Source: Rhizobium sullae
GTDB taxonomy: Bacteria; Pseudomonadota; Alphaproteobacteria; Rhizobiales; Rhizobiaceae
Length of the DNA stretch: 64,000 nucleotides
Direction of reading: 5' to 3'
Assembly (NCBI RefSeq): GCF_900169785.1
Contig: NZ_FWER01000002.1
Location: 136,225-200,224, forward strand
The notes beneath the pieces are model-generated. The model saw only the letters and a program-made list of their open reading frames with translations. It searched no databases and was not told the origin of the DNA. Position 1 is the stretch's first letter, and every line of letters starts with the position of its first letter. The position numbers and the translations under genes are program-made. This document shows, piece after piece, positions 1 through 64,000 of the stretch.

Positions 1-98
1 TTTCCCCTTCAACAGAAATTTAGAACCCTGCAAATATAAACCGCGTTCGATCCGCAGTAATTCGCTGCAATTTGCAACCGCCACCAAAGGACTTACCG

Positions 99-1286
99 AT
101 GACTTTTTACCGGACAACCCGGCTGATGCTGTCTGGCGCCGCATTTCTGTCGCTCGCCGGCTCCGCAGTCGCCCTCGACGGGCAGGATTTTCTGAAGAAG
201 TTGAATGCCGCCTACAGTACCCAAGGCGGAACGATCACTGCCGATGGTGTCGACGTCAACGACACGACGGTGACGCTGAAGAACGCGAGCTTCAAGCCGA
301 CTGGCAGCGACGCCCTCAACATCGGCGACATCACGATGACCGGTGTCGAGGAAGACGAAGACGGCGGTTACTACATCGAGGAAGCAGCCTTCCCCGACAT
401 CAACGTGACCAAGGATGGCACGACGGTCAGCGCCACCGAACTGACGCTCGGCGGCATCTCGATCCCGGCAGACGCCAGCGGTGACCGCCTCGATTCGATC
501 CTGCTTTACGAAACCGCTCATGCCGGTCCGATAAAAGTGGTCAACGGCGGCAAGGAAGTCTTCTCGCTCGGCGAGACGGAGATGAACCTGACGCTGCGCG
601 AGGACGAATCCGGCTTCGACTTCGACGGCGCGTTCAAGAGCATGAAGGCAGACCTCAGCGATACTCCGGACCCCCAGGCGAAGGAAGCGATCGAGAAACT
701 CGCCCTGCAGCACCTCAACGGCGACATCACCATGAAAGGCGCGTGGGACCTCGGCCCCGGTGCGATCGATATCTCCGAATTCGCCTTCGACGTCACGAAT
801 GTCGGCCGCCTGAACCTTGCCTTCAAGATTTCGGGATACACCCTGCCCTTCGTGAAGTCGCTGCAGGAGGCAACCAAGGCTTCCGAAGCCAATCCGAACA
901 AGGAAGAAGCGCAGCAGGCGCTCGGCCTCGCCATGCTCGGCCTCATGCAGCAGCTTTCGTTCAACGGTGCCGAAATCCGCTTCGATGACGCGTCGATCAC
1001 GAAGCGCGCGCTGGAATATGCAGGCTCTAAGCAGAACATCTCGGCACAGCAGATGGCAGACGCGCTGAAGGCGATGGCGCCGATCGCGCTGGCGCAGCTC
1101 AACATCCCGGAACTGCAGAACGCGATTTCGGCAGCGGTCAACACCTATCTCGACGACCCGAATAGCTTCACCATCAGCGCCGCGCCGCCTCAGCCGGTCC
1201 CCTTCCCGACCATCATGGGCGCTGCCATGGGCGCACCGAACACTTTGCCGAACGTGCTCGGTGTGAAGGTAACGGCGAACCAGTAA
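99..1286 (+). CDS. Secreted hypothetical protein (395 aa)
   Basis: I do not recognise a named family. The N-terminus has two arginines, a hydrophobic stretch and an AVA|LDG cleavage site near residue 28, so the protein is probably periplasmic. The rest alternates short beta-like segments (for example an ATELTLGGISIP stretch) with a helical region around residues 270-340, and ends in a Pro-rich tail. Overall character (secreted, repetitive beta strands, 'SFNGAEIRFDDASIT') resembles the larger secreted protein at 50810-52276, but homology is not proven. ATG 99 is preferred over an in-frame TTG at 72. The gene stands alone and ends just before a strong hairpin terminator. Gene reality is likely; function is unknown. 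Confidence 0.8.
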   Translation: MTFYRTTRLMLSGAAFLSLAGSAVALDGQDFLKKLNAAYSTQGGTITADGVDVNDTTVTLKNASFKPTGSDALNIGDITMTGVEEDEDGGYYIEEAAFPDINVTKDGTTVSATELTLGGISIPADASGDRLDSILLYETAHAGPIKVVNGGKEVFSLGETEMNLTLREDESGFDFDGAFKSMKADLSDTPDPQAKEAIEKLALQHLNGDITMKGAWDLGPGAIDISEFAFDVTNVGRLNLAFKISGYTLPFVKSLQEATKASEANPNKEEAQQALGLAMLGLMQQLSFNGAEIRFDDASITKRALEYAGSKQNISAQQMADALKAMAPIALAQLNIPELQNAISAAVNTYLDDPNSFTISAAPPQPVPFPTIMGAAMGAPNTLPNVLGVKVTANQ

Positions 1287-1299
1287 GCTGACGAAAAGG

Positions 1300-1370
1300 C
1301 CCGCCTTGTAAACTTGCCCCCGAAGTGGTCCAACTTTCGGGAGTAAGTTTACAAGGCGGGATTTTCTTTC
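1300..1370 (+). terminator. Long hairpin terminator
   Basis: A perfect 16-bp stem pairs 1300-1315 (CCCGCCTTGTAAACTT) with 1345-1360. The 29-nt loop has its own CCCGAA/TTCGGG pairing. It is followed by a T-rich ATTTTCTTTC tract. Confidence 0.8.
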
Positions 1371-1378
1371 TGCGTCGC

Positions 1379-1409
1379 TTGACCTCAACTTAACTTGAGG
1401 AACTAAACC
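1379..1409 (+). promoter_or_regulatory. SoxR-type (MerR-family) promoter/operator
   Basis: A -35-like TTGACC (1379-1384) and a -10-like TAAACC (1404-1409) are separated by 19 nt, the over-long spacer typical of MerR-family promoters. The box CCTCAACTTAACTTGAGG (1383-1400) differs by one base from the CCTCAAGTTAACTTGAGG element I recall from the E. coli soxS promoter. The sequence is directly visible; regulation by SoxR is inference, as no soxR gene lies in the window. Confidence 0.65.
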
Positions 1410-1443
1410 GGTTGCCGTGACATCGAAAACCAAGGAGATGGTG

Positions 1444-1764
1444 ATGAACGGCGCTTTTTATCGCGTGGACAAGTTTGCGGTGCCGGAGGCGGCACGCGAG
1501 GAGTTTCTGATCAATGTGCTGAAGACGCACGAGGTGCTGCAGGCCCAGGAAGGCTTCATTCGGCACACCGTTCTGGAGCAGGTTTCGGGACCGGGCGAAT
1601 TCAATTTCGTGACGATCGCCGAGTGGGAAAGCGCTGAGGTCCTCGAGCGGGTGAAGGCCGCCGTCCAAGCGGCGCACCGGGCACGTAACTTCGATCCGCA
1701 GGCACTTTTCGCACGGCTCGGCATTCGCGCCGACATCGCCAATTACAAGCCAGTTGCGGCGTAG
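1444..1764 (+). CDS. Antibiotic biosynthesis monooxygenase (ABM) domain protein
   Basis: A 106-aa single-domain protein with the small ferredoxin-like ABM fold pattern: an N-terminal strand (YRVDKFAVP), a helix with AREEFL, a central 'GFIRHTVLEQV' strand and an 'FVTIAEWES' strand. Such proteins act on quinone-like or redox-active small molecules, or serve as stress-associated heme/quinone enzymes; the substrate cannot be read here. The AAGGAG at 1432-1437 is spaced correctly for ATG 1444, so this start is preferred over GTG 1417. It lies directly behind the SoxR-type promoter, which suggests induction by redox-cycling compounds. Confidence 0.8.
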   Translation: MNGAFYRVDKFAVPEAAREEFLINVLKTHEVLQAQEGFIRHTVLEQVSGPGEFNFVTIAEWESAEVLERVKAAVQAAHRARNFDPQALFARLGIRADIANYKPVAA

Positions 1765-1863
1765 GAGCATGGCATCGGCCCGACGGTCAACAAGCCTTAA
1801 TGGGGCCTTAAGATCGCTACTCTACAACCTCTGGCGAGCCTCAGGGCTTTTCAGAGGTTGGAT

Positions 1864-2943
1864 ATGGACAGGGAACGCCACATCGGTAGCCTTGACGGTC
1901 TGCGTGGCATTGCTGCCGCAGGCGTGATTGTCGCGCACGTCAATCTGATGTTTCCCTCCGCCCTCTCCATGCCTATCCGCGATATCGGCAGCAATGCAGT
2001 AGGCCTATTTTTTGCACTGAGTGGCTTCCTGATGGCGTACATCTACGGCAATCGGCCGCTCAGTCCGAAAAGCTGTGCCGACTTTCTCGTAACTCGCTTC
2101 GCGCGCATCTATCCTGTTTATATTGCTGCAGTGCTGGCCATTGCGCTCCTGTCGCTCTTTCAGGACCTGAATTATTTCCAGCCGATCAACGGTATAGGTC
2201 AGGTACTCCGCCATATGGCACTAATGGGCTCCAGCGGGGTTTTCTGGTCGGTCCCGCCCGAGATTCAGTTCTATCTGCTTTTCCCATTAATATGGCTCTT
2301 TCTATCGAATCCCATTCGCTACCGGAATATCGCGATTGCCATCGCCATCTTCCTGGCGCTCGACGGACTACTCGGATTTCCCGGTAGCGGCATCATGCTG
2401 CCATCCAAGCTGCCGTTCTTTTTATTCGGCGTTGTCGCAGGTCGAATGCACCGGCGCATCGACAGACAAGAGCCAAACATCATCATTGGGATGCTTGCGC
2501 TGCTGTTACCGCTGTTCCTACTGGTTCGTCAGGGCGTCGCACCGCAAACAGCGAGCTCACTCTGGGATATGGCGACGGCTTTTGCGGCTGCGCTATCGGT
2601 CTTTCTGGTGGCACTTGAGCATCCGATCTCCGTAGTAGCCTTCGGCGCAGCTCCGTTACGCTTCGCCGGCAGAATCAGCTTCTCGCTCTATCTCTTCCAC
2701 GCGCCTGCGCTCTTTCTCGTCGAGAAGACGCTCGGCGGTACCGCACCGTCGGATCTCGTTATCCCCGTCGGAGTAGCCACTGCCTTCGGGCTTGCTTGCG
2801 TGAGTTACTATGTGATCGAGGTACCGGCACGCCGCTTTCTCGTATCACGATGGAAACGGCATCGCGAAGACGCGAAATGGCTAGGGAAGCTCGATGCGGC
2901 TCAGGCGCCGGCCATTTTCTCCTCGCGGCGCACGAGAATGTAG
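1864..2943 (+). CDS. Acyltransferase 3 family membrane protein
   Basis: A 359-aa OafA/NodX-type integral membrane acyltransferase with about ten hydrophobic segments. The N-terminus has the family signature IGSLDGLRGIAA followed by VIVAHVN, including the conserved histidine. Relatives transfer acetyl or other acyl groups to surface polysaccharides, LPS O-antigen or Nod factors; the acceptor here is unknown. ATG 1864 follows a weak CAGAGG. The 3' end overlaps the convergent MATE gene by 43 bp, so the last residues (SSRRTRM) are encoded opposite the MATE C-terminus. The gene looks less GC-biased than its neighbours, consistent with a more variable surface-modification gene. Confidence 0.85.
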   Translation: MDRERHIGSLDGLRGIAAAGVIVAHVNLMFPSALSMPIRDIGSNAVGLFFALSGFLMAYIYGNRPLSPKSCADFLVTRFARIYPVYIAAVLAIALLSLFQDLNYFQPINGIGQVLRHMALMGSSGVFWSVPPEIQFYLLFPLIWLFLSNPIRYRNIAIAIAIFLALDGLLGFPGSGIMLPSKLPFFLFGVVAGRMHRRIDRQEPNIIIGMLALLLPLFLLVRQGVAPQTASSLWDMATAFAAALSVFLVALEHPISVVAFGAAPLRFAGRISFSLYLFHAPALFLVEKTLGGTAPSDLVIPVGVATAFGLACVSYYVIEVPARRFLVSRWKRHREDAKWLGKLDAAQAPAIFSSRRTRM

Positions 2944-4304
2944 AAACGTGCGCAGAGCATGATGGCAGCCGCCGCAAGGCCGACGAGGAAGCCGAACCAG
3001 ATGCCTACGCCGCCGAAGCCCATCGGGAAAGCGAAGAACCAGGCAAGGAAGAAGCCGATCGGCCAATAGGCGATCAGCGCCATGATCATCGGCACGCGCG
3101 CATCCTTGAGGCCGCGCAGCAAACCGCTGGCAACCGCCTGCATGCCGTCGACAAGTTGGAAAAGGCCGGCGACGACGATCAGCGGGCCGGCATAGGAAAG
3201 CACTTGCGAAGCCTCGGGACGACTGACGTCGAGGAACCAGCGCGCCAGGAACTCCGGCATGACCGCAAACAGGATACCCCCGATACCCGAGATCGCCGCC
3301 GCGATGATCAGCACCGCGATCGAGGCGCGAACCAGAGCGGAATGGTCCCCTTGCCCGTGCGCAATGCCGACGCGGACGGTTGCGGCCTGCGAGAGGCCGA
3401 GTGGGATCATGAAGGCGATCGACGCCCATTGGAGCGCAATGCCATGTGCCGCAAGCTCGATCGTGCCGATATAACCCATCAGCAGCGAGGCAACCGTAAA
3501 GAGGCTGACCTCCGCAAGAATGGTCACGCTGATCGGCAGACCGAGACGAACGACATCCCAAAGCGCGTGCCAGTCCGGGCGCCAGAAACGCACCAGGATT
3601 TCATAGCGCCGTGTCTCCTCCCTCATCTGCACATAGGCGAGGATGAAGATAAAGCCCGCGGTCTGCACCGCGACCGAGACGATCGCAGCGCCCTGAAGGC
3701 CCATTGCCGGAAAACCGAAATGGCCGAGGATGAGGGCGTAGGCGAAGATCGCGTTCATCACCAGCATGGCAATGGTCACGTTCAGGACGACGGCAGCCTT
3801 GCCGATCGCGCTGACGAGCGCCCGCACGACGTTATAGAGCAGCCCCGGCAGCACGCCGAAATGACCGATCAGGATATAGCCGTGCGCAAGCTTTGCCACT
3901 TCCGGCTTCTGGCCAGCGGCGAGCAATATCTCCTCGGCATAGAAAAAGGCCGGCTGCATGACGAGCCAATAGACGGTGACCATCCAAAGGCCCATGCGCA
4001 TCGAGCGGCGAACTGTGACGATATCGCCCCGGCCGTAAGCCTGCGCGACCATCGGAATAACCGCGATGGCAAAGCCCGAACCAAAAATCAGGATCGTGAA
4101 CAGAAACTGTGCCGAAAGGACCATGGCAGCGAGATTCTCGGCGCCGAGGCGGCCGACGATCATGACGTCCGTCGTGTTGATGCCAAGCTGGGCAAGCTGT
4201 GCGCCGATGAACGGAATGCCGAGTGCCAGCGTGGCGCGGAAATGCGCACCCCAACGATTGTCGGTTTGCGGCGCAAGCCTGTGCACGTCGATCGGCGCGT
4301 CCAT
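2901..4304 (-). CDS. MATE family efflux transporter (NorM-like)
   Basis: About 467 aa with the twelve-helix pattern and internal two-fold repeat of multidrug and toxic compound extrusion transporters: 'GIPFIGAQLAQLGINTTDVMIVGRLG' near the N-terminus and the equivalent 'GLPISVTILAEVSLFTVASLLMGYIG' in the second half. Family members export cationic drugs in exchange for Na+ or H+. ATG 4304 is favoured because AGGA sits 9 nt ahead; the upstream ATG at 4313 has AGGA directly against it. It is a single gene, convergent with the acyltransferase. A very long antisense open frame on the other strand is a codon-bias shadow. Confidence 0.9.
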   Translation of the reverse strand: MDAPIDVHRLAPQTDNRWGAHFRATLALGIPFIGAQLAQLGINTTDVMIVGRLGAENLAAMVLSAQFLFTILIFGSGFAIAVIPMVAQAYGRGDIVTVRRSMRMGLWMVTVYWLVMQPAFFYAEEILLAAGQKPEVAKLAHGYILIGHFGVLPGLLYNVVRALVSAIGKAAVVLNVTIAMLVMNAIFAYALILGHFGFPAMGLQGAAIVSVAVQTAGFIFILAYVQMREETRRYEILVRFWRPDWHALWDVVRLGLPISVTILAEVSLFTVASLLMGYIGTIELAAHGIALQWASIAFMIPLGLSQAATVRVGIAHGQGDHSALVRASIAVLIIAAAISGIGGILFAVMPEFLARWFLDVSRPEASQVLSYAGPLIVVAGLFQLVDGMQAVASGLLRGLKDARVPMIMALIAYWPIGFFLAWFFAFPMGFGGVGIWFGFLVGLAAAAIMLCARFYILVRREEKMAGA

Positions 4305-4449
4305 CAGAGCCATTCCTGTTTGGTTGAATCACTTAGGGCCGCATTTCGCGGCAAAGTAATATCGGGCCTTAGATCAAAGCCCCGCAAAGAGCCACCCCAA
4401 AAGAGGCAAATGATGAAAAATTCATCACATCATCACGAATTCTGATAGC

Positions 4450-5697
4450 TCACTCCGCCGCCGCTTCCAGGGCTTCCGGGCGCTTCGCAGTCTTAACCTT
4501 CGCGAGAAAGACCAGAGCCGCCGAGAGAATAAAGAAAGCGGCCAGCAGGTAGGGCGCACCGGCAAAGGTCACCGGAGCATCCGGCTTGGTGAAATAGCCG
4601 AACATCTGCGTGAAGATCAGCGGGCCGACGATCGTCGTGATGCTGCTGAGGCTCGTGAGCGCTCCCTGCAATTCACCCTGTGCAGACGGCGGCACCTTGC
4701 CGGCGGCAATACTGCGAAGCGGCGGATCGGCGACGTTTTCCATGACGGTCAGGATGATGACCGTATAGACGACCCAGCCCTCCCAGGCGAAAGCATAGCC
4801 CGTCAGGCCGACGACCGAGAAAGAAAGGCCGACGACCGCCGTCTTCCACTCGCCAAGCACCGGCACGATCTTCGGCAGCACGAGACCCATGACGATCGCG
4901 GCGCCGATACCGTAGATGCCAAGCGAAAGGCCGATCTGGCCCTCGCTCCAGCCGTAGCGATAGGTCGAAACGAAGGACCAGACGGACGGATAAACGGCGT
5001 GTGCCAGCCAGAAGAGGAACATGACGGCGCCGACCCAGCCGATGCCGGGATAATTGCGCATCTGCTTCAACGCGCCCAGCGGATTGGCCCGCTTCCATTC
5101 GAAGGTGCGCCGATGTTTGGCGTCCAGCGTTTCCGGCAGCAGGAAATAGGCAGCGACGAAATTGAGGAAGGAAAGCGCCGCCGCGCCGAAGAACGGAACG
5201 CGCGGGCCGAACTCACCGAGGATGCCGCCGATAACGGGGCCGATGGTGAAACCGACCCCGAAGGCGATGCCGATTAGGCCGAAATTCTTGGCGCGGTTCT
5301 CGTCAGTGCTGATGTCAGCGATATAGGCCGAACACGTCGCATAGCTGCCGCCGCTGAAGCCTGCGAGCGCCCGGCCGACAAAAAGCATCCAGAAGCTGGT
5401 GGCGACCGCGCAGATCAGATTGTCGATCGCGAAGGTCAACACGGAGAGAAGCAGGATCGGGCGGCGGCCGAAACGGTCACTGAGATTGCCAAGCAGGGGC
5501 GAGAACAAGAACAGCATGCCGGCATAGACGACCAGCAGCCAGCCGCCGTCGAGTGCGGCATCGCTGATGGTACCGCCGGTGAGTTCCTCCAGATAAGCGG
5601 GCAGCACCGGCATGATGATCGCAATGCCAATTACGTCCAGAAACAGGATCACGAAAACGAGGAAGAGGCCGCGGCGAACGAATTTGGGATCAAGCAT
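4450..5697 (-). CDS. MFS transporter, TetA-like drug:H+ antiporter
   Basis: 415 aa with twelve predicted membrane helices. The major-facilitator motif A appears in the loop after helix 2 ([11 protein letters not shown]), and the '[23 protein letters not shown]' and '[13 protein letters not shown]' segments match the TetA/tetracycline-resistance branch (DHA1). It likely exports a drug or metabolite at the inner membrane; resistance to tetracycline itself cannot be concluded. The start has GAGAG just upstream. A LysR gene lies 158 bp upstream on the same strand and could be a regulator, although that LysR is more obviously paired with the divergent aldo-keto reductase. Confidence 0.87.
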
Positions 5698-5855
5698 GGA
5701 ACATCTCTCAACAGGGGATTGCTTTCTGGAAAGACGATCTCGTCGCCGGGGTTGTTACATAGCTCATCGCGAAAAATGAAACAATACGTGAACATTTCAA
5801 AGTTTTTGATCAAGCCGCCAGCGAAATTGATCGGCGGGCGGAACAAACGGGGATT

Positions 5856-6758
5856 TTAGGCGGCCCGCCGCTGCTCCTTCACGAAATCGACAAATGCGCG
5901 CAACGCGGACGGCATGTGCCTACGGCCGGCATAATAGAGAAACGGACCGGAGAATTCCGTGATCCACTCCTGAAGGATCGGCACCAGTTCGCCGCGTGCG
6001 ATGGCAGGAGCGAGGACTTCCTCGAAGGAGCCGATGACGCCGAGGCCAGCGACGGCAGCACCAACCTCCATCTCGATGACGTTGGCCACCAGCGGCCCGG
6101 ACGGCGAGATCACCAGTGTTTCGCCACCGCGCTCGAATTCCCAGGCGAACGGTGCGCCGCTCAGGAAACGGTGGCGGATGCAATCGTGCCCGAGCAGGTC
6201 TTTCGGGTGCTGCGGCACGCCGCGTCGTTCGAGGTAGGCAGGCGACGCAGCAACGATATAGCACTGGCGGCGTGGGCCGATCGGCACGGCGATCATGTCG
6301 CGCTCCAATCGCTCGCCATAGCGTATGCCGGCGTCATAGCCCGCGGCGAGCACGTCGATGAAGCTGTCTTCGGCAACCACTTCAAGCGTGATCTGCGGAT
6401 AGCGCTGCAGAAACCGGTTGGCGAGATCCGGCAGGAAGAGCTTTGCGGCGATCACCGGCACGTTAAGCCGCAGCGTCCCCGCCGGACTGTCGCGAAAGCT
6501 ATCGAGTTGGCTGAGCGCCGAAGCGACCTCGCCAAGCGCCGGCGCGAGGCGCTCCAGCAGCCTTTCGCCGGCCTCGGTCGGCGTCACGCTGCGGGTCGTG
6601 CGGTTGAGAAGACGTACGCCGAGCCGCTCTTCGAGGCGCCGGAGGGATTCGCTGAGCGAGGAAGGCGACACTCCGCGCTTGCGGGCTGCCGCACGAAAGC
6701 TCCGCTCCCTTGCAATGGCGGCAAAGGCAGCCAGATCACTGAGAGGCAAGTCATCCAT
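5856..6758 (-). CDS. LysR family transcriptional regulator
   Basis: 300 aa. The N-terminal winged helix-turn-helix is clear (DLAAFAAIARERSFRAAARKRG, then SPSSLSESLRRLEERLG and LLNRTTRSVTPTEAG), followed by the two-lobed effector-binding domain starting near residue 90. It belongs to the DsdC/YafC-like group that often controls a neighbouring oxidoreductase. It is transcribed divergently from the aldo-keto reductase at 6868, with a 109-bp shared promoter region, so autoregulation and control of that gene are likely. The effector is unknown. Confidence 0.9.
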   Translation of the reverse strand: MDDLPLSDLAAFAAIARERSFRAAARKRGVSPSSLSESLRRLEERLGVRLLNRTTRSVTPTEAGERLLERLAPALGEVASALSQLDSFRDSPAGTLRLNVPVIAAKLFLPDLANRFLQRYPQITLEVVAEDSFIDVLAAGYDAGIRYGERLERDMIAVPIGPRRQCYIVAASPAYLERRGVPQHPKDLLGHDCIRHRFLSGAPFAWEFERGGETLVISPSGPLVANVIEMEVGAAVAGLGVIGSFEEVLAPAIARGELVPILQEWITEFSGPFLYYAGRRHMPSALRAFVDFVKEQRRAA

Positions 6759-6867
6759 TGTGCGTATTTCCGTACAGGCTGTTCAAGATTATCCAGATTA
6801 TCGCACAAATTCTGCCGTAGTAAAAATACTTCAAGGATGCCGCTCGGGTATCGAAGAGGAGAAAGAG

Positions 6868-7863
6868 ATGCAAACCTATCGTTTGGGAAAGACCGGGCCC
6901 GAAGTTTCCGCCCTCGGCCTCGGCTGCATGGGCATGTCGGGCATGTACGGCCCTTCCGATCGCGAAGAGGGCATCGCCACCATCCATGCCGCGCTGGATG
7001 CCGGCGTCAACCTGCTAGATACTGGCGATTTCTATGGCATGGGCCATAACGAGATGCTGATCGGCGAGGCATTGAAAGGCCGCAAACGGGACAGTGTCGT
7101 GATCAGCGTCAAGACCGGAGCGCTTCGCGATCCGCAGGGCGCGTGGCTCGGCTACGATTGCCGGCCCGCGGCACTCAAGAACTTCGTCGCCTATTCGCTG
7201 CAGCGTCTCGGCGTCGATTACATCGATATCTACCGCCCCGCCCGACTCGATCCCAATGTGCCGATCGAAGAAACCGTCGGCGCGATCGCCGATATGATCA
7301 AGGCTGGTTATGTCCGGCATGTCGGGCTTTCCGAAGTCGGCGCCGACACGATCCGCAGAGCGGCCGCCGTCCATCCGATCGTCGATCTTCAGACCGAATA
7401 TTCGCTGATTTCCCGCGGCATCGAAGATGTGATCCTGGCCACCTGCCGCGAACTCGGCATCTCAATCACCGCTTACGGCGTCCTTTCGCGAGGCCTGATC
7501 AGCGGCCACTGGCACAAGGGCCTGGGCAGCAGCAAGGGCGATTTCCGCAGCGACAGCCCGCGCTTCCAAGAGGGCAATATCGAGCAGAACCTGGCGCTCG
7601 TCGAAGAACTCCGCAAAATCGCCGAGGCAAAGCGGGTCTCGGTCGCACAGATCGCGATCGCCTGGGTTGCCGCACAGGGCAAGGACATCATCCCGCTCGT
7701 CGGCGCCCGCCGCCGCGACCGGCTGACAGAAGCGCTCGGTTCAAGAGCCGTCGAGCTTTCGGCCGACGATATGGCCGCGATCGAACGCGCCGTGCCAAAG
7801 GATGCCGCGGCAGGCGCGCGCTACCCGGATGCGCAGTTGAAGCATATGGATAGCGAGAGATAG
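6868..7863 (+). CDS. Aldo/keto reductase
   Basis: 331 aa, a TIM-barrel NADPH-dependent oxidoreductase. Visible features are the N-terminal LGLGCMGMSGMYGP, the catalytic Asp/Tyr region DTGDFYGMGHNEMLIGEAL, the Lys strand VVISVKTG, the 'RLDPNVPIEETVGAIADMIKAGYVRHVGLSE' core and the C-terminal cofactor segment with IIPLVGARRRDRL. The usual 'HR.D' is 'PARLDP', a known subfamily variant. GAGAAAGAG precedes the ATG at 6868; a longer in-frame extension upstream runs through the LysR promoter and is rejected. It probably reduces aldehydes or ketones, under control of the divergent LysR. Confidence 0.9.
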   Translation: MQTYRLGKTGPEVSALGLGCMGMSGMYGPSDREEGIATIHAALDAGVNLLDTGDFYGMGHNEMLIGEALKGRKRDSVVISVKTGALRDPQGAWLGYDCRPAALKNFVAYSLQRLGVDYIDIYRPARLDPNVPIEETVGAIADMIKAGYVRHVGLSEVGADTIRRAAAVHPIVDLQTEYSLISRGIEDVILATCRELGISITAYGVLSRGLISGHWHKGLGSSKGDFRSDSPRFQEGNIEQNLALVEELRKIAEAKRVSVAQIAIAWVAAQGKDIIPLVGARRRDRLTEALGSRAVELSADDMAAIERAVPKDAAAGARYPDAQLKHMDSER

Positions 7864-7938
7864 CGACAGTCCGTCGACTGTGAGTACCGCTTGCCCTCCC
7901 TTCGAAAGGTGAGAGAGCAAGCGGCAACGCCGCTCGAC

Positions 7939-8871
7939 TCAGACCGGGCCGGAGAACGTATCGCAGGCGGCGAGCTGACCGCTGTCGAAGCCACGCTTGA
8001 ACCAGCGCATGCGCTGATCCGACGTGCCGTGGTTGAAGCTTTCCGGCACGACATAGCCTTGGCTGCGCTTCTGCAGCGTATCGTCGCCGATCTGTTGGGC
8101 GGCGTTCAGCGCCTCCTCAAGGTCGCCGGCTTCGAGGATGCCCTTCTGCTCGGTATATTTGCCCCAGATGCCCGCAAAGCAATCGGCCTGCAGCTCGACG
8201 CGCACCGACATCTTGTTGGCGTCGGCTTCGCTCATGCGCTGCCGCGCTTCGTTGAACTTCGGCAGGATGCCGAGGAGGTTCTGGACGTGGTGGCCGACTT
8301 CGTGGGCCACGACATAGGCTTCGGCGAAATCGCCGGAGGCGCCGAACTTGCTCTCAAGCTCCTGGAAGAACACGGTGTCGAGATAGACCTTGTGATCGCC
8401 TGGGCAATAGAACGGCCCGGTGGCGGCGGATGCGAAACCACAGGCCGATCGTGTGGCATCCGCAAAGAGCACCAGCGTCGGGTCTTTATATTCCCTTCCC
8501 TGTGCCTGGAAGATGCCGCGCCAGGTGTCCTCGGTCTCGGCGAGCACGGTGCGCATGAACGCGGTCATCTCGTCATTGGCAGGCGTGCTCGTGCCCTCCG
8601 ATTGGCTTTGCTCGTAGCCGGAGCCACCCGTCATGCCGCCGTCCAACGCCTGCATCAGGTCAATGCCCATCGCCTTGAAGATCAGATAGATGACGACGAG
8701 GAAGATGATCGTGCCGATCGAAAGCCCGCCACCCCTGCGCCCCACACCGCCGCCGGACGGAAAGCTGAAGCCGCCGTTGCGGCCGAACGGATTGCGCCGC
8801 AGCCCGCCACCTGTCGCATCACCGCGGCGATCCTCGACATTGTCCGACTGGCGGCGCCCCTTCCATTCCAT
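7939..8871 (-). CDS. Membrane-anchored neutral zinc metallopeptidase (YpfJ-like)
   Basis: 310 aa. A Gly/Arg-rich N-terminus is followed by one membrane helix at about residues 51-68 (IGTIIFLVVIYLIF) and then the putative zinc peptidase domain. The HExxH zinc motif is at residues 190-194 (HEVGHHVQNLLG), with a downstream ELQADCFAG motif supplying the likely third ligand. This matches the uncharacterised 'neutral zinc metallopeptidase' family (YpfJ). The ATG at 8871 has GGGGGAG a few bases upstream; a longer frame to 8916 lacks such support. It converges on the aldo-keto reductase gene. The substrate is unknown. Confidence 0.9.
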   Translation of the reverse strand: MEWKGRRQSDNVEDRRGDATGGGLRRNPFGRNGGFSFPSGGGVGRRGGGLSIGTIIFLVVIYLIFKAMGIDLMQALDGGMTGGSGYEQSQSEGTSTPANDEMTAFMRTVLAETEDTWRGIFQAQGREYKDPTLVLFADATRSACGFASAATGPFYCPGDHKVYLDTVFFQELESKFGASGDFAEAYVVAHEVGHHVQNLLGILPKFNEARQRMSEADANKMSVRVELQADCFAGIWGKYTEQKGILEAGDLEEALNAAQQIGDDTLQKRSQGYVVPESFNHGTSDQRMRWFKRGFDSGQLAACDTFSGPV

Positions 8872-8952
8872 CTGAATTCTCCCCCGACGATGCGCAGGCA
8901 TGCGCTCTACGTGCAATTATATATCCGGCGAGGGTGCGAATGCCAGCAGGTT

Positions 8953-9477
8953 TCAGGCGAAGAGCTTTAGACGCGGACGAAGCACGAAAATGGCGCCGAT
9001 AATCACCAGCCCAATGCCGGCCATGGCCGAAGCCGTATCATTCCCGCTGAAGATCACCTCATTCATGATTCGCCCCGGCACGAGCGTGAACAGACCAGCG
9101 CTGACAACGCCGCCGAAATAGAGACCTTTGACGATACGCTTGTGCGTACGAATGTCGCGCCGGCGCGCCGCAGCTATCGCCTGCCAGCTGCCGAAGAGCG
9201 TTGCAGTCGAAAGGAGATGGATGGGGCCGAAGCCGAAAAACAGATCGAGCTCATGAATAAAGAAGCTGGAAAGCGCCGTGACCACCATCAGTATCATCCA
9301 GATCCTGCCAAGCGCCTTGTGGCGGCGGGTACCTTTCGGGCGAAGCAGAATGTAGGCGCCGAGGAGTGCTGCAGGCGTGACGGCAGCAACGTGGATCTGG
9401 ATGGCAAGCGGGGCTTGAAGAAGCGGCTCAAGGGTCATGGTTGGTATCCGGTTGAACTTGAGCGATCTTTCCGCCAT
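8953..9477 (-). CDS. DUF2306-type membrane protein
   Basis: 174 aa with four to five hydrophobic segments and the family-like pattern 'LAIQIHVAAVTPAALLGAYILLRPKGTRRHKALGRIWMILMVVTALSSFFI', in which conserved histidines near membrane helices could bind heme or metal. Function is not established. The ATG at 9477 is preceded by GAGAGAGAAG; an internal ATG at 9438 is an alternative start. It is divergent from the LytTR regulator, which starts only about 70 bp away, so the two may share regulation. Confidence 0.75.
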   Translation of the reverse strand: MAERSLKFNRIPTMTLEPLLQAPLAIQIHVAAVTPAALLGAYILLRPKGTRRHKALGRIWMILMVVTALSSFFIHELDLFFGFGPIHLLSTATLFGSWQAIAAARRRDIRTHKRIVKGLYFGGVVSAGLFTLVPGRIMNEVIFSGNDTASAMAGIGLVIIGAIFVLRPRLKLFA

Positions 9478-9548
9478 GACTTCTCTCTCTCAATCGATTT
9501 GGCGTGAACGGCAGGAAAACTTCGTGGATCACTCCTTCATGCAATTTC

Positions 9549-10313
9549 ATGCAATCCACGCTTCGCGAATTGCGGCTATTCATCCGTTCGCCGCGCTTCT
9601 GGGGAACCTTTGCCGTGGTCATTCTGATCTTTGCGGTCAGCGGTCCCTACGGGACGTCCGAGCGAATGACGGCGGGCCAAAGGCTTGGCTACTGGCTGGT
9701 CGTTCAGGCGGCGGCCTGGTTGATCGCGATCCTCTGTTCGGTGATTGCGGAGGTTGTGTTGCGCCGCCATATCGCGAGCATGTTCTGGCGCATGATGCTC
9801 GGCTCGGTCGCCGCAGCGCTGCCGATCGGCTATGCTCTTAGCCTTATAGACGTCATCTTCGACGGCACTCGGCATTCGATGCACAGCGGCCTGCAACGCG
9901 CGTTCTTTGCCGTACCGCTCTGCGCGCTCTTCTGTCTGCTCACCTACATGGCAATGAACGAGCGGATCAACGAAGTGGTTGCGACATCAGGCAGTACGCC
10001 GCGACCGCCTTCCATTCTTGACAGGCTAAAGCCGCAGAACCGGGGCGAACTGCTCAGGCTCTCGGTGCAAGATCATTACACCGAGGTCGTGACAAGTCTC
10101 GGGCGCGAACTCGTGCTGCTGCGCTTCGCCGACGCGCTGAGGGAGACGGGCGGCACAGCCGGGCTGCAGGTTCATCGCTCGCATTGGATCGCCGATGCCC
10201 ATGTCGAGCGCTTGAAGCGGGACAACGGAAAGCTGCTTATCCTGACGCACGACGGCTTCGAAATTCCAGTCAGCCGCAGCTACGCGGCAGAGGTGCGGCG
10301 GCACTTTGGTTGA
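9549..10313 (+). CDS. Membrane-anchored LytTR DNA-binding regulator
   Basis: 254 aa. Four hydrophobic segments occupy roughly residues 15-140. After a Pro-rich linker comes a C-terminal LytTR domain (from about residue 160): 'ELLRLSVQDHYTEVVTSLGRELVLLRFADAL', then 'VHRSHWIADAHVERLKRDNGKLLILTHDGFEIPVSRSY'. The final motif is the typical LytTR recognition end. It is therefore a membrane-bound transcription factor without a receiver domain. ATG 9549 is used; GTG 9504 in frame is an alternative, and neither has a strong ribosome site. The adjacent divergent DUF2306 gene is the obvious candidate target. Confidence 0.85.
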   Translation: MQSTLRELRLFIRSPRFWGTFAVVILIFAVSGPYGTSERMTAGQRLGYWLVVQAAAWLIAILCSVIAEVVLRRHIASMFWRMMLGSVAAALPIGYALSLIDVIFDGTRHSMHSGLQRAFFAVPLCALFCLLTYMAMNERINEVVATSGSTPRPPSILDRLKPQNRGELLRLSVQDHYTEVVTSLGRELVLLRFADALRETGGTAGLQVHRSHWIADAHVERLKRDNGKLLILTHDGFEIPVSRSYAAEVRRHFG

Positions 10314-10385
10314 GGAAATTGCAGCAAATGCTTGACGCGACTCCTGCTTTCGCCCTCACTGAAGGAGAGGATGCAGGAGGATCTA

Positions 10386-11411
10386 ATGAAAGCTGTGCGC
10401 CTGGAAGCGACGGGACGGCTTGCGGTGAGCCGTGTGGGAAAACCGGTGCCGGGGCCTGGCGAAGTGCTGGTGAAAGTCGAGGCCTGCGGCATTTGTGGCA
10501 CTGACCGTCATCTGTTCCTGGGTGAATTTCCGTCGAAGCCGCCGGTGACGCTCGGGCATGAATTCACCGGCATCGTCGAAGCCGTCGGCGAAGGCGTAAC
10601 CGCCTTTCGTCCCGGCATGCGGGTGACAGGCGACCCGAACATCGCCTGCGGACGCTGCCCGGACTGCCAGCGCGGACGTGTCAATCTCTGCCGGAACCTG
10701 CAGGCGATCGGCATTCACCGGGATGGCGGTTTTGCCGAATATGTCTGCATGCCGGAGCAACAGGCGTTCGAACTGCCACAGTCGCTGGCACCGCTGCATG
10801 GCGTCTTCTGTGAACCCCTCGCCTGCTGTCTGCACGGCGTCGATCTGGCGGAGATCAAGGCCGGCGCATCCGTGGCGGTGCTCGGCGGCGGCGTGATCGG
10901 CTTGCTCGTCGTGCAGCTTGCGCGGCTTGCCGGCGCAACGCGCGTCGTGCTCGTGACGCGCAACGCCGCTAAACGGCGGCTCGCCGAAGAGCTTGGCGCG
11001 ACGGTCACGGTCGATCCGTTGGCAGGCGACACCGCCGGTCTGGTGACGCCTGACGACGGTCTTCTGCCGGGCGGGGCCGATATCGTGTTCGAATGCGCGG
11101 GGGTGACTGAGACCATGGAGCAGGCGCCTCTCCTCGCCCGCCGCGGCGGCACCGTCGTGGTCCTCGGTGTCATGCCGCAAGGCGCCAGAATTTCGCTACA
11201 GCCCTTCGATCTGCTGTTCCGCGAGATCAAGCTGGTGAACTCGTTCCTGAACCCGTTCACCCATGGCCGCGCCGCGGACCTGATCGCCTCTGGCGCCATC
11301 AAGGTCGAGCCTCTCATCTCCCGCCGTATCGGGCTTGATGACGCACCGGACGCGATCGCCAATCCGGCGCGAAACGGCGAAATCCGTGTGATCGTCGTGC
11401 CGGCTCCCTGA
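10386..11411 (+). CDS. Zinc-dependent medium-chain alcohol dehydrogenase
   Basis: 341 aa. The catalytic zinc motif (CGICGTDRHLF and LGHEFTG), the four-cysteine structural zinc loop (CGRCPDCQRGRVNLC) and the Rossmann loop (VAVLGGGVIGLLVVQ) are all intact. It belongs to the sorbitol/threonine dehydrogenase-like branch of NAD(P)-dependent polyol dehydrogenases, but the substrate cannot be fixed from sequence. The ATG at 10386 follows AGGAGG at ideal spacing; an in-frame ATG at 10332 does not. It is a single gene between the LytTR regulator and carB. Confidence 0.9.
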   Translation: MKAVRLEATGRLAVSRVGKPVPGPGEVLVKVEACGICGTDRHLFLGEFPSKPPVTLGHEFTGIVEAVGEGVTAFRPGMRVTGDPNIACGRCPDCQRGRVNLCRNLQAIGIHRDGGFAEYVCMPEQQAFELPQSLAPLHGVFCEPLACCLHGVDLAEIKAGASVAVLGGGVIGLLVVQLARLAGATRVVLVTRNAAKRRLAEELGATVTVDPLAGDTAGLVTPDDGLLPGGADIVFECAGVTETMEQAPLLARRGGTVVVLGVMPQGARISLQPFDLLFREIKLVNSFLNPFTHGRAADLIASGAIKVEPLISRRIGLDDAPDAIANPARNGEIRVIVVPAP

Positions 11412-11469
11412 CCGGCATTTCAGGAGTTTTCGGATTCCTGTCGATTCCGCGATTTATGGGGTTCCGTTT

Positions 11470-11490
11470 GCAAATACATTTGCCTATAAG
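11470..11490 (+). promoter_or_regulatory. Inverted repeat and -10-like box upstream of carB
   Basis: GCAAATACATTTGC (11470-11483) is a 6-bp perfect inverted repeat with a 2-bp centre. It is followed immediately by TATAAG (11485-11490), a good -10 candidate about 90 bp before the carB start. The position suggests an operator in the spacer of the carB promoter; this is inference. Confidence 0.35.
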
Positions 11491-11582
11491 CCGCTTCTAG
11501 CCTGAAAAGACCCTCCATGCGCGACCCGACCGGTGCCTCCCACCCTGGCCGGCTTTTTGCGCAGCTAGAAACGGATATCGCC

Positions 11583-14500
11583 ATGCCGAAGCGCCAAGAC
11601 ATCAAATCGATCCTCATCATCGGCGCGGGACCGATCGTCATTGGCCAGGCTTGCGAATTTGACTATTCCGGCACCCAGGCCTGCAAGGCGCTGAAGGAGG
11701 AAGGCTACCGCGTCATCCTCGTCAACTCCAACCCGGCGACGATCATGACCGACCCAGGTCTCGCGGACGCGACCTATGTCGAGCCGATCACCCCGGAGGT
11801 CGTCGCCAAGATCATCGCCAAGGAGCGGCCGGACGCGCTGCTGCCGACCATGGGCGGCCAAACGGCGCTGAACACCGCTCTGTCGCTGAAGCGCATGGGT
11901 GTGCTCGACCGCTACAGTGTCGAGATGATCGGCGCCAAGCCGGCCGCAATCGATATGGCCGAAGACCGCGCCCTCTTCCGCGAAGCCATGGCCCGCATCG
12001 GGCTGGAAACGCCGCGCTCGATGCTGGCGAACGCCACAGACATCAAGGATACCGACCGCAAGACGCACGAGGCCGAACGCACGAAGCTGCGCGAAAGCCT
12101 CTCCCGCGCGGCATTGGACACTGCGCTGGACGAGCTAGAAAACCACTGGAACCTCGGCGAAAGCGACCGCAAGCAGCGCTATCTGAACCACGCCATGGCG
12201 ATCGCCGCGCAGGCGCTCGACGACATCGGCCTGCCGGCCATCATCCGCCCGTCCTTCACGCTCGGCGGCACCGGCGGCGGCATTGCCTACAACCGTTCAG
12301 AATTCTTCGACATCGTCAGCGGCGGTCTCGATGCGTCTCCGACGACCGAGGTCCTGATCGAGGAGTCGGTCCTCGGCTGGAAGGAATATGAAATGGAAGT
12401 CGTCCGCGACAAGGCGGACAACTGCATCATCATTTGCTCGATCGAGAACATCGATCCGATGGGCGTCCATACGGGCGACTCGATAACCGTCGCGCCGGCG
12501 CTGACGCTGACCGACAAGGAATACCAGATCATGCGCAACGCCTCGATCGCGGTGCTGCGCGAGATCGGCGTCGAAACCGGCGGCTCGAACGTGCAGTTCG
12601 CCGTCAATCCGAAAGACGGCCGCCTCGTCGTCATCGAGATGAACCCGCGCGTGTCGCGCTCCTCCGCGCTTGCGTCGAAGGCCACCGGCTTCCCAATCGC
12701 CAAGGTCGCCGCCAAGCTCGCGATCGGCTATACGCTCGATGAGCTGGAAAACGACATCACCGGCGGCGCAACGCCTGCGTCGTTCGAACCCTCGATCGAC
12801 TACGTCGTCACCAAGATCCCGCGCTTTGCCTTCGAGAAGTTCCCGGGCGCCTCGCCGGTCCTGACGACAGCGATGAAGTCCGTTGGCGAAGTCATGGCCA
12901 TTGGCCGCACCTTCGCAGAATCGCTGCAGAAAGCGCTGCGCGGGCTGGAAACGGGTCTGACCGGCCTCGATGAAATCGAAATCCCCGACGTCGAAGAGGG
13001 CGAATCCAGCCAGAACGCCATCCGCGCCGCCATCGGCACGCCGACGCCTGATCGCCTGCGCATGGTCGCCCAGGCGCTTCGCCAGGGAATGAGCGAGGCC
13101 GAAGTCCATGAGGGCTCCAAGATCGATCCTTGGTTCATCGCCCAGTTCAAGGCAATCGTCGATATGGAGGCCCGTATCCGCGAGCATGGCTTGCCGGCGG
13201 ATGCCGCGAACCTGCGCATGCTGAAGGCCATGGGCTTCTCGGACGCGCGCCTCGCGACGCTGACGGGCAAGCGTCCGAAGGAAGTGGCGGAATTTCGCAA
13301 CAGTCTGAATGTCCGCCCGGTCTTCAAGCGCATCGACACCTGCGCCGCCGAATTCGCCTCGCCGACTGCTTACATGTACTCGACCTACGAGACGCCTTTT
13401 GTCGGCGTCGCGCGCTCCGAAGCGCAGGTCTCGGACCGCAAGAAGGTCGTCATCCTCGGCGGCGGCCCGAACCGCATCGGTCAGGGCATCGAGTTTGATT
13501 ATTGCTGCTGCCACGCCGCCTTCGCGCTGAAGGATGCGGGTTATGAAGCGATCATGATCAACTGCAACCCGGAGACGGTCTCGACCGACTACGACACGTC
13601 AGACCGCCTCTATTTTGAGCCGCTGACGGCCGAAGACGTGATCGAAATCCTGCGCGCCGAGCAGGAAAAGGGCGAAGTCGTCGGTGTCATCGTCCAGTTC
13701 GGGGGCCAGACGCCGCTAAAGCTTGCCGAAGCGCTGGAGAAGAACGGCATCCCGATCCTCGGCACCGCACCGGATGCGATCGACCTTGCCGAAGACCGCG
13801 ACCGTTTCCAGAAGCTCCTGATGAAGCTCGACCTCAACCAGCCGAACAACGGCATCGCCTACTCGGTTGAGCAGGCCCGCCTCGTCGCCGCCGAAATCGG
13901 CTTTCCGCTGGTCGTGCGCCCGTCCTACGTCCTAGGCGGCCGTGCCATGCAGATCATCCATTCGGAATCGATGCTGCAGGCCTATCTGCTCGACACGGTT
14001 CCGGAATTGGTTCCGGAAGACATCAAGCAGCGCTATCCGAACGACAAGACCGGCCAGATCAACACGCTGCTCGGCAAGAACCCGTTGCTCTTCGACAGTT
14101 ATCTGACGAATGCCATCGAGGTCGACGTCGACTGCCTGTCAGACGGTACGGATGTCTATGTCGCGGGTATCATGGAACACATCGAGGAAGCAGGCATCCA
14201 CTCCGGCGACTCGGCCTGCTCGCTGCCGCCGCGCTCGCTGTCGGCGGACTTGCTCGACGAGCTCGAGCGCCAGGCGAAGGCCATGGCGAAGGCGCTGAGG
14301 GTCGGCGGTCTAATGAACGTGCAGTTCGCCATCAAAGATGGCACCGTCTACGTACTCGAAGTCAACCCGCGCGCCTCACGCACCGTGCCGTTCGTGGCAA
14401 AGACCATCGGTGCGCCGATCGCCAAGATCGCTGCCCGCGTCATGGCCGGCGAGAAGCTGGATGCGGCCTTCGCAGCCTACGGCGAAAAGCCCGATCCGCG

Positions 14501-15068
14501 CGCCCTGAAGCACATTGCCGTCAAGGAAGCCGTCTTCCCCTTCGCCCGCTTCCCGGGCGTCGATACGCTGCTTGGGCCGGAAATGCGGTCGACCGGGGAG
14601 GTCATCGGCCTTGACACCGATTTCGCTCTTGCTTTCGCCAAGTCGCAACTCGGCGCCGGTGTCGAACTGCCGCGCGACGGGACGGTCTTCGTCTCAGTTC
14701 GTGATCACGACAAGCCGCGCGTCCTGCCTGCGATCCGTGTTCTCGTAGGCGAAGGCTTCAAGGTACTTGCCACCGGCGGCACGCAACGGTTCCTGGCTGA
14801 AAACGGCATCGAAGCGACGAAGATCAACAAGGTGCTCGAGGGCCGGCCACACATCGAGGATGCGATTCGCAACCGCCAGGTCCAGCTCGTCATCAACACG
14901 ACGGACGGCAACAAGGCGATCTCCGACTCGAAGTCGCTCCGCCGTGCGACGCTGATGCAGAAGGTGCCCTATTACACGACGATGGCGGGTGCTGAAGCCG
15001 CCGCACAGGCGATCAAGGCGTTGAAGGCGGGCAATCTCGAAGTCCGCCCGCTGCAGAGCTATTTCTGA
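11583..15068 (+). CDS. carB: Carbamoyl-phosphate synthase large subunit
   Basis: 1161 aa, slightly longer than the roughly 1070-aa E. coli enzyme, as is usual in rhizobia. It forms carbamoyl phosphate from bicarbonate, ATP and glutamine-derived ammonia for arginine and pyrimidine synthesis, together with CarA (not in this window). The two homologous ATP-grasp halves are visible, starting [22 protein letters not shown] and, near residue 620, [22 protein letters not shown], with the C-terminal MGS-like allosteric domain ([22 protein letters not shown]). A stretch around residues 155-200 ([23 protein letters not shown]) is the extra insertion. ATG 11583 begins the family N-terminus [10 protein letters not shown]; the extension to 11517 is not supported. 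Confidence 0.97.
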
Positions 15069-15140
15069 GTATTAGACGACCGGAAGTTGCCGCAAAATCT
15101 CTCTGATGTTACCTTTTCGGCGGTACATCCGGAGCGGTTG

Positions 15141-16355
15141 ATGGCAAAGAACATCGTCATTCTGTTCGATGGCACGTCGAACGAGATTTCGGCCGACCGG
15201 ACCAATATTGTCAGATTGTTCGGCACCCTGAAACGCTCGGATGAGCAGATCGTCTATTATGATCCAGGCATCGGCACGTTCGGCGCGGCGAATGCCTGGT
15301 CGAGGCTGCTTCGCAAATCCTATGAGGTTTTCGGACTTGCCACCGGCTGGGGCCTCGACCAGAACGTCAAGGAAGCCTACCGTTTCCTAGTCGAGACCTA
15401 CGATCGCGGCCCGCCTGACGCCGATGGGCGGCATTCCGGCCGCGACCGCATCTACATCTTCGGCTTTAGCCGCGGCGCCTATTCGGCGCGTGTCCTGGCA
15501 GGCTTTATCCATGCCTTCGGTCTGACAAGCCGATATCATCTCAACCTGCTCGATTATGCCTACAGAACCTACAAGGGAATTCCCGCGCAGGAAGAGAAAG
15601 CCGGCGGCGCTGCAGAGGATAGCGGCGACGATACCTCCTCTGCTTTCGCGGCCATGCGTCTCTACGAACGCATGCTCAGAAACGATCGCCCGCCGATCAA
15701 GCTGCTTGGTCTTTTCGATACGGTGACCTCAGTGATCGAAGCAGGGAAATGGCTTCCGCAATTCAAGACCCACCCTTTCACCCGCAAGAACCCGAGTGTC
15801 GAATGGGTGCGGCACGCGGTCGCCATCGATGAGCGGCGGACCATGTTCCAACCGGAGATCTGGGAGCGAGACCAGGAATATTGGGGCCGCCCGTTCCGGC
15901 CAAAGACGCCGGCAAAGCAGAATTTCAAGGAAGTGTGGTTTGCCGGCGTCCACGGCGATATCGGCGGCGGCTATCCGGAAGCGCAAAGCGGAGCCGTCAA
16001 GATTCCCCTCGCCTGGATGATAGAGGAAACGCAGCCGGCCGGGCTCCTCTATCGCACCCGCACCGTCAACGACATCGTACTCGGCAAGAACCACAAAAAA
16101 TATGTGCCGCTGAACTCCAGTGCTCCGCTCCATGATTCGATGACCGCCGGATGGAAAATCCTTGAATACATCCCTCGGCGCGTGCCGGAAAATTCCTGGC
16201 GCAAGCGCGGCAACCGGAATGCCATCTATCTCCCTCTGAGCGACCAGCGCTTCATTCCTGACGACGCGTTGATCCATATTTCGGTCAAGGAGCGGAAGGA
16301 TGCCGGCGCCTACAATCCGCCGAACCTGCCTGCAAATCCCGTCTTTGTCCCTTAA
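15141..16355 (+). CDS. DUF2235 alpha/beta-hydrolase domain protein
   Basis: 404 aa. It opens with the DUF2235 signature [13 protein letters not shown] and has the nucleophile elbow [11 protein letters not shown] (Ser at about residue 110), then '[12 protein letters not shown]' and '[13 protein letters not shown]', matching the Ser-Asp-His arrangement of this family. Relatives include T6SS phospholipase effectors (Tle1) and stand-alone uncharacterised hydrolases; there is no signal peptide or secretion gene nearby, so I favour a cytoplasmic lipase/esterase-like housekeeping variant. ATG 15141 is chosen because it starts the family motif. It lies between carB and greA, unrelated by pathway. Confidence 0.85.
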
Positions 16356-16518
16356 TGGTTGAATCATTCTTTGATCCGACTCACCCGTTCCAGGGCAGCC
16401 CAATCGGGAACGCTGGCCGAGAGCGGGCGGTTAGCGGGCAGCGCGCCACATTACGAATTTTATGGAAATCGGCGGCAACGATCTGCTATAAGCGAGTGAT
16501 TAGGATTATTGCACGGTT

Positions 16519-16549
16519 CCGAAGTCCCCTTCGGGACCTGTTTTCTTTT
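16519..16549 (+). promoter_or_regulatory. greA leader with two alternative hairpins (candidate attenuator)
   Basis: CCGAAG (16519-16524) can pair with CTTCGG (16529-16534) around a TCCC loop. Alternatively GTCCC (16524-16528) pairs with GGGAC (16533-16537), and that second stem is followed by a U-rich TTTTCTTTT at 16541-16549. The two stems are mutually exclusive. Both are short, so termination in vivo is uncertain. Confidence 0.4.
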
Positions 16550-16594
16550 GTGTCGCTGCCTGACTATAGGACACGAAGATCAAAGGACAGGAAA

Positions 16595-17071
16595 ATGGTT
16601 GATAAGGTTCCGATGACACAGGGTGGTTTCGTCAAGCTGCAGGAAGAACTGCGCTGGCGTCAGCAGGAGGAGCGCCCGCGTATCATCGAAGCGATCGCCG
16701 AAGCCCGTGCTCATGGCGATCTTTCGGAAAACGCCGAATATCACGCAGCCAAGGAAGCGCAGAGCCACAACGAGGGCCGCATCAGCGAGCTCGAAGACCT
16801 CACGGCGCGCGCCGAAGTGATCGACCTTGCGAAGATGTCCGGCGACAAGATCAAATTCGGCGCCAGGGTCAAGCTCGTCGACGAGGACACCGAGGAAGAA
16901 AAGACCTACCAGATCGTCGGCGATCAGGAGGCCGACGTAAGGGCCGGCCGCATTTCCATCTCCTCCCCGATCGCCCGCGCACTCATCGGCAAGGTTGTCG
17001 GCGATTCCATCGAGGTCATCGCACCGGGCGGCTCCAAAGCCTACGAAGTCCTGTCGATCTCCTGGGGTTGA
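16595..17071 (+). CDS. greA: Transcription elongation factor GreA
   Basis: 158 aa, the normal length. It rescues backtracked RNA polymerase by stimulating transcript cleavage. The N-terminal coiled coil carries the acidic tip motif '[20 protein letters not shown]', whose DLSENAEY residues insert into the polymerase secondary channel. The C-terminal FKBP-like domain ends with '[26 protein letters not shown]'. ATG 16595 follows AGGACAGGAAA. A candidate attenuator lies 50-75 bp upstream. The LPS mannosyltransferase gene follows 6 bp later, so the two may be cotranscribed. Confidence 0.97.
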
Positions 17072-17077
17072 TAGCCT

Positions 17078-18151
17078 GTGGCGGAAACGGTCAAGCCGGC
17101 CGCGATAGATATAGCTGACGTCGAAATCATCGCGCCGAACTTCAAGCAGCGATTATCCGGCGTCACGTCGACGATCGTCCAGCTGGTTCCCTGCCAGATC
17201 AAACTCGGCATCAAGATCGCAACGCTCGGCCCCGGCCTGCCGGACGGCCTTCCGAAGTTGTCGTGGAGCCAGCTTCTTTCCGCCTGGCGTCCGCCTGCTG
17301 GACGCCAGCAGCGTGTTTGGCACGCACGCCGCAACAATGAAATGGCCGCGGGCGTCGTGCTGCGGCATATGTTCCGCATGCCGCTAAAGCTGCTGTTCAC
17401 GTCGGCCGCGCAGCGCCGGCATACCGCCTATACGCGCTGGTTGATCCGCCGGATGGACGCCGTCGTTGCGACCAATGCCCGATCAGGGTCCTTTCTTGAG
17501 GTGCCGCACACCGTGATCCGCCACGGCATCGACCTGGAACTTTTCCATCCGCCACAAACCGCCGAGGACAGCACCGAGGCCACTAGCCTGCCCGGCAAGT
17601 ATCTCATCGGCTGCTTCGGTCGCATCAGGCACCAAAAAGGCACCGACCTCTTCGTGCGGTCGATGATCGAACTGTTGCCGGAACATCCGGAGTGGACGGC
17701 AGTGATCTCCGGCCGGGTAGCGGCGGAGCATACCGCTTTTGCCGACAAATTGAAGGCTGATATCGCCGCCGCCGGTCTCGCCGACCGGATCGTCTTTCTG
17801 GGCGAAGTGCCAGACATCAAGGTCTGGTATCGCCGGCTCACCCTCTATGTCGCTCCTTCCCGCAACGAAGGTTTCGGGCTGACGCCGTTGGAGGCCATGG
17901 CATCAAAGACGGCAGTCGTTGCGTCGGATGCCGGGGCCTATGCCGAAATGATCGAGGAAGGAATGAACGGCAACATCGTTCCGGCCGGCGACGGCGAAGC
18001 CCTCACCAGGGCAGTCGCCCCCTACCTTGCCGATCCGCAAAAGGCCCTCGCCCATGGCGAGGCGGCGCTCGCGCATGTGCGGGCGCATTTCGCGCTGGAA
18101 GGCGAAGCGAAAGCATTGAAGGCTGTCTATGAGGATCTTCTGCGCCGGTAA
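17078..18151 (+). CDS. lpcC: LPS core mannosyltransferase, LpcC-type (GT4)
   Basis: 357 aa, a GT-B glycosyltransferase. It has the family-4 C-terminal donor-binding signature: 'LIGCFGRIRHQKGTDLFVRSM', then 'VAPSRNEGFGLTPLEAMASKTAVVASDAGAYAEMI' with the conserved E...E pair. From memory of Rhizobium leguminosarum, LpcC is the mannosyltransferase that extends Kdo in the LPS core, and greA neighbours it; the N-terminal 'ADVEIIAPNFKQRLSGVTSTIVQLVP' fits. GTG 17078 is the start. Assignment to LpcC rather than another core mannosyltransferase is good but not certain. Confidence 0.78.
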   Translation: MAETVKPAAIDIADVEIIAPNFKQRLSGVTSTIVQLVPCQIKLGIKIATLGPGLPDGLPKLSWSQLLSAWRPPAGRQQRVWHARRNNEMAAGVVLRHMFRMPLKLLFTSAAQRRHTAYTRWLIRRMDAVVATNARSGSFLEVPHTVIRHGIDLELFHPPQTAEDSTEATSLPGKYLIGCFGRIRHQKGTDLFVRSMIELLPEHPEWTAVISGRVAAEHTAFADKLKADIAAAGLADRIVFLGEVPDIKVWYRRLTLYVAPSRNEGFGLTPLEAMASKTAVVASDAGAYAEMIEEGMNGNIVPAGDGEALTRAVAPYLADPQKALAHGEAALAHVRAHFALEGEAKALKAVYEDLLRR

Positions 18152-18152
18152 A

Positions 18153-18176
18153 GTAGCCGTCAATTCTATCGGCTAC
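18153..18176. terminator. Hairpin between convergent glycosyltransferase genes
   Basis: GTAGCCG (18153-18159) pairs perfectly with CGGCTAC (18170-18176) across a 10-nt loop. It overlaps the stop codon of the minus-strand gene and has no long T tract, so it may only stabilise 3' ends. Confidence 0.35.
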
Positions 18177-19195
18177 GGCTTGCGCTTGAAAAGTTCGAGA
18201 TAGGCATTGGCAATCGCATCTTCCGAGAACTGGCTCATCAGCGTCGCGTAGCCGCCCGCCGCCACCTTGGCCGCCAAAACCGAATCATTGATCAGCCGCT
18301 CGATCGCGCTCGCGAAGCCATCGGCATCGCCGATGTCGACAAGAAGCCCGTTCTCGCCGTCGTGCATAAACCAACTCGGCCCCTCCGACCGGCTCGAAAC
18401 CACCGGCTTGTGCTGCGCCCAGGCTTCAAGGATGACGTTGCCGAGCGGCTCATGGTTCGACGGCATCACGAAAATATCGGCGGCCGCCACAAACGGCCGC
18501 GTATCCTTTTGCCAGCCGAGGAAGCGCATGCGATTGGTTACACCGAGATCGGCCGCAACCTTCTCGACATTCTTCCGCTCCTCGCCGTCCCCGGCAAGCC
18601 AGAGATAAACGCCCGGCAGCTTGGCAACGGCAGCCGTCAGCAAAGCGAATTCCTTGCGTGGAACGAACCGCCCCATGGACATCACGACGGGAGCATCTTC
18701 CGGTGTCTTAAGCGCCGCCCGATCGACGGGCGCGACGCGCTCCGTATCCGTGAAATTGGAAATCACCTCGACGCCGCGCGTCCAGCCCAGTTCGCGCACA
18801 TGCTGGCCGATGCCGGGCGTATTGCAGACGATGACGTCGGTATTCTTGAAATGGCGGAGATTGGTCGGGTAGTCCCCCAGACGGGAAATCTTGATACAGC
18901 CTCTGTAATCCGGCATTAACTCGCTCGCCCGCTGCGCCCAGGCGACCAAGGCATCCGGCTCTTGGGTCCGCGCCATGCGGGCCGCCTTCATTGGAAGAAG
19001 CAGGCGGTCCAATGACAGGTTGCGGAAATTGCTTTCAGTTATGTTCGTGACAGCTTCGATATCCTTGCGCCACAGCCTGTTCGGCCGAATGATGGCCGTC
19101 TGTTCGACATCACGCCGCGCCAGTGCATTGACCAAATGCACGAAGAAACGCTCGGCGCCGCCATCCTTGCCGAAATGAAAATGCAGGACCTTCAT
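18173..19195 (-). CDS. Glycosyltransferase family 4, tandem paralogue 1
   Basis: 340 aa. It starts MKVLHFHFGKDGGAERFFVHLVNAL, with the donor-site core 'VMSMGRFVPRKEFALL', 'LAGDGEERKNVE' and 'IFVMPSNHEPLGNVILEAWAQHKPVVSSRSEGPSWFM' (E and E of the GT4 motif). It is clearly a paralogue of the next gene upstream (same opening, same 'SRLGDYP' and 'SEGPSW' segments). Its ATG overlaps the stop of that gene as ATGA, so they are translationally coupled. It probably adds a sugar to the LPS core or another surface glycan. The longer frame reaching 19450 lies inside the upstream gene and is rejected. Confidence 0.88.
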   Translation of the reverse strand: MKVLHFHFGKDGGAERFFVHLVNALARRDVEQTAIIRPNRLWRKDIEAVTNITESNFRNLSLDRLLLPMKAARMARTQEPDALVAWAQRASELMPDYRGCIKISRLGDYPTNLRHFKNTDVIVCNTPGIGQHVRELGWTRGVEVISNFTDTERVAPVDRAALKTPEDAPVVMSMGRFVPRKEFALLTAAVAKLPGVYLWLAGDGEERKNVEKVAADLGVTNRMRFLGWQKDTRPFVAAADIFVMPSNHEPLGNVILEAWAQHKPVVSSRSEGPSWFMHDGENGLLVDIGDADGFASAIERLINDSVLAAKVAAGGYATLMSQFSEDAIANAYLELFKRKP

Positions 19196-20223
19196 GGTGC
19201 TCTCGAACCGGTCTCGAAGAGGCGAAGATAGGCGTTGGTGATCGCCTCTTCGGAAAAGCGCTCGCGAAGCGTCCGCCATCCGCCGTCCTTGAGATGCTCG
19301 CGCAGCGCAGGATCGTCGCGCAGGCGCATGATGGCCTTCGCCAACCCATCGACGTCGCCGCAATCGGTCATAACGGCATCTTCGCCGTCGGTCATCACCC
19401 ATGAAGGACCTTCGGCGCGCGATGAGATCGTCGGTTTTCCCGCGCCCCACCCTTCGAGGCAGACATTCCCCAAAGGCTCATGCAGCGATGTGATCGCAAA
19501 GGCATCGGCAGCCGCGAGATAGGGATAAGCGTTGGTCTGCCAACCGGCAAAACGGACCCGGTCGCGCAAACCCAGCTGATCGGTGAGGGCTTCCAGGTTT
19601 TCCCGTTCCGGCCCGTCCCCGAGGAGCCAAAGATGGGTATTCTCGACCTTCGCCATAGCCCGAATGATCACGTCGAAGCCCTTGCGCTTGACGAAGCGGC
19701 CCATCGCCATGACAACAAATGCGTTCTCCGGCGTCTGCAGGGCATCCCGGGAAATCGGCGCGCTCGGCGTGGAACGCGTAAAGTTGGCTATAACCTCGAC
19801 GCCGCCCGTCCAGCCGAATTCCCGCACCTTGGCGGCAATATCCGGCGTGATGCAGACGAGGGTTTGTGAATTCGTGTAGTAGCCTAAATGTTCAGGGTAA
19901 TCCCCAAGGCGGGAAATACGCCGGGCCTTGTTGTAGTTCGGCATGAAGCGGCTCGCGCGCAGCTGCCAGGTCATGATCACGTCAGGTTGGAATTCTTTCA
20001 GGATGCCGCGCATGCGAGCAGACAGGACGAAACGTGACAGCGATATCCTGCGGAAGATTCCTTCGTAGACCGTGCCGCAACTTTCGACATCCTTCTTCCA
20101 GCTCCGGTCCGGACGAATGAGCATCCGCTGCTCCACGCCCCGGTCGGAGAGAGCGTTCACGAGATTGACGAAGAAGCGCTCGGCTCCCCCCTCTTTGCCA
20201 AAATGGATATGCATGACCTTCAT
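19192..20223 (-). CDS. Glycosyltransferase family 4, tandem paralogue 2
   Basis: 343 aa. It opens MKVMHIHFGKEGGAERFFVNLVNAL and shows GT4 motifs 'VMAMGRFVKRKGFDVIIRAM', 'LLGDGPERENLEALTDQLGL' and 'DAFAITSLHEPLGNVCLEGWGAGKPTISSRAEGPSWVM'. It is the upstream member of the tandem pair and lies 15 bp after the GT2 gene, so the three minus-strand glycosyltransferases form an operon. The near-identical N-termini suggest the same acceptor class with divergent donor specificity. No signal or membrane segment is visible, consistent with a cytoplasmic-face enzyme acting on lipid-linked core. Confidence 0.88.
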   Translation of the reverse strand: MKVMHIHFGKEGGAERFFVNLVNALSDRGVEQRMLIRPDRSWKKDVESCGTVYEGIFRRISLSRFVLSARMRGILKEFQPDVIMTWQLRASRFMPNYNKARRISRLGDYPEHLGYYTNSQTLVCITPDIAAKVREFGWTGGVEVIANFTRSTPSAPISRDALQTPENAFVVMAMGRFVKRKGFDVIIRAMAKVENTHLWLLGDGPERENLEALTDQLGLRDRVRFAGWQTNAYPYLAAADAFAITSLHEPLGNVCLEGWGAGKPTISSRAEGPSWVMTDGEDAVMTDCGDVDGLAKAIMRLRDDPALREHLKDGGWRTLRERFSEEAITNAYLRLFETGSRAP

Positions 20224-20238
20224 GAGCGGTTCCCGACC

Positions 20239-21045
20239 CTATCGTTGTTTCGCGTCGTCGATATTCGGACGCCGCTTCAGCGCTTGCCGTTGGTAGATCT
20301 TCGCCTGCGTGAGAAACGCATAAACAGCTCCCGTCATCGCCTCTATGAAGCCTGACGCACCGCAGCGCCACAGGCCGTTTTTGAAATAGAGACGGAGAAA
20401 ATAGAGCGGAGGGCTGAAGACAAGGCCGGAAAACCGCGCTGTCCTGCCGGCTGCGACCTGCTGGTCCGCCTTCAGTGTCGAATACTTGTTTTCCTTGAGA
20501 ATTTGCTCGTCAATGATCAGCGGGCGGTAGTGAAGCAGACTGCCGCTCTTTGCCTTTTCCACCCGCCCGTCGGGCACGATGCCCTCATGCACGGCCTGGC
20601 CTAGGTCGTAGCCGCCCCTGCCCTTGCGGATAAGGCGGAGGTTCTTGCGTTCAAGCACATTTTCCGGCGTGTAGCCATAGCCGATCAGGTAAGGCCGCCG
20701 CGCCACACGCCAGCCGACGATCTCTTCCGGCCCTGCGATCAATTCCGGCAGCAGCTTGCGCAACGGTGCATCAAGCCGCTCGTCGGAATCGATGTTGAAG
20801 CACCACGGCTGGCTGCATTGCTCCAGCGCGAACTGCTTCTGCCCGGCATAGCCATGCCATGCCTCATGAAACAGCGTGATCGGCCAGCCCTTGTCGATAT
20901 AGGACTGCACGAGCCCAACTGTCCCGTCCGTTGATCCGGAGTCGACGATGACGATCTCCGAAAATTCGGCCAGTGACTCTATACACCCACCCAGGAACTG
21001 CTCTTCGTTCTGGCAGATAATAAAGGCGGAGATCGGCAGCTTCAA
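20239..21045 (-). CDS. WaaE/KdtX-like GT2 glycosyltransferase
   Basis: About 268 aa, a GT-A family 2 enzyme. The N-terminus KLPISAFIICQNEEQFLGGCIESL and 'EIVIVDSGSTDGT' form the nucleotide-binding strand, and 'CFNIDSDERLD' is the metal-binding DxD (here DSDE). The C-terminal 'FSPPLYFLRLYFKNGLWRCGASGFIEAMTGAVYAF' is typical of the WaaE/LgtF family, which adds beta-glucose to inner-core heptose or a similar residue. Rhizobial cores lack heptose, so the acceptor differs. Start: TTG 21045 with GGGGA 8 nt upstream is favoured over TTG 21060. Confidence 0.83.
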   Translation of the reverse strand: MKLPISAFIICQNEEQFLGGCIESLAEFSEIVIVDSGSTDGTVGLVQSYIDKGWPITLFHEAWHGYAGQKQFALEQCSQPWCFNIDSDERLDAPLRKLLPELIAGPEEIVGWRVARRPYLIGYGYTPENVLERKNLRLIRKGRGGYDLGQAVHEGIVPDGRVEKAKSGSLLHYRPLIIDEQILKENKYSTLKADQQVAAGRTARFSGLVFSPPLYFLRLYFKNGLWRCGASGFIEAMTGAVYAFLTQAKIYQRQALKRRPNIDDAKQR

Positions 21046-21126
21046 AAGAGTAGTCCCCAAAAGAAAGAATGTGCAGTTCGCCCCTATGGCTCCTGTTGTC
21101 GTGGCTGCTAGGCGCCGGCGAGCAAG

Positions 21127-21861
21127 CTATTTTGACAACCAAGCCGAAGCATCATCGACAACGACTTTCTCAATTCCCATTCTGTCTCGCCAAACTCGGC
21201 CGGTATCCTCGGCGACACAATACCCGGACTTTCCGACATACAGCCGATTCCGAAATTTGGAGACATATTGCATCAGTTGCGGGTTTCGCAGTGAACGAAC
21301 CTGCTTCTCCGGATCGAGGGTCTCGTCCAGCAGTTTGCCCCAACCGCGCGCGAAGTCTCCCCGAAGAAAAGCAGGACTCGTCGTGAAGTTCGGATACTTG
21401 AGCCTTATCGGAAGGTCGAATCCCAGAAATCGGTAATTCTTTCTGGCGTAATGGAACATCCCCCGGCGCTCAACGCTCCAGTTCTTTTCCTTCGTCATCA
21501 GCGAGACCTGAGAGACGCTTTTCTCCCCAAAAAGGTCCAAAATTCCAGCCGGAATCTCCTCCAGAAGCTCCCAATCATCCTCCATGTGAAAAACGAAATC
21601 TGCTTCACTGTTCAGCCAGAGGCGTTTCACGGCAGCCGCAAAGCCCGGCACAGGCGGTGCATAGACGATCGCTTGCGGATAGAAGCTTTTCAGCACCTCG
21701 ATGCAGTTGCGCTCATCTTCTTCATCGCCCCATAGCTTATCGACATTCATCGAAACGCGCGAAAAGCTGAAGTTCTTGAACATTTTCTCGTTGAAGCTTT
21801 GAAGCGTTGCGCGAAGCAACTCGGGCCGGCGCGTCGCTACGATGGTCAACTCTATGCTCAC
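21127..21861 (-). CDS. GT-A-fold glycosyltransferase-like protein
   Basis: 244 aa. The N-terminus SIELTIVATRRPELLRATLQSF resembles a GT2 nucleotide-binding strand, and 'ADFVFHMEDDWEL' (about residues 90-105) supplies an EDD motif like the metal-binding site of GT-A enzymes. The rest ('SQVSLMTKEKNW', 'PNFTTSPAFLRGDF') is typical of small hypothetical glycosyltransferases in polysaccharide loci. GTG 21861 is chosen because AGGAG sits 7 nt upstream; extension to 21915 has no such support. Base composition is noticeably more AT-rich than the flanks, which fits horizontal exchange of surface-sugar genes. Confidence 0.72.
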   Translation of the reverse strand: MSIELTIVATRRPELLRATLQSFNEKMFKNFSFSRVSMNVDKLWGDEEDERNCIEVLKSFYPQAIVYAPPVPGFAAAVKRLWLNSEADFVFHMEDDWELLEEIPAGILDLFGEKSVSQVSLMTKEKNWSVERRGMFHYARKNYRFLGFDLPIRLKYPNFTTSPAFLRGDFARGWGKLLDETLDPEKQVRSLRNPQLMQYVSKFRNRLYVGKSGYCVAEDTGRVWRDRMGIEKVVVDDASAWLSK

Positions 21862-21904
21862 AAAAATCTCCTGATTATCGGCACTGCCCGAACCGGGATC
21901 ATTG

Positions 21905-22372
21905 TCAAACCTCAACCAGCCCCAGCCTCTTCACTTGCCGGATCGTCAGCATCGTGCGCACCGTGTCGACATGCTCGTTGGCGGTCAGTACTTCGATGAC
22001 GAAATCCTGGAAGCGAGTCAGGTTTTCTGCGACGCAATGCAGCAGAAAATCGCTGTCGCCGGAGACCATCCAGGCCTGGCGCACCAGCGGCCAGTTTGAA
22101 GTGGCGGCGGCAAAGGCCTTGAGGTTGGTTTCGGATTGATGCTTGAGGCCGACCATGCAGAAGGCGACGAGGTCGAAGCCGAGCTTCGGACTGTTCAGCA
22201 TCGCATGATAGCCCTCAATCACCCCGGCCTCTTCGAGCTTACGGACACGCCGCAGACAGGGCGGAGCCGAAATGCCCACGCGGTCGGCGAGCTCCACGTT
22301 CGTCATCCGGCCGTTGGCCTGGAGTTCCCGCAAGATCTTTATGTCGATGACGTCGAGTTCGGCGCGAACCAC
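21905..22372 (-). CDS. Lrp/AsnC family transcriptional regulator
   Basis: 155 aa, the family length. The helix-turn-helix (DIKILRELQANGRMTNVELADRVGISAPPCLRRVRKLEEAG) is followed by the RAM effector domain ('DFLLHCVAENLTRFQDFVIEVLTANEHVDTVRTMLTIRQVK'). GTG 22372 has an AAAGG at suitable distance and gives the standard N-terminus; the frame is open 87 codons further but that extension reaches the opposite promoter. It is divergent from trxB with about 230 bp between, so it may autoregulate and touch trxB expression. The ligand is unknown. Confidence 0.88.
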   Translation of the reverse strand: MVRAELDVIDIKILRELQANGRMTNVELADRVGISAPPCLRRVRKLEEAGVIEGYHAMLNSPKLGFDLVAFCMVGLKHQSETNLKAFAAATSNWPLVRQAWMVSGDSDFLLHCVAENLTRFQDFVIEVLTANEHVDTVRTMLTIRQVKRLGLVEV

Positions 22373-22601
22373 CGCATTGCCTTTCTTTAATTTTCCGGAG
22401 GCAGCTTCTATATAAAGCGGCGGAATACGCAAGAATCTTTCGCCCGCATGACCGAATCTTACACAGGCGGGCGCAATGCCTTGTTGGTAATGCAAGGCTG
22501 CCCTTGAATAATAGCATTGGTCGTTCATAAATGGCTGAGGATCGCGATACGGCCGCATTCGCTCTTTAGCCGACGCCTCCCGCCAATCGAAAGGAAATGA
22601 C

Positions 22602-23576
22602 ATGTCCGCCCGCCATACCAAGGTGCTCATCATCGGCTCCGGTCCCGCCGGCTATACCGCCGCCGTCTATGCGGCGCGTGCGATGCTGAAGCCGGTTCTG
22701 ATTGCCGGGATGGAGCAAGGCGGGCAGCTAATGATCACGACGGATGTCGAAAACTATCCGGGCTTTGCCGATCCGATCCAGGGCCCGTGGCTGATGGACC
22801 AGATGCTGCAGCAGGCCAAGCATGTCGGCGCCGAGATCGTCAGCGACATCGTCACCGAAGTCGAGATGAACCAGCGCCCCTTCGTGGCCCGCACAGACAG
22901 CGGCCAGGTCTGGACCGCCGATACGCTGATCATCGCGACGGGCGCCAAGGCGAAGTGGCTCGGCATCGAAAGCGAACAGCATTTCCAAGGCTTCGGCGTT
23001 TCTGCCTGCGCCACCTGCGACGGCTTCTTCTATCGCAACAAGGACGTCATCGTCGTTGGCGGCGGCAACAGCGCCGTCGAAGAAGCGCTTTATCTTTCCA
23101 ACATCGCGAAGTCGGTGACGGTCGTGCATCGCCGCGATGCATTCCGCGCCGAAAAGATCCTGCAGGAGCGCCTGTTCTCGAAGGAGAACGTGAAGGTTCT
23201 CTGGAACACCGAAGTCGCCGAAATCACCGGCACGCCGGCCAAGCCGCCGATGCCGCCATCGGTTACCGGCGCGCGGCTGCGCGATACCCGCACCGGCGCC
23301 GTCAGCGACGTTGCCATCCACGGGGTCTTCGTGGCGATTGGCCATGCGCCGGCAACTGAACTTTTCAAGGGCAAGCTCAAGCTCAAGGACAACGGCTATC
23401 TCTGGACCGCTCCGGATTCCACCGCGACCAGCATAGACGGGGTTTATGCTGCGGGCGACGTGACGGACGATACCTTCCGGCAGGCGGTCACCGCCGCCGG
23501 CCTGGGATGCATGGCTGCCCTCGAAGCCGAACGTTATCTGACGGGCCACATGCCCGTCGCCGTGGCCGCGGAGTAA
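22602..23576 (+). CDS. trxB: Thioredoxin-disulfide reductase
   Basis: 324 aa flavoprotein that passes electrons from NADPH to thioredoxin. FAD-binding GSGPAG is at residues 12-17, the redox-active CATC at residues 136-139 (SACATCDGFF) and the NADPH site at 'VVGGGNSAVEEAL'. The C-terminal FAD motif 'GVYAAGDVTDDTFRQAVTAAGLG' is intact. It is followed 23 bp later by lsrB; the trxB-lsrB order is known from Sinorhizobium, where the LysR is redox-responsive. Confidence 0.96.
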   Translation: MSARHTKVLIIGSGPAGYTAAVYAARAMLKPVLIAGMEQGGQLMITTDVENYPGFADPIQGPWLMDQMLQQAKHVGAEIVSDIVTEVEMNQRPFVARTDSGQVWTADTLIIATGAKAKWLGIESEQHFQGFGVSACATCDGFFYRNKDVIVVGGGNSAVEEALYLSNIAKSVTVVHRRDAFRAEKILQERLFSKENVKVLWNTEVAEITGTPAKPPMPPSVTGARLRDTRTGAVSDVAIHGVFVAIGHAPATELFKGKLKLKDNGYLWTAPDSTATSIDGVYAAGDVTDDTFRQAVTAAGLGCMAALEAERYLTGHMPVAVAAE

Positions 23577-23599
23577 GATCGGCTATGAGGGGTGGGGGA

Positions 23600-24496
23600 A
23601 TGCCATTGGATTGGGACAAGCTGCGTATCTTTCACGCAGCTGCCGAGGCCGGATCGTTCACGCATGCGGCCGACAAGCTGCATCTCTCCCAGTCCGCGAT
23701 CAGCCGCCAGGTCAGCGCGCTGGAGCAGGACGTCGGCACCAAGCTCTTCCACCGCCATGCCCGCGGCCTGATCCTGACGGAACAGGGCGAACTGCTCTAT
23801 CGCACCGCTCATGACGTGCTGCTGAAGCTCGAGACGGTGAAGATGCAGCTCACCGAGACGACGGAAACGCCATCCGGAAAGCTGCGCGTGACGACCACCG
23901 TCGGTCTCGGCCAGGGCTGGCTGACGGACAAGATCCAGGAGTTCATGCAGCTCTATCCGGACGTCCAGATCCAACTCATTCTCGACAACGAGGAATTGGA
24001 CGTGAACATGCGCCACGCGGATTGCGCCATCCGCCTGCGCCAGCCGCAGCAGTCCGATCTCATTCAGCGCAAACTCTTCACCGTGCATATGCACGTCTAT
24101 GCGGCCCCTTCCTATATCAACCGCTACGGCGAGCCTCAGTCGGTCGAGGATCTGGACAGTCACCGCATCATCACCTTCGGTGAACCCGCCCCCAGCTATC
24201 TTCTCGATGTGAACTGGCTGGAGATCGCCGGGCGCTCGTCTGACAACAAGCGGATTCCGCATCTCCAGATCAACAGCCAGACCTCGATCAAGCGCGCCTG
24301 CCTGCTTGGCATCGGCGTCGCCTGCATGCCGGATTACATCGTCGGACGCGACCCCGGCCTCATCCAGCTCGCGATCAACGCCGACGTACCCTCCTTCGAC
24401 ACCTATTTCTGCTATCCTGACGAAATCAAGAATGCCGCAAAGCTGAAGGCATTCCGCGATTTCATCGTCAGCAAGGCGAGAAACTGGAACTTCTGA
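23600..24496 (+). CDS. lsrB: LysR regulator LsrB/VtlR
   Basis: 298 aa. The N-terminus PLDWDKLRIFHAAAEAGSFTHAADKLHLSQSAISRQVSALEQDVGTKLFHRHARGL is a LysR winged helix, followed by the effector domain. In Sinorhizobium the homologue (LsrB) follows trxB, is required for symbiosis and oxidative stress and drives AbcR sRNA; in Brucella and Agrobacterium it is VtlR. Cysteines are at residues 142, 234, 242 and 271, candidates for the redox switch described for LsrB. ATG 23600 follows GAGGGGTGGGGGA. The twin AbcR genes directly downstream are its expected targets. Confidence 0.88.
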   Translation: MPLDWDKLRIFHAAAEAGSFTHAADKLHLSQSAISRQVSALEQDVGTKLFHRHARGLILTEQGELLYRTAHDVLLKLETVKMQLTETTETPSGKLRVTTTVGLGQGWLTDKIQEFMQLYPDVQIQLILDNEELDVNMRHADCAIRLRQPQQSDLIQRKLFTVHMHVYAAPSYINRYGEPQSVEDLDSHRIITFGEPAPSYLLDVNWLEIAGRSSDNKRIPHLQINSQTSIKRACLLGIGVACMPDYIVGRDPGLIQLAINADVPSFDTYFCYPDEIKNAAKLKAFRDFIVSKARNWNF

Positions 24497-24546
24497 TTTC
24501 CCGTTTTTGTTCACTAAAATGCCGACCATGCAACCAACGCATGACT

Positions 24547-24593
24547 GGCATGCACAAAAGAGGGTTGCCGTTTGCTCAATTAAACACCATATC
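24547..24593 (+). promoter_or_regulatory. AbcR1 promoter with candidate LsrB site
   Basis: -35 TTGCCG (24565-24570) and -10 CATATC (24588-24593) have a 17-nt spacer. The element GGCATGCACAAAA (24547-24559) begins 41 bp before the -10 box, in the position of an activator site. The second sRNA promoter carries the same element at the same distance. Confidence 0.65.
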
Positions 24594-24599
24594 GCACTC

Positions 24600-24715
24600 A
24601 GCTGATGCACATGGTGGCTTTTCCTCCCAGTTCCACCGCATTGGCTGTTCCCCTCTGGAGGTTTTTGACCTTCACACCTTAAAGGGCCCCGAGCTTTCGG
24701 TGGCCCTCTTTTTTT
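24600..24715 (+). ncRNA. abcR1: AbcR1-type trans-acting small RNA (alpha-r15 family)
   Basis: About 116 nt by promoter-to-terminator prediction. The single-stranded motif CCTCCCAG near 24623 is the anti-Shine-Dalgarno region by which AbcR sRNAs repress ABC-transporter mRNAs, usually with Hfq. The conserved block CTGTTCCCCTCTGG follows, then a Rho-independent terminator (AGGGCC at 24683-24688 pairing with GGCCCT at 24702-24707 around a nested CCGA/TCGG stem, then a T tract to 24715). Location between lsrB and an arsR gene matches the tandem AbcR1/AbcR2 locus of Sinorhizobium meliloti. Which copy is orthologous to AbcR1 is not determined. Confidence 0.85.
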
Positions 24716-24760
24716 GCCCATAATCGCTGCATTGCAGCATAATTTGTGCAGCGCATGGCA

Positions 24761-24807
24761 GGCATGCATAAAAATGCATTGAAAGATGCCCAGTAAAGCA
24801 CCATATC
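24761..24807 (+). promoter_or_regulatory. AbcR2 promoter with candidate LsrB site
   Basis: -35 TTGAAA (24779-24784), 17-nt spacer, -10 CATATC (24802-24807). GGCATGCATAAAA (24761-24773) again begins exactly 41 bp before the -10 box; here it overlaps a further TGCAT/ATGCA symmetry. Confidence 0.65.
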
Positions 24808-24813
24808 GCCTAT

Positions 24814-24929
24814 AGCTGATGCACTTCGGTGGTTTCTCTCCCAGTGCCACCGCATTAGCTGTTCCCCTCTGGAGGTTTTTGACCTTCACACCTTAAAGGG
24901 CCCCGAGCTTTCGGCGGCCCTCTTTTTTT
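24814..24929 (+). ncRNA. abcR2: AbcR2-type small RNA, tandem copy
   Basis: This is a second copy of the sRNA, 214 bp downstream of the first. The 3' half, from CTGTTCCCCTCTGG through the terminator, is identical apart from one loop-side base, and the 5' part has diverged (CTCTCCCAG instead of TCCTCCCAG), so target sets probably overlap but differ. Terminator: AGGGCC/GGCCCT stem and T7 ending at 24929. It reads toward arsR, whose start is 115 bp further on. Confidence 0.85.
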
Positions 24930-25043
24930 GCCGAAAATTTAGGCGCCAGTCAAAACTGCGCAGCTCACGCCCTCGTGATTTGCATATCGGAAATTGACGA
25001 TCCATGTATCGATAGAATTCGATTTATAGTTCGGTATTGGACG

Positions 25044-25337
25044 ATGGACAGAGACGAAATCCTGAAGGCGCTTTCGCACCCGAAGCGGGTGGAAATCCTC
25101 AACTGGCTGAAAAATCCGAACGAGCATTTTGCTTCCCAGGAGCATCCCTTGGAGATGGGCGTCTGTGCCAGCCAATTCGAACGCTGCGGCCTTTCGCAAT
25201 CGACCGTCTCCGCTCATCTTGCAACATTGAGCCGCGCCGGCCTGGTCACCACCAGGCGCGTCGGCCAATGGGTTTTCTACCGGCGCAACGAAGAAACGAT
25301 CGCTGCCTTCCTCAAGCAATTAAGCCAGGATCTGTGA
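25044..25337 (+). CDS. ArsR family regulator with cysteines near the recognition helix
   Basis: 97 aa winged helix-turn-helix: 'EILKALSHPKRVEILNWLK', recognition segment 'CGLSQSTVSAHLATLSRAGLVTTRRVGQWVFYRR'. Cys41 and Cys48 flank the start of the recognition region (CASQFERCGL), which could sense metals or electrophiles. It is followed 106 bp later by an old yellow enzyme gene on the same strand, so it likely regulates that enzyme. ATG 25044 is in the first good position after the upstream AT-rich promoter (TCGATA and TCGATT repeats near 25010-25025). The longer frame to 24975 reads back into the promoter. Confidence 0.87.
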   Translation: MDRDEILKALSHPKRVEILNWLKNPNEHFASQEHPLEMGVCASQFERCGLSQSTVSAHLATLSRAGLVTTRRVGQWVFYRRNEETIAAFLKQLSQDL

Positions 25338-25443
25338 TGGCCTGATCGGCCTCGGTGCCACTGCATTTTGCCAATCTCTCCGCCGGATCGAGTTGCCCCG
25401 CTCCGGCCGAGTGATCCTCCCGCCGAAACAAGAAAGGACTTCC

Positions 25444-26568
25444 ATGAACAAGCTTTTCGAACCCGCGCAGATTGGCGACATTGCCGTCAGGAACCGCATC
25501 GTCATGGCACCGCTGACGCGCAATCGTTCACCGGGCGCGATTCCGAACGATCTGAACGTCGAATACTACCGCCAGCGCGCGACGGCCGGCCTCATCATCA
25601 CAGAGGCAACTGCGATCACGCATCAGGGCCAAGGATACGCGGACGTTCCCGGCCTCTACAAGAAGGAAGCGCTCAACGGTTGGAAACGCGTGACAGATGC
25701 CGTGCACGCAGGCGGTGGCAAGATCGTCGTGCAGATGTGGCATGTTGGCCGCATCTCGCACACCACGCTGCAGCCGGACGGTGGCAAGCCGGTCTCCTCA
25801 ACCAGCCGCGTTGCCAAGGCCAAGACCTACCTCGTCAATGCGGACGGCACCGGCTCCTTTGCCAATACCTCCGAGCCGCGTGCGCTCGAGACATCGGAGA
25901 TCCCCGGCATCATCGAGGATTATCGCAAGGCCGCACGCGCGGCGATCGACGCAGGCTTCGATGGCGTCGAAATCCACGGTGCGAATGGCTATCTACTCGA
26001 CCAGTTCCTGCGCGACGGCGTCAACGACCGAACCGACCAGTATGGCGGCTCGATCGAAAACCGCGCCCGCTTTACGTTCGAAGTGGTCGACGCGGTGACC
26101 AAGGAAATCGGCGCAGGCCGCACGGCGATCCGCATCTCGCCGGTCACCCCCGCAGGCGACAGCTATGATTCCGATCCGCAGACGCTCTTTGCCTATGTCG
26201 TAGAGGGCCTCGCCAAATATGACCTCGCCTATGTCCACGTTATCGAGGGCCAGACGGGTGGCGAGCGCGATTACACGCAGGGCACAAATCCCCCCTTCGA
26301 TTACAAGGCTCTGCGCCAGACCTATGAAAAGGCCGGCGGCAAGGCGGGTTGGATGGTCAACAATGGTTACGACCGCGGCATGGCGATCGACGCCGCAGAA
26401 AGCGGTCGCGCCGATCTCGTCGCCTTCGGCAAGCCTTTTATCGCCAATCCGGATCTGGTCGAGCGCCTCAAGAAGAACCTGCCGCTCAACACGCCAGACC
26501 AGGCCACCTTCTACGGCGGCACCGCAAAGGGTTACATCGACTATCCGCTGCTCGAAAAGGTCGCCTGA
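25444..26568 (+). CDS. Old yellow enzyme family alkene reductase (NemA-like)
   Basis: 374 aa FMN-dependent TIM-barrel enzyme that reduces activated C=C bonds, N-ethylmaleimide and nitro compounds with NAD(P)H. The family N-terminus (KLFEPAQIGDIAVRNRIVMAPLTRNRS), the substrate-activating His/Asn pair in 'GVEIHGANGYLLDQFL' (about residue 180), and 'GGSIENRARF' are intact. ATG 25444 follows GAAAGGACTTCC. The upstream arsR is probably its regulator, analogous to the NemR-NemA pair. A hairpin terminator follows. Confidence 0.92.
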   Translation: MNKLFEPAQIGDIAVRNRIVMAPLTRNRSPGAIPNDLNVEYYRQRATAGLIITEATAITHQGQGYADVPGLYKKEALNGWKRVTDAVHAGGGKIVVQMWHVGRISHTTLQPDGGKPVSSTSRVAKAKTYLVNADGTGSFANTSEPRALETSEIPGIIEDYRKAARAAIDAGFDGVEIHGANGYLLDQFLRDGVNDRTDQYGGSIENRARFTFEVVDAVTKEIGAGRTAIRISPVTPAGDSYDSDPQTLFAYVVEGLAKYDLAYVHVIEGQTGGERDYTQGTNPPFDYKALRQTYEKAGGKAGWMVNNGYDRGMAIDAAESGRADLVAFGKPFIANPDLVERLKKNLPLNTPDQATFYGGTAKGYIDYPLLEKVA

Positions 26569-26586
26569 TCTCCAGCGTACCGGACG

Positions 26587-26615
26587 AAATCCCGCCTCAC
26601 GCGGGATTTCTTTTT
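26587..26615 (+). terminator. Rho-independent terminator after the old yellow enzyme gene
   Basis: AAATCCCGC (26587-26595) pairs with GCGGGATTT (26601-26609) over a CTCAC loop, followed by CTTTTT. Confidence 0.85.
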
Positions 26616-26640
26616 CGACTGCTGCCGTTAGGATGCGGCC

Positions 26641-27444
26641 ATGTTCGAATCCCATCTCCGCCGCTGGTCGCTGATACCGGACGGCGAACCGATCATCACC
26701 CATTCCAGCCACCTCCTGCCGGTCCTCTGGAGCGGCAGGCCGGCAATGCTCAAGAAGTCTCGTGACGAGGCCGAAAGGGCCGGCGGCGCGTTGATGCACT
26801 GGTGGGATGGTGACGGTGCCGCCAAGGTCTATGCCCATGATGACGAAGCCGTTCTGCTCGAGCGGGCGACCGGCAACCGCTCCCTATTCAAGATGGCGAC
26901 GGACGGTGAAGACGACGAGGCTAGCCGCATCATCTGCCGCACGGTCGAAAGGCTGCATGCGCCACGACAAAAGCCCTTGCCCGAACTTGTTCCTCTTCGC
27001 CGCTGGTTCAGGGAACTGGAGCCCGCCGCGAAAACCTATGGCGGCGTGCTTGCCGAATGCAGCGCGATCGCCGAGACGCTGCTTGCCGATCCGCGCGATC
27101 CGGGCGTGCTGCACGGCGACATTCACCACAGCAACATTCTCGATTTTGAAGAGGACGGGTGGCTTGCGATCGACCCGAAGGGTCTATTCGGCGAACGCGG
27201 CTTCGACTATGCCAATACTTTCGCCAACGAAGATCTTCCGGCCGTCAGAATGCCGGGACGGCTGCAGCGTCAGCTTCGGATCGTTTGTGCCGAAACCGGC
27301 ATGGAACCCAAACGCTTGCTCCAATGGATCGTCGCGTATTCCGGCCTGTCTGCGGCCTGGTTCCTCGGCGACAATATGAATACGTCTGCTGAAAGCCCGC
27401 TTGCCGTCGCGCGCATCGCGCTGGCGGAGTTGCAGCAAGCCTAG
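26641..27444 (+). CDS. APH(6)-like streptomycin/hydroxyurea phosphotransferase
   Basis: 267 aa kinase of the aminoglycoside/hydroxyurea phosphotransferase family. The catalytic loop is 'VLHGDIHHSNILDF' and the metal-binding Asp is in 'WLAIDPKGLFGERGFDYAN', both standard for APH(6). The N-lobe 'THSSHLLPVLWSGRPAMLKKS' carries the ATP-binding lysine. Chromosomal rhizobial copies are common and need not confer clinical-level resistance. The gene follows the terminator of the old yellow enzyme gene and has no obvious operon partner. Confidence 0.86.
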   Translation: MFESHLRRWSLIPDGEPIITHSSHLLPVLWSGRPAMLKKSRDEAERAGGALMHWWDGDGAAKVYAHDDEAVLLERATGNRSLFKMATDGEDDEASRIICRTVERLHAPRQKPLPELVPLRRWFRELEPAAKTYGGVLAECSAIAETLLADPRDPGVLHGDIHHSNILDFEEDGWLAIDPKGLFGERGFDYANTFANEDLPAVRMPGRLQRQLRIVCAETGMEPKRLLQWIVAYSGLSAAWFLGDNMNTSAESPLAVARIALAELQQA

Positions 27445-27564
27445 CGGCTTCCTTCAATAGAGGTCAGAGGAAGTTTCATCATGTGGCAGATCGTGCCGCG
27501 CGCGAGGGAGCCTGCGCTTGAATGCCGCGGGTTGATCAACACGATCGTCGAACGGACGCTCGGC

Positions 27565-27849
27565 TCAGGCACGAGGAAAGGCCTCGGCGGAACCGCCGCT
27601 CTTCCATTTGCTGTCGACGACTTCCGTCTCCGGCCGGTCGCCACCTTCGGCATATTCCTCATGCCATTTGCCCTTCTCGTCCTGCCAGCTGATCTCGGCG
27701 GAATCGCCGCCGACCTGCTGCTCGGCCGCGACGATGCGGGCTGCTTCCAGCGCCTCGGCATGCGAGGGGAACGCTTCGGAATAGACGTCTCCCAGCCGGT
27801 AAGCCCAGCCGCCGTCGTGGGGAACGACCTCGTAAACCACCTTGATCAT
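27565..27849 (-). CDS. DUF2188 domain protein
   Basis: 94 aa soluble protein: 'VVYEVVPHDGGWAYRLGDVYSEAFPSHAEALEAARIVAAEQQ' fits the DUF2188 pattern of a short beta-hairpin followed by a helix, and the charged tail (GDRPETEVVDSKWK) is typical. Function is unknown. The ATG at 27849 is preceded by AGGAGAGG. It is monocistronic, with a 226-bp gap on its promoter side in which I see no further gene. Confidence 0.8.
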   Translation of the reverse strand: MIKVVYEVVPHDGGWAYRLGDVYSEAFPSHAEALEAARIVAAEQQVGGDSAEISWQDEKGKWHEEYAEGGDRPETEVVDSKWKSGGSAEAFPRA

Positions 27850-28075
27850 GCACCTCTCCTCTTTTTTCAGTGGCCCGATTTATCGGCGATCAGCCGAAGG
27901 CTTCCGGACTGCATCCGGCTCCATCGCGGGCGGCAAGGCGAGAGTTATGAGGCACGCCGCGATTGCTTCCGGCTGACCAATTTTCGGCAGTATTCCATTA
28001 AATGCACAAGACTGCAAATTCACCCCGCACCTGCCCTGCCTGATACGGAAAATCATCGGCTGCCGAAGAGCGGGA

Positions 28076-28462
28076 TCAGAATTTCAGGGCCAGCGGATGG
28101 TCAGCCAGTGCCCGGTCGATCGTCACAAGCCGCAGCCCTTCGATCTGGCATTGGGCAAGCAGAAGGCGGTCGAAGGGATCGCGGGTATCCGGCTCGGGAT
28201 CGGCCGCGGTTATGACGTGGCTGACATCGATCCCAAGGAGCGACAATCCTATTTTCTGAAGAGATTGCGCCATCTCTTCAAGAGGCATACCGGGATCCAG
28301 CTTGCCTAGTCTTGCCTTGATCGCAGTTTCCCATAGGCTCGCGACACTCACAAATCCGACTGTTTGCGGCTCGCCTAACAAGGTCGTGACCACAGGAAAT
28401 CGCTGTGCAACATCCTTTCGCAAGATCGCAAGCACGATATGCGTGTCGAGCAGCAGCCTCAT
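28076..28462 (-). CDS. PIN-domain toxin (VapC-like)
   Basis: 128 aa. The PIN ribonuclease acidic residues are visible: Asp6 in LLLDTHIVL, Glu45 in 'SLWETAIKARLGKL', and Asp in 'DPFDRLLLAQC' and 'LVTIDRAL'. This is the type II toxin subgroup (COG3744-like) that cleaves RNA. Its ATG overlaps the antitoxin stop as ATGA (28459-28462), giving coupled translation. The antitoxin is encoded first, the usual order. Confidence 0.9.
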   Translation of the reverse strand: MRLLLDTHIVLAILRKDVAQRFPVVTTLLGEPQTVGFVSVASLWETAIKARLGKLDPGMPLEEMAQSLQKIGLSLLGIDVSHVITAADPEPDTRDPFDRLLLAQCQIEGLRLVTIDRALADHPLALKF

Positions 28463-28725
28463 GGTTCAGGCAGGGGCCTAAGGAGAAAATCCTCCGGCAA
28501 AGGATCGTCGAAATCGTCGGCTATGAAGGGCACGGGATTGGTAATGCCCTTCGACCGGAGGTAGGCTTGGCCAGCCTCCAAATTCAAACCGCCACGCGGC
28601 TTATGCGGGACGAGATCAAAGACCGGGCGGCCGTTTCGCGTCACGACAATCGTCTCCCCTTCCTCGACCTCGCGAGCGAGTTCAGTCAGGCGGTTCTTGG
28701 CATCGCGGATCGATACGGTTTTCAT
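28459..28725 (-). CDS. Phd/YefM-type antitoxin
   Basis: 88 aa. The N-terminal Phd/YefM DNA-binding fold (KTVSIRDAKNRLTELAREVEEGETIVVTRNGRPVFDLVPHK) is followed by a disordered acidic tail (DDFDDPLPEDFLL) that should wrap the PIN toxin. ATG 28725 starts the family motif and lies only 6 nt after the -10 box, suggesting a leaderless mRNA. It is the first gene of the toxin-antitoxin operon and likely autorepresses through the TGTGGC repeats in its promoter. Confidence 0.9.
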   Translation of the reverse strand: MKTVSIRDAKNRLTELAREVEEGETIVVTRNGRPVFDLVPHKPRGGLNLEAGQAYLRSKGITNPVPFIADDFDDPLPEDFLLRPLPEP

Positions 28726-28731
28726 ACGCCA

Positions 28732-28760
28732 AATGTAGCCACATGCAGCCACATCGTCAA
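28732..28760 (-). promoter_or_regulatory. Toxin-antitoxin promoter with operator repeats in the spacer
   Basis: On the minus strand: -35 TTGACG (28755-28760), a 17-nt spacer and -10 TACATT (28732-28737). The spacer contains TGTGGC-TGCA-TGTGGC, a 10-bp-period direct repeat suited to antitoxin binding. The antitoxin ATG begins 6 nt after the -10 box, where transcription is expected to start. Confidence 0.65.
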
Positions 28761-28769
28761 CGATCCTAT

Positions 28770-28802
28770 AAAATAGAAAGGCCCGCCGTCGCTGACGAGC
28801 CT
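28770..28802 (-). terminator. Terminator after aspartate aminotransferase
   Basis: On the minus strand AGGC-T-CGTC-AGC-GACG-GCGG-GCCT forms a bulged stem (28779-28802) followed by TTCTATTTT. It separates aatA from the toxin-antitoxin operon. Confidence 0.5.
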
Positions 28803-28825
28803 CTCTTCAATTTCTGCCAACTGCC

Positions 28826-30378
<1,553 letters not shown>

Positions 30379-30744
30379 ATGTTTCTGGAGGAAGAGCGGG
30401 CCGCAGCGCGGCTTCGCGCCCGCCGGGTTTCGCTTTCATTTTTGATTGCAGTAAGCGTCGTCGCCGCTTCGACGATTGCGTTCGGAATCATTTCCACCGC
30501 CCGCGCCGAAGAGGCGCCACAGCCGCAGAAGACCGAGCAAATTGCCGGCTCCTTAACCGCACCGGTGGCGACAAACGGCGCGACCGCCCAACCCGCCGTT
30601 TCGGCCAAACCGCGGACGGCGACGCATGCCGACGGACAGATCATGCGCGGGCTGACTCTGCTGCTTTTCGCCCTGACCGCAGCGGGCGCACTGGCCGTGT
30701 GGCGCCGCCGCATCAAGCGCCTGATGACGGTGAGGAGCAGGTAA
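30379..30744 (+). CDS. Two-TM hypothetical protein; possible sortase-substrate remnant
   Basis: 121 aa. An N-terminal signal/membrane segment (LSFLIAVSVVAASTIAFGII, with an ARA|EE site) is followed by only about 50 residues of low-complexity sequence, then 'KPRTATHADGQ' and a C-terminal membrane helix ending in a basic tail (RGLTLLLFALTAAGALAVWRRRIKRL). That ending looks like a cell-surface sorting signal (LPxTA-like motif, helix, Arg-rich tail) with the first residue changed. I infer that a large extracellular domain was deleted, leaving both ends. ATG 30379 is preferred over 30373 by the GAGGG spacing. It overlaps the next gene as TAATG. Confidence 0.6.
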   Translation: MFLEEERAAARLRARRVSLSFLIAVSVVAASTIAFGIISTARAEEAPQPQKTEQIAGSLTAPVATNGATAQPAVSAKPRTATHADGQIMRGLTLLLFALTAAGALAVWRRRIKRLMTVRSR

Positions 30745-31097
30745 TGGGCCGCAACGGAAACCGGCTTCAGGACGCGGGCGAGTTCGAACCGCTTCCCTCT
30801 TACCTCGAACTGGCCATGGCGACCGCTGCGGCCACGGCCCACGACGCGCCGCGGCAGCGCGAGAAAGGCTTCCTTTTCTCGCGCCTTTCGATGGTCGAGC
30901 GGATGATTGCGCTCGGCATCGCCGGGCTTGCCCTGTATGGCGTCGCGCTGATGAGCGACGGCTTCTACATCAAGGGAAAGGCTGCGGTCGCGCAGATCCT
31001 GCTGCAGCGCTCCTTTGCCGAAGCCGACGTGGTGGACACGACGCCGACCGCCTCCATTCAACCGCAAAACACAAAGCCGTTATCTGCGCCGCAATAA
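30744..31097 (+). CDS. Short membrane protein resembling the N-terminus of a class GN sortase
   Basis: 117 aa with one membrane helix near residues 50-72 (MIALGIAGLALYGVALMSDGFYI), followed by KGKAAVAQILLQRSFAEA. This arrangement (helix, then YIxxKAxxAQxLLxRxFxxA) is what I know from the start of proteobacterial class GN sortases, but the catalytic beta-barrel with its His/Cys/Arg is absent; a short Thr/Pro-rich tail replaces it. It starts at the TAATG overlap with the preceding gene, so they are coupled. Alternative view: an unrelated small inner-membrane protein. Confidence 0.6.
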   Translation: MGRNGNRLQDAGEFEPLPSYLELAMATAAATAHDAPRQREKGFLFSRLSMVERMIALGIAGLALYGVALMSDGFYIKGKAAVAQILLQRSFAEADVVDTTPTASIQPQNTKPLSAPQ

Positions 31098-31159
31098 GGT
31101 TGAAGAGCCCTGCCCGCCGCTCCACGTTGAAAGCGGATGACCGCGACGGGGAACGCCAC

Positions 31160-32308
31160 ATGACTATCGCCAGAACATTCGCCGCTTCCCTGCTTGCTGG
31201 CGTGCCCGTCTTCGCACCCGGCTTCGCCGCGGCAGCAGACAGGGTCGAGACCGAGAAGGTCGCAGTTAGCGTCGAAACCCTGGCGAATGGGCTGGAGCAT
31301 CCCTGGGCCGTGGAAGTCATGCCCGACGGCGCCTATCTGGTGACTGAGCGGCCAGGCCGGATGCGGATCGTCAGGGAGGGAAAGCTTTCAGATCCGATCG
31401 GAGGCGTGCCGGACGTCCGTGCCCGCGGCCAGGGCGGCCTGATGGACGTAGCGCTCGCGCCGGACTTCGCAACGAGCCGCACGATCTATTTCACGGCATC
31501 GACCGCCAATCGCAGAGGCTCGGGAACCGAAGCCTTCAGCGCCACGCTTGCCGCCGACGGCAGCAGGCTCGAGAACGTGAAGCCAATCTTCACCATGGAC
31601 CAGTTCACCGGCGGCAGTATCCAATATGGTGCGCGCATCGCCATCGCCCGCGACGGCAGTCTCTTTATCAGCATAGGTGACCGCGGCGACCGCGACCGCT
31701 CTCAAGACTGGAAGGATGATGCCGGCTCCATCGTGCATATCAATGCCGATGGGAGCATCCCTGCGGACAACCCGTTCAAGAACGGCGGCAAGGCACTGCC
31801 GGAAATCTGGTCGAAAGGCCATCGCAACCCGCAGGGCATCACCTTCGACACCGCCGACGGCAAACTCTACACCGTCGAACATGGTGCGCGCGGCGGTGAC
31901 GAAATCAATGTCATCGAGCCCGGCAAGAATTACGGCTGGCCGATCATCAGCTATGGACGGAATTACTCCGGCACAAAGATCGGCGAAGGCACGGCCAAGA
32001 AAGGGCTGGAACAGCCGCTGCACTATTGGGACCCCTCCATCGCCCCCGGCGCGCTCGCGATCTATCGCGGCAAGATGTTTCCGGAATGGGACGGCAACTT
32101 CCTCGTCGCAGCGCTCAAATTCGAACTGCTCTCCCGCATGCAGCGCGATGATAGCGGTGCTTTCGTTGCAGAGGAGCAGATTTTCGAAGGCGATTACGGC
32201 CGCATCCGCGACATTGTCATCGCACCGGACGGAGCGCTCCTGATGGTCACGGACGAAGCCGATGGCGCGCTACTGCGCGTCTCGCGCGCCGACCGTCAGA
32301 ACGGTTAG
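31160..32308 (+). CDS. Soluble PQQ-dependent aldose sugar dehydrogenase (YliI/Asd-like)
   Basis: 382 aa with a signal peptide (ARTFAASLLAGVPVFAPGFAAAA). The six-bladed beta-propeller of the glucose/sorbosone dehydrogenase family is seen in 'LEHPWAVEVMPDGAYLVTERPGRMRIV', 'GQGGLMDVALAPDF', 'ISIGDRGDRDRSQD', 'GHRNPQGITFD' and 'EHGARGGDEINVIEPGKNYGWP'. It oxidises aldoses in the periplasm with PQQ as cofactor, if PQQ is available. The segment QYGARIAIARDG replaces the more usual H(Y/F)G.R. ATG 31160 is used. It sits 62 bp behind the putative sortase remnants. Confidence 0.88.
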   Translation: MTIARTFAASLLAGVPVFAPGFAAAADRVETEKVAVSVETLANGLEHPWAVEVMPDGAYLVTERPGRMRIVREGKLSDPIGGVPDVRARGQGGLMDVALAPDFATSRTIYFTASTANRRGSGTEAFSATLAADGSRLENVKPIFTMDQFTGGSIQYGARIAIARDGSLFISIGDRGDRDRSQDWKDDAGSIVHINADGSIPADNPFKNGGKALPEIWSKGHRNPQGITFDTADGKLYTVEHGARGGDEINVIEPGKNYGWPIISYGRNYSGTKIGEGTAKKGLEQPLHYWDPSIAPGALAIYRGKMFPEWDGNFLVAALKFELLSRMQRDDSGAFVAEEQIFEGDYGRIRDIVIAPDGALLMVTDEADGALLRVSRADRQNG

Positions 32309-32515
32309 GACGAAGCTCCTTGCGGTCACCAGAAAGGCCGCCTGCCCGTCCCTCAGGCCAAGCTTTTCGCAAGCGGAGTTCCGGAGTAGCCGGCGGTGAT
32401 TCATGCGGCCATGCGAGCAATCTGGCACTCTGAACGCGCCCCTCTTCGCCCTTGCCGAAACGAAATGCAACTGGTAACCGTCGCTGCCACAACCTGCCCC
32501 ACATCAAGGACTGAC

Positions 32516-33406
32516 ATGACGCGCGTCCAGGCGAACCTCCTTCTGTTGCTTGCTGCCGCGATCTGGGGCGGCGGCTTCGTCGCGCAGTCGACGGCCATGA
32601 AGGCAATCGGTCCCTTCTGGTTTATCGGACTGCGCTTTGGGGTCGCGACGGTCGCGGTCCTGCCTTTCGTGCTCCTTGAGGCACGCAAGGCCAGGGTTAA
32701 GACCACGCGCCGTCATCTCGGGCTTTATATCCTGATCGGCTTTGCCCTTTTCGGCGGCGCCTTGACCCAACAGATCGGCCTTCAGACGACGACTGTGACG
32801 AATTCGAGCTTCATCACGGGTCTCTATGTCGTCTTCGTGCCGCTGATCGCCGTCGCCTTCGTGCGCCGCCCGCCGCACTGGATCATCTGGCCGGCTGCCG
32901 TCACCGCCGTCGCCGGCATCTACATGCTGTCCGGCGGACAGCTTTCCGCGCTGACCATGGGCGACGGACTGACGGTCATTTGCGCCGCCTTCTGGGCGAT
33001 CCAGATCACGCTCGCAGGCACGACAGTTTCCGAGACCGAACGGCCGCTTATGCTTTCTGCCGCCCAATTTGGAGTGACAGCAGTCTGTGCCCTCGTCGTG
33101 GCCGCCACCATCGAGCCGATCAGCGTGGAAGCGGTCACGGATGCAGCACCCGAAATCCTCTACGTTGGCATCTTTTCCTCCGGCGTCGCCTTCGTGCTGC
33201 AGGTGATCGGCCAGCGCTACACGACACCGTCGCAAGCTGCCATCTTCCTCTCCTCCGAAGCGCTCTTCGGCTCGGCGCTCGGCGCGCTGCTGCTCGGAGA
33301 GACTATGCCCCGGCTCGGCTATGCAGGCTGTGCGCTGATGTTTACCGCTATGCTTGTGGTCGAACTGGTACCGGAACTCGGAAAAAGGCGCAGCCAGCCC
33401 GCTTGA
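32516..33406 (+). CDS. DMT superfamily exporter (EamA domains)
   Basis: 296 aa with ten hydrophobic segments arranged as two EamA repeats: 'LLLLLAAAIWGGGFVAQSTAM' opens the first and 'GLTVICAAFWAIQITLAG' the second, ending with 'AIFLSSEALFGSALGALLLGE', the classic last-helix motif. It probably exports amino acids or related metabolites. ATG 32516 follows AAGGA. There is a 207-bp gap upstream without a convincing gene; an in-frame extension across it lacks coding character. Confidence 0.88.
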   Translation: MTRVQANLLLLLAAAIWGGGFVAQSTAMKAIGPFWFIGLRFGVATVAVLPFVLLEARKARVKTTRRHLGLYILIGFALFGGALTQQIGLQTTTVTNSSFITGLYVVFVPLIAVAFVRRPPHWIIWPAAVTAVAGIYMLSGGQLSALTMGDGLTVICAAFWAIQITLAGTTVSETERPLMLSAAQFGVTAVCALVVAATIEPISVEAVTDAAPEILYVGIFSSGVAFVLQVIGQRYTTPSQAAIFLSSEALFGSALGALLLGETMPRLGYAGCALMFTAMLVVELVPELGKRRSQPA

Positions 33407-33888
33407 GCTATGGCTTTTTCTGCGTTGGACGGCGAATTCGGAAAAAATTTCTCGCCTCATCGAGGACGCGCTATCGTTGCATTTTTGGGAAAATCTGCTC
33501 TCAACTTATATTGCGAACAATACAAAACGTTAATCATGCGTCCGCTGTGAGCGAAAATTTGCGTTTTGACGCAAATAGGATAGCCGCACTAAATGTGCTT
33601 TCGCTAACACGTTAAAAAACTTTTGCTTGCCAATTCCCGATAATCGCAGCAATCTCACGGCGTTCGGGCATTTTGCGAGCATGGGAAGTCCTTAAGAATG
33701 TGCGCGCCGGAAACGCTAATATTCCGGTCAGCCGGTCTCGCCAAGGTGGGGAATAATCCCGTCATGAGACAGGCCGGGGTAGAGGGGACCTTTTTCTCGA
33801 ATTTCAAGAATTGCCTGCCAACGCCCCGCAAGGGACATAGTTGATGCTGCCCGTGTGGATGGCGGGCAGAGAGAAAAGGACCTGACGC
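33407..33888. other. Long AT-rich leader/promoter region of the cold shock gene
   Basis: 482 bp without a convincing gene. It contains a perfect inverted repeat ATTTGCGT-TTTG-ACGCAAAT (33557-33576), a CCGGAA/TTCCGG repeat near 33710, and a CTGCCCG/CGGGCAG hairpin (33847-33869) immediately before the cspA ribosome site. A long structured 5' UTR is typical for cold-shock mRNAs. Confidence 0.45.
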
Positions 33889-34104
33889 ATGGCCGAGACT
33901 GGCACTGTTAAATTCTTCAATAGCGACAAAGGCTTTGGCTTTATCAAGCCGGACAAGGGTGGCGCCGATATCTTCGTTCACATTTCCGCCGTTCAGGCTT
34001 CCGGCCTTGCCGGTCTGACCGAAAATCAGAAGGTCAGCTTCGACACGGAGCCAGATCGCCGCGGCAAGGGGCCCAAGGCCGTCAATCTGCAGATTGACGG
34101 CTGA
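33889..34104 (+). CDS. Cold shock protein (CspA family)
   Basis: 71 aa single cold-shock domain. The RNA-binding motifs RNP1 (KGFGFIKPD) and RNP2 (DIFVHISAV) are intact. It binds single-stranded RNA/DNA and acts as an RNA chaperone. AAAAGGACC precedes the ATG. The long structured leader and the following strong terminator mark it as an independent transcript, probably controlled at the mRNA level by temperature. Which of the several rhizobial csp genes this is cannot be told. Confidence 0.95.
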   Translation: MAETGTVKFFNSDKGFGFIKPDKGGADIFVHISAVQASGLAGLTENQKVSFDTEPDRRGKGPKAVNLQIDG

Positions 34105-34137
34105 AGCCTCAACAAGACCGCCTAATTCGAGTTGAGG

Positions 34138-34160
34138 CCCGGCAGCTATGCCGGGTTTTA
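34138..34160 (+). terminator. Terminator after the cold shock gene
   Basis: CCCGGCA (34138-34144) pairs with TGCCGGG (34149-34155) across GCTA, followed by TTTTA. Confidence 0.85.
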
Positions 34161-34250
34161 TCATTCAGCGTCCGTTCAGATAGCCGCCACTATCTTGTCA
34201 TCATCACGGCGCAGGAACCGCTCACGGGGTTCCAAGAATAGGATATGACC

Positions 34251-34664
34251 ATGAACAGGCTCGCCAAGACACTTCTTCTGACAGCTACTGCCGCAGCCCT
34301 CACCCTTTCTGTAATCGGCGAAGCATCCGCCCGTGACCGCTGGCATCGCCACAGCAATGGCGACGCAGCGCTTGTCGGCGGCGCGGTCGGCCTTGCAACC
34401 GGCCTGATCGTCGGCTCGGCCATCGCCAATCAACCGCGCTATTATGAAGAGCCGCGCTATATCGATCCGCCCTATGAGCCGGAATATGAAGCCGTGCCGG
34501 TTTACCGCGCACCGCCGCGTTACTACGCCCCTGTCCGCGCTGATATCGAGCCCTGGACGCCGCAGTGGGAGCGCTACTGCTCTTACCGCTACCGCAGTTT
34601 CGATCCGAGCAGTGGCACCTTTGTCGGCAACGACGGCCGCGAGCACTTCTGCACCGCAGGCTGA
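34251..34664 (+). CDS. BA14K-like secreted protein
   Basis: 137 aa with a signal peptide (LAKTLLLTATAAALTLSVIGEASA|RD), a glycine-rich hydrophobic stretch (LVGGAVGLATGLIVGSAIA), a Tyr/Pro-rich linker and the BA14K C-terminal motif 'WTPQWERYCSYRYRSFDPSSGTFVGNDGREHFC', whose cysteines probably pair. Brucella BA14K is an immunoreactive envelope protein with lectin-like properties; the rhizobial role is unknown. ATG 34251 fits the TAGGAT spacing better than ATG 34245. A strong terminator follows. Confidence 0.88.
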   Translation: MNRLAKTLLLTATAAALTLSVIGEASARDRWHRHSNGDAALVGGAVGLATGLIVGSAIANQPRYYEEPRYIDPPYEPEYEAVPVYRAPPRYYAPVRADIEPWTPQWERYCSYRYRSFDPSSGTFVGNDGREHFCTAG

Positions 34665-34685
34665 TCCGAGACCCCCTCCAAACGC

Positions 34686-34718
34686 AATGCGCCGCTCATC
34701 GAGCGGCGCATTTGTTTT
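34686..34718 (+). terminator. Strong terminator between convergent genes
   Basis: AATGCGCCGCTC (34686-34697) pairs perfectly with GAGCGGCGCATT (34701-34712) around ATC, followed by TGTTTT. It lies between the BA14K-like gene and the convergent metallo-hydrolase. Confidence 0.88.
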
Positions 34719-34733
34719 GGCCGTTTGACGAGA

Positions 34734-35378
34734 TCAGATGCCGCTGAGGAATGGGTTGCTGCGTCGCTCGTCGCCGATGCGGCTGCCGGGGCCGTGCCCG
34801 CAGATGAAACCGACGTCATCGCCGAGCGGCAGCACCTTGTCGCGGATCGAATCCAGCAGTTGCTGGTGATTGCCGCCTGGCAGATCGGTTCGGCCGATCG
34901 AGCCATTGAAGAGCACGTCGCCGAGATGCGCGAAGTTCTGGGCCCGATTGAAATAGATGACATGGCCGGGCGCGTGGCCGGGCGTGTGATAAACTTCGAA
35001 CTCATGGCTACCGAAGGAAATCCTGTCGCCATCCTTCAGCCAGCGGTCCGGCACGACGTTCTGCAGACCGGTGATGCCATATTTCTGCGCCTGTATCTCG
35101 ATCCGCTCCAGCAGCGGCCGATCATCCTCGTGCGGACCGACGATATCGACGTCGAGCGCTTCCTTGAGTTCCTTGGCGCCGCCGGCATGATCGAGATGCC
35201 CGTGTGTCAGCCAGATCTCCTTGATGACCAGGTCGTTCTCCTCGAGCGCTTTGAGAATGACCGACACATCGCCGCCCGGATCGACGACCACGCCCTCCTT
35301 CGTGTCCGGATCGAAGAGAACGGTGCAGTTCTGCTGGAAGGGTGTTACCGGAATGACGCCGGCTTGGAGCATGCCCAT
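34734..35378 (-). CDS. MBL-fold metallo-hydrolase (glyoxalase II-like)
   Basis: 214 aa. The dinuclear zinc motif 'LTHGHLDHAGG' and the further ligands 'HTPGHAPGHVIYF', 'LGDVLFNGSIGRTDLPGG' and 'FICGHGPGSRIGDERRSNPFL' are all present, as in the YcbL/glyoxalase II branch of single-domain hydrolases. It likely hydrolyses a thioester such as lactoylglutathione. ATG 35378 gives the family N-terminus; the frame continues upstream without support. It converges on the BA14K-like gene. Confidence 0.9.
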   Translation of the reverse strand: MGMLQAGVIPVTPFQQNCTVLFDPDTKEGVVVDPGGDVSVILKALEENDLVIKEIWLTHGHLDHAGGAKELKEALDVDIVGPHEDDRPLLERIEIQAQKYGITGLQNVVPDRWLKDGDRISFGSHEFEVYHTPGHAPGHVIYFNRAQNFAHLGDVLFNGSIGRTDLPGGNHQQLLDSIRDKVLPLGDDVGFICGHGPGSRIGDERRSNPFLSGI

Positions 35379-35657
35379 GATATGCCTCGCTTGGTCTCTC
35401 TGCCTGCTTCGATATAGCCGGAAAGATCGCCAAATCCAGCCGCTTTTTTGGCGATCCTCACACTGACTCACACTATCAAGACGCCTCGTAACAACTGTTC
35501 ATCGCAGCAGAAAATGGCACGCAGCATTAATCTTTATTGTTAACTTTCAATGTCTTGAGGCGTTCTGGTGAATCCGGTTTTCAACCCGACCTCTCGAAAG
35601 GCGGAACCAGATGGTGAACGGAGCGTTTCACTCCAGCAAAAAGCAAGGAGAAAAAGA

Positions 35658-36266
35658 ATGACCTTCACGAGACATCTTTTCCTGGCAGGCGCCGTGCTCG
35701 CCGCGAGCGCTGGCTTCGCCCATGCGGAAATGACCGCGACGGCCATCAATGACCTCAATGTGCGTTCCGGGCCTGGCCCGCAGTATCCCTCGGTCGGCGT
35801 CGCAACGCGCGGTTCGCCCGCCTTGCTCGACGGCTGCATCCAGGGCAGCCGCTGGTGCCGCGTCGATGTGAACGGCATGCGCGGCTGGGTCTATGCCGAA
35901 TATCTGCAGGTCCTGCGCGACGGCAATCCTGTCATTGTCGAAGAGAACGAAGCGGTGCTTGGCGTCCCGACCGTGACTTATGAATCGACCGCAAGCATCC
36001 CTGCCGATCCCGCACCGGGCGACGAACTGCTTGGTCCCGTCGGCTCCGTGGAGGCGATAACTCCGCCTGAGACGGTCCGCACCTATATCGAAACCACACC
36101 GGCGCAGACAGTCCAATTGAGCGGCGACGTCGTCGTGGGTGCCGAGGTTCCGGAGAGCGTGACGTTCCAGGAGATTCCGAACTACGAGTATCGCTACGTC
36201 CGCATCAATGAGCGACCCGTCCTCGTCGATCCGGGCACCCGCCGCATTGTCTACGTCTATCAATGA
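35658..36266 (+). CDS. Secreted SH3-domain protein with DUF1236-like tail
   Basis: 202 aa with a signal peptide (FLAGAVLAASAGFAHA|EM). Residues 25-90 form a bacterial SH3 domain ('ATAINDLNVRSGPGPQYPSVGVATRG', 'WCRVDVNGMRGWVYAEYLQV'), usually peptidoglycan-binding. The C-terminal segment 'YVRINERPVLVDPGTRRIVYVYQ' is the DUF1236 pattern common in rhizobial envelope proteins. ATG 35658 has AAGGAGAAAAAGA upstream. Confidence 0.85.
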   Translation: MTFTRHLFLAGAVLAASAGFAHAEMTATAINDLNVRSGPGPQYPSVGVATRGSPALLDGCIQGSRWCRVDVNGMRGWVYAEYLQVLRDGNPVIVEENEAVLGVPTVTYESTASIPADPAPGDELLGPVGSVEAITPPETVRTYIETTPAQTVQLSGDVVVGAEVPESVTFQEIPNYEYRYVRINERPVLVDPGTRRIVYVYQ

Positions 36267-36435
36267 GATATGGCGCGAGGCGGTCCGTAGATCGCCTCGC
36301 TAGCCTTTTAAATACCGAATCTCTCGTATGGGTTGTTTTTAGCTCCCCTTTCCCTCCAGGACATGATAAAATTCTAATACGTCGCAGGGAGCGATGTGCA
36401 GGCGATTCGCATCGATCGCCATTTGGAGGGAAATC

Positions 36436-36702
36436 ATGGAAGCGTTACTTCCGCTCATCACGCAACTGATTGCCGGCGCCGTCGGCGGCAATGCCGCGAG
36501 CGCGGCGCTGAAACAGCAGGCGGTCAGCGTCGTCGCCCGGACGATCGCTGGTGCAATTGGCGGTATCGGCGGCGGCATGCTTCTCAGCATGGTCGGCGGC
36601 GAAGCGGCGTTGACCGGACTAATTGCCGATGGCATCGGCGGCCTGATCGGCGGCGGTATCCTGTCGACCATCGTCGGAATGGTGATGGCGCGGGCGCGGT
36701 AA
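36436..36702 (+). CDS. Small glycine-rich hydrophobic protein
   Basis: 88 aa, almost entirely hydrophobic and Gly/Ala-rich ('AGAIGGIGGGMLLSMVGGEAAL', 'LIADGIGGLIGGGILSTIVGMVMARAR'). The glycine-zipper-like spacing suggests one or two membrane hairpins. Related rhizobial proteins are often annotated as DNA methyltransferases by mistake; no catalytic motif is present. GGAGGG precedes ATG 36436. It ends at a bidirectional terminator facing ilvE. Confidence 0.75.
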   Translation: MEALLPLITQLIAGAVGGNAASAALKQQAVSVVARTIAGAIGGIGGGMLLSMVGGEAALTGLIADGIGGLIGGGILSTIVGMVMARAR

Positions 36703-36706
36703 TATA

Positions 36707-36745
36707 AAAGCCCGGCCCGCGGAAGGCGCGGCCGGGCTTTCCTTG
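36707..36745. terminator. Bidirectional terminator between the Gly-rich protein and ilvE
   Basis: AAAGCCCGGCC (36707-36717) pairs with GGCCGGGCTTT (36730-36740). T-rich or A-rich ends on both sides allow use in either direction. Confidence 0.85.
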
Positions 36746-36751
36746 TCGAGG

Positions 36752-37645
36752 TTATTCGGCCGCGATAGACGCCGCCGAATACACTTCCGTCATGTAGTCG
36801 TTCATCAGCATCTCTGAGATCGTCGCCGGCGCGAACTTATAAGGGCCGATCTCAGAGACCGGCGTCACTTCCGCGGCAGAGCCCGTCAGGAAGCATTCGC
36901 TGAAGCCCGAGAGCTCTTCCGGCTGGATCGCGCGCTCGACGACTGGATAGCCGCGGCGCTTGGCAAGCTCGATCACCGTCTGGCGCGTGATGCCGTTCAG
37001 GAAGCAATCCGGAAGCGGCGTATGAATGACGCCGTCCTTAACGAAGAAGATGTTGGCACCCGTCGCTTCGGCGACCTGGCCGCGGTAATCAAGCATCATC
37101 GCGTCCGCGTAGCCTTTTGCCTCTGCGGCATGCTTGGAAATAGTGCAGATCATGTAGAGACCGGCAGCCTTTGACGAAGCCGGCGCGGTCATCGGGTCGG
37201 GACGCCGGTATTCGGCGATGTCGAGGCGGATGCCCTTGAGCTTTTCGGCAGGATTGAAGTAGCTGCCCCACTGCCAGATGGCGATCGCGACATTGATGCG
37301 ATTCGACTGGGCCGAGATCCCCATCATTTCGCTGCCGCGCCAGGCGATCGGCCGCACATAGGCCTCGGAAAAACCTTGGCGCTTCAAGAGTTCGACCGTT
37401 ACCGCATCGAGTTCCTCGACCGGGTAAGGCACCTTGAAACCAAGAATTTCCGCGGACTTGTGAAGACGCTGATTGTGTTCCGTCAGCTTGAATACCCGGC
37501 CGCCATAGGCACGCTCGCCTTCGAAGACCGCGCTCGCATAATGCAGGCCATGCGTCAGCACGTGGATCTTCGCGTCCTTCCAAGGCAGGAATTCGCCGTT
37601 GAACCAGATTTCCCCATCCAGCTGGTCGAAGGGAACTGAAGCCAT
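36752..37645 (-). CDS. ilvE: Branched-chain amino acid aminotransferase
   Basis: 297 aa fold-type IV PLP enzyme for the last step of leucine, isoleucine and valine synthesis. 'IHVLTHGLHYASAVFEGERAY' is the family N-terminal motif, the PLP lysine is in 'PASSKAAGLYMI', and 'ATGANIFFVKDGVIHTPLPDCFLNGITRQTVIELA' is the signature. It starts at ATG 37645 behind GGAGGATACGAG. It is divergent from the MarR-type operon. Confidence 0.95.
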   Translation of the reverse strand: MASVPFDQLDGEIWFNGEFLPWKDAKIHVLTHGLHYASAVFEGERAYGGRVFKLTEHNQRLHKSAEILGFKVPYPVEELDAVTVELLKRQGFSEAYVRPIAWRGSEMMGISAQSNRINVAIAIWQWGSYFNPAEKLKGIRLDIAEYRRPDPMTAPASSKAAGLYMICTISKHAAEAKGYADAMMLDYRGQVAEATGANIFFVKDGVIHTPLPDCFLNGITRQTVIELAKRRGYPVVERAIQPEELSGFSECFLTGSAAEVTPVSEIGPYKFAPATISEMLMNDYMTEVYSAASIAAE

Positions 37646-37815
37646 TCTCGTATCCTCCGGCGCTCGCGCGCCATACCTGTTGATTGTTGCCCATATTACG
37701 TTTTATCCACTGCGCAGTGGGGAAAAAAAGCGTTGTATGGGGAGGGAAGACGGGCCGGTTTCGAACAAACGCCCGCCTCCGCAAAGTCCGGGGAAGCTAA
37801 CAGCGGCGCAAAATT

Positions 37816-37858
37816 ATGTCAACAAAGCTGACATATCTTTGCTATAGTTTCGCAGGGC
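37816..37858 (+). promoter_or_regulatory. MarR-type operator overlapping the promoter of its own operon
   Basis: ATGTCA (37816-37821) and TGACAT (37829-37834) form a perfect inverted repeat with a 7-bp centre. The right arm doubles as a -35-like element, with TATAGT (37853-37858) as -10. Such a site suits autorepression by the MarR protein encoded 25 bp further on. Confidence 0.6.
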
Positions 37859-37882
37859 GCGCAGAACGAGAAAGGAAATGAC

Positions 37883-38383
37883 GTGGCGGCACGACAGACC
37901 AGCTCGAAAGCAGCCAAATCCGAACCGTTGGCCGCGCCGATGGAAAACACCGGCATCATCGATTTCGAGATCATCGAGCTCTTCTTTTTTGCCTATCGCG
38001 ATTTCGTCTCCGATCCGGACGCGATCCTGGAAAAGAGCGGCTTCGGCCGGGCCCATCACCGGGTGGTGCATTTCGTTAACCGTGAACCGGGCATGACCGT
38101 TGCCGATCTTCTGGATACGTTGAAGATTACCAAACAGAGCCTCGCTCGGGTGCTCAAACAACTGATCGATTCGGGGTATATTCGTCAGGTGGCGGGGCCT
38201 GAAGACCGGCGCCAGCGTAAGCTATATCCGACAAAGACCGGGCGCGAACTGGCCCTCGCTCTGGCGGAGCCGCAATCGCGCCGCATTGAGAGAGCATTCG
38301 ACGGTGCCGCTCCGGAGGTGCGCGAAAGCGTAAAGGCATTTCTAAGGGGTATGAGGGACAGACAAACAACGAAAGCGGGTTGA
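37883..38383 (+). CDS. MarR family regulator (PetP-like)
   Basis: 166 aa winged helix protein: 'HHRVVHFVNREPGMTVADLLDTLKITKQSLARVLKQLIDSGYIRQVAGPEDRRQRKLYPTKTGREL' contains the helix-turn-helix and the wing with the conserved D-R-R. GTG 37883 lies 8 nt after AAAGGA. Its stop abuts the ATG of the response regulator, followed by the kinase. This MarR plus OmpR-type pair resembles Rhodobacter PetP-PetR, needed there for cytochrome bc1 expression. Confidence 0.85.
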   Translation: MAARQTSSKAAKSEPLAAPMENTGIIDFEIIELFFFAYRDFVSDPDAILEKSGFGRAHHRVVHFVNREPGMTVADLLDTLKITKQSLARVLKQLIDSGYIRQVAGPEDRRQRKLYPTKTGRELALALAEPQSRRIERAFDGAAPEVRESVKAFLRGMRDRQTTKAG

Positions 38384-39082
38384 ATGGCGGGAAAAACAAT
38401 CATTTCGGATGACGCGGCACATCTATTGGTGGTCGATGACGACACCCGAATCCGCGCTCTTTTGAACCGTTATCTGACGGAGAACGGCTTCCGGGTGACC
38501 GTGGCCGCGGATGGCGCCGAGGCGCAACGCAAGCTTGCCGGGCTCGACTTCGATCTCATCATCATGGACGTGATGATGCCGGGCGAATCCGGCATCGACG
38601 TAACGCGCGGCCTGCGCGCCATCAAAAACGTGCCGATCATCATGCTGACAGCGCTCGCGGAGTCCGACAATCGCATCGCGGGACTTGAAGCCGGCGCCGA
38701 CGATTATCTCTCGAAGCCTTTCGATCCGCGTGAACTGGTGCTGCGCGTCAACAATATCCTGCGCCGCAACGCCTCCGACGCGCCGAAAATCGAGCAGATT
38801 ATGTTCGGCCCGTACACTTTCTCGCTCACTCGCAAGGAACTGAAGAAGGCGACGGAAGTGATCCGCCTCACGGACCGCGAGCAGGAGATCATGCTGCTTT
38901 TTGCCAGGCGTGCCGGCGATACTATTCCGCGCCACGAGCTCATCGGCAATGACGTCGACGTCGGCGAGCGCACGATCGACGTGCAGATCAATCGGCTGCG
39001 CCGCAAGATCGAGGACGATCCCGCAAATCCTGTCTGGCTGCAGACGGTTCGTGGTATAGGATACAGGCTGAGCATCGATTGA
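38384..39082 (+). CDS. OmpR-type response regulator (PetR-like)
   Basis: 232 aa. The receiver domain has the acidic pocket (LLVVDDD), phosphoacceptor Asp62 (LIIMDVMMPGESG), Thr (IIMLTALAE) and Lys (DYLSKPFDP). The C-terminal winged helix is clear ('LTDREQEIMLLFARRAGDTIPRHELIG', 'RTIDVQINRLRRKIEDDPANPVWLQTVRGIGYRL'). The start directly follows the MarR stop. Identification as a PetR relative rests on the partner order and is moderate. Confidence 0.93.
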   Translation: MAGKTIISDDAAHLLVVDDDTRIRALLNRYLTENGFRVTVAADGAEAQRKLAGLDFDLIIMDVMMPGESGIDVTRGLRAIKNVPIIMLTALAESDNRIAGLEAGADDYLSKPFDPRELVLRVNNILRRNASDAPKIEQIMFGPYTFSLTRKELKKATEVIRLTDREQEIMLLFARRAGDTIPRHELIGNDVDVGERTIDVQINRLRRKIEDDPANPVWLQTVRGIGYRLSID

Positions 39083-39110
39083 TGGCCTCAACGTCAGGAT
39101 CGCGACTGTG

Positions 39111-40487
39111 ATGGTGACTTTCGACTCCCTACGCCGCGAAGAGCGCTCGCCAGCCTCCGGATGGAAAGGGTTCGGCCGCTGGCTGCGCCGCCGTCTGCCG
39201 ACCGGCCTCTACGTCCGTTCGCTGCTGATCATCATCATTCCCATGGTGCTGCTGCAGTCCGTCGTTGCCGCGGTCTTCATGGAGCGCCATTGGCAAATGG
39301 TGACGCAGCGCCTGTCGATGGCGGTCACCCGCGATATCGCGGCGATCATTCAAATCATCGAAACCTATCCGCAGGATGCGGATTTCAGCGAAGCCACGCG
39401 CATCGCCCGCGAGCAGTTGAACCTGCAGATTTCGATCGAGCCCGACGGAGAACTGCCGCCACCGCGCGAAAAGCCGTTCTTCTCCATCCTCGATGGCATC
39501 CTGAGCGATGAGATCAGCGACCAGATCAAGCGGCCCTACTGGATCGACACCGTGGGAGATTCGAGCCTCGTTGAAATCCGGATAAAGCTGGACGCCAAGA
39601 TTCTGCGCGTTTTGACCAAGCGCAACCAGACCTATGCGTCGAACACGCATATCTTCATCGTCTGGATGGTCGGCGCCTCTCTCGTGCTGATCGGCGTATC
39701 GATCCTCTTCCTGCGCGGCCAGATTCGGCCGATCCTGACGCTCGCGCAAGCCGCCGAGAGCTTTGGCAAGGGACATAAACACGATGACTTCTATCCGCGC
39801 GGCGCCGACGAGGTCAGACGCGCAGGACTTGCCTTCATCCTGATGCGCGAACGCATCGAACGGCAGATCGAACAGCGAACCGCGATGCTGACCGGCGTCA
39901 GTCACGACCTGCGCACGGTGCTGACCCGCTTCAAGCTGCAGTTAGCCCTTGCCGGCAACAGTCCCGAACTCCAGGGCCTGAATGACGACGTCAACGACAT
40001 GCAATCGATGCTTGAGGCCTATATGGCCTTTGCGCGCAGCGAGATCGAAGAGGATGTCGGAGAACTGAAGCTCAGCGAACTGCTCGGAAAGATCGAAACG
40101 GACTTCGCCCTACACGAAAAGACGCTCAGCTATTCGATCGAAGGCGAAGATGAAATCCTGGTTCGGCCGAACGCATTCACGCGCCTGGTGGCTAACCTCG
40201 CCTCCAATGCCCGCCGCTATGCGAATACGCTGAACATTGAAGCAAAGCACAGTGCGAAATGGCTGACGCTGAACTTCGATGATGATGGCCCCGGCATTCC
40301 CGAGAAAAATCGCGAGGACGTCTTCAAGCCCTTCTTCCGTCTCGATGAAGCGCGCAATCTGGACGCTTCCGGCACCGGCCTCGGCCTTGCCATCGCCCGC
40401 GATATCGCCCGCAGCCACGGTGGCAACGTCACGCTCGGCGACAGTCCTCTCGGCGGCCTCCGCGCCACCATCCGCATCCCGGCGTGA
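39111..40487 (+). CDS. EnvZ-like sensor histidine kinase
   Basis: 458 aa. Two membrane helices (about residues 36-57 and 180-202) enclose a periplasmic domain of roughly 120 residues; a HAMP linker leads to the H-box with His265 (TGVSHDLRTVLTRFKLQL). The N-box (LVANLASNARRYA), G1 (DDDGPGIPEKNREDVFKPF) and G2 (GTGLGLAIARDIA) are intact. It should phosphorylate the preceding response regulator. The signal is unknown. Confidence 0.93.
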   Translation: MVTFDSLRREERSPASGWKGFGRWLRRRLPTGLYVRSLLIIIIPMVLLQSVVAAVFMERHWQMVTQRLSMAVTRDIAAIIQIIETYPQDADFSEATRIAREQLNLQISIEPDGELPPPREKPFFSILDGILSDEISDQIKRPYWIDTVGDSSLVEIRIKLDAKILRVLTKRNQTYASNTHIFIVWMVGASLVLIGVSILFLRGQIRPILTLAQAAESFGKGHKHDDFYPRGADEVRRAGLAFILMRERIERQIEQRTAMLTGVSHDLRTVLTRFKLQLALAGNSPELQGLNDDVNDMQSMLEAYMAFARSEIEEDVGELKLSELLGKIETDFALHEKTLSYSIEGEDEILVRPNAFTRLVANLASNARRYANTLNIEAKHSAKWLTLNFDDDGPGIPEKNREDVFKPFFRLDEARNLDASGTGLGLAIARDIARSHGGNVTLGDSPLGGLRATIRIPA

Positions 40488-40494
40488 GGTCCAG

Positions 40495-41076
40495 ATGGCG
40501 ATCGACCCGAAAGAGATGATCTGGCTCAATTCTCCGCCCCTGGCGGAGGTTCGTGAGGGTGCATTGCACGTCCGATCAGGCAAAAAGACAGACTTCTGGC
40601 AAGGCACCTATTACGGCTTCCATCGCGACGACGGTCATTTTCTGCATCACCAGCGCAAGGGCGACTTCACGGCAGAAGTGACATTCTCAGGCCGCTATCA
40701 GGAGCTTTACGACCAGGCCGGCCTGATGGTCCGTGCGGATTCAGCACGCTGGATGAAATGCGGGGTCGAATACACCGATGGCGCAAAGCACTTCAGCACC
40801 GTCGTCACCAATGGCAATTCCGACTGGTCGGCCTTTCGCATCGAGCATGAATTCGAACGGCTCTCCCTTCGCGTGACCCGCAACAAGGACGCGCTCTTTA
40901 TTCAGTACCGGACCGACCGGATCAGCGAATGGCGCATGGCGCGCCTCGCCTGGTTCAATCCGTCGATTGAAGAGGTGATGGTCGGCCCGGCATTCTGCTC
41001 GCCGCAGCGCGCAGGCTTCGAGGCCGTCTTTCACGATTTTACGCTGACCGATCCGGTCTCGCGCGACATTCACTGA
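40495..41076 (+). CDS. DUF1349 (concanavalin-like beta-sandwich) protein
   Basis: 193 aa. 'LHVRSGKKTDFWQGTYYGFHRDDGHFLHHQRKGDFTAEVTFSGRYQELYDQAGLMVRADSARWMKCGVEYTDGAKHFSTVVTNGNSDWS' is the typical DUF1349 pattern, similar to yeast YML086-type regulator/galactoside-fold proteins, probably carbohydrate-binding. No signal peptide. ATG 40495 is 7 bp after the kinase stop, so it may belong to the same transcript. It ends exactly where convergent csaA ends. Confidence 0.85.
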   Translation: MAIDPKEMIWLNSPPLAEVREGALHVRSGKKTDFWQGTYYGFHRDDGHFLHHQRKGDFTAEVTFSGRYQELYDQAGLMVRADSARWMKCGVEYTDGAKHFSTVVTNGNSDWSAFRIEHEFERLSLRVTRNKDALFIQYRTDRISEWRMARLAWFNPSIEEVMVGPAFCSPQRAGFEAVFHDFTLTDPVSRDIH

Positions 41077-41418
41077 TCACATCAGCTTCTTGCCATTCGG
41101 CACCGCTTTGTCTGTCGCGGCGAGAACGATCGCGCCCGCTTCGTCCTCGAAGCCGAGGGTCAGGACCTCCGAGCGGAACGGCCCGATCTGGCGTGGCGGG
41201 AAATTCACCACTCCTAGAACCTGGCGGCCGACGAGGTTTTCCAGCGTGTAGTGCACGGTGATCTGCGCCGAGGATTTCTTGACGCCGATCTCCGGGCCGA
41301 AATCGATCAGCAGCTTGACCGCCGGCTTTCGGGCTTCCGGAAAGGGTTCGGCCTCAATGATCGTGCCGACACGAATGTCCACACGTTCGAAATCGGCATA
41401 GGTGATCTCCTCAGCCAT
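41077..41418 (-). CDS. csaA: CsaA-type tRNA-binding domain protein
   Basis: 113 aa OB-fold protein: 'YADFERVDIRVGTIIEAEPFPEARKPAVKLLIDFGPEIGVKKSSAQIT' and 'LVGRQVLGVVNFPPRQIGPFRSEVLTLGF' match the CsaA family, reported to bind tRNA and to act as a chaperone linked to protein export. It follows proC by 11 bp on the same strand and forms the end of a ybjN-proC-csaA operon. Confidence 0.9.
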   Translation of the reverse strand: MAEEITYADFERVDIRVGTIIEAEPFPEARKPAVKLLIDFGPEIGVKKSSAQITVHYTLENLVGRQVLGVVNFPPRQIGPFRSEVLTLGFEDEAGAIVLAATDKAVPNGKKLM

Positions 41419-41429
41419 CGCGATGCCCT

Positions 41430-42248
41430 TCAGCCGGCCAGTTCTTCAGCACGCTTGCGGGCAGCTGCAAGAGCCTTGTCGAACAGCGGCTGCATGCCCT
41501 CTTCCGCCATCAGCACGGAAAGGGCCGCGGCCGTCGTGCCACCAGGCGACGTGACGTTCTGGCGAAGCTTCGAGGCGTCGTCGGGGGACTGGTGTAGGAG
41601 TTCACCAGCCCCCGCGACAGTCTCCCGCGCAAGACGCATGGCGAGGTCCGCCGGCAGGCCAAGTTTACGGCCTGCTTCTGCCATACACTCGACGAGATAG
41701 AACACATAAGCCGGGCCGCTACCGGACAATGCCGTCACGGCATCGATATCGGACTCGGCCGAGACCCACTCGACAGGACCAGAGACGCGAAGAAGGGAAT
41801 GAACGCGATCACGCTGCCGGGCGCTGACGCGCGCATTGGCGAAGGCGCCGGTGACGCCGCGGCCGATCATGGCGGGCGTGTTCGGCATGGCGCGAACCAT
41901 AGCGGCCTCGCCGAGATGCTTTTCGAGGAAAGCCAGCGTCTTGCCAGCAGCCACTGAAACGACCACCGTCTTGGATCCGACGGCGCTCTTCACCGGCGGC
42001 AGGACTGTTTCCATCACCTGCGGTTTCACCGCGAGGAAGATGGCATCCGCCTTCAGACCGGCGGGAACGGTTGAGGCATGCGTCGCGCCCGCATCGCCGA
42101 TGACCTTCATCATCGTGGGTGACGGACCCGGATCGATCACGACAACGGAGGATCCCGGAACACCGCTCTTCAGCCAGCCGGAGAGCATCGCGCCGCCCAT
42201 ATTGCCGGCGCCGACGAGAACGACTGTATCGGAAGACGATGGTGACAT
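41430..42248 (-). CDS. proC: Pyrroline-5-carboxylate reductase
   Basis: 272 aa, last step of proline synthesis. The NADPH site (VVLVGAGNMGGAMLSGWLKSG), 'DAIFLAVKPQVMETVLP', 'MVRAMPNTPAMIGRGVTGAFAN' and 'ALSGSGPAYVFYLVECMAEAG' plus 'VTSPGGTTAAAL' cover the whole signature. ATG 42248 lies one base after the ybjN stop; a longer open frame to 42302 overlaps ybjN and is rejected. Confidence 0.95.
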   Translation of the reverse strand: MSPSSSDTVVLVGAGNMGGAMLSGWLKSGVPGSSVVVIDPGPSPTMMKVIGDAGATHASTVPAGLKADAIFLAVKPQVMETVLPPVKSAVGSKTVVVSVAAGKTLAFLEKHLGEAAMVRAMPNTPAMIGRGVTGAFANARVSARQRDRVHSLLRVSGPVEWVSAESDIDAVTALSGSGPAYVFYLVECMAEAGRKLGLPADLAMRLARETVAGAGELLHQSPDDASKLRQNVTSPGGTTAAALSVLMAEEGMQPLFDKALAAARKRAEELAG

Positions 42249-42249
42249 T

Positions 42250-42750
42250 TTACGCTTCGCCGACCGTTTCGAAGAGAACTGCTTCCATAGCCTTGGCGGC
42301 ATCCAGGCCGGACCAGATGACGAACTGGAACGCCTGATAGTAAGCTTCGCAGGTATCGAGGGCGCTGGAAAGCAAAACTTCCACCTGACGGTTCGTCGGC
42401 TCGGCCCCGCCCGCCAGCAGCAGCGACTGCCGGAAGATGATCACATCTTCCTGCCGCCACAAATCGAAATGGCCCATCAGAACCTGGCCATTGATCGCAG
42501 CCAAGAGCTTGGTGACCTCGTTGACGCGGGCCTCCGGAACCTTGATGTCGAAAGCGCAGCCGAGATGCAGCGCCTCGAATTCCTCCATCCAGGAGAAGGA
42601 AACGTGGTAATCGGCCCACTTCCCCTCGACCGTCATTGCGATCTCGTCCTCGCCCGACCGCTCAAACGCCCAGTCGTTGTTGGCGGCGACGTACTCGATC
42701 ATATCGACCGGGTTCGACTGACGCTCGAATTCCAATTCCATAAGGCTCAT
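42250..42750 (-). CDS. YbjN domain protein
   Basis: 166 aa: 'NPVDMIEYVAANNDWAFERSGEDEIAMTVEGKWADYHVSFSWMEEFEALHLGCAFDIKVPEARVNEVTKLLAAINGQVLMGHFDLWRQEDVIIFRQSLLL' matches the YbjN family, related to type III secretion chaperone folds and of unclear function in stress and motility control. AAGAAGG precedes ATG 42750. It heads the operon with proC and csaA. Confidence 0.88.
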   Translation of the reverse strand: MSLMELEFERQSNPVDMIEYVAANNDWAFERSGEDEIAMTVEGKWADYHVSFSWMEEFEALHLGCAFDIKVPEARVNEVTKLLAAINGQVLMGHFDLWRQEDVIIFRQSLLLAGGAEPTNRQVEVLLSSALDTCEAYYQAFQFVIWSGLDAAKAMEAVLFETVGEA

Positions 42751-43142
42751 GCAGCACCTTCTTGACCGGAATGAATGCGACTGAACTTGGGTTTACGAAC
42801 ACAAGAAAAGACACACGCAAATACCGGAACCACCACTCGGATGTTCGTTGAACCGCTGCCAGACCTAACGCAGTGAACCTGCCCGGAGCTTACCAATGTC
42901 CGCTTCGAATCATCATTTAAAATCAGTGTATAACGCCCCCGGTGACAAGCCAGCCCCTCTCCGGTCATTTCCGGAAAGGTACTGTGGACAGCCGTTCGGA
43001 ATTTGATTTCAGAAGGAGGTTGTAAACGACTCTGCGTATTGGCTTTTTTGGCAGTGTCCACAGGTGGAAAACGGCACCTGTTTTTTTTCGAAGAGGCGAC
43101 GTGCCGCTTATGCGCCACACCGCACTTGTGCCAGAATGAGAC
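42751..43142. other. Intergenic region upstream of ybjN
   Basis: 392 bp between two minus-strand genes. A 123-codon open frame on the minus strand has no coding character. On the minus strand an ACAGGTG/CACCTGT pair near 43055-43080 and an A8 run are the only structures I noticed. The region should contain the ybjN-proC-csaA promoter. Confidence 0.35.
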
Positions 43143-43403
43143 TTATTTCGTTCTTGCGGCAAGCTTTGCTTCAAGCGCGGCGACGCGGGCAAGCAACGCT
43201 TCGTTTTCGTCGCGAGCCTTGATCGCCATTTCGCGGACGGCCTCGAATTCCTCGCGCTTGACCACATCCATGGTGTTTAGCCAGCGCTCGGCCTGAGCGT
43301 TGAAGGCGGTCTCGATTTCCTTGCGTACACCCTGGGCGGCGCCCGCTGCATCCGTCATCAGCTTGGCGAATTCGTCCATGATGCGGTTTGTTCCACTCGT
43401 CAT
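43143..43403 (-). CDS. ubiK: Ubiquinone biosynthesis accessory factor UbiK (BMFP)
   Basis: 86 aa, almost entirely helical: 'NRIMDEFAKLMTDAAGAAQGVRKEIETAFNAQAERWLNTMDVVKREEFEAVREMAIKARDENEALLARVAALEAKLAARTK', with a C-terminal coiled coil. It is the BMFP family, including Brucella membrane fusogenic protein and E. coli UbiK, which assists coenzyme Q assembly. ATG 43403 is the family start. It is divergent from lgt. Confidence 0.9.
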   Translation of the reverse strand: MTSGTNRIMDEFAKLMTDAAGAAQGVRKEIETAFNAQAERWLNTMDVVKREEFEAVREMAIKARDENEALLARVAALEAKLAARTK

Positions 43404-43595
43404 GGCGGTTTTTCTCCTTCCCACCACATGATTTTGATAGGCCTGAAGCCTTAGAAAGGAGGTAGGGCTTTGCCGTTAAGGATGCAAGCGCTTTGCTCTG
43501 GATAAGCACGCACCGGGCATGCTCCGCCTCACAATCGACTTGACCGCTTCGTATCGCAACGCCATGTTCCGCGCACATCAACGGGTGGAAAAGCC

Positions 43596-44444
43596 TTGCC
43601 GACTGCAGCCAATCTTCTTTCGATCATGCCCTTTCCGGATATCGATCCGATCGCCTTTTCGATCGGCCCGCTGGCTATTCACTGGTACGGCCTCGCCTAT
43701 GTCGCGGGCATCATGCTCGGATGGCTTTATGCCCGGCAGATCGCCGGCAACGATGAGCTCTGGCCGGGCAATGCCTCGCCGATCACCAAGGTGCAGATCG
43801 ACGACTTCATCGTCTGGGCAGCCCTCGGCATCGTTCTCGGCGGCCGCATCGGCTATATCCTTTTCTACGATCTGCCGTCCGTGGTCGAGAACCCGCTCCG
43901 CGCCATCGAGATCTGGAACGGCGGCATGTCCTTCCACGGTGGAATCACCGGCACGACGATCGCCATGATCGTCTTTGCGCGCCGCAACGGCATTCCGGTC
44001 TGGAGCCTTTTCGACATCGTTGCCGCCGTGGTGCCGATCGGCCTGTTCTGCGGCCGCATCGCAAACTTCGTCAACGGCGAGCTTTGGGGACGGCTGACGG
44101 ATGTGCCGTGGGCAGTCGTTTTCCCGACCGGAGGGCCGTTTGCACGCCATCCAAGCCAACTCTACGAAGCGGGCCTCGAAGGCATCGTGCTGCTGCTTTC
44201 GCTTGCCCTTCTCGTCTATGGATTCCGGGCGCTGAAAGCACCTGGACTCGTTACCGGGGTCTTCGTTTGCGGCTATGGGCTGTCGCGCATCTTGGTCGAG
44301 TTCTTCCGTGAGCCGGATGCGCAGCTCGGCTACCTACTCGGCACGAATTGGCTGACCATGGGCATGGTCCTTTCTTTCCCGATGGTGCTGCTCGGAATCT
44401 GGGCGATGGCGCGGGCCCTCAGCCAGGCCGCTTTGCAGCATTGA
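43596..44444 (+). CDS. lgt: Prolipoprotein diacylglyceryl transferase
   Basis: 282 aa, seven membrane segments. It transfers diacylglycerol from phosphatidylglycerol to lipobox cysteines. '[17 protein letters not shown]', the essential-His motif '[13 protein letters not shown]', and the signature '[14 protein letters not shown]' with '[12 protein letters not shown]' are intact. TTG 43596 gives the usual N-terminus; ATG 43626 is a shorter alternative. It starts a plus-strand cluster with a methyltransferase and a laccase-domain gene. Confidence 0.94.
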
Positions 44445-44465
44445 GCCTGTCAGGACGGTACGATC

Positions 44466-45566
44466 ATGATGACCGCACTCGGTGAAAAGATAAAGGCGAT
44501 CATTCAGGCGAACGGGCCGATCAGCGTCACGGACTATTTTTCGCTCTGCCTCGCTGATCCAGAATACGGCTACTATCGCACCCGCGAGCCCTTCGGCCGG
44601 TCCGGAGATTTCGTTACCGCGCCCGAAGTCAGCCAGCTCTTCGGCGAAATGATCGGGGTCTTCGTTGTGCACGCCTGGCAGCGGCACGGCACCCCGTCAG
44701 GCCTGCGCCTCGTTGAAATCGGGGCGGGCCGCGGGACGATGATGGCTGATATGCTGCGCGTCATCGAGCGTCTCGCCCCGCCGCTTTTCGAGAACATGAC
44801 CGTTCATCTCGTCGAAACGAGCGAACGCCTTCGCGACATCCAGCAACAGACGCTTGTCGCACATGGGGGCAAGATCAGCTGGCATTTCGATTTTGAGGAG
44901 GTGCCGCCGGGCTTCACGCTGATTGCGGCAAACGAGCTGTTCGACGCTATTCCGATCCGCCAATTCGTCAAGACGTCGACCGGCTTTCGCGAGCGCATGG
45001 TTGGCCTCGACGCGGATGGCGAACTGGCATTCGCTGCCGGGATCGCCAGCATCGATCCGGCACTGCTACCCGAATCGCCGCAGGCCGTGCCGGCCGGCAC
45101 GCTCTTTGAGATTTCACCGGCCAGGCAGGCCGTGATGATCACCATCTGCGATCGCTTGAGGGCCTTCGGCGGCACGGCGCTGGCGATCGACTACGGACAC
45201 CTGGTCACCGGCTTCGGTGACACGCTGCAGGCCGTGCGCATGCACGAGTTCGATCCGCCGCTTGCCCATCCCGGTGAAGCGGATCTGACGAGCCATGTGG
45301 ATTTCGAAGATCTTGCAAAAACCGCTGTCGCCGCAGGGCTGCATCTCAATGGTGCGCTGCATCAGGGCGATTTCCTGATCGGCCTCGGCATTCTCGAGCG
45401 CGCCGCCGCTCTCGGCCGCGATCGCGAACCGCGCACGCAGCAGATAATCCAGAGCGCGGTCGACCGTTTGGCCGGCTCCGGCGAAGGCCGGATGGGTGAG
45501 CTTTTCAAGGTGATGGCCGTCTCCTATCCGGTCGTCGATCTCATGCCGTTCCGCCCCGTGGATTGA
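44466..45566 (+). CDS. SAM-dependent methyltransferase, NDUFAF7/MidA family
   Basis: 366 aa COG1565 protein: 'ISVTDYFSLCLADPEYGYYRTREPFGRSGDFVTAPEVSQLFGEMIG', SAM-binding 'LVEIGAGRGTMMADMLR', and 'LIAANELFDAIPIRQF'. The mitochondrial homologue NDUFAF7 methylates an arginine in complex I subunit NDUFS2; a corresponding role on NuoD is plausible in this bacterium. It lies 21 bp after lgt. ATG 44466 or 44469 could be used. Confidence 0.9.
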   Translation: MMTALGEKIKAIIQANGPISVTDYFSLCLADPEYGYYRTREPFGRSGDFVTAPEVSQLFGEMIGVFVVHAWQRHGTPSGLRLVEIGAGRGTMMADMLRVIERLAPPLFENMTVHLVETSERLRDIQQQTLVAHGGKISWHFDFEEVPPGFTLIAANELFDAIPIRQFVKTSTGFRERMVGLDADGELAFAAGIASIDPALLPESPQAVPAGTLFEISPARQAVMITICDRLRAFGGTALAIDYGHLVTGFGDTLQAVRMHEFDPPLAHPGEADLTSHVDFEDLAKTAVAAGLHLNGALHQGDFLIGLGILERAAALGRDREPRTQQIIQSAVDRLAGSGEGRMGELFKVMAVSYPVVDLMPFRPVD

Positions 45567-45666
45567 CAGGACGCTCGGCCCTGGGCCAACATCCAGCGCA
45601 ATCAACAATGCTTCGCCGGGCGGACCGGCGAACAATGGCACCGTTCGAAACACCCCGGAATCACTG

Positions 45667-46461
45667 ATGCAAGACGCGGCCTCTCCCGCACCGATTGAAA
45701 GCGCGCTGTTGAACGAAGCGGCCGGCGAAGCGATCCGCCACGGCTATTTCACGCGCGCAGGCGGCGTTTCGGACGGGGTCTATCGCGGCCTGAATGTCGG
45801 AATTGGCTCGAATGACGACCGCACAAAGGTGATGGAGAACCGCCGCCGCGTTGCCGCCTGGTTCGGACAGCCCTTGGAAAGGCTCGCGACAGTCCATCAG
45901 GTTCATTCGCCGGATGCGGTCACCGTCGACGGCAGCTATGACGGCACGCGCCCCGAAGCCGATGCACTGGTTACGGCAACGCCCGGCATCGTGCTCGGCG
46001 TTCTTGCCGCCGATTGCGGCCCGATCCTCTTCGTCGACCCGGAAAACCGGGTAATCGGCGCGGCGCATGCCGGATGGAAAGGCGCACTGACCGGCGTCCT
46101 GGAAAACACCATTGCAGCAATGGAGAGGCTCGGAGCGAAGCGCCAGGCTATCGTCGCATGCCTCGGCCCTTCGATCAGTCAGGCAAGCTACGAAGTCGGC
46201 CCCGAATTCATTGAGCGTTTCGTCACTCAAGATTCGTCCTACAAGCGCTATTTCATTCCGTCGGGAAAGCCCGCCCATGCGATGTTCGATCTTCCGGCGT
46301 TGACCGTCGACCGGCTGCGGAAGGCCGGCGTGCGCGCCGAAAGCCTTGGTATTTGCACCTATCCGGACAACGAGCGTTTTTTCTCGTACCGGCGCACTAC
46401 ACATAATAAAGAGCCGGATTACGGCCGCCAGATTTCAGCAATCAGCATCAGGGAGATTTGA
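45667..46461 (+). CDS. pgeF: Peptidoglycan editing factor PgeF-type laccase-domain protein
   Basis: 264 aa YfiH/DUF152 protein. The zinc/copper triad is seen in 'TVHQVHSPDAV' (His), 'LAADCGPILF' (Cys) and 'GAAHAGWKGAL' (His). Bacterial homologues remove mis-incorporated serine from peptidoglycan precursors or oxidise purine nucleosides. It follows the methyltransferase and precedes an M24 protein gene by 4 bp, so it sits in an operon-like run. Confidence 0.9.
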   Translation: MQDAASPAPIESALLNEAAGEAIRHGYFTRAGGVSDGVYRGLNVGIGSNDDRTKVMENRRRVAAWFGQPLERLATVHQVHSPDAVTVDGSYDGTRPEADALVTATPGIVLGVLAADCGPILFVDPENRVIGAAHAGWKGALTGVLENTIAAMERLGAKRQAIVACLGPSISQASYEVGPEFIERFVTQDSSYKRYFIPSGKPAHAMFDLPALTVDRLRKAGVRAESLGICTYPDNERFFSYRRTTHNKEPDYGRQISAISIREI

Positions 46462-46465
46462 CCGA

Positions 46466-47617
46466 ATGGCACTGCATTTCGAAAGAGCCGAATTCGCAAG
46501 CCGGCTCACCCGCCTCACCGACCAGATGCGCGCGGAAAAGCTCGACGCCGTCCTGCTCTTCGCGCAGGAAAGCATGTACTGGCTGACGGGCTACGACACC
46601 TTCGGCTACTGTTTCTTCCAGGCGCTGATCGTCAAAGCCGACGGCACGATGTCGCTGATCACCCGCTCGGCGGACCTTCGCCAGGCCAAGCACACGTCGA
46701 TCCTCGACGACATCCACGTCTGGGTCGATCGCGTCAATGCCGACCCGACGCTCGACCTCAGGAACCTGCTGGTCGACATGGATCTGCTCGGCGCGCGCAT
46801 CGGCGTCGAATACGACACCCATGGCATGACCGGGCGCATCGCCCACTTGCTCGATGCCCAGCTTTCCACCTTCGGCCAGATCACCGACGCCTCATACCTC
46901 GTCAGCAGGCTGCGCCTCGTGAAAAGCCCGGCGGAGGTGGCCTATGTCGAGCGTGCCGCAGCCCTGGCCGACGACGCACTGGATGAAGCGATAAAGTTGA
47001 CGAAGCCCGGCGCAGACGAGGCCGACATCCTTGCCGCCATGCAGGGAGCAGTCTTTTCCGGCGGCGGCGATTATCCAGCCAACGAGTACATCATCGGTTC
47101 CGGCGCGGACGCCCTGCTCTGCCGCTACAAGGCCGGCCGCCGCAAGCTCGATGCGAGCGACCAGCTTACGCTCGAATGGGCCGGCACCTATGCCCACTAT
47201 CACGCCGCCATGATGCGCACGATCGTGATTGGCGAACCGACACACCGCCATCGCGAACTCTATAACGCCTGCCTGGAAAACCTGCAGGCGATCGAAACCG
47301 TGCTGAAACCCGGCCACACCTTCGGCGACGTCTTCGACATGCATGCGAAGATCATGGACGAGCGCGGGCTTGCCCGGCATCGGCTGAATGCCTGCGGCTA
47401 TTCCCTCGGCGCCCGCTTCGCGCCGTCCTGGATGGAACATCAGATGTTTCATGTCGGCAACCCGCAACCGATCGAGCCGAACATGTCGCTCTTCGTGCAC
47501 ATGATTATCGCCGATTCCGATACCGGAACGGCCATGACGCTTGGCCAGACCTACCTGACGACGGAGCATGCGCCGCGCACGCTTTCCCGCCACTCGCTCG
47601 ACTTCATCGGCGCATGA
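46466..47617 (+). CDS. M24 (Xaa-Pro peptidase-like) protein lacking metal ligands
   Basis: 383 aa with the N-terminal creatinase domain ('DAVLLFAQESMYWLTGYDTFGYCFFQALIV') and the C-terminal pita-bread domain. The usual first Asp ligand is replaced in 'LTLEWAGTYAHYHAAMMRT' (Glu, and Ala where the second Asp should be), and the 'EPGIY'-like Glu position reads 'SLFVHMIIAD'. It therefore likely works without the two-metal centre, as creatinase does, possibly on a modified amino acid. ATG 46466 follows GGGAGATTTGACC; the frame is open far upstream through pgeF. Confidence 0.85.
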   Translation: MALHFERAEFASRLTRLTDQMRAEKLDAVLLFAQESMYWLTGYDTFGYCFFQALIVKADGTMSLITRSADLRQAKHTSILDDIHVWVDRVNADPTLDLRNLLVDMDLLGARIGVEYDTHGMTGRIAHLLDAQLSTFGQITDASYLVSRLRLVKSPAEVAYVERAAALADDALDEAIKLTKPGADEADILAAMQGAVFSGGGDYPANEYIIGSGADALLCRYKAGRRKLDASDQLTLEWAGTYAHYHAAMMRTIVIGEPTHRHRELYNACLENLQAIETVLKPGHTFGDVFDMHAKIMDERGLARHRLNACGYSLGARFAPSWMEHQMFHVGNPQPIEPNMSLFVHMIIADSDTGTAMTLGQTYLTTEHAPRTLSRHSLDFIGA

Positions 47618-47715
47618 CGGGCAATCACCGGCAAGAATCCGGAATTGACAGCGGACAGCCCCCGCCCCCATAAATCAGCAGGGCTGATGCGAACGAGGGA
47701 AGGACGACGACAGCG

Positions 47716-48537
47716 ATGACGCGAGTTCAGACTGCGCCGATGCTCCTTGCCTGCCTGGCCGCGCTTTCCGCTTGCAACACCACCGATGCGCTGACGCCGC
47801 AAGTCGATATCGGCGACTCGTCGAAGGGTCGTTCCTCACCTGTCACCCAGCGCGAAGTCGAACGAATGGCAGGCGCCGAGCCACAGCGGGCCTTTGCTGG
47901 CGAATCCCGCCAGGCCGGCTATCACCCGGCCTACAACAATCAGACCTCCAGATCCGGCCCCGGCGTACCCCCGACGACGATGCAGGAGCAGGCCGATGCC
48001 CTTGCCCGGCGCGGCGCGTCCCCCGCCGCTCCGCAGCCTGCCGAAGGCCAGACGCTTACCGAACCGGTTTCCAATGCGCAGGCGGAAGAAGAAGACATGG
48101 GCAATCGGGCCCCTGCCCGCCAGCCGCAACAGGTTGCCGCCATCGATCCTGCCGCCTCGTCCGCAATCCGCGGCAGCACCGTCCGCTTCCTGCCGATTAT
48201 CGGCGCTCCCGTTCAGGCAGTAACGCCGCTTTCCCGCCAGCTTGGCGCCGAGGCGCGCTCGCACGGTCTCTCGATCAAGAGTTCGAATGACACCAGCAGC
48301 GACTATATCCTGAAGGGCTACCTCTCCGCCTTTACCGATGAGGGCGACGTGACCGTCGTTTATGTGTGGGATATCCTCGACGGCAGTGGCGCCCGCCTGC
48401 ACCGCATCCAGGGACAGGAAAAAGTGCCTTCCGCGGCACAGGATCCCTGGGCCGGCGTTCCCGCCTCCGTCATGCAGCAGATCGCCACGAAAACGATCAC
48501 CGAATTCAATTCGTGGCGCCAGACGCGCGACGGTTAG
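47716..48537 (+). CDS. Outer-membrane lipoprotein, hypothetical
   Basis: 273 aa. The lipobox is LSAC at about residue 20 (LLACLAALSACNTTDA). A low-complexity Ala/Pro/Gln-rich region (about 40-140) follows, then a folded C-terminal part ('VRFLPIIGAPVQAVTPLSRQLGAEARSHGLSIKSSNDTSSDYILKGYLSAFTDEGDVTVVYVWDILDGSGARLHRIQGQ') resembling DUF-type LpoB-like or TolB-like lipoproteins. Function is unknown. Lipid modification would need Lgt, encoded nearby. Confidence 0.8.
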   Translation: MTRVQTAPMLLACLAALSACNTTDALTPQVDIGDSSKGRSSPVTQREVERMAGAEPQRAFAGESRQAGYHPAYNNQTSRSGPGVPPTTMQEQADALARRGASPAAPQPAEGQTLTEPVSNAQAEEEDMGNRAPARQPQQVAAIDPAASSAIRGSTVRFLPIIGAPVQAVTPLSRQLGAEARSHGLSIKSSNDTSSDYILKGYLSAFTDEGDVTVVYVWDILDGSGARLHRIQGQEKVPSAAQDPWAGVPASVMQQIATKTITEFNSWRQTRDG

Positions 48538-48642
48538 AAACAGGCTTTTTACAAATATCAAAGCCTGTGGCGCCTTTGCGCTTGCATTCGGAAGCAAGCT
48601 GGCTAAAAAGCGCGGCTATCAGCGGACAACAGGCGGGCCAAA

Positions 48643-49575
48643 ATGAAGGTTTTCGCAGGCAATTCGAACCGGCATCTCGCCGAAGCGATCTGCACCTATC
48701 TCAATGTGCCCTTGGGCAAGGCCAGCGTCAGAAGATTTGCCGATCAGGAAATCTTCGTCGAAATCCAGGAAAACGTCCGCGGCGAAGACGTCTTCGTCGT
48801 CCAGTCAACCTCCTTCCCGACGAACGATCATCTGATGGAACTGCTCATCATGATCGACGCGATGCGCCGTTCGTCCGCGCGCCGCATCACGGCCGTTCTT
48901 CCCTATTTCGGTTATGCCCGCCAGGATCGCCGCGCCTCGGGGCGCACGCCGATCTCCGCCAAGCTGGTCGCCAACCTCATCACCGAGGCTGGCGCCGACC
49001 GCGTGCTGACGCTCGACCTGCATGCCGGCCAGATCCAGGGCTTCTTCGATATCCCGACGGATAACCTCTACGCCGTTCCGGTGCTGACGCGCGACATCAA
49101 GGCCAATTACGACATCAGCAACGTCATGGTCGTTTCGCCGGACGTCGGCGGCGTCGTCCGCGCCCGTTCGCTCGCCAAACGCCTCGACTGTCTTCTGGCG
49201 ATCGTGGACAAGCGCCGCGACCGCCCGGGTGAATCCGAAGTCATGAACATTATCGGCGAAGTCGAAGGCAAGGATTGCCTGCTGATCGACGACATAGTCG
49301 ATTCCGGCGGCACGCTCTGCAACGCCGCCGATGCGCTTCTCGCCCAGGGTGCTGCAAGCGTCACCGCCTACATCACCCACGGCGTTCTTTCCGGTGGCGC
49401 GGTCACCCGCATCACGTCGTCGAAGCTGCGCGAACTGGTGATCACCGACTCCATTCAGCCGACCACCGCCGTCCAGTCGGCGCATAATATCCGCGTCATC
49501 ACGACCGCGACCCTCATCGGCGAAGCGATCAACCGCACCAGTCAGGAAGAATCCGTTTCCAGCCTCTTCGACTGA
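48643..49575 (+). CDS. prs: Ribose-phosphate pyrophosphokinase
   Basis: 310 aa enzyme making PRPP from ribose 5-phosphate and ATP for nucleotide, histidine and tryptophan synthesis. '[53 protein letters not shown]', the signature '[28 protein letters not shown]' and the PRPP loop '[14 protein letters not shown]' are intact. The neighbourhood also has apt about 13 kb away, which consumes PRPP. Confidence 0.97.
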
Positions 49576-49661
49576 GAGTTTCGCTCGCCGGTAAAAAATA
49601 GGCAGGGTTGTATTTTTGCCTTCATCCGCTAGTCTGCCTTCAGTTTTGTACGGGGAGCGAC

Positions 49662-50159
49662 ATGACGGAAATCATTAGGATAGCTAGACATTCAGCAAGC
49701 TCGAAGCGCTTAGCGCTCCTCGCGCTGATTCCTCTGCTTTCCGCCTGCACGGTCGATGTCGATCCTGGTTATTCGCGTCCGCCGCCCCGGCCGTGGCCAG
49801 CCCAGCAGCAGATGTGCACCATGGAATATGCGCCGGTCTGCGGTGAACGCGGCGGCCGGCTTCAAACCTTCGGAAATGCGTGCCAGGCCCGCAACAGCGG
49901 TTTCATGATCGTCGGCCGCGGCGAATGCCGCCGCGAACCGCCGCCCTTCCCGCGCCCCGAACCGGATCGTCCCGGCCGCCCCGACTGGCCGGATCGCCCG
50001 GACAGGCCTGACGGTCCAGGCCGCCCAGGCGGCATCTGCACGCGGGAATACAGGCCTGTCTGCGGCCAGCGCGGCCGCCAGACCCAGACCTTCCCGAACC
50101 CCTGCGAGGCAGGCAATGCAGGCTTCCGGATCATCAGCGGCGGCGAGTGCCGCTTCTGA
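49662..50159 (+). CDS. Lipoprotein with two Kazal-type protease-inhibitor domains
   Basis: 165 aa with lipobox LSAC at about residue 29 (LALLALIPLLSACTVDVD). Two Kazal-like domains, each C-T-x-E-Y-x-P-V-C-G then about 16 residues to a Cys and a final GEC, are separated by a Pro/Asp/Arg/Gly linker built from 'DRPGRPDWPDRPDRPDGPGRPGG' repeats. Such domains inhibit serine proteases in eukaryotes; in rhizobial lipoproteins their role is unproven. ATG 49662 follows GGGGAGCGAC. Confidence 0.85.
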   Translation: MTEIIRIARHSASSKRLALLALIPLLSACTVDVDPGYSRPPPRPWPAQQQMCTMEYAPVCGERGGRLQTFGNACQARNSGFMIVGRGECRREPPPFPRPEPDRPGRPDWPDRPDRPDGPGRPGGICTREYRPVCGQRGRQTQTFPNPCEAGNAGFRIISGGECRF

Positions 50160-50221
50160 TCATCGGCGCTCATGCAACTTCGCCGCTTACCAAAGCGATT
50201 TGAAAACGTCGGAAGCAGTGA

Positions 50222-50749
50222 CTATGGAGTCAACCTGACCTCGCTCAATACTTCGACCGGCGGAAACCGCACGATATCCACCGCATCGAATGTAACGGAA
50301 AATTCGGCCCGTTTTTGCTCTGCCCAATTGATGGCAGGCTCGAACATGGACCTGGGGATCTTCATAGCAATCGTGCAATGAGGCTCCCAGCAACTGCGGC
50401 GATAGTACTCACGACAGAGTGTCGGGTCTATTTCGCTATGGATGGCCGCGTGAAGCTGCAGCAGCCGGTCATTCGATACCGGACGCGCCCATAATACTAG
50501 GAACTCGTTTTGGAAATAACGAATACCTGAAAAGGTCACTGTTACTGCAGGCTGAGTAACAAAAATTCTGGAGAGCACGCCGATGCTCTCATCAGGCACG
50601 AAATCCTCGTAAATCGCCAAAGTTATATGAGGCGGATAATTTAGCGCCTTCATCGACGGAGCAGGTTCGAACGTCGCCGCCTCGTGCCAAAGCTCGACTA
50701 TCGGCAATGCAGTTTCGTTCGAGCATTTCAGGCTTATCCCGTGAGGCAC
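50222..50749 (-). CDS. 2'-5' RNA ligase-like (2H phosphoesterase) protein
   Basis: 175 aa. Two HxT motifs are visible: 'NYPPHITLAIYEDF' (about residue 40) and 'CWEPHCTIAMKIP' (about residue 130), the hallmark of the 2H phosphoesterase superfamily (LigT, CPDase). Spacing fits one domain. Codon use is less GC-rich than neighbours and AT-rich stretches occur, suggesting acquisition. ATG 50749 is used; the product lies on the opposite strand from the Kazal gene, with convergent 3' ends 60 bp apart. Confidence 0.82.
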   Translation of the reverse strand: MPHGISLKCSNETALPIVELWHEAATFEPAPSMKALNYPPHITLAIYEDFVPDESIGVLSRIFVTQPAVTVTFSGIRYFQNEFLVLWARPVSNDRLLQLHAAIHSEIDPTLCREYYRRSCWEPHCTIAMKIPRSMFEPAINWAEQKRAEFSVTFDAVDIVRFPPVEVLSEVRLTP

Positions 50750-50809
50750 GGCCGAGTGTCTCCAACATCAGCGCCTTGGTAAGCAATTGCCGCCCGATGT
50801 TCGGCAATA

Positions 50810-52276
50810 TTATTCCGGCTTATCCGGCCCCTTGATCTGCTGGCCGTTGACCGTCACCGAACCGTCGGGGGTGACCGTCACGTCCCAGCGCTGACGGCCG
50901 TCCGGGTCGGTCTTGGCGAAACCCTTGACCATTAACATTCCGAAAGACGCCTGATTGAGCTCGGGATTGGCCTTGGCGAGTTCCTGGACCGCGGCGATGG
51001 TCTTGTCGTAGTCGCGCGCCAGAATGGAGGCCTGTAGCGCATACTCATCCTTGCCGGCATCGAGGCGGCTCTCGACCTTTGCGGACATATCGATATCGTA
51101 CACGCCTGATTTGGCACTGATCTTCGGAAAGTCCATCACAAACTTCCCGTCGCGGAAAAGCCGCTCCACGGCCTTCTTGCCCGCGTCCTCTCCTTCTTCC
51201 CGCGACTTGGTCAAATCGAGCTTCATGAATTCATCGCCGAAAGCCGCAAAATCCATATCCGGAATGCCGAACTGCACATCGACTGCCTGCGGCAGGAAGG
51301 CGGAATAGGCGGCAGGAACCATCGGGCTGTCAAATGTCACGTCGGCAGCATTCATTGCAACGCCAAGCCGTGTCGCGTCGCTCGGCCCGTCGATTGTCAG
51401 GCGATAACCGAAGCTCTTCGCGCCGCCGCCACCGGCAGCACCTGTGACAGCCAAATTGTGGAGATCGATGGTTTCCTCGAGCGAAGAGATCAGGGGAAAA
51501 GCGTCGCGCAGCATAGCCTTCAGCTTTTCCTCGTTCTCCTTGCTGATCTGCTTTTCCTCGGCATGGTCGAGCGCAAAGACGACAATGTCCCTCAACTCCT
51601 TCGCCGGCAGGCTATAGACCCTGGCGTCGAAATCGATGGCATCGGCAGTGATGTGGACCGGCGGCATTTCCTTCCCGCTCACCTGCTCGGCAAAGGCCGT
51701 CAAAGTGCCGTTCACCGCAAAGTCCATCCTGCCGGCAGCGCTATCGGCGGAGGTGAGCTTGTATTTCACGTCGCCAACGCTGACGTTGACCTGTTCGGTA
51801 TCGGTCGCTGACGTGGCTTTGATATCCTTGGCACTGAAGTCGCCGGAGCGGAAATAGCTGATCGCCGGATCGAAGATGGAGGTGTAGGCCAGAGAGGCGA
51901 TGGAATAGGTGAACTCGGTGCGCTTCTGGTCCGGTCCCTTGAAATGTCCGGAAACGTTCAAGCTATTGTCGCCTTCGACATTCCAGAGCCCGTTGTCCTG
52001 CGGCGTGGCGAACATCGAAATTGGCTTAAGGCCCCCGATCGTGAAATCCGCCGGATTGACCTTGGAAAGCAGCTTGGCCAGATCGTAGATGATCTCGTAA
52101 CGCGTGCCAGCCGGATTGACGGCCACGACACCGCTCTTTGCAATGTCCTCGGGCAGCAGGTTGTTGAGATTGTCGCGGATGGCATTTGCGCCATCCTGGG
52201 TGATCTCGGCGCCATGAACTGCCGTCATCAATCCGAGAACAACGGCGCTTGCCGTCGTGATCAGCCTGTACCGCAT
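50810..52276 (-). CDS. Large secreted beta-rich protein, hypothetical
   Basis: 488 aa with a signal peptide (YRLITTASAVVLGLMTAVHGA|EI). The mature part is rich in alternating strand-like segments ('YEIIYDLAKLLSKVNPADFTIGGLKPISMFATPQDNGLWNVEGDN', 'VNVSVGDVKYKLTSADSAAGRMDFAVNGTLTAFAEQ', 'VYDIDMSAKVESRLDAGKDEYALQAS') and ends with DGSVTVNGQQIKGPDKPE. It resembles the DUF2125/YdgA-like periplasmic group in flavour, but I cannot assign a family. GGAGGAGC precedes ATG 52276. Confidence 0.8.
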   Translation of the reverse strand: MRYRLITTASAVVLGLMTAVHGAEITQDGANAIRDNLNNLLPEDIAKSGVVAVNPAGTRYEIIYDLAKLLSKVNPADFTIGGLKPISMFATPQDNGLWNVEGDNSLNVSGHFKGPDQKRTEFTYSIASLAYTSIFDPAISYFRSGDFSAKDIKATSATDTEQVNVSVGDVKYKLTSADSAAGRMDFAVNGTLTAFAEQVSGKEMPPVHITADAIDFDARVYSLPAKELRDIVVFALDHAEEKQISKENEEKLKAMLRDAFPLISSLEETIDLHNLAVTGAAGGGGAKSFGYRLTIDGPSDATRLGVAMNAADVTFDSPMVPAAYSAFLPQAVDVQFGIPDMDFAAFGDEFMKLDLTKSREEGEDAGKKAVERLFRDGKFVMDFPKISAKSGVYDIDMSAKVESRLDAGKDEYALQASILARDYDKTIAAVQELAKANPELNQASFGMLMVKGFAKTDPDGRQRWDVTVTPDGSVTVNGQQIKGPDKPE

Positions 52277-52371
52277 GGATGTGCTCCTCCGCCGCATCGA
52301 TCGGCGGCCATGTGAGAATGCGCGCGTCCGGATGTCAAGCCAGCCGGCTTGGCGCGCGATGAATGTTTTGC

Positions 52372-54471
52372 TCAGGCCGCGGCTGCGGCTCCCGGGCGCG
52401 CTTCCTCAGCCGTCCCCTCGACGACCGAGGTCTCAGCCTCTGCCTTAGGTGCGGCGTTAACGATCTCCTCGATCCCCGAACGCGGCACCGGCTTGCCGAA
52501 AAGGAATCCTTGCACTTGCAGGCAGCCCTCGCGGCGAAGGAAATCGATATGCTGTTCGTTCTCGACGCCTTCGGCCAGCACTGGGATGTCGAGGCTTGCA
52601 GCGAGGATCAGCGTCGAGCGAACGATCGCGGCCGACTGCTTGTTGGTTACGATGCCATCCACGAAGGAGCGGTCGATCTTGATCTTGTCGAAGGGAAAGC
52701 TCTGCAACGTCGAAAGCGACGAATAACCCGTCCCGTAGTCGTCCATCGCGACCTTCACGCCGAGCGCCTTCAGGCGCCGGATAGCATGCAGCGCGTGCTG
52801 GTGGTCGGCAAGGATGCCGGATTCTGTGATCTCGATTTCCAGGCGTGACGCGGCAAGCCCGGTATCGAGGAGGATTTCGTGGATGATCTGCGGCAACCGG
52901 TTGTCGCTGAGCTGCTGCGGCGCGACGTTGACGGCGATGCGCAGAGGATTCTTCCAGCCTGCCGCCTCCTGGCACGCCCGGCGGAGAACCCATTCGCCCA
53001 GTTCCAGAATGAAGCCCGTCCGCTCCGCTATCGGAATGAACTCTACCGGCGAGATGCTGCCGCGTACCGGATGGTTCCAGCGCAATAGCGCCTCGAAGCC
53101 CAGAACCGCGCGTGTGACGGTATCGTTCTGCCGCTGGTAGAAAAGCTCGAACTCATTTCTCCTGAGGCCTTCGCGCATCTCGATCGCAAGCGCATTGCGG
53201 TCACGGGCAGCCTGGTCCATCGAAGGATCATAGAAGCAGATGGTGTTGGTTGCGGTCGATTTCGCCCGGTACATCGCGATATCGGCCTGTGAGAGAAGGT
53301 CGTCGATCGTCTCGGCCTGCCCCGGATAGGTCGAGATGCCGACACTGGAGCCGACCGAAAGCGAAATGCCATCCCATGCGATCGGCCTCTCGATTTCATC
53401 GAGGACACGCTGCGCCAGCGCCCTAGCATCGGACCGGACGAAGTAATCGTCCATGACGGCGACGAATTCGTCCCCGCCGACACGCGCCACGAACTGCGAC
53501 ATCTGCATGATGCCGCGCAGGCGCGCGCCGACGATGCGGAGAACCGCGTCGCCGGCCGCATGGCCGTGAACGTCATTGATTTCCTTGAAGCGATCGAGAT
53601 CGAAGGAGAGAACGGCAATATGGGCCGTCATGTCCTTCGGCCTGTTGATCAGGCTGGCCAAATGCTCGTTGAATGCGGCGCGATTGGGCAGGTTGGTCAG
53701 TGGGTCGTGCAGCGACAGATGCCGATAACGCGCGACGGCGGCCTGTGTCGTTTGCATATCGATGATGTAAGTCGAAGCGCCGAGCACGAGGATGATCACC
53801 ATTATCGCACCAACCAGACCGGTCATGATACCGACGGATATCAATTCGGCCGGCACCGCTGCGGACGGATCCGGCATGATCGATAGGCCGGCCATGCCGG
53901 TGAAATGCGTCAGCACGATCGCAAGAAAAAGCGCCAAGGCCGAGCCGTGTCTACAAAAGCGTGTCAAAGGGCGGGCAACGCGGTTGGTTGCGGCGGCCCC
54001 GAAGATACCGGCAAAGACAAGCGAGGCGGCGACATAGGACGTCTGCCACACCAGATCGCCTCCGACTTCAAATCCCGCAATACCTACGTAGTGCACCAGC
54101 GCGACGCCGAGCCCGACGATGGCGCCGCCGGCTTCGATCAGCGCACTCTTCTGCGACATGGAAGCGATCGTGAAGCCCAGCATCGTCGCGACCATGCCGA
54201 TAAACAGCGAGAGAAGCGTCAGGCCGGGATCGTAGCCGCTCATGACCGGCGAGCGGTAGCCGAGCATCGCGATGAAATGCGTCGTCCAGATGGTCGAGCC
54301 GCCGACGAAGCCGGAGAGGAATAGCCAGTTGATCCTCTGAAGCCCCTGCGTGCGACGAGCCCTGGTAAACAGCCGCATCGTGAGCAGCGAGCCAAGCAAG
54401 CAGATGATCGTCGCAAATATAAGATCGTCAAAGCTGTGCTCGACCGTGATGCAGGAAATAACGCGCAACAT
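52372..54471 (-). CDS. MHYT-GGDEF-EAL c-di-GMP signalling protein
   Basis: 699 aa integral membrane protein. Three MHYT-type repeats are seen (THFIAMLGY, HYVGIAGF, THFTGMAGL), a domain proposed to sense O2, CO or NO through membrane copper or heme. Then comes a GGDEF domain with intact GGDEF in 'VARVGGDEFVAV' and an EAL domain with 'GFEALLRWNHP', 'EITES', 'DDYGTGYSSLS' and 'KIDRSF' intact, so both synthesis and breakdown of c-di-GMP are possible. The C-terminus is an Ala/Glu-rich tail. It is divergent from rplY. Confidence 0.93.
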   Translation of the reverse strand: MLRVISCITVEHSFDDLIFATIICLLGSLLTMRLFTRARRTQGLQRINWLFLSGFVGGSTIWTTHFIAMLGYRSPVMSGYDPGLTLLSLFIGMVATMLGFTIASMSQKSALIEAGGAIVGLGVALVHYVGIAGFEVGGDLVWQTSYVAASLVFAGIFGAAATNRVARPLTRFCRHGSALALFLAIVLTHFTGMAGLSIMPDPSAAVPAELISVGIMTGLVGAIMVIILVLGASTYIIDMQTTQAAVARYRHLSLHDPLTNLPNRAAFNEHLASLINRPKDMTAHIAVLSFDLDRFKEINDVHGHAAGDAVLRIVGARLRGIMQMSQFVARVGGDEFVAVMDDYFVRSDARALAQRVLDEIERPIAWDGISLSVGSSVGISTYPGQAETIDDLLSQADIAMYRAKSTATNTICFYDPSMDQAARDRNALAIEMREGLRRNEFELFYQRQNDTVTRAVLGFEALLRWNHPVRGSISPVEFIPIAERTGFILELGEWVLRRACQEAAGWKNPLRIAVNVAPQQLSDNRLPQIIHEILLDTGLAASRLEIEITESGILADHQHALHAIRRLKALGVKVAMDDYGTGYSSLSTLQSFPFDKIKIDRSFVDGIVTNKQSAAIVRSTLILAASLDIPVLAEGVENEQHIDFLRREGCLQVQGFLFGKPVPRSGIEEIVNAAPKAEAETSVVEGTAEEARPGAAAAA

Positions 54472-54780
54472 TTAGAAAAACCGAACATTGATATCGGCTC
54501 CATCATTATTGTCTCGCTGCGTAGGATTCCTTAATTCCGAGGAGTGACGTACTTTGATGGTTAAACAATCCATAGAAAATGCAACCGCCACCCGATGGAC
54601 GGCAACTCAAGATGTAGACGTTGCGTCAGCTTGCGTTTCCGCTTCACTTATACTATAGCGCACGCGTCCGCGCAGACACCCTTGGAGGCAATGCGGATGA
54701 GGTAGGCCTAAACGCCCCTCCAGTCACCGGAAGGCTGATGCCTGGCGGAGACTCTCCAAATAACCTCGAAAGGAATAGCC
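54472..54780. other. Divergent promoter region of the MHYT gene and rplY
   Basis: 309 bp, AT-rich at the left, no gene seen. TATACT/CTATAG near 54649-54658 is a -10 candidate for rplY, with TTGCGT at 54631-54636 as a possible -35. Confidence 0.4.
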
Positions 54781-55395
54781 ATGAGCCAGGAAACTTACGA
54801 GCTCAAGGCCGAGGCGCGCGAACGGGTTGGTAAGGGGTCCGCCCGTGAACTTCGCCGCAACGGTTTGATTCCCGCTGTCATCTACGGTGATAAGCAGGCC
54901 CCCATTTCTATCGCTCTCAACACCAACGAGGTGACGAAGCGCATTCATGCCGGTGGTTTCATGACCACTGTCGCGACGATCGACGTCGGCGGCCAGAAGT
55001 ACAAGGTTCTGCCGAAGGACTATCAGCGCGATCCGGTTCGCGACTTCATGATGCACGTGGACTTCCTCCGCGTCTCCGGCAACACGCAGGTCACCGTCGA
55101 AATCCCGGTTCACTTCATCAACGAAGAGAAGTCGCAGGTGAAGATCGGCGGCGTTTTGAACATCGTTCGCCACACCATCGAAGTTCAGTGCCCGGCTGAT
55201 GCGATCCCGGAATTCTTCAATATCGACCTCACCGGTAAGAAGATCGGCGATAGCATCCATATCTCCGAAGTCACCCTGCCGAAGGGGGTGACCACGGTTA
55301 TCGACCGCGACTTCACGGTCGCCACGATCGTTGCTCCGGCCGCTGGCGTCGAAGAAGAAGCTCCGGCTGAAGGCGAAGGCGAAGCGGAAGCATAA
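54781..55395 (+). CDS. rplY: 50S ribosomal protein L25/general stress protein Ctc
   Basis: 204 aa, the long CTC form. The N-terminal L25 domain binds 5S rRNA ('[50 protein letters not shown]'), followed by the C-terminal TL5 domain ('[66 protein letters not shown]'). The Glu-rich tail is typical. AAAGGAATAGCC precedes ATG. In related genomes pth usually follows closely; here two signalling genes intervene. Confidence 0.97.
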
Positions 55396-55420
55396 TCCGC
55401 ATACACCAATTCGTAATCAT

Positions 55421-55456
55421 AAGGCCCGCTTTCCTCTTGAAGGCGGGCCTTTTCAA
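55421..55456 (+). terminator. Terminator after rplY
   Basis: AAGGCCCGC (55421-55429) pairs with GCGGGCCTT (55443-55451) across a 13-nt loop, then TTTCAATTT. Confidence 0.85.
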
Positions 55457-55579
55457 TTTAGGCGCGAGCTTACTTCAGCAACATTTAACACATTCGTGAA
55501 AGCATTCTCCGAGCATTTGTATACTTGCATCTTTGCCACTACGGCCCCGAAGTTCAGGCCTGGGGAGAAAACGGAAACT

Positions 55580-57937
55580 ATGAATAATTCCGTTGAGAAC
55601 AGATTTTTTGCGATTGTTTGCGGAGCGCTGTTCATATTTGTTGCTCCGCTTTTTGTATTGTTTCTTTTCCTTTCCTCCGAGCGCGCCGACAAGGAAATAC
55701 GCGACCACATCTCCATTCTTCTGGTCGCAAATTCCCAGGCGCTCGCAAAGCCGCTCTGGGATCTGGACGAGGACAGCGTGACCCAGATCAGCGCCACGAT
55801 GGTTTCGCAGGGCGCCATTGTGAAGGTCGAGGTCCGTGATCAGTCCAGCCAGCTCAATGTTACGCAGTCGACCATCCCGAAGTCCTTCAACGGCGAGCTC
55901 GTTCAGGTTTCCCGCGCCATCATCTACAACACAGTCAACGGCCCGAAGAATCTTGGCAGCATCGCGGTCTATTATCCAAAGCTCGGCCTATTTTCCGGCC
56001 TGAAGCATGAAGAAGTCGTCTTCATATCCATCTTCATCTTCGCTGTGCTCACCGTCTTCGGCACGGCGCTGATCGGTAACCGCCTCTTCGTCATCCAGCC
56101 CCTCATGCGGCTCATCGCTGCCATCGAGGCTACCCGCCAGCTCGGATCGCGCCATCATGTCGATTGGCAATCGAGCGATGAGATGGGCCGCCTCGCCCGC
56201 AGCTTCAACGAGATGCAGACCAAACTGGAGAGCGAGGAGAAGGAGCTGAAGCTCGCCCACCGCCTCGCAACCGACATCTATAACCTGACGCCCGCCATGC
56301 TCTTCTCGCTGGACAACGAGGATCGCATCACCGCGGTCAGCGATTATTGGCTGGTCGCAACGGGTTACGGCAGGGCCGACGTCACCGGACGCAGATTTTC
56401 CGAACTCGTGACGCCCGACACCCGCGACGCCTTCCAAAATCGCAAGGCAGGGATGGAAACCGGCGCGGCGCTCGACGTGACCGTCAAGTTCCTCTGCGCC
56501 GGCGGCCATGTGATGGATGTGCTTATCCTGGAATCCAAGACAGCCACCGGGCCAAACCAGCTCTCGCTCTCCGTTATGACCGATGTAACGGAACTGAAGG
56601 CCTCCGAGGACCGCAATCACCGCCAGGCGATCACCGATCATCTCACCGGCCTTTTGAACCGCCAAGGCTTCGAGGCCGCGCTCGACGTCAAGATTGCCGA
56701 AGCCGATGCCGCGGGACAGGAAGTTGCCTGCCTCTTCGTCGACCTCGACCGCTTCAAGTGGATCAACGACAATCTCGGCCATGCCGAGGGCGACCGTGCG
56801 CTGCGCGAGCTCGTGGAGCGGCTTAACACGCATCTTGCCCCCTCCGACCAGGCAGCGCGCCTTGGCGGCGATGAGTTCGCCATCCTGCTTCCGGCCAAGG
56901 ATGGCGAGAAGCGCGCCAAGGCGATGTGCGAACAGATCGCCTCCCTCTTCGAGGAGCCTTTCGGACCGGACCTGCATCTGAGCGCCAGCGTCGGCATCGC
57001 CATCTATCCGCGCCATGCATCGAATGCCGCCGAACTGCTGCAGAAATCGGATATGGCGATGTATGCAAAGAAGCGCGACGGCAAGAACGGATCGCAGCTC
57101 TTCGACAACGGCATGCTGGATAGTGCCCGCGCCCGAGCCGAGATCGAAAGCCACATCGAGAACGGCCTCACCGAGGATTGGTTCGATGCCTATCTGCAGC
57201 CAATCGTGGGCCTCGATGACCGCCGCATTACCGGCTTCGAAGCGCTCTTGCGTCTCAATCACCCGCAGAAAGGGCTTATGTCCCCGGCTGGCATCATCCA
57301 CGTCGCCGAGGAGACCGCCAAGATTGTCCGCGTCGGAAACGTCATCATGGAAAAGGCAATCGGGCATCTAGCGCAGATTTCGCGGATTCCGGGGATGCAC
57401 GATGCCTACCTTGCGATCAATTTCTCGCCGCTGCAGTTCGAAACCGCACTGCCCTCCCGACTCGCCGGACTCCTCGGGCGACACGGCATCCGTCCGGATC
57501 GAATCGTCGTCGAGATCACGGAAGCCGTACTGATGCACGACAACCCGCAGATCCGCATGGTAGTGACCGAACTACGCCGCTTCGGCTGCCGCATCGCGCT
57601 AGATGATTTCGGCACGGGGTATTCGTCGCTGAGTTATCTCAACCGTTTCCCCGTCGATATCATCAAGGTCGACCAGTCCTTCACGCGGTCGATCAACGAC
57701 GCGAACGATGACGTCCGCCACAAGAGCCGGATGCTTATCGAAGGCATCACCACGTTGTCGCACAAGATGGGCTGCGCCGTCATCGCAGAAGGCATTGAAA
57801 CAGAGGAAGAATGCCGCACCCTCCACCAGATGGGGCTTGACTACGGCCAGGGCTACCTCTTCCATCGCCCGCAGAATGCCGAAAAATTGATCGAAGAACT
57901 CACACACGCGCCGAATGCGGTGGCGCGCGCCTCGTGA
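55580..57937 (+). CDS. HAMP-PAS-GGDEF-EAL c-di-GMP signalling protein
   Basis: 785 aa. Two membrane helices (about residues 10-33 and 148-172) flank a periplasmic sensor of about 115 residues; a HAMP linker, a PAS domain (residues about 230-345, 'TPAMLFSLDNEDRITAVSDYWLVATGYGRADVTGRRFSELVTPD'), a GGDEF domain with intact GGDEF ('AARLGGDEFAILLP') and an EAL domain ('GFEALLRLNHP', 'EITEAVLMHDN', 'DDFGTGYSSLSYLNRFPVDIIKVDQSF') follow. Start ATG 55580; the frame is open much further upstream through the rplY end and terminator. The next gene encodes a periplasmic binding protein, a possible signal partner. Confidence 0.93.
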   Translation: MNNSVENRFFAIVCGALFIFVAPLFVLFLFLSSERADKEIRDHISILLVANSQALAKPLWDLDEDSVTQISATMVSQGAIVKVEVRDQSSQLNVTQSTIPKSFNGELVQVSRAIIYNTVNGPKNLGSIAVYYPKLGLFSGLKHEEVVFISIFIFAVLTVFGTALIGNRLFVIQPLMRLIAAIEATRQLGSRHHVDWQSSDEMGRLARSFNEMQTKLESEEKELKLAHRLATDIYNLTPAMLFSLDNEDRITAVSDYWLVATGYGRADVTGRRFSELVTPDTRDAFQNRKAGMETGAALDVTVKFLCAGGHVMDVLILESKTATGPNQLSLSVMTDVTELKASEDRNHRQAITDHLTGLLNRQGFEAALDVKIAEADAAGQEVACLFVDLDRFKWINDNLGHAEGDRALRELVERLNTHLAPSDQAARLGGDEFAILLPAKDGEKRAKAMCEQIASLFEEPFGPDLHLSASVGIAIYPRHASNAAELLQKSDMAMYAKKRDGKNGSQLFDNGMLDSARARAEIESHIENGLTEDWFDAYLQPIVGLDDRRITGFEALLRLNHPQKGLMSPAGIIHVAEETAKIVRVGNVIMEKAIGHLAQISRIPGMHDAYLAINFSPLQFETALPSRLAGLLGRHGIRPDRIVVEITEAVLMHDNPQIRMVVTELRRFGCRIALDDFGTGYSSLSYLNRFPVDIIKVDQSFTRSINDANDDVRHKSRMLIEGITTLSHKMGCAVIAEGIETEEECRTLHQMGLDYGQGYLFHRPQNAEKLIEELTHAPNAVARAS

Positions 57938-57962
57938 TCTGCACGTCGAAGGAGGGAATGCG

Positions 57963-58682
57963 ATGAAAAAGCTCCTGCTCCTTGCTCTTCTGGCGCTGCA
58001 TTGCGCAGCGCCGGCACGGTCGCAGACGGTAAATTTCACAACCGAGGAGTACCCGCCCTTCAACTATCGTGATGGAAAGGCGATCAAAGGCGCGACCGTC
58101 GAACAAGTCGAAAAGATCATGGCTGATATCGGCATCGACTATGCGATGGAGGTGCTGCCCTGGGCCCGGGCCTATAGCCTTGCGCAATCGCAACCCATGA
58201 CCTGCGTCTTTGCCACGGCGCACAATGCGCTGCGCGATCCGCTCTTCAAATGGATCGAACCGCTGCTCGTCGACCGCAACATCCTGATCACGCGGAAGGG
58301 ATCGGGCGTCGTTGCAAAAGATCTTGAGGAGGCCAAGAAATATATCATCGGCACGCAGCGCGAGGATTATACCGAGATGGTACTAAGAGAGAAGGGCTTC
58401 ACCAAGCTTGACGTCGCGACGGATTTCAATGCCACGCTTCGCAAGCTTCTCGGCAGCCGTATCGACATGATGCCCATTTCGGAAATCTATTTCGAGAAGC
58501 TGAAGACGGATCAACCCGTGGAGATGGTGACCATGCTCTCCTCGCAGCCGATGGGCATAGCCTGCCACAAGGATTTTCCATCCGATCTGCAAGCCAGGAT
58601 GCAGGCCGCACTCGACAAGCTGATCGCCGACGGTACCCAGAAAGAGATTTTCCTGAAGTACGGACTGAACCTCGGCAACTGA
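57963..58682 (+). CDS. Periplasmic solute-binding protein, family 3 type
   Basis: 239 aa with a signal peptide (KKLLLLALLALHCAAPARS|QT). 'VNFTTEEYPPFNYRDGKAIKGATVEQVEKIMADIGIDYAMEVLPWARAYSLAQ' and the second lobe resemble amino-acid-binding proteins (SBP_bac_3) with the Y-P-P-F-N start of lone binding proteins. There is no ABC permease nearby; it begins 25 bp after the GGDEF-EAL gene, so it probably feeds a signal to that sensor's periplasmic domain rather than to transport. Confidence 0.87.
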   Translation: MKKLLLLALLALHCAAPARSQTVNFTTEEYPPFNYRDGKAIKGATVEQVEKIMADIGIDYAMEVLPWARAYSLAQSQPMTCVFATAHNALRDPLFKWIEPLLVDRNILITRKGSGVVAKDLEEAKKYIIGTQREDYTEMVLREKGFTKLDVATDFNATLRKLLGSRIDMMPISEIYFEKLKTDQPVEMVTMLSSQPMGIACHKDFPSDLQARMQAALDKLIADGTQKEIFLKYGLNLGN

Positions 58683-58764
58683 CGCCGCGCCTTGCCTTTG
58701 CGCTTGACTTCCCGCCCGTTTCGCGGTGGTGAAACGGGCGAAGTATTGAAGGAGCGGACTGCCA

Positions 58765-59484
58765 ATGCTGATCATCGCGGGTCTCGGCAATCCCGGAAGC
58801 AAATATGCCCGAAACCGTCACAATATCGGCTTCATGGCAGCCGACGCCATTCACCGGCGTCACAACTTCTCGCCCTGGTCCAAGAAGTTCAAGGCGGAAA
58901 TTTCGGAAGGCGAGCTTGGTGGCGAAAAGGTGCTGTTGATCAAGCCGCAGACCTACATGAACCTTTCGGGCGAGGCCGTCGGCGAAGCGATGCGCTTCTA
59001 CAAGCTGCAGCCCGCTGATCTCGTTGCCATTTATGACGAACTGGACCTCCCTCCCGGCAAAGCCCGACTGAAGACCGGCGGCGGCAATGGCGGCCATAAC
59101 GGCATCCGGTCGCTCGACGCGCATTGCGGCAAGGAGTACCGGCGCTTGCGCCTCGGCATCGGTCACCCTGGCGTCAAGGAGCTGGTGCAGCACCACGTCC
59201 TCAGCGATTTCGCCAAGGCCGACCAGACCTGGCTGGAGGTACTTCTGGAAACGCTTGCCGACAATGCCGATATGCTTGTGCGCAAAGAGGATTCGCAGCT
59301 GATGAACAAGCTCGCCCTTGCCGTCGGCGGCAAGGCGCAGGAGGAGGAGAAGCCGAAGCCGCAGAAAAAGCCGGCAGCGCAATCGCACATCCATCAGGCA
59401 CGCAATCAGGCTCAGCCGAAGCTGCCCGCGACCGGCCCCATGGCCGAGATGCTGAAGAAGATATTCGGCAACAAAGGCGAGTAG
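58765..59484 (+). CDS. pth: Peptidyl-tRNA hydrolase
   Basis: 239 aa, longer than the roughly 195-aa E. coli enzyme because of a Lys/Pro/Gln/Ala-rich C-terminal tail ('[24 protein letters not shown]'). '[25 protein letters not shown]' holds the catalytic His19, '[29 protein letters not shown]' the Asp. It frees peptides from tRNA. GAAGGAGCG precedes ATG 58765. The stop codon is inside a tandem duplication. Confidence 0.95.
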
Positions 59485-59507
59485 GCAAAACAAAGGCGAG
59501 TAGGCAA
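59471..59507 (+). repeat. Tandem 19-bp-period duplication over the pth stop codon
   Basis: ACAAAGGCGAGTAGGCAA occurs at 59471-59488 and again at 59490-59507, with one extra A between. The first copy contains the TAG stop of pth. It probably arose by slippage and gives a duplicated ribosome-site-like GGCAA just before the GNAT remnant. Confidence 0.85.
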
Positions 59508-59508
59508 G

Positions 59509-59803
59509 ATGCCGAAGCGAGATGTCTTGATCAGGTCCGCAGGCCCCGACGACCTACTGGCGCTTCTTGATCCCTACCGCCACCTTAATCCCGATGATCC
59601 CGTGATCGATCCGGCACGGGCAAACGAGCGCTTTGCGGCCATCCCCACTCAACCGGGGGCACGCCTGCGCAACGGCCTGGGAGGAGAATCGCTATAAAGT
59701 GATGCTCCTCGCCGGTTCAAAGAACCCTGAGACCCTGCGTTTCTATGAAAACTGTGGTTTCATGCGGGATAAGACCGGCTGTCAGATCAGGCGCCCTGGC
59801 TGA
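59509..59803 (+). pseudogene. Broken GNAT acetyltransferase gene
   Basis: The first frame reads MPKRDVLIRSAGPDDLLALLDPYRHLNPDDPVIDPARANERFAAI, a GNAT N-terminus. It then runs off into 'PTQPGARLRNGLGGESL' and stops at 59697. In another frame 'AWEENRYKVMLLAGSKNPETLRFYENCGFMRDKTGC' is a GNAT C-terminus and ends at TGA 59801. The middle, with the acetyl-CoA-binding loop, is missing. I infer an internal deletion plus a frameshift; the remaining pieces are in the right order. Confidence 0.72.
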
Positions 59804-59936
59804 TCAAAGGGATTTATGCATTCGGTGGGCCGCGTGGGCGATTTTTCGCCAGAAGCAGCCACCCCGAATACCCTGGATTGAACGACAAGCTTCAGGCTGC
59901 ACTGAGGTCAATCGTCATCATCGTAATGGCGCCTGC

Positions 59937-60191
59937 CTAGCGCCGGTTGCCCTCATGGCCACTCCGCCAGTCGTCGCGATAGACCCGACGCAAAACGTAG
60001 CGCTCGCAATAGGAGTCTTCAGCCGTCTTCAGCCGTCTTCGGCCGTCTTCGCAATAGGTATCGACAACCCGCTCGCGCACGACACCGTTATTGGAAGAGC
60101 TGTTCGAGCTCGTATTCGACGATTGGCTCCCGGCCTCCGCCAGGCTGGTCGTCATCGCCATGGCAGCAAATAGGACGAGTTGGGTGCGCAT
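59937..60191 (-). CDS. Small secreted protein with a 10-bp tandem repeat in its gene
   Basis: 84 aa with a signal peptide (TQLVLFAAMAMTTSLAEA|GS), an Asn/Ser-rich linker and a Cys-containing C-terminus ('VVDTYCEDGRRRLKTAEDSYCERYVLRRVYRDDWRSG'). I do not recognise the family. The EDGRRRLKTAED stretch is encoded by three 10-bp units (60021-60050) that together keep the frame. AAGCAG is a weak ribosome site. Confidence 0.6.
   Translation of the reverse strand: MRTQLVLFAAMAMTTSLAEAGSQSSNTSSNSSSNNGVVRERVVDTYCEDGRRRLKTAEDSYCERYVLRRVYRDDWRSGHEGNRR
60021..60050 (-). repeat. Three 10-bp tandem units in a coding region
   Basis: AGCCGTCTTC, AGCCGTCTTC and GGCCGTCTTC follow directly. Since 10 is not a multiple of 3, loss or gain of one unit would shift the frame. 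Confidence 0.8.
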
Positions 60192-60322
60192 CTGCTTCTC
60201 CTTCCATCACTATAGGTTCAGCCACGAAGCCTGAACTGGCAATGAACCGCGAGGTCTTTGTCATCGATCGCAAATCCAGCGCGATTTGACGGATGGCGGT
60301 TTCAGAAGACTGGAAACGGTAG

Positions 60323-60634
60323 CTACTCTTCCGGCTCGGCCGTAAACATCAGCGGGAAGCTCGCCTCCTTGGCATAATCCATCGCCTCCTTGACCTTCGT
60401 CTCGGCGATATCCTTGGCGCAGACGACGACCACGCTGGAGCCCATTTTATGCGCCGTCATCATCACACGGTAACCCGTCTCCTCGCTCATCCGGAAGACG
60501 GCCTTGAGGATCATGACCACAAATTCGCGCGGCGTATAATCGTCGTTGAAAAGAAGAACCTTGTAGAGCTTCGGCTTATCCAGCTTCAGCTTGACCTTCG
60601 TTTTCGGCTTTATGGCAACGTCGTTGTCACTCAT
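60323..60634 (-). CDS. clpS2: ClpS adaptor, ClpS2-like
   Basis: 103 aa. The N-degron-binding core 'KLYKVLLFNDDYTPREFVVMILKAVFRMSEETGYRVMMTAHKMGSSVVVVCAKDIAETKVKEAMDYAKEASFPLMFTAEPEE' resembles Agrobacterium ClpS2 more than ClpS1 (KPKTKVK leader, R after TP). It hands N-degron substrates to ClpAP; clpA is not adjacent, in line with the ClpS2 paralogue. ATG 60634 starts MSDNDVAIKPK; a longer frame exists to 60685. Confidence 0.88.
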   Translation of the reverse strand: MSDNDVAIKPKTKVKLKLDKPKLYKVLLFNDDYTPREFVVMILKAVFRMSEETGYRVMMTAHKMGSSVVVVCAKDIAETKVKEAMDYAKEASFPLMFTAEPEE

Positions 60635-60695
60635 CGGAAAATCCACCCGTTGATGACATGAGAGGGAGTTTTCTAAATTAGACAATTATTGTCGG

Positions 60696-60947
60696 CTAGG
60701 AAATTTCGACGCTCACCTGTCGATTGCAAGCACGGACTACAGCTTTTCGATCAGGTAAGAGCTCAAGTTCAAGCTCGTCGCCGGGTTTGACACCAAGATG
60801 GTCGAGGATCTCCTTCGTGAGGGTCACTGACCTTTCGGTGAAATCCGCAATATCACGTCTCGAAATCTCCGCGTGCAGAAAGAATAGGCCAGCATCGCCC
60901 CATCGGCAAGTGAGCAGCGGTAAAAGTGCCCGAAGACTTGACCGCAT
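60696..60947 (-). CDS. AbrB-like domain fragment (possible orphan antitoxin)
   Basis: The C-terminal half 'SVTLTKEILDHLGVKPGDELELELLPDRKAVVRA' is a SpoVT/AbrB DNA-binding motif as found in MazE/VapB-type antitoxins. The upstream part (MRSSLRALLPLLTCRWGDAGLFFLHAEISRRDIADFTER) does not look like the usual 'V..KGQV' start and no good ribosome site is seen, so the gene may be truncated or start at a later unusual codon. No toxin gene is adjacent. Real but possibly decayed. Confidence 0.4.
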   Translation of the reverse strand: MRSSLRALLPLLTCRWGDAGLFFLHAEISRRDIADFTERSVTLTKEILDHLGVKPGDELELELLPDRKAVVRACNRQVSVEIS

Positions 60948-61002
60948 GGCTCCTTTATCCCATAGGCAAGGCAACGATTTCAGCGAATACGGACATCCAG
61001 CC

Positions 61003-62106
61003 ATGGGCTTCAAATGCGGTATCGTCGGTCTGCCGAACGTCGGCAAGTCGACACTCTTCAACGCGCTCACCAAGACGGCAGCGGCGCAGGCAGCGAACTA
61101 TCCCTTCTGCACGATCGAGCCGAACACCGGTGAAGTTGCCGTTCCCGATCCGCGGATGCAGAAACTTGCCTCGGTCGCCGGCTCGAAAGAAATTATTCCC
61201 ACCCGCATTTCCTTCGTCGATATCGCCGGTCTCGTGCGCGGCGCGTCCAAGGGTGAAGGACTCGGCAACAAGTTCCTCGCCAATATCCGCGAGGTCGATG
61301 CCGTCGTGCATGTGCTGCGCTGCTTTGAGGATGACGATGTCACCCATGTCGAAGGCCGCATCAATCCGGTCAGCGACGCCGAAACCGTCGAAACCGAGCT
61401 GATGCTCGCCGACCTTGAAAGTCTGGAGCGCCGTGTCGAGCAAACCCGTAAACGCGCCGCCTCCAAGGACAAGGAATCGCTGGCCCAGCTTCCCGTCATG
61501 GAAGCGGTGATCAAGCTCCTCAACGAAGGGAAACCGGCACGCCTCTTGCTGAAGACACTCGGCGCCGACGAGATCGAAATCCTGAAGGGCCTGAACCTTC
61601 TGACGTCCCATCCGGTGCTCTACGTTTGTAACGTCGCGGAAGCCGATGCCGCGGCCGGCAACGAACATACCGAGGCTGTTGCCGAGATGGCGAAAGCCCA
61701 AGGCGCCGAATGCGTGATCATTTCGGCCGCGATCGAATCCGAAGTGGCTCAACTGCCGGAAGAAGAAAGCAAAGAATTCCTCTCCGCACTTGGTCTCGAA
61801 GAGGCCGGCCTCGATCGCCTGATCCGTGCAGGCTATCACTTGCTCGACCTGATCACCTATTTCACCGTCGGCCCCAAAGAGACCCGCGCCTGGACGATCG
61901 TGCGCGGCACCAAGGCGCCGGCCGCTGCCGGCGTCATCCACACGGATTTCGAACGCGGCTTCATCCGCGCCTTCACTATCGCCTATGATGACTACATCGC
62001 GCTCGGCGGCGAAACCGGCGCGAAGGAAGCCGGCAAAGCCCGGGACGAAGGCAAGGAATATGTCGTTCAGGATGGCGACGTGATCCACTTCCGCTTCAAT
62101 ACCTGA
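61003..62106 (+). CDS. ychF: Redox-regulated ribosome-binding ATPase YchF
   Basis: 367 aa Obg-like P-loop protein. 'GFKCGIVGLPNVGKSTLFNALTKTAAAQAANYPFCTIEPN' carries G1, 'FVDIAGLVRGASKGEGLGNKFLANIREVDAVVHVLRCF' G3, and the coiled-coil and TGS domains ('TYFTVGPKETRAWTIVRGTKAPAAAGVIHTDFERGFIRAFTIAYDDYIALGG') complete it. It prefers ATP and is linked to oxidative stress. ATG 61003 is the family start; the extension to 60724 overlaps the AbrB fragment. It follows pth with the decayed GNAT gene and clpS2 between. Confidence 0.96.
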   Translation: MGFKCGIVGLPNVGKSTLFNALTKTAAAQAANYPFCTIEPNTGEVAVPDPRMQKLASVAGSKEIIPTRISFVDIAGLVRGASKGEGLGNKFLANIREVDAVVHVLRCFEDDDVTHVEGRINPVSDAETVETELMLADLESLERRVEQTRKRAASKDKESLAQLPVMEAVIKLLNEGKPARLLLKTLGADEIEILKGLNLLTSHPVLYVCNVAEADAAAGNEHTEAVAEMAKAQGAECVIISAAIESEVAQLPEEESKEFLSALGLEEAGLDRLIRAGYHLLDLITYFTVGPKETRAWTIVRGTKAPAAAGVIHTDFERGFIRAFTIAYDDYIALGGETGAKEAGKARDEGKEYVVQDGDVIHFRFNT

Positions 62107-62137
62107 TTGGCACCACGGCCGAGGAGGACGAGGCCAG

Positions 62138-62599
62138 ATGAAGCTAACTTTTGAAGACTTCGAACCGGGCCGCACTTTTGCGTTAGGCCCGGTCGCCGTG
62201 ACGGCGCAGGAAATTATCGAGTTCGCAACCGAATTCGATCCGCAGCCGATGCATATGGACGAGACCGCCGGGCGCGCGAGCATCCTCGGCGGGCTCGCAG
62301 CTTCAGGCTGGCATACCTCAGCCCTCTTCATGCGCATGATGGCTTACGGCTATCTGTTGAATTCCCATTCCGAGGGCGCGCCGGGCATCGATCTCATGGA
62401 ATGGAAGAAGCCTGTGCTGGCCGGCGACACGCTATCCGGCCGCTCGACTGTACTCGAAGCGCGCGCCATGCGCTCGCGGCCCGGCATCGGCATCGCCCGG
62501 TTCAAGCATGAGGTCCAGAATCAGCGCGGCGATCTGGTCTGCTACTGCGAAAACTGGATCATGTTCGGCATGCGCGATGCAGCGGAGGCAAACCCATGA
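62138..62599 (+). CDS. MaoC-like dehydratase 1
   Basis: 153 aa hot-dog fold protein: 'TFEDFEPGRTFALGPVAVTAQEIIEFATEFDPQPMHMDETAG' contains the catalytic Asp and His of R-specific enoyl-CoA hydratases. It starts 31 bp after ychF and overlaps the second maoC gene as ATGA. The two likely make a heterodimer or a two-hot-dog unit for acyl-CoA chemistry. Confidence 0.9.
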   Translation: MKLTFEDFEPGRTFALGPVAVTAQEIIEFATEFDPQPMHMDETAGRASILGGLAASGWHTSALFMRMMAYGYLLNSHSEGAPGIDLMEWKKPVLAGDTLSGRSTVLEARAMRSRPGIGIARFKHEVQNQRGDLVCYCENWIMFGMRDAAEANP

Positions 62600-63063
62600 G
62601 GATGGCAAAGCTTTACACGATCGGCGAAAAGACGGTGATCGGCAGCTATACGTTTACCGAGAAACGGATCGTCCATTTCGCCACGCGTTTCGACCCGCAG
62701 CGCTTCCATGTCGACAAGGAGGCAGCCAGGAAGACGCTCTTCGGCAATCTCTGCGCCTCCGGCTGGCACACCTGCGCTGCGTGGATGCGGACGTTCCTGG
62801 ACTACTGGGAAAAGGAAACCGCACGGCTTGCCAGGGAAGGCATCGCCCCGCCGAAACTCGGCCCCTCGCCAGGCTTCCAGAAGCTGCAATGGCTGCGCCC
62901 GGTCTTCGTCGACGAGACGGTCAGCTACTCGGTGACCTTGCTTGCCAGCCGGCCTCTCACATCGCGGCCGGGCTGGTTCCTCAATTCAATTCTCAACGAA
63001 GGCGTCAATCAGGACGGCACGCCCGTCATCCGCTTCGAAAGCAGCGTGCTGGAATTCGAGTAA
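62596..63063 (+). CDS. MaoC-like dehydratase 2
   Basis: 155 aa, paralogous to the preceding gene: 'TFTEKRIVHFATRFDPQRFHVDKEAARKTLFGNLCASGWHTCAAWMR' keeps D-P-Q-x-F-H. The ATGA overlap implies coupled translation and a shared complex. The substrate is unknown; rhizobial homologues are annotated only as MaoC family. It is followed by the convergent apt gene after 9 bp. Confidence 0.9.
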   Translation: MRMAKLYTIGEKTVIGSYTFTEKRIVHFATRFDPQRFHVDKEAARKTLFGNLCASGWHTCAAWMRTFLDYWEKETARLAREGIAPPKLGPSPGFQKLQWLRPVFVDETVSYSVTLLASRPLTSRPGWFLNSILNEGVNQDGTPVIRFESSVLEFE

Positions 63064-63072
63064 TGCCGAAGC

Positions 63073-63615
63073 TCAATGCCCGGCAAATTCGACCAGCGTG
63101 TGGACCTTGACGCCAAGCTCCTCGAGCTTCCTGCGTCCGCCGAGATCCGGCAGATCGATGACGAAGCACGCGCCGACGACGTCCGCGCCCATCTGGCGAA
63201 GCAGCTTCGTCGCGCCGACGGCCGTCCCGCCGGTCGCAATGAGGTCGTCCACGAGAATGACCTTTTCGCCCGGCTGAACCGCATCCCGGTGCATCTCCAT
63301 CTCATCGACGCCATATTCCAGGCTGTAGGCGATGCGCACCGTGTCATGCGGCAGCTTGCCCTTCTTGCGGATCGGCACGAAGCCCGCAGAGAGCTGATGC
63401 GCCACAGCACCGCCGAGGATGAAACCCCGCGCTTCCATGCCGGCGATCTTGTCGATCTTCAGGCCCGCATAGGGCTGCACCAGTTCGTCCACGGCGCGGC
63501 GGAACGCCCGCGGATTGCCAAGCAGCGTCGTGATGTCGCGAAAGATGATGCCGGGCTTCGGATAGTCCGGGATGGAGCGGATGCTGGCCGCAAGCTCCGA
63601 GGCAATATTGTTCAT
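63073..63615 (-). CDS. apt: Adenine phosphoribosyltransferase
   Basis: 180 aa purine salvage enzyme: adenine plus PRPP to AMP. '[38 protein letters not shown]' and the PRPP loop '[30 protein letters not shown]' are intact. ATG 63615 gives the normal length; the frame continues to 63642. It follows the cytochrome c1 gene, a usual order in rhizobia. Confidence 0.96.
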
Positions 63616-63686
63616 GGAAAGTCCGTCTGTCTGCGAAGGCATTTAGTCGGCTGTACCCTATCAACTGACTGACATGGAACCAACAA

Positions 63687-63715
63687 AAAAGGCGGCCCGA
63701 AAGCCGCCTTTTGCT
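63687..63715. terminator. Terminator between cytochrome c1 and apt
   Basis: AAAAGGCGGC (63687-63696) pairs with GCCGCCTTTT (63703-63712). Read on the minus strand it ends the cytochrome bc1 transcript with a T-rich tract; the A/T ends also allow use from the other side. Confidence 0.85.
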
Positions 63716-63731
63716 TGTTGAGTTAGACCAC

Positions 63732-64000
63732 TCAGTGTTCCTTGTTGGCGTAGACCGAGCGCTTCGTCAGGAAGATGAGCCCCGAGAAGATCAGCAGGAA
63801 CACGATGACCATGAAGCCGGTGCGCTTGCGCTCTTCGAGGTGCGGCTCTGCCGCCCACATCAGGAATGCCGAGACATCCTTGGAGTACTGGTCGACGGTC
63901 TGCGGCGTGCCGTCATCATAGGTCACCTGATCGTCCGAAAGCGGCTTCGGCATCGCAAAGGCCGCCGCCGCGTTGAAGTACGGGTTGTAATGCGCACCCT
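63732..64000 (-). CDS. petC: Cytochrome c1 (3' part, runs past the window end)
   Basis: Only the C-terminal region is inside the window: 'HYNPYFNAAAAFAMPKPLSDDQVTYDDGTPQTVDQYSKDVSAFLMWAAEPHLEERKRTGFMVIVFLLIFSGLIFLTKRSVYANKEH'. The MP motif with the heme-ligand methionine (AMPKPLSDD) and the single C-terminal membrane anchor are diagnostic for cytochrome c1 of the bc1 complex. The 5' end lies beyond 64000, presumably after petA and petB. The PetP/PetR-like regulators about 25 kb away might control it. Confidence 0.93.
   Translation of the reverse strand, partial: GAHYNPYFNAAAAFAMPKPLSDDQVTYDDGTPQTVDQYSKDVSAFLMWAAEPHLEERKRTGFMVIVFLLIFSGLIFLTKRSVYANKEH

Follow-up and report, generated by a model that had tools for sequence, protein, structure and literature searches.

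A class GN sortase and its substrate reduced to overlapping membrane-stub genes in Rhizobium sullae and related rhizobia

Two short genes are found on the forward strand of the window, the whole 64,000-nucleotide stretch of Rhizobium sullae DNA analyzed here, between a divergent aminotransferase gene, which we take to be aatA, and a gene for a glucose/sorbosone dehydrogenase (Table 1). Both of the TAATG-coupled open reading frames recorded in the first-pass annotation are present, with a one-base overlap between the gene 1 stop codon (TAA, 30742-30744) and the gene 2 ATG (30744-30746). A gene 1 start at 30379, rather than at the in-frame ATG at 30373, is supported by the conservation of this N terminus (MFLEDE and variants) in relatives. 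Just past aatA, on the minus strand (28076-28752), a Phd/YefM-type antitoxin gene overlaps a PIN-domain toxin gene (PF02604 and PF01850, both over their cut-offs).

Table 1. Features of the reduced locus and its surroundings in the window
Feature	Coordinates	Strand	Basis
aatA, divergent aminotransferase gene, upstream; syntenic marker	28826..30028	-	
Promoter-region repeat 1 (GCCGCAACAAATGAC), similar in Rhizobium and Sinorhizobium	30280..30294	+	Upstream alignments
Promoter-region repeat 2 (GCCACAATTCGGTC), 22 bp after repeat 1	30302..30315	+	Upstream alignments, pattern search
Gene 1, reduced sortase substrate, 121 aa, without VIT and VWA domains	30379..30744	+	ORF, profile search, alignment
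Gene 1 N terminus and first hydrophobic segment, signal-sequence-like	30379..30507	+	Selection by region
Degenerate sorting motif KPRTAT (LPQTAT in intact relatives)	30607..30624	+	Alignment
Hydrophobic helix and basic tail at the gene 1 C terminus (ADGQIMRG..WRRRIKRL)	30628..30723	+	Alignment
TAATG stop/start overlap of genes 1 and 2	30742..30746	+	
Gene 2 (117 aa), class GN sortase lacking the catalytic barrel	30744..31097	+	ORF, profile search, alignment
Gene 2 conserved N-terminal motif EFEPLPSYLELAMATAAATAHD, putatively on the cytoplasmic side	30780..30845	+	Alignment
Gene 2 membrane anchor region (TIGR03784 positions 2-34)	30891..31007	+	Profile match
Original sortase C-terminal tail, fused in frame to the anchor	31029..31094	+	Alignment with intact forms
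Glucose/sorbosone dehydrogenase gene, downstream; syntenic marker	31160..32308	+	PF07995

Neither protein has a significant match in Pfam, and the same search finds no VIT or VWA domain in the gene 1 product. Among the NCBIfam models, gene 1 residues 45 to 113 (counted from 30373) match the last 60 of the 629 positions of TIGR03788 (marine_srt_targ, marine proteobacterial sortase target; E 7.7e-5), and gene 2 residues 63 to 95 match positions 2 to 34 of the 174 in TIGR03784 (class GN sortase; E 6e-5, 22.7 bits). Both scores are far under the curated cut-offs (158.25 bits for TIGR03784) and are weak when taken alone. At its C terminus, gene 1 encodes a hydrophobic helix and a basic tail, and the position of the LPxTA-type motif reads KPRTAT. 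The gene 2 product has an N-terminal membrane anchor followed by Y.K.KA..AQ.LL; in the anchor region, AlphaFold2 in single-sequence mode predicts a helix at residues 50 to 93 with low confidence (mean pLDDT 63.7). The motifs AHRDTH and TCWPF, presumably those of the catalytic His and Cys, are absent from all three forward frames over 1,200 bases from the gene 2 start (window locus, L089). In the R. sullae genome itself, there is no convincing second copy of PLPTYLELAMA (next best E 0.15) and no GN sortase over the cut-off, the sole other match being at chance level (13 bits).

The C terminus of the gene 2 product, VVDTTPTASIQPQNTKPLSAPQ, corresponds to that of the sortases (intact forms: ..AELVD..TGSIQP.NTKPLS), and in the alignment its tail ...SIQPQNTKPLSAPQ is the tail of the intact proteins. 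The barrel deletion sits directly before this tail (31029..31094). Because the C terminus aligns in this way, the loss in gene 2 is internal, with the barrel removed in frame and the anchor joined to the original tail; simple truncation is ruled out. The first-pass annotation had both genes losing large domains, which stands, and gene 2 losing its end, which does not.

Homology to a complete sortase system is settled by syntenic orthologues, which precede the same sugar dehydrogenase gene and score high when intact. The pair at locus L085 matches the Pfam domains VIT, VWA, and Sortase and reaches 900 bits with TIGR03788 and 204 bits with TIGR03784, over both cut-offs; the intact sortase of L083 scores 208 bits. 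Most relatives encode a substrate of 777 to 800 aa with LPQTA and a full sortase. The dehydrogenase gene is found downstream in all 104 Rhizobium stretches surveyed and a divergent aatA upstream in 87 of them; the other 17, all with long substrates, may end too soon. The window shows the same layout, with aatA divergent upstream, then substrate, sortase, and dehydrogenase genes. Genes 1 and 2 are thus homologous, in shrunken form, to a VIT-VWA substrate and its class GN sortase, which together once made up a dedicated Gram-negative sortase system at this locus, with an LPQTA signal on the substrate. The first-pass annotation had recognized remnants of such a pair from the letters alone, and the profile similarities, weak in the window and strong in intact orthologues, together with the intact versions at the same place in other Rhizobium genomes, bear this out. 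The homologous ends, the order of substrate then sortase, and the adjacency of dedicated partners, as described in a portion of PMC3237569, are those of class GN sortase/marine_srt_targ pairs. Unlike these, the window pair lacks the His/Cys barrel and the VIT and VWA domains, and its LPxTA motif is degenerate.

Relatives of gene 2 are common in the genus. A contig scan of GTDB found 19, several of them on contigs that also entered the survey described below, and 34 of 61 genomes searched had a match. In the survey proper, a profile of 96 N-terminal positions matched 104 of 148 Rhizobium genomes, from each of which one stretch was taken. The substrate is long and the sortase retains both active-site motifs at 61 of these loci, including L140 (frame break in the substrate) and L129 (insertion between the genes). 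At 41 loci, a mini-substrate is followed by a deleted or inactivated sortase, and at two more (L083 and L084) by a sortase with both motifs. A long substrate with a defective sortase is found at none of the 104. Because of this asymmetry, the cargo may have been lost first, which would have freed the sortase barrel for loss. In L129 (genome G091), the approximately 1 kb between the substrate and sortase genes looks, by eye, like the start of a transposase gene. In at least one Rhizobium genome (G006, locus L051), the GN sortase is a different one whose N terminus lacks the PLPTYLELAMA motif.

The 41 defective loci include the window clade A (7 loci) and clades B (3), C (14), and D (9), as well as five loci with a full-length sortase and an altered active site (L109, L142, L148, L154, and L156) and three in which the sortase frame breaks after the anchor (L092, L111, and L145). 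All 41 are damaged either beyond the anchor or at the active site. The C-terminal tail is kept in frame in clades A, B, and D; in clade C, in the loci read through, a stop precedes the tail remnant. The form seen in the window recurs in a second R. sullae genome (G164) and in five other Rhizobium genomes, which rules out an assembly error or an accident of one strain; R. mongolense USDA 1844 and R. mongolense subsp. loessense carry this form. All 43 mini-substrates are open as far as the stop at gene 2. The gene 1 stop overlaps the gene 2 start at all 41 defective loci (-1, -4, -11, or -14), which suggests that gene 2 is translated by coupling to gene 1; the overlap is also present in both mini-substrate loci with intact sortase motifs. 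Locus L148 (G170) combines a full-length GN sortase, in which TCWPF has become TGWPF, with a mini-substrate still carrying LPQTA, and looks like an early step of reduction.

In a family search of 394 genomes, one genus with many short open reading frames stood out. It was taken as Sinorhizobium on the basis of up to 94% similarity over 2 kb to pSymB of S. meliloti 1021. All 33 of its genomes searched match, 9 with open frames of 245 to 252 aa and 24 with shorter ones. Among 27 loci analyzed in detail, 23 have a short gene 2 and four are intact (L195, L200, L201, and L202); L220, beyond the 27, has a short pair too. In the 22 reduced loci with gene 1 located, the two genes still overlap, by 8 or 11 bases (the pattern did not locate gene 1 in L218 and L195). 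The overlap is still there in seven loci (L190, L194, L207, L213, L215, L216, and L217) whose gene 1, of 65 to 77 aa, has no sorting helix. What remains of gene 1 is MFLD[DE]E.....R..ARWGFYLALAALAAC and similar sequences, and of gene 2 LARLSAIETI...LIGKGFYMKAKAE and the like. In L203 (G562), the first hydrophobic segment of the 70-aa gene 1 product runs directly into the C-terminal helix; of the barrel, gene 2 retains the Cys end and lacks the His part.

A mini-substrate might still be sorted in trans by another sortase, forming a minimal display system. The LPxTA motif is kept in 7 of the 43 Rhizobium mini-substrates (L083, L084, L145, L148, L164, L176, and L179), two of which (L083 and L084) adjoin an intact sortase, and in 1 of 22 from Sinorhizobium (L210). 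However, it is degenerate in the rest, as in KPRTAT of the window, and the whole C-terminal signal is missing in the seven helix-less Sinorhizobium loci. Of the genomes with reduced pairs, 14 of the 41 from Rhizobium and 3 of the 24 from Sinorhizobium have TIGR03784 matches with E up to 0.01, all at this locus. Those over the cut-off are confined to five of the 41 defective Rhizobium genomes, each copy lying at this locus without an active-site motif, and occur in none of the 24 short-form Sinorhizobium genomes. Within class GN, the class searched for, no intact sortase was found elsewhere in these 65 genomes, and sorting in trans is extremely improbable.

The reduced forms do not cluster in a single lineage. 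On a FastTree phylogeny of the two flanking genes, the Rhizobium mini-substrates form 14 maximal clades, with a Fitch minimum of 10 changes, and the defective sortases form 12 (Fitch 9); collapsing weak nodes leaves the clade counts unchanged. By this tree, reduced Rhizobium lineages would sit in up to 14 places. In the midpoint-rooted tree of the 27 Sinorhizobium loci, the short forms make up five maximal clades, and Fitch parsimony counts only two changes. Global alignment gives clear deletion end points only in the little-diverged L083, L084, L092, L109, L111, L148, clade D, L203, L204/205, and L209/210, where the junctions differ between several reduced lineages; the linkers of clades A, B, C, E, and others align arbitrarily, and their junctions are not placeable. 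End points are nearly identical in L092, L109, and L111, whose reductions may be non-independent. Sub-clades D1 and D2 share both junctions though separate on the tree, so recombination or transfer may have inflated the count of independent reductions. In clade D, the deletion links KAKAEL and EAELVD where the two share a brief similarity, which is compatible with recombination at microhomology, and one junction might recur in this way. The first-pass annotation held that short homologues of the same length across distant genera would speak against its reading. Short forms are indeed found in many species and a second genus; however, they result from repeated reductions beside intact versions at the same locus and for that reason strengthen it.

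The pair is dispensable. No match was obtained in 44 Rhizobium genomes; 20 of them were searched for the dehydrogenase gene, and 19 loci were read. In all 19, aatA and the dehydrogenase gene adjoin, approximately 230 to 670 bp apart, and neither gene of the pair is found, so that the pair can be lost with nothing in its place. The dehydrogenase at 18 of these loci is more distant from that of the window (approximately 64 to 71% identical, against 78% in L221), and the pair-less loci may therefore stem from few losses. Tail-like remnants, seen by eye in several of 13 such loci (e.g., L221, L222, L225, and L228), indicate that the pair was lost there. Since tail-like DNA persists without the genes, conservation of the C-terminal tail was dropped as evidence of protein function.

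These losses raise the question of plain decay, in which the display of cargo is no longer useful and the genes erode, passing through in-frame deletions before they disappear. Selection was measured on pairs of loci with a common reduced form, using Nei-Gojobori counts and a codon bootstrap; the pairs were picked by hand from the trees and are not exhaustive. Over 23 pairs, pN/pS is 0.369 (0.32-0.42) for the whole reduced gene 1 and 0.322 (0.28-0.37) for gene 2. Both values are clearly below 1, as in selected protein-coding genes and not pseudogenes, with sub-clade D2 as the exception, and both genes are less constrained than the neighboring dehydrogenase gene (0.135). From the N terminus of gene 2 to the anchor, the 14 pairs of reduced Rhizobium loci give a ratio of 0.298 (0.24-0.37), the 9 pairs from reduced Sinorhizobium 0.254 (0.16-0.40), and the 17 intact Rhizobium pairs 0.230 (0.18-0.29) (an 18th was dropped, as the anchor pattern was not found in it). 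The Sinorhizobium set consists of branch-disjoint pairs, used in a repeat after a first set was not fully disjoint, and the result held. Codons 1 to 45 of gene 1 give 0.281 in reduced Rhizobium, 0.116 in reduced Sinorhizobium, and 0.310 in intact Rhizobium, a constraint that is moderate in the first and strong in the second. Past the anchor, gene 2 has a ratio of 0.108 in intact loci but 0.353 in reduced Rhizobium and 0.476 in reduced Sinorhizobium. Judged by these regional values, constraint has left the catalytic part but not the retained ends, where it is about as strong as in intact relatives.

Individual clades vary. Median dN/dS over all pairs, for genes 1 and 2, respectively, is 0.32 and 0.36 in clade A, 0.21 and 0.09 in B, 0.24 and 0.20 in C, 0.51 and 0.22 in D1, and 0.60 and 0.70 in D2, a sub-clade that looks relaxed; gene 1 in clade D as a whole is only weakly below 1 (0.642, 0.44-0.90). 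In L154 and L156 (G147 and G159), where the sortase has lost HRDTH, dN/dS of gene 2 from codon 81 on is approximately 0.07 (one pair), and the protein is possibly a pseudoenzyme under strong constraint. The high ratios in D2, the frame breaks after the anchor in L092, L111, and L145, and the absence of both genes at all 19 pair-less loci, several with a tail remnant, are what plain decay would produce. Yet decay would hardly leave the ends constrained about as in intact relatives, all 43 mini-substrates open to the gene 2 start, and the damage in each of the 41 defective Rhizobium copies after the anchor or at the active site. Moreover, reduced forms persist in the 14 clade C genomes and in 24 of the 33 Sinorhizobium genomes, with no loss seen there. 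Plain decay is therefore unlikely, and the selection tests favor a reduced function, a possibility raised earlier from the sequence, with D2 as the exception.

The region might also be kept at the level of RNA or DNA, as a regulatory RNA, an antisense gene, or a promoter inside the open reading frames. The window does contain a 237-aa antisense open reading frame, and sortase-tail DNA beside the dehydrogenase gene persists after gene loss. However, synonymous divergence in the reduced Rhizobium pairs (0.188 and 0.196) is close to that of the dehydrogenase gene (0.221), so that synonymous sites change about as fast as those of the neighbor and no strong constraint on RNA or DNA is seen. Stops interrupt the antisense frames in the 14 reduced loci checked, by which an antisense gene was ruled out, although one gene 1 antisense frame stays open in clade A and in some others. 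This class of explanations is highly improbable.

Two repeats upstream of gene 1 resemble each other across both genera, whether the locus is intact or reduced (in alignments of 44 loci and of 81 Rhizobium loci). The repeat 2 pattern occurs upstream of gene 1 at 94 of the 104 loci in Rhizobium, at all 25 in Sinorhizobium, and at none of the 19 loci without the genes; a stricter pattern covering both repeats is found at 89, 14, and 0 of these, respectively. This promoter block is a candidate ChvI site, with an inexact fit to the S. meliloti consensus N-GCC-N8-GCC, as quoted in an excerpt of PMC9731502. Excerpts of the literature link the S. meliloti orthologue of gene 1, SMc01580, to ChvI and to acid: ChvI binding to its upstream region is reported (PMC3687685, citing Chen et al.), an SMc01580 fusion rises at pH 6 but less without jspA or lppA (PMC10659215), and the gene belongs to an early acid-induced cluster (PMC2651895). 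Its value is also positive in the table for a mutant that lacks phosphatidylcholine (PMC8343143), and the Clr transcriptome lists it as a hypothetical transmembrane protein (PMC5498481). Part of a preprint counts SMc01581, which rises with NCR247, among the known direct targets of ChvI (PMC12486126). In an excerpt of PMC6637203, the SMc01580 counterpart in Ensifer adhaerens OV14 is annotated as a marine proteobacterial sortase target protein (80%).

Among the genomes examined, the five most similar (88 to 94%) to a 2-kb piece of pSymB from S. meliloti 1021 carry a reduced pair of 65 aa and 90 to 95 aa. The regulated SMc01580/SMc01581 pair is therefore probably the reduced form as well, and we infer that SMc01581 is gene 2. 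The window pair resembles these members of the ExoR-ExoS-ChvI regulon in the similar promoter block of the Sinorhizobium genomes examined and in the sortase-target annotation excerpted from Ensifer adhaerens OV14, whereas the reduced form and the identity of gene 2 in S. meliloti are read from its nearest genomes. Because ChvI control is published for the orthologue SMc01580, the reduced pair is predicted, by analogy, to be probably under ExoS-ChvI stress control in Rhizobium.

The conserved promoter invites a further explanation, namely, that the short frames keep ribosomes on the transcript, so that the upstream promoter can drive the sugar dehydrogenase gene without Rho polarity, while the peptides themselves are inert. 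The genes lie on the same strand with short gaps behind a conserved promoter block, and the gene 1 frame and the overlap are kept, as this would require. However, an open frame alone puts no constraint on amino acids, yet pN/pS is 0.12 to 0.30 in the ends and higher in the parts beside them. Gaps of 122 to 304 nt before the dehydrogenase gene are tolerated in 23 reduced Sinorhizobium loci (121 to 222 in the 4 intact ones), and the dehydrogenase gene persists at all 19 pair-less loci, where the promoter-block patterns are not found. A purely translational role is thus quite unlikely.

In this species and many others, then, the substrate has lost its surface domains in frame and the sortase has lost its barrel or an active-site motif, whereas the N termini and membrane segments of both, the gene overlap, the promoter block, and amino-acid constraint have been kept. 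We consider it likely, though well short of certain, that after repeated reduction of the pair the two anchors work together as a membrane module of two proteins, in a role distinct from sorting; the molecular nature of that function we infer. Sorting itself would have ceased, and the anchors would stay because of their second function. The two small inner-membrane proteins would be made together, likely as a complex, and be induced through ExoR-ExoS-ChvI under acid or envelope stress, and the conserved N-terminal segments (MFLEDE..R.R and PLPTYLELAMA..AAATA) might contact a partner. A more specific version, somewhat less probable than not, is that the sortase anchor and the signal-sequence region of the substrate alone make up a stress-induced membrane module that outlives sorting, being a second function in intact species and the sole remnant in dozens of others. 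Pseudoenzymes in general have lost their catalytic residues while part of the protein is kept under selection. The same is seen here, except that the enzyme and its substrate have been reduced together, repeatedly, to overlapping membrane-stub genes.

The sortase/substrate family is already known; the reduced state is new. A search of open-access literature found no report of sortase pairs without the catalytic domain. In the literature excerpts, SMc01580 and SMc01581 are described as hypothetical or transmembrane proteins. A likely identity can now be offered for these two genes, which serve in a symbiotic rhizobium to monitor the ChvI pathway of acid and envelope stress. The envelope stress response is the best lead on the role of the stubs, which may act when the cell meets acid or envelope stress. 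Anchors and signal sequences are commonly regarded as passive addresses. The joint and repeated loss of enzyme and cargo, with the anchors still constrained, points to a hidden function of sortase anchors, and the reduced pairs provide natural separation-of-function variants with which that function may be tested.
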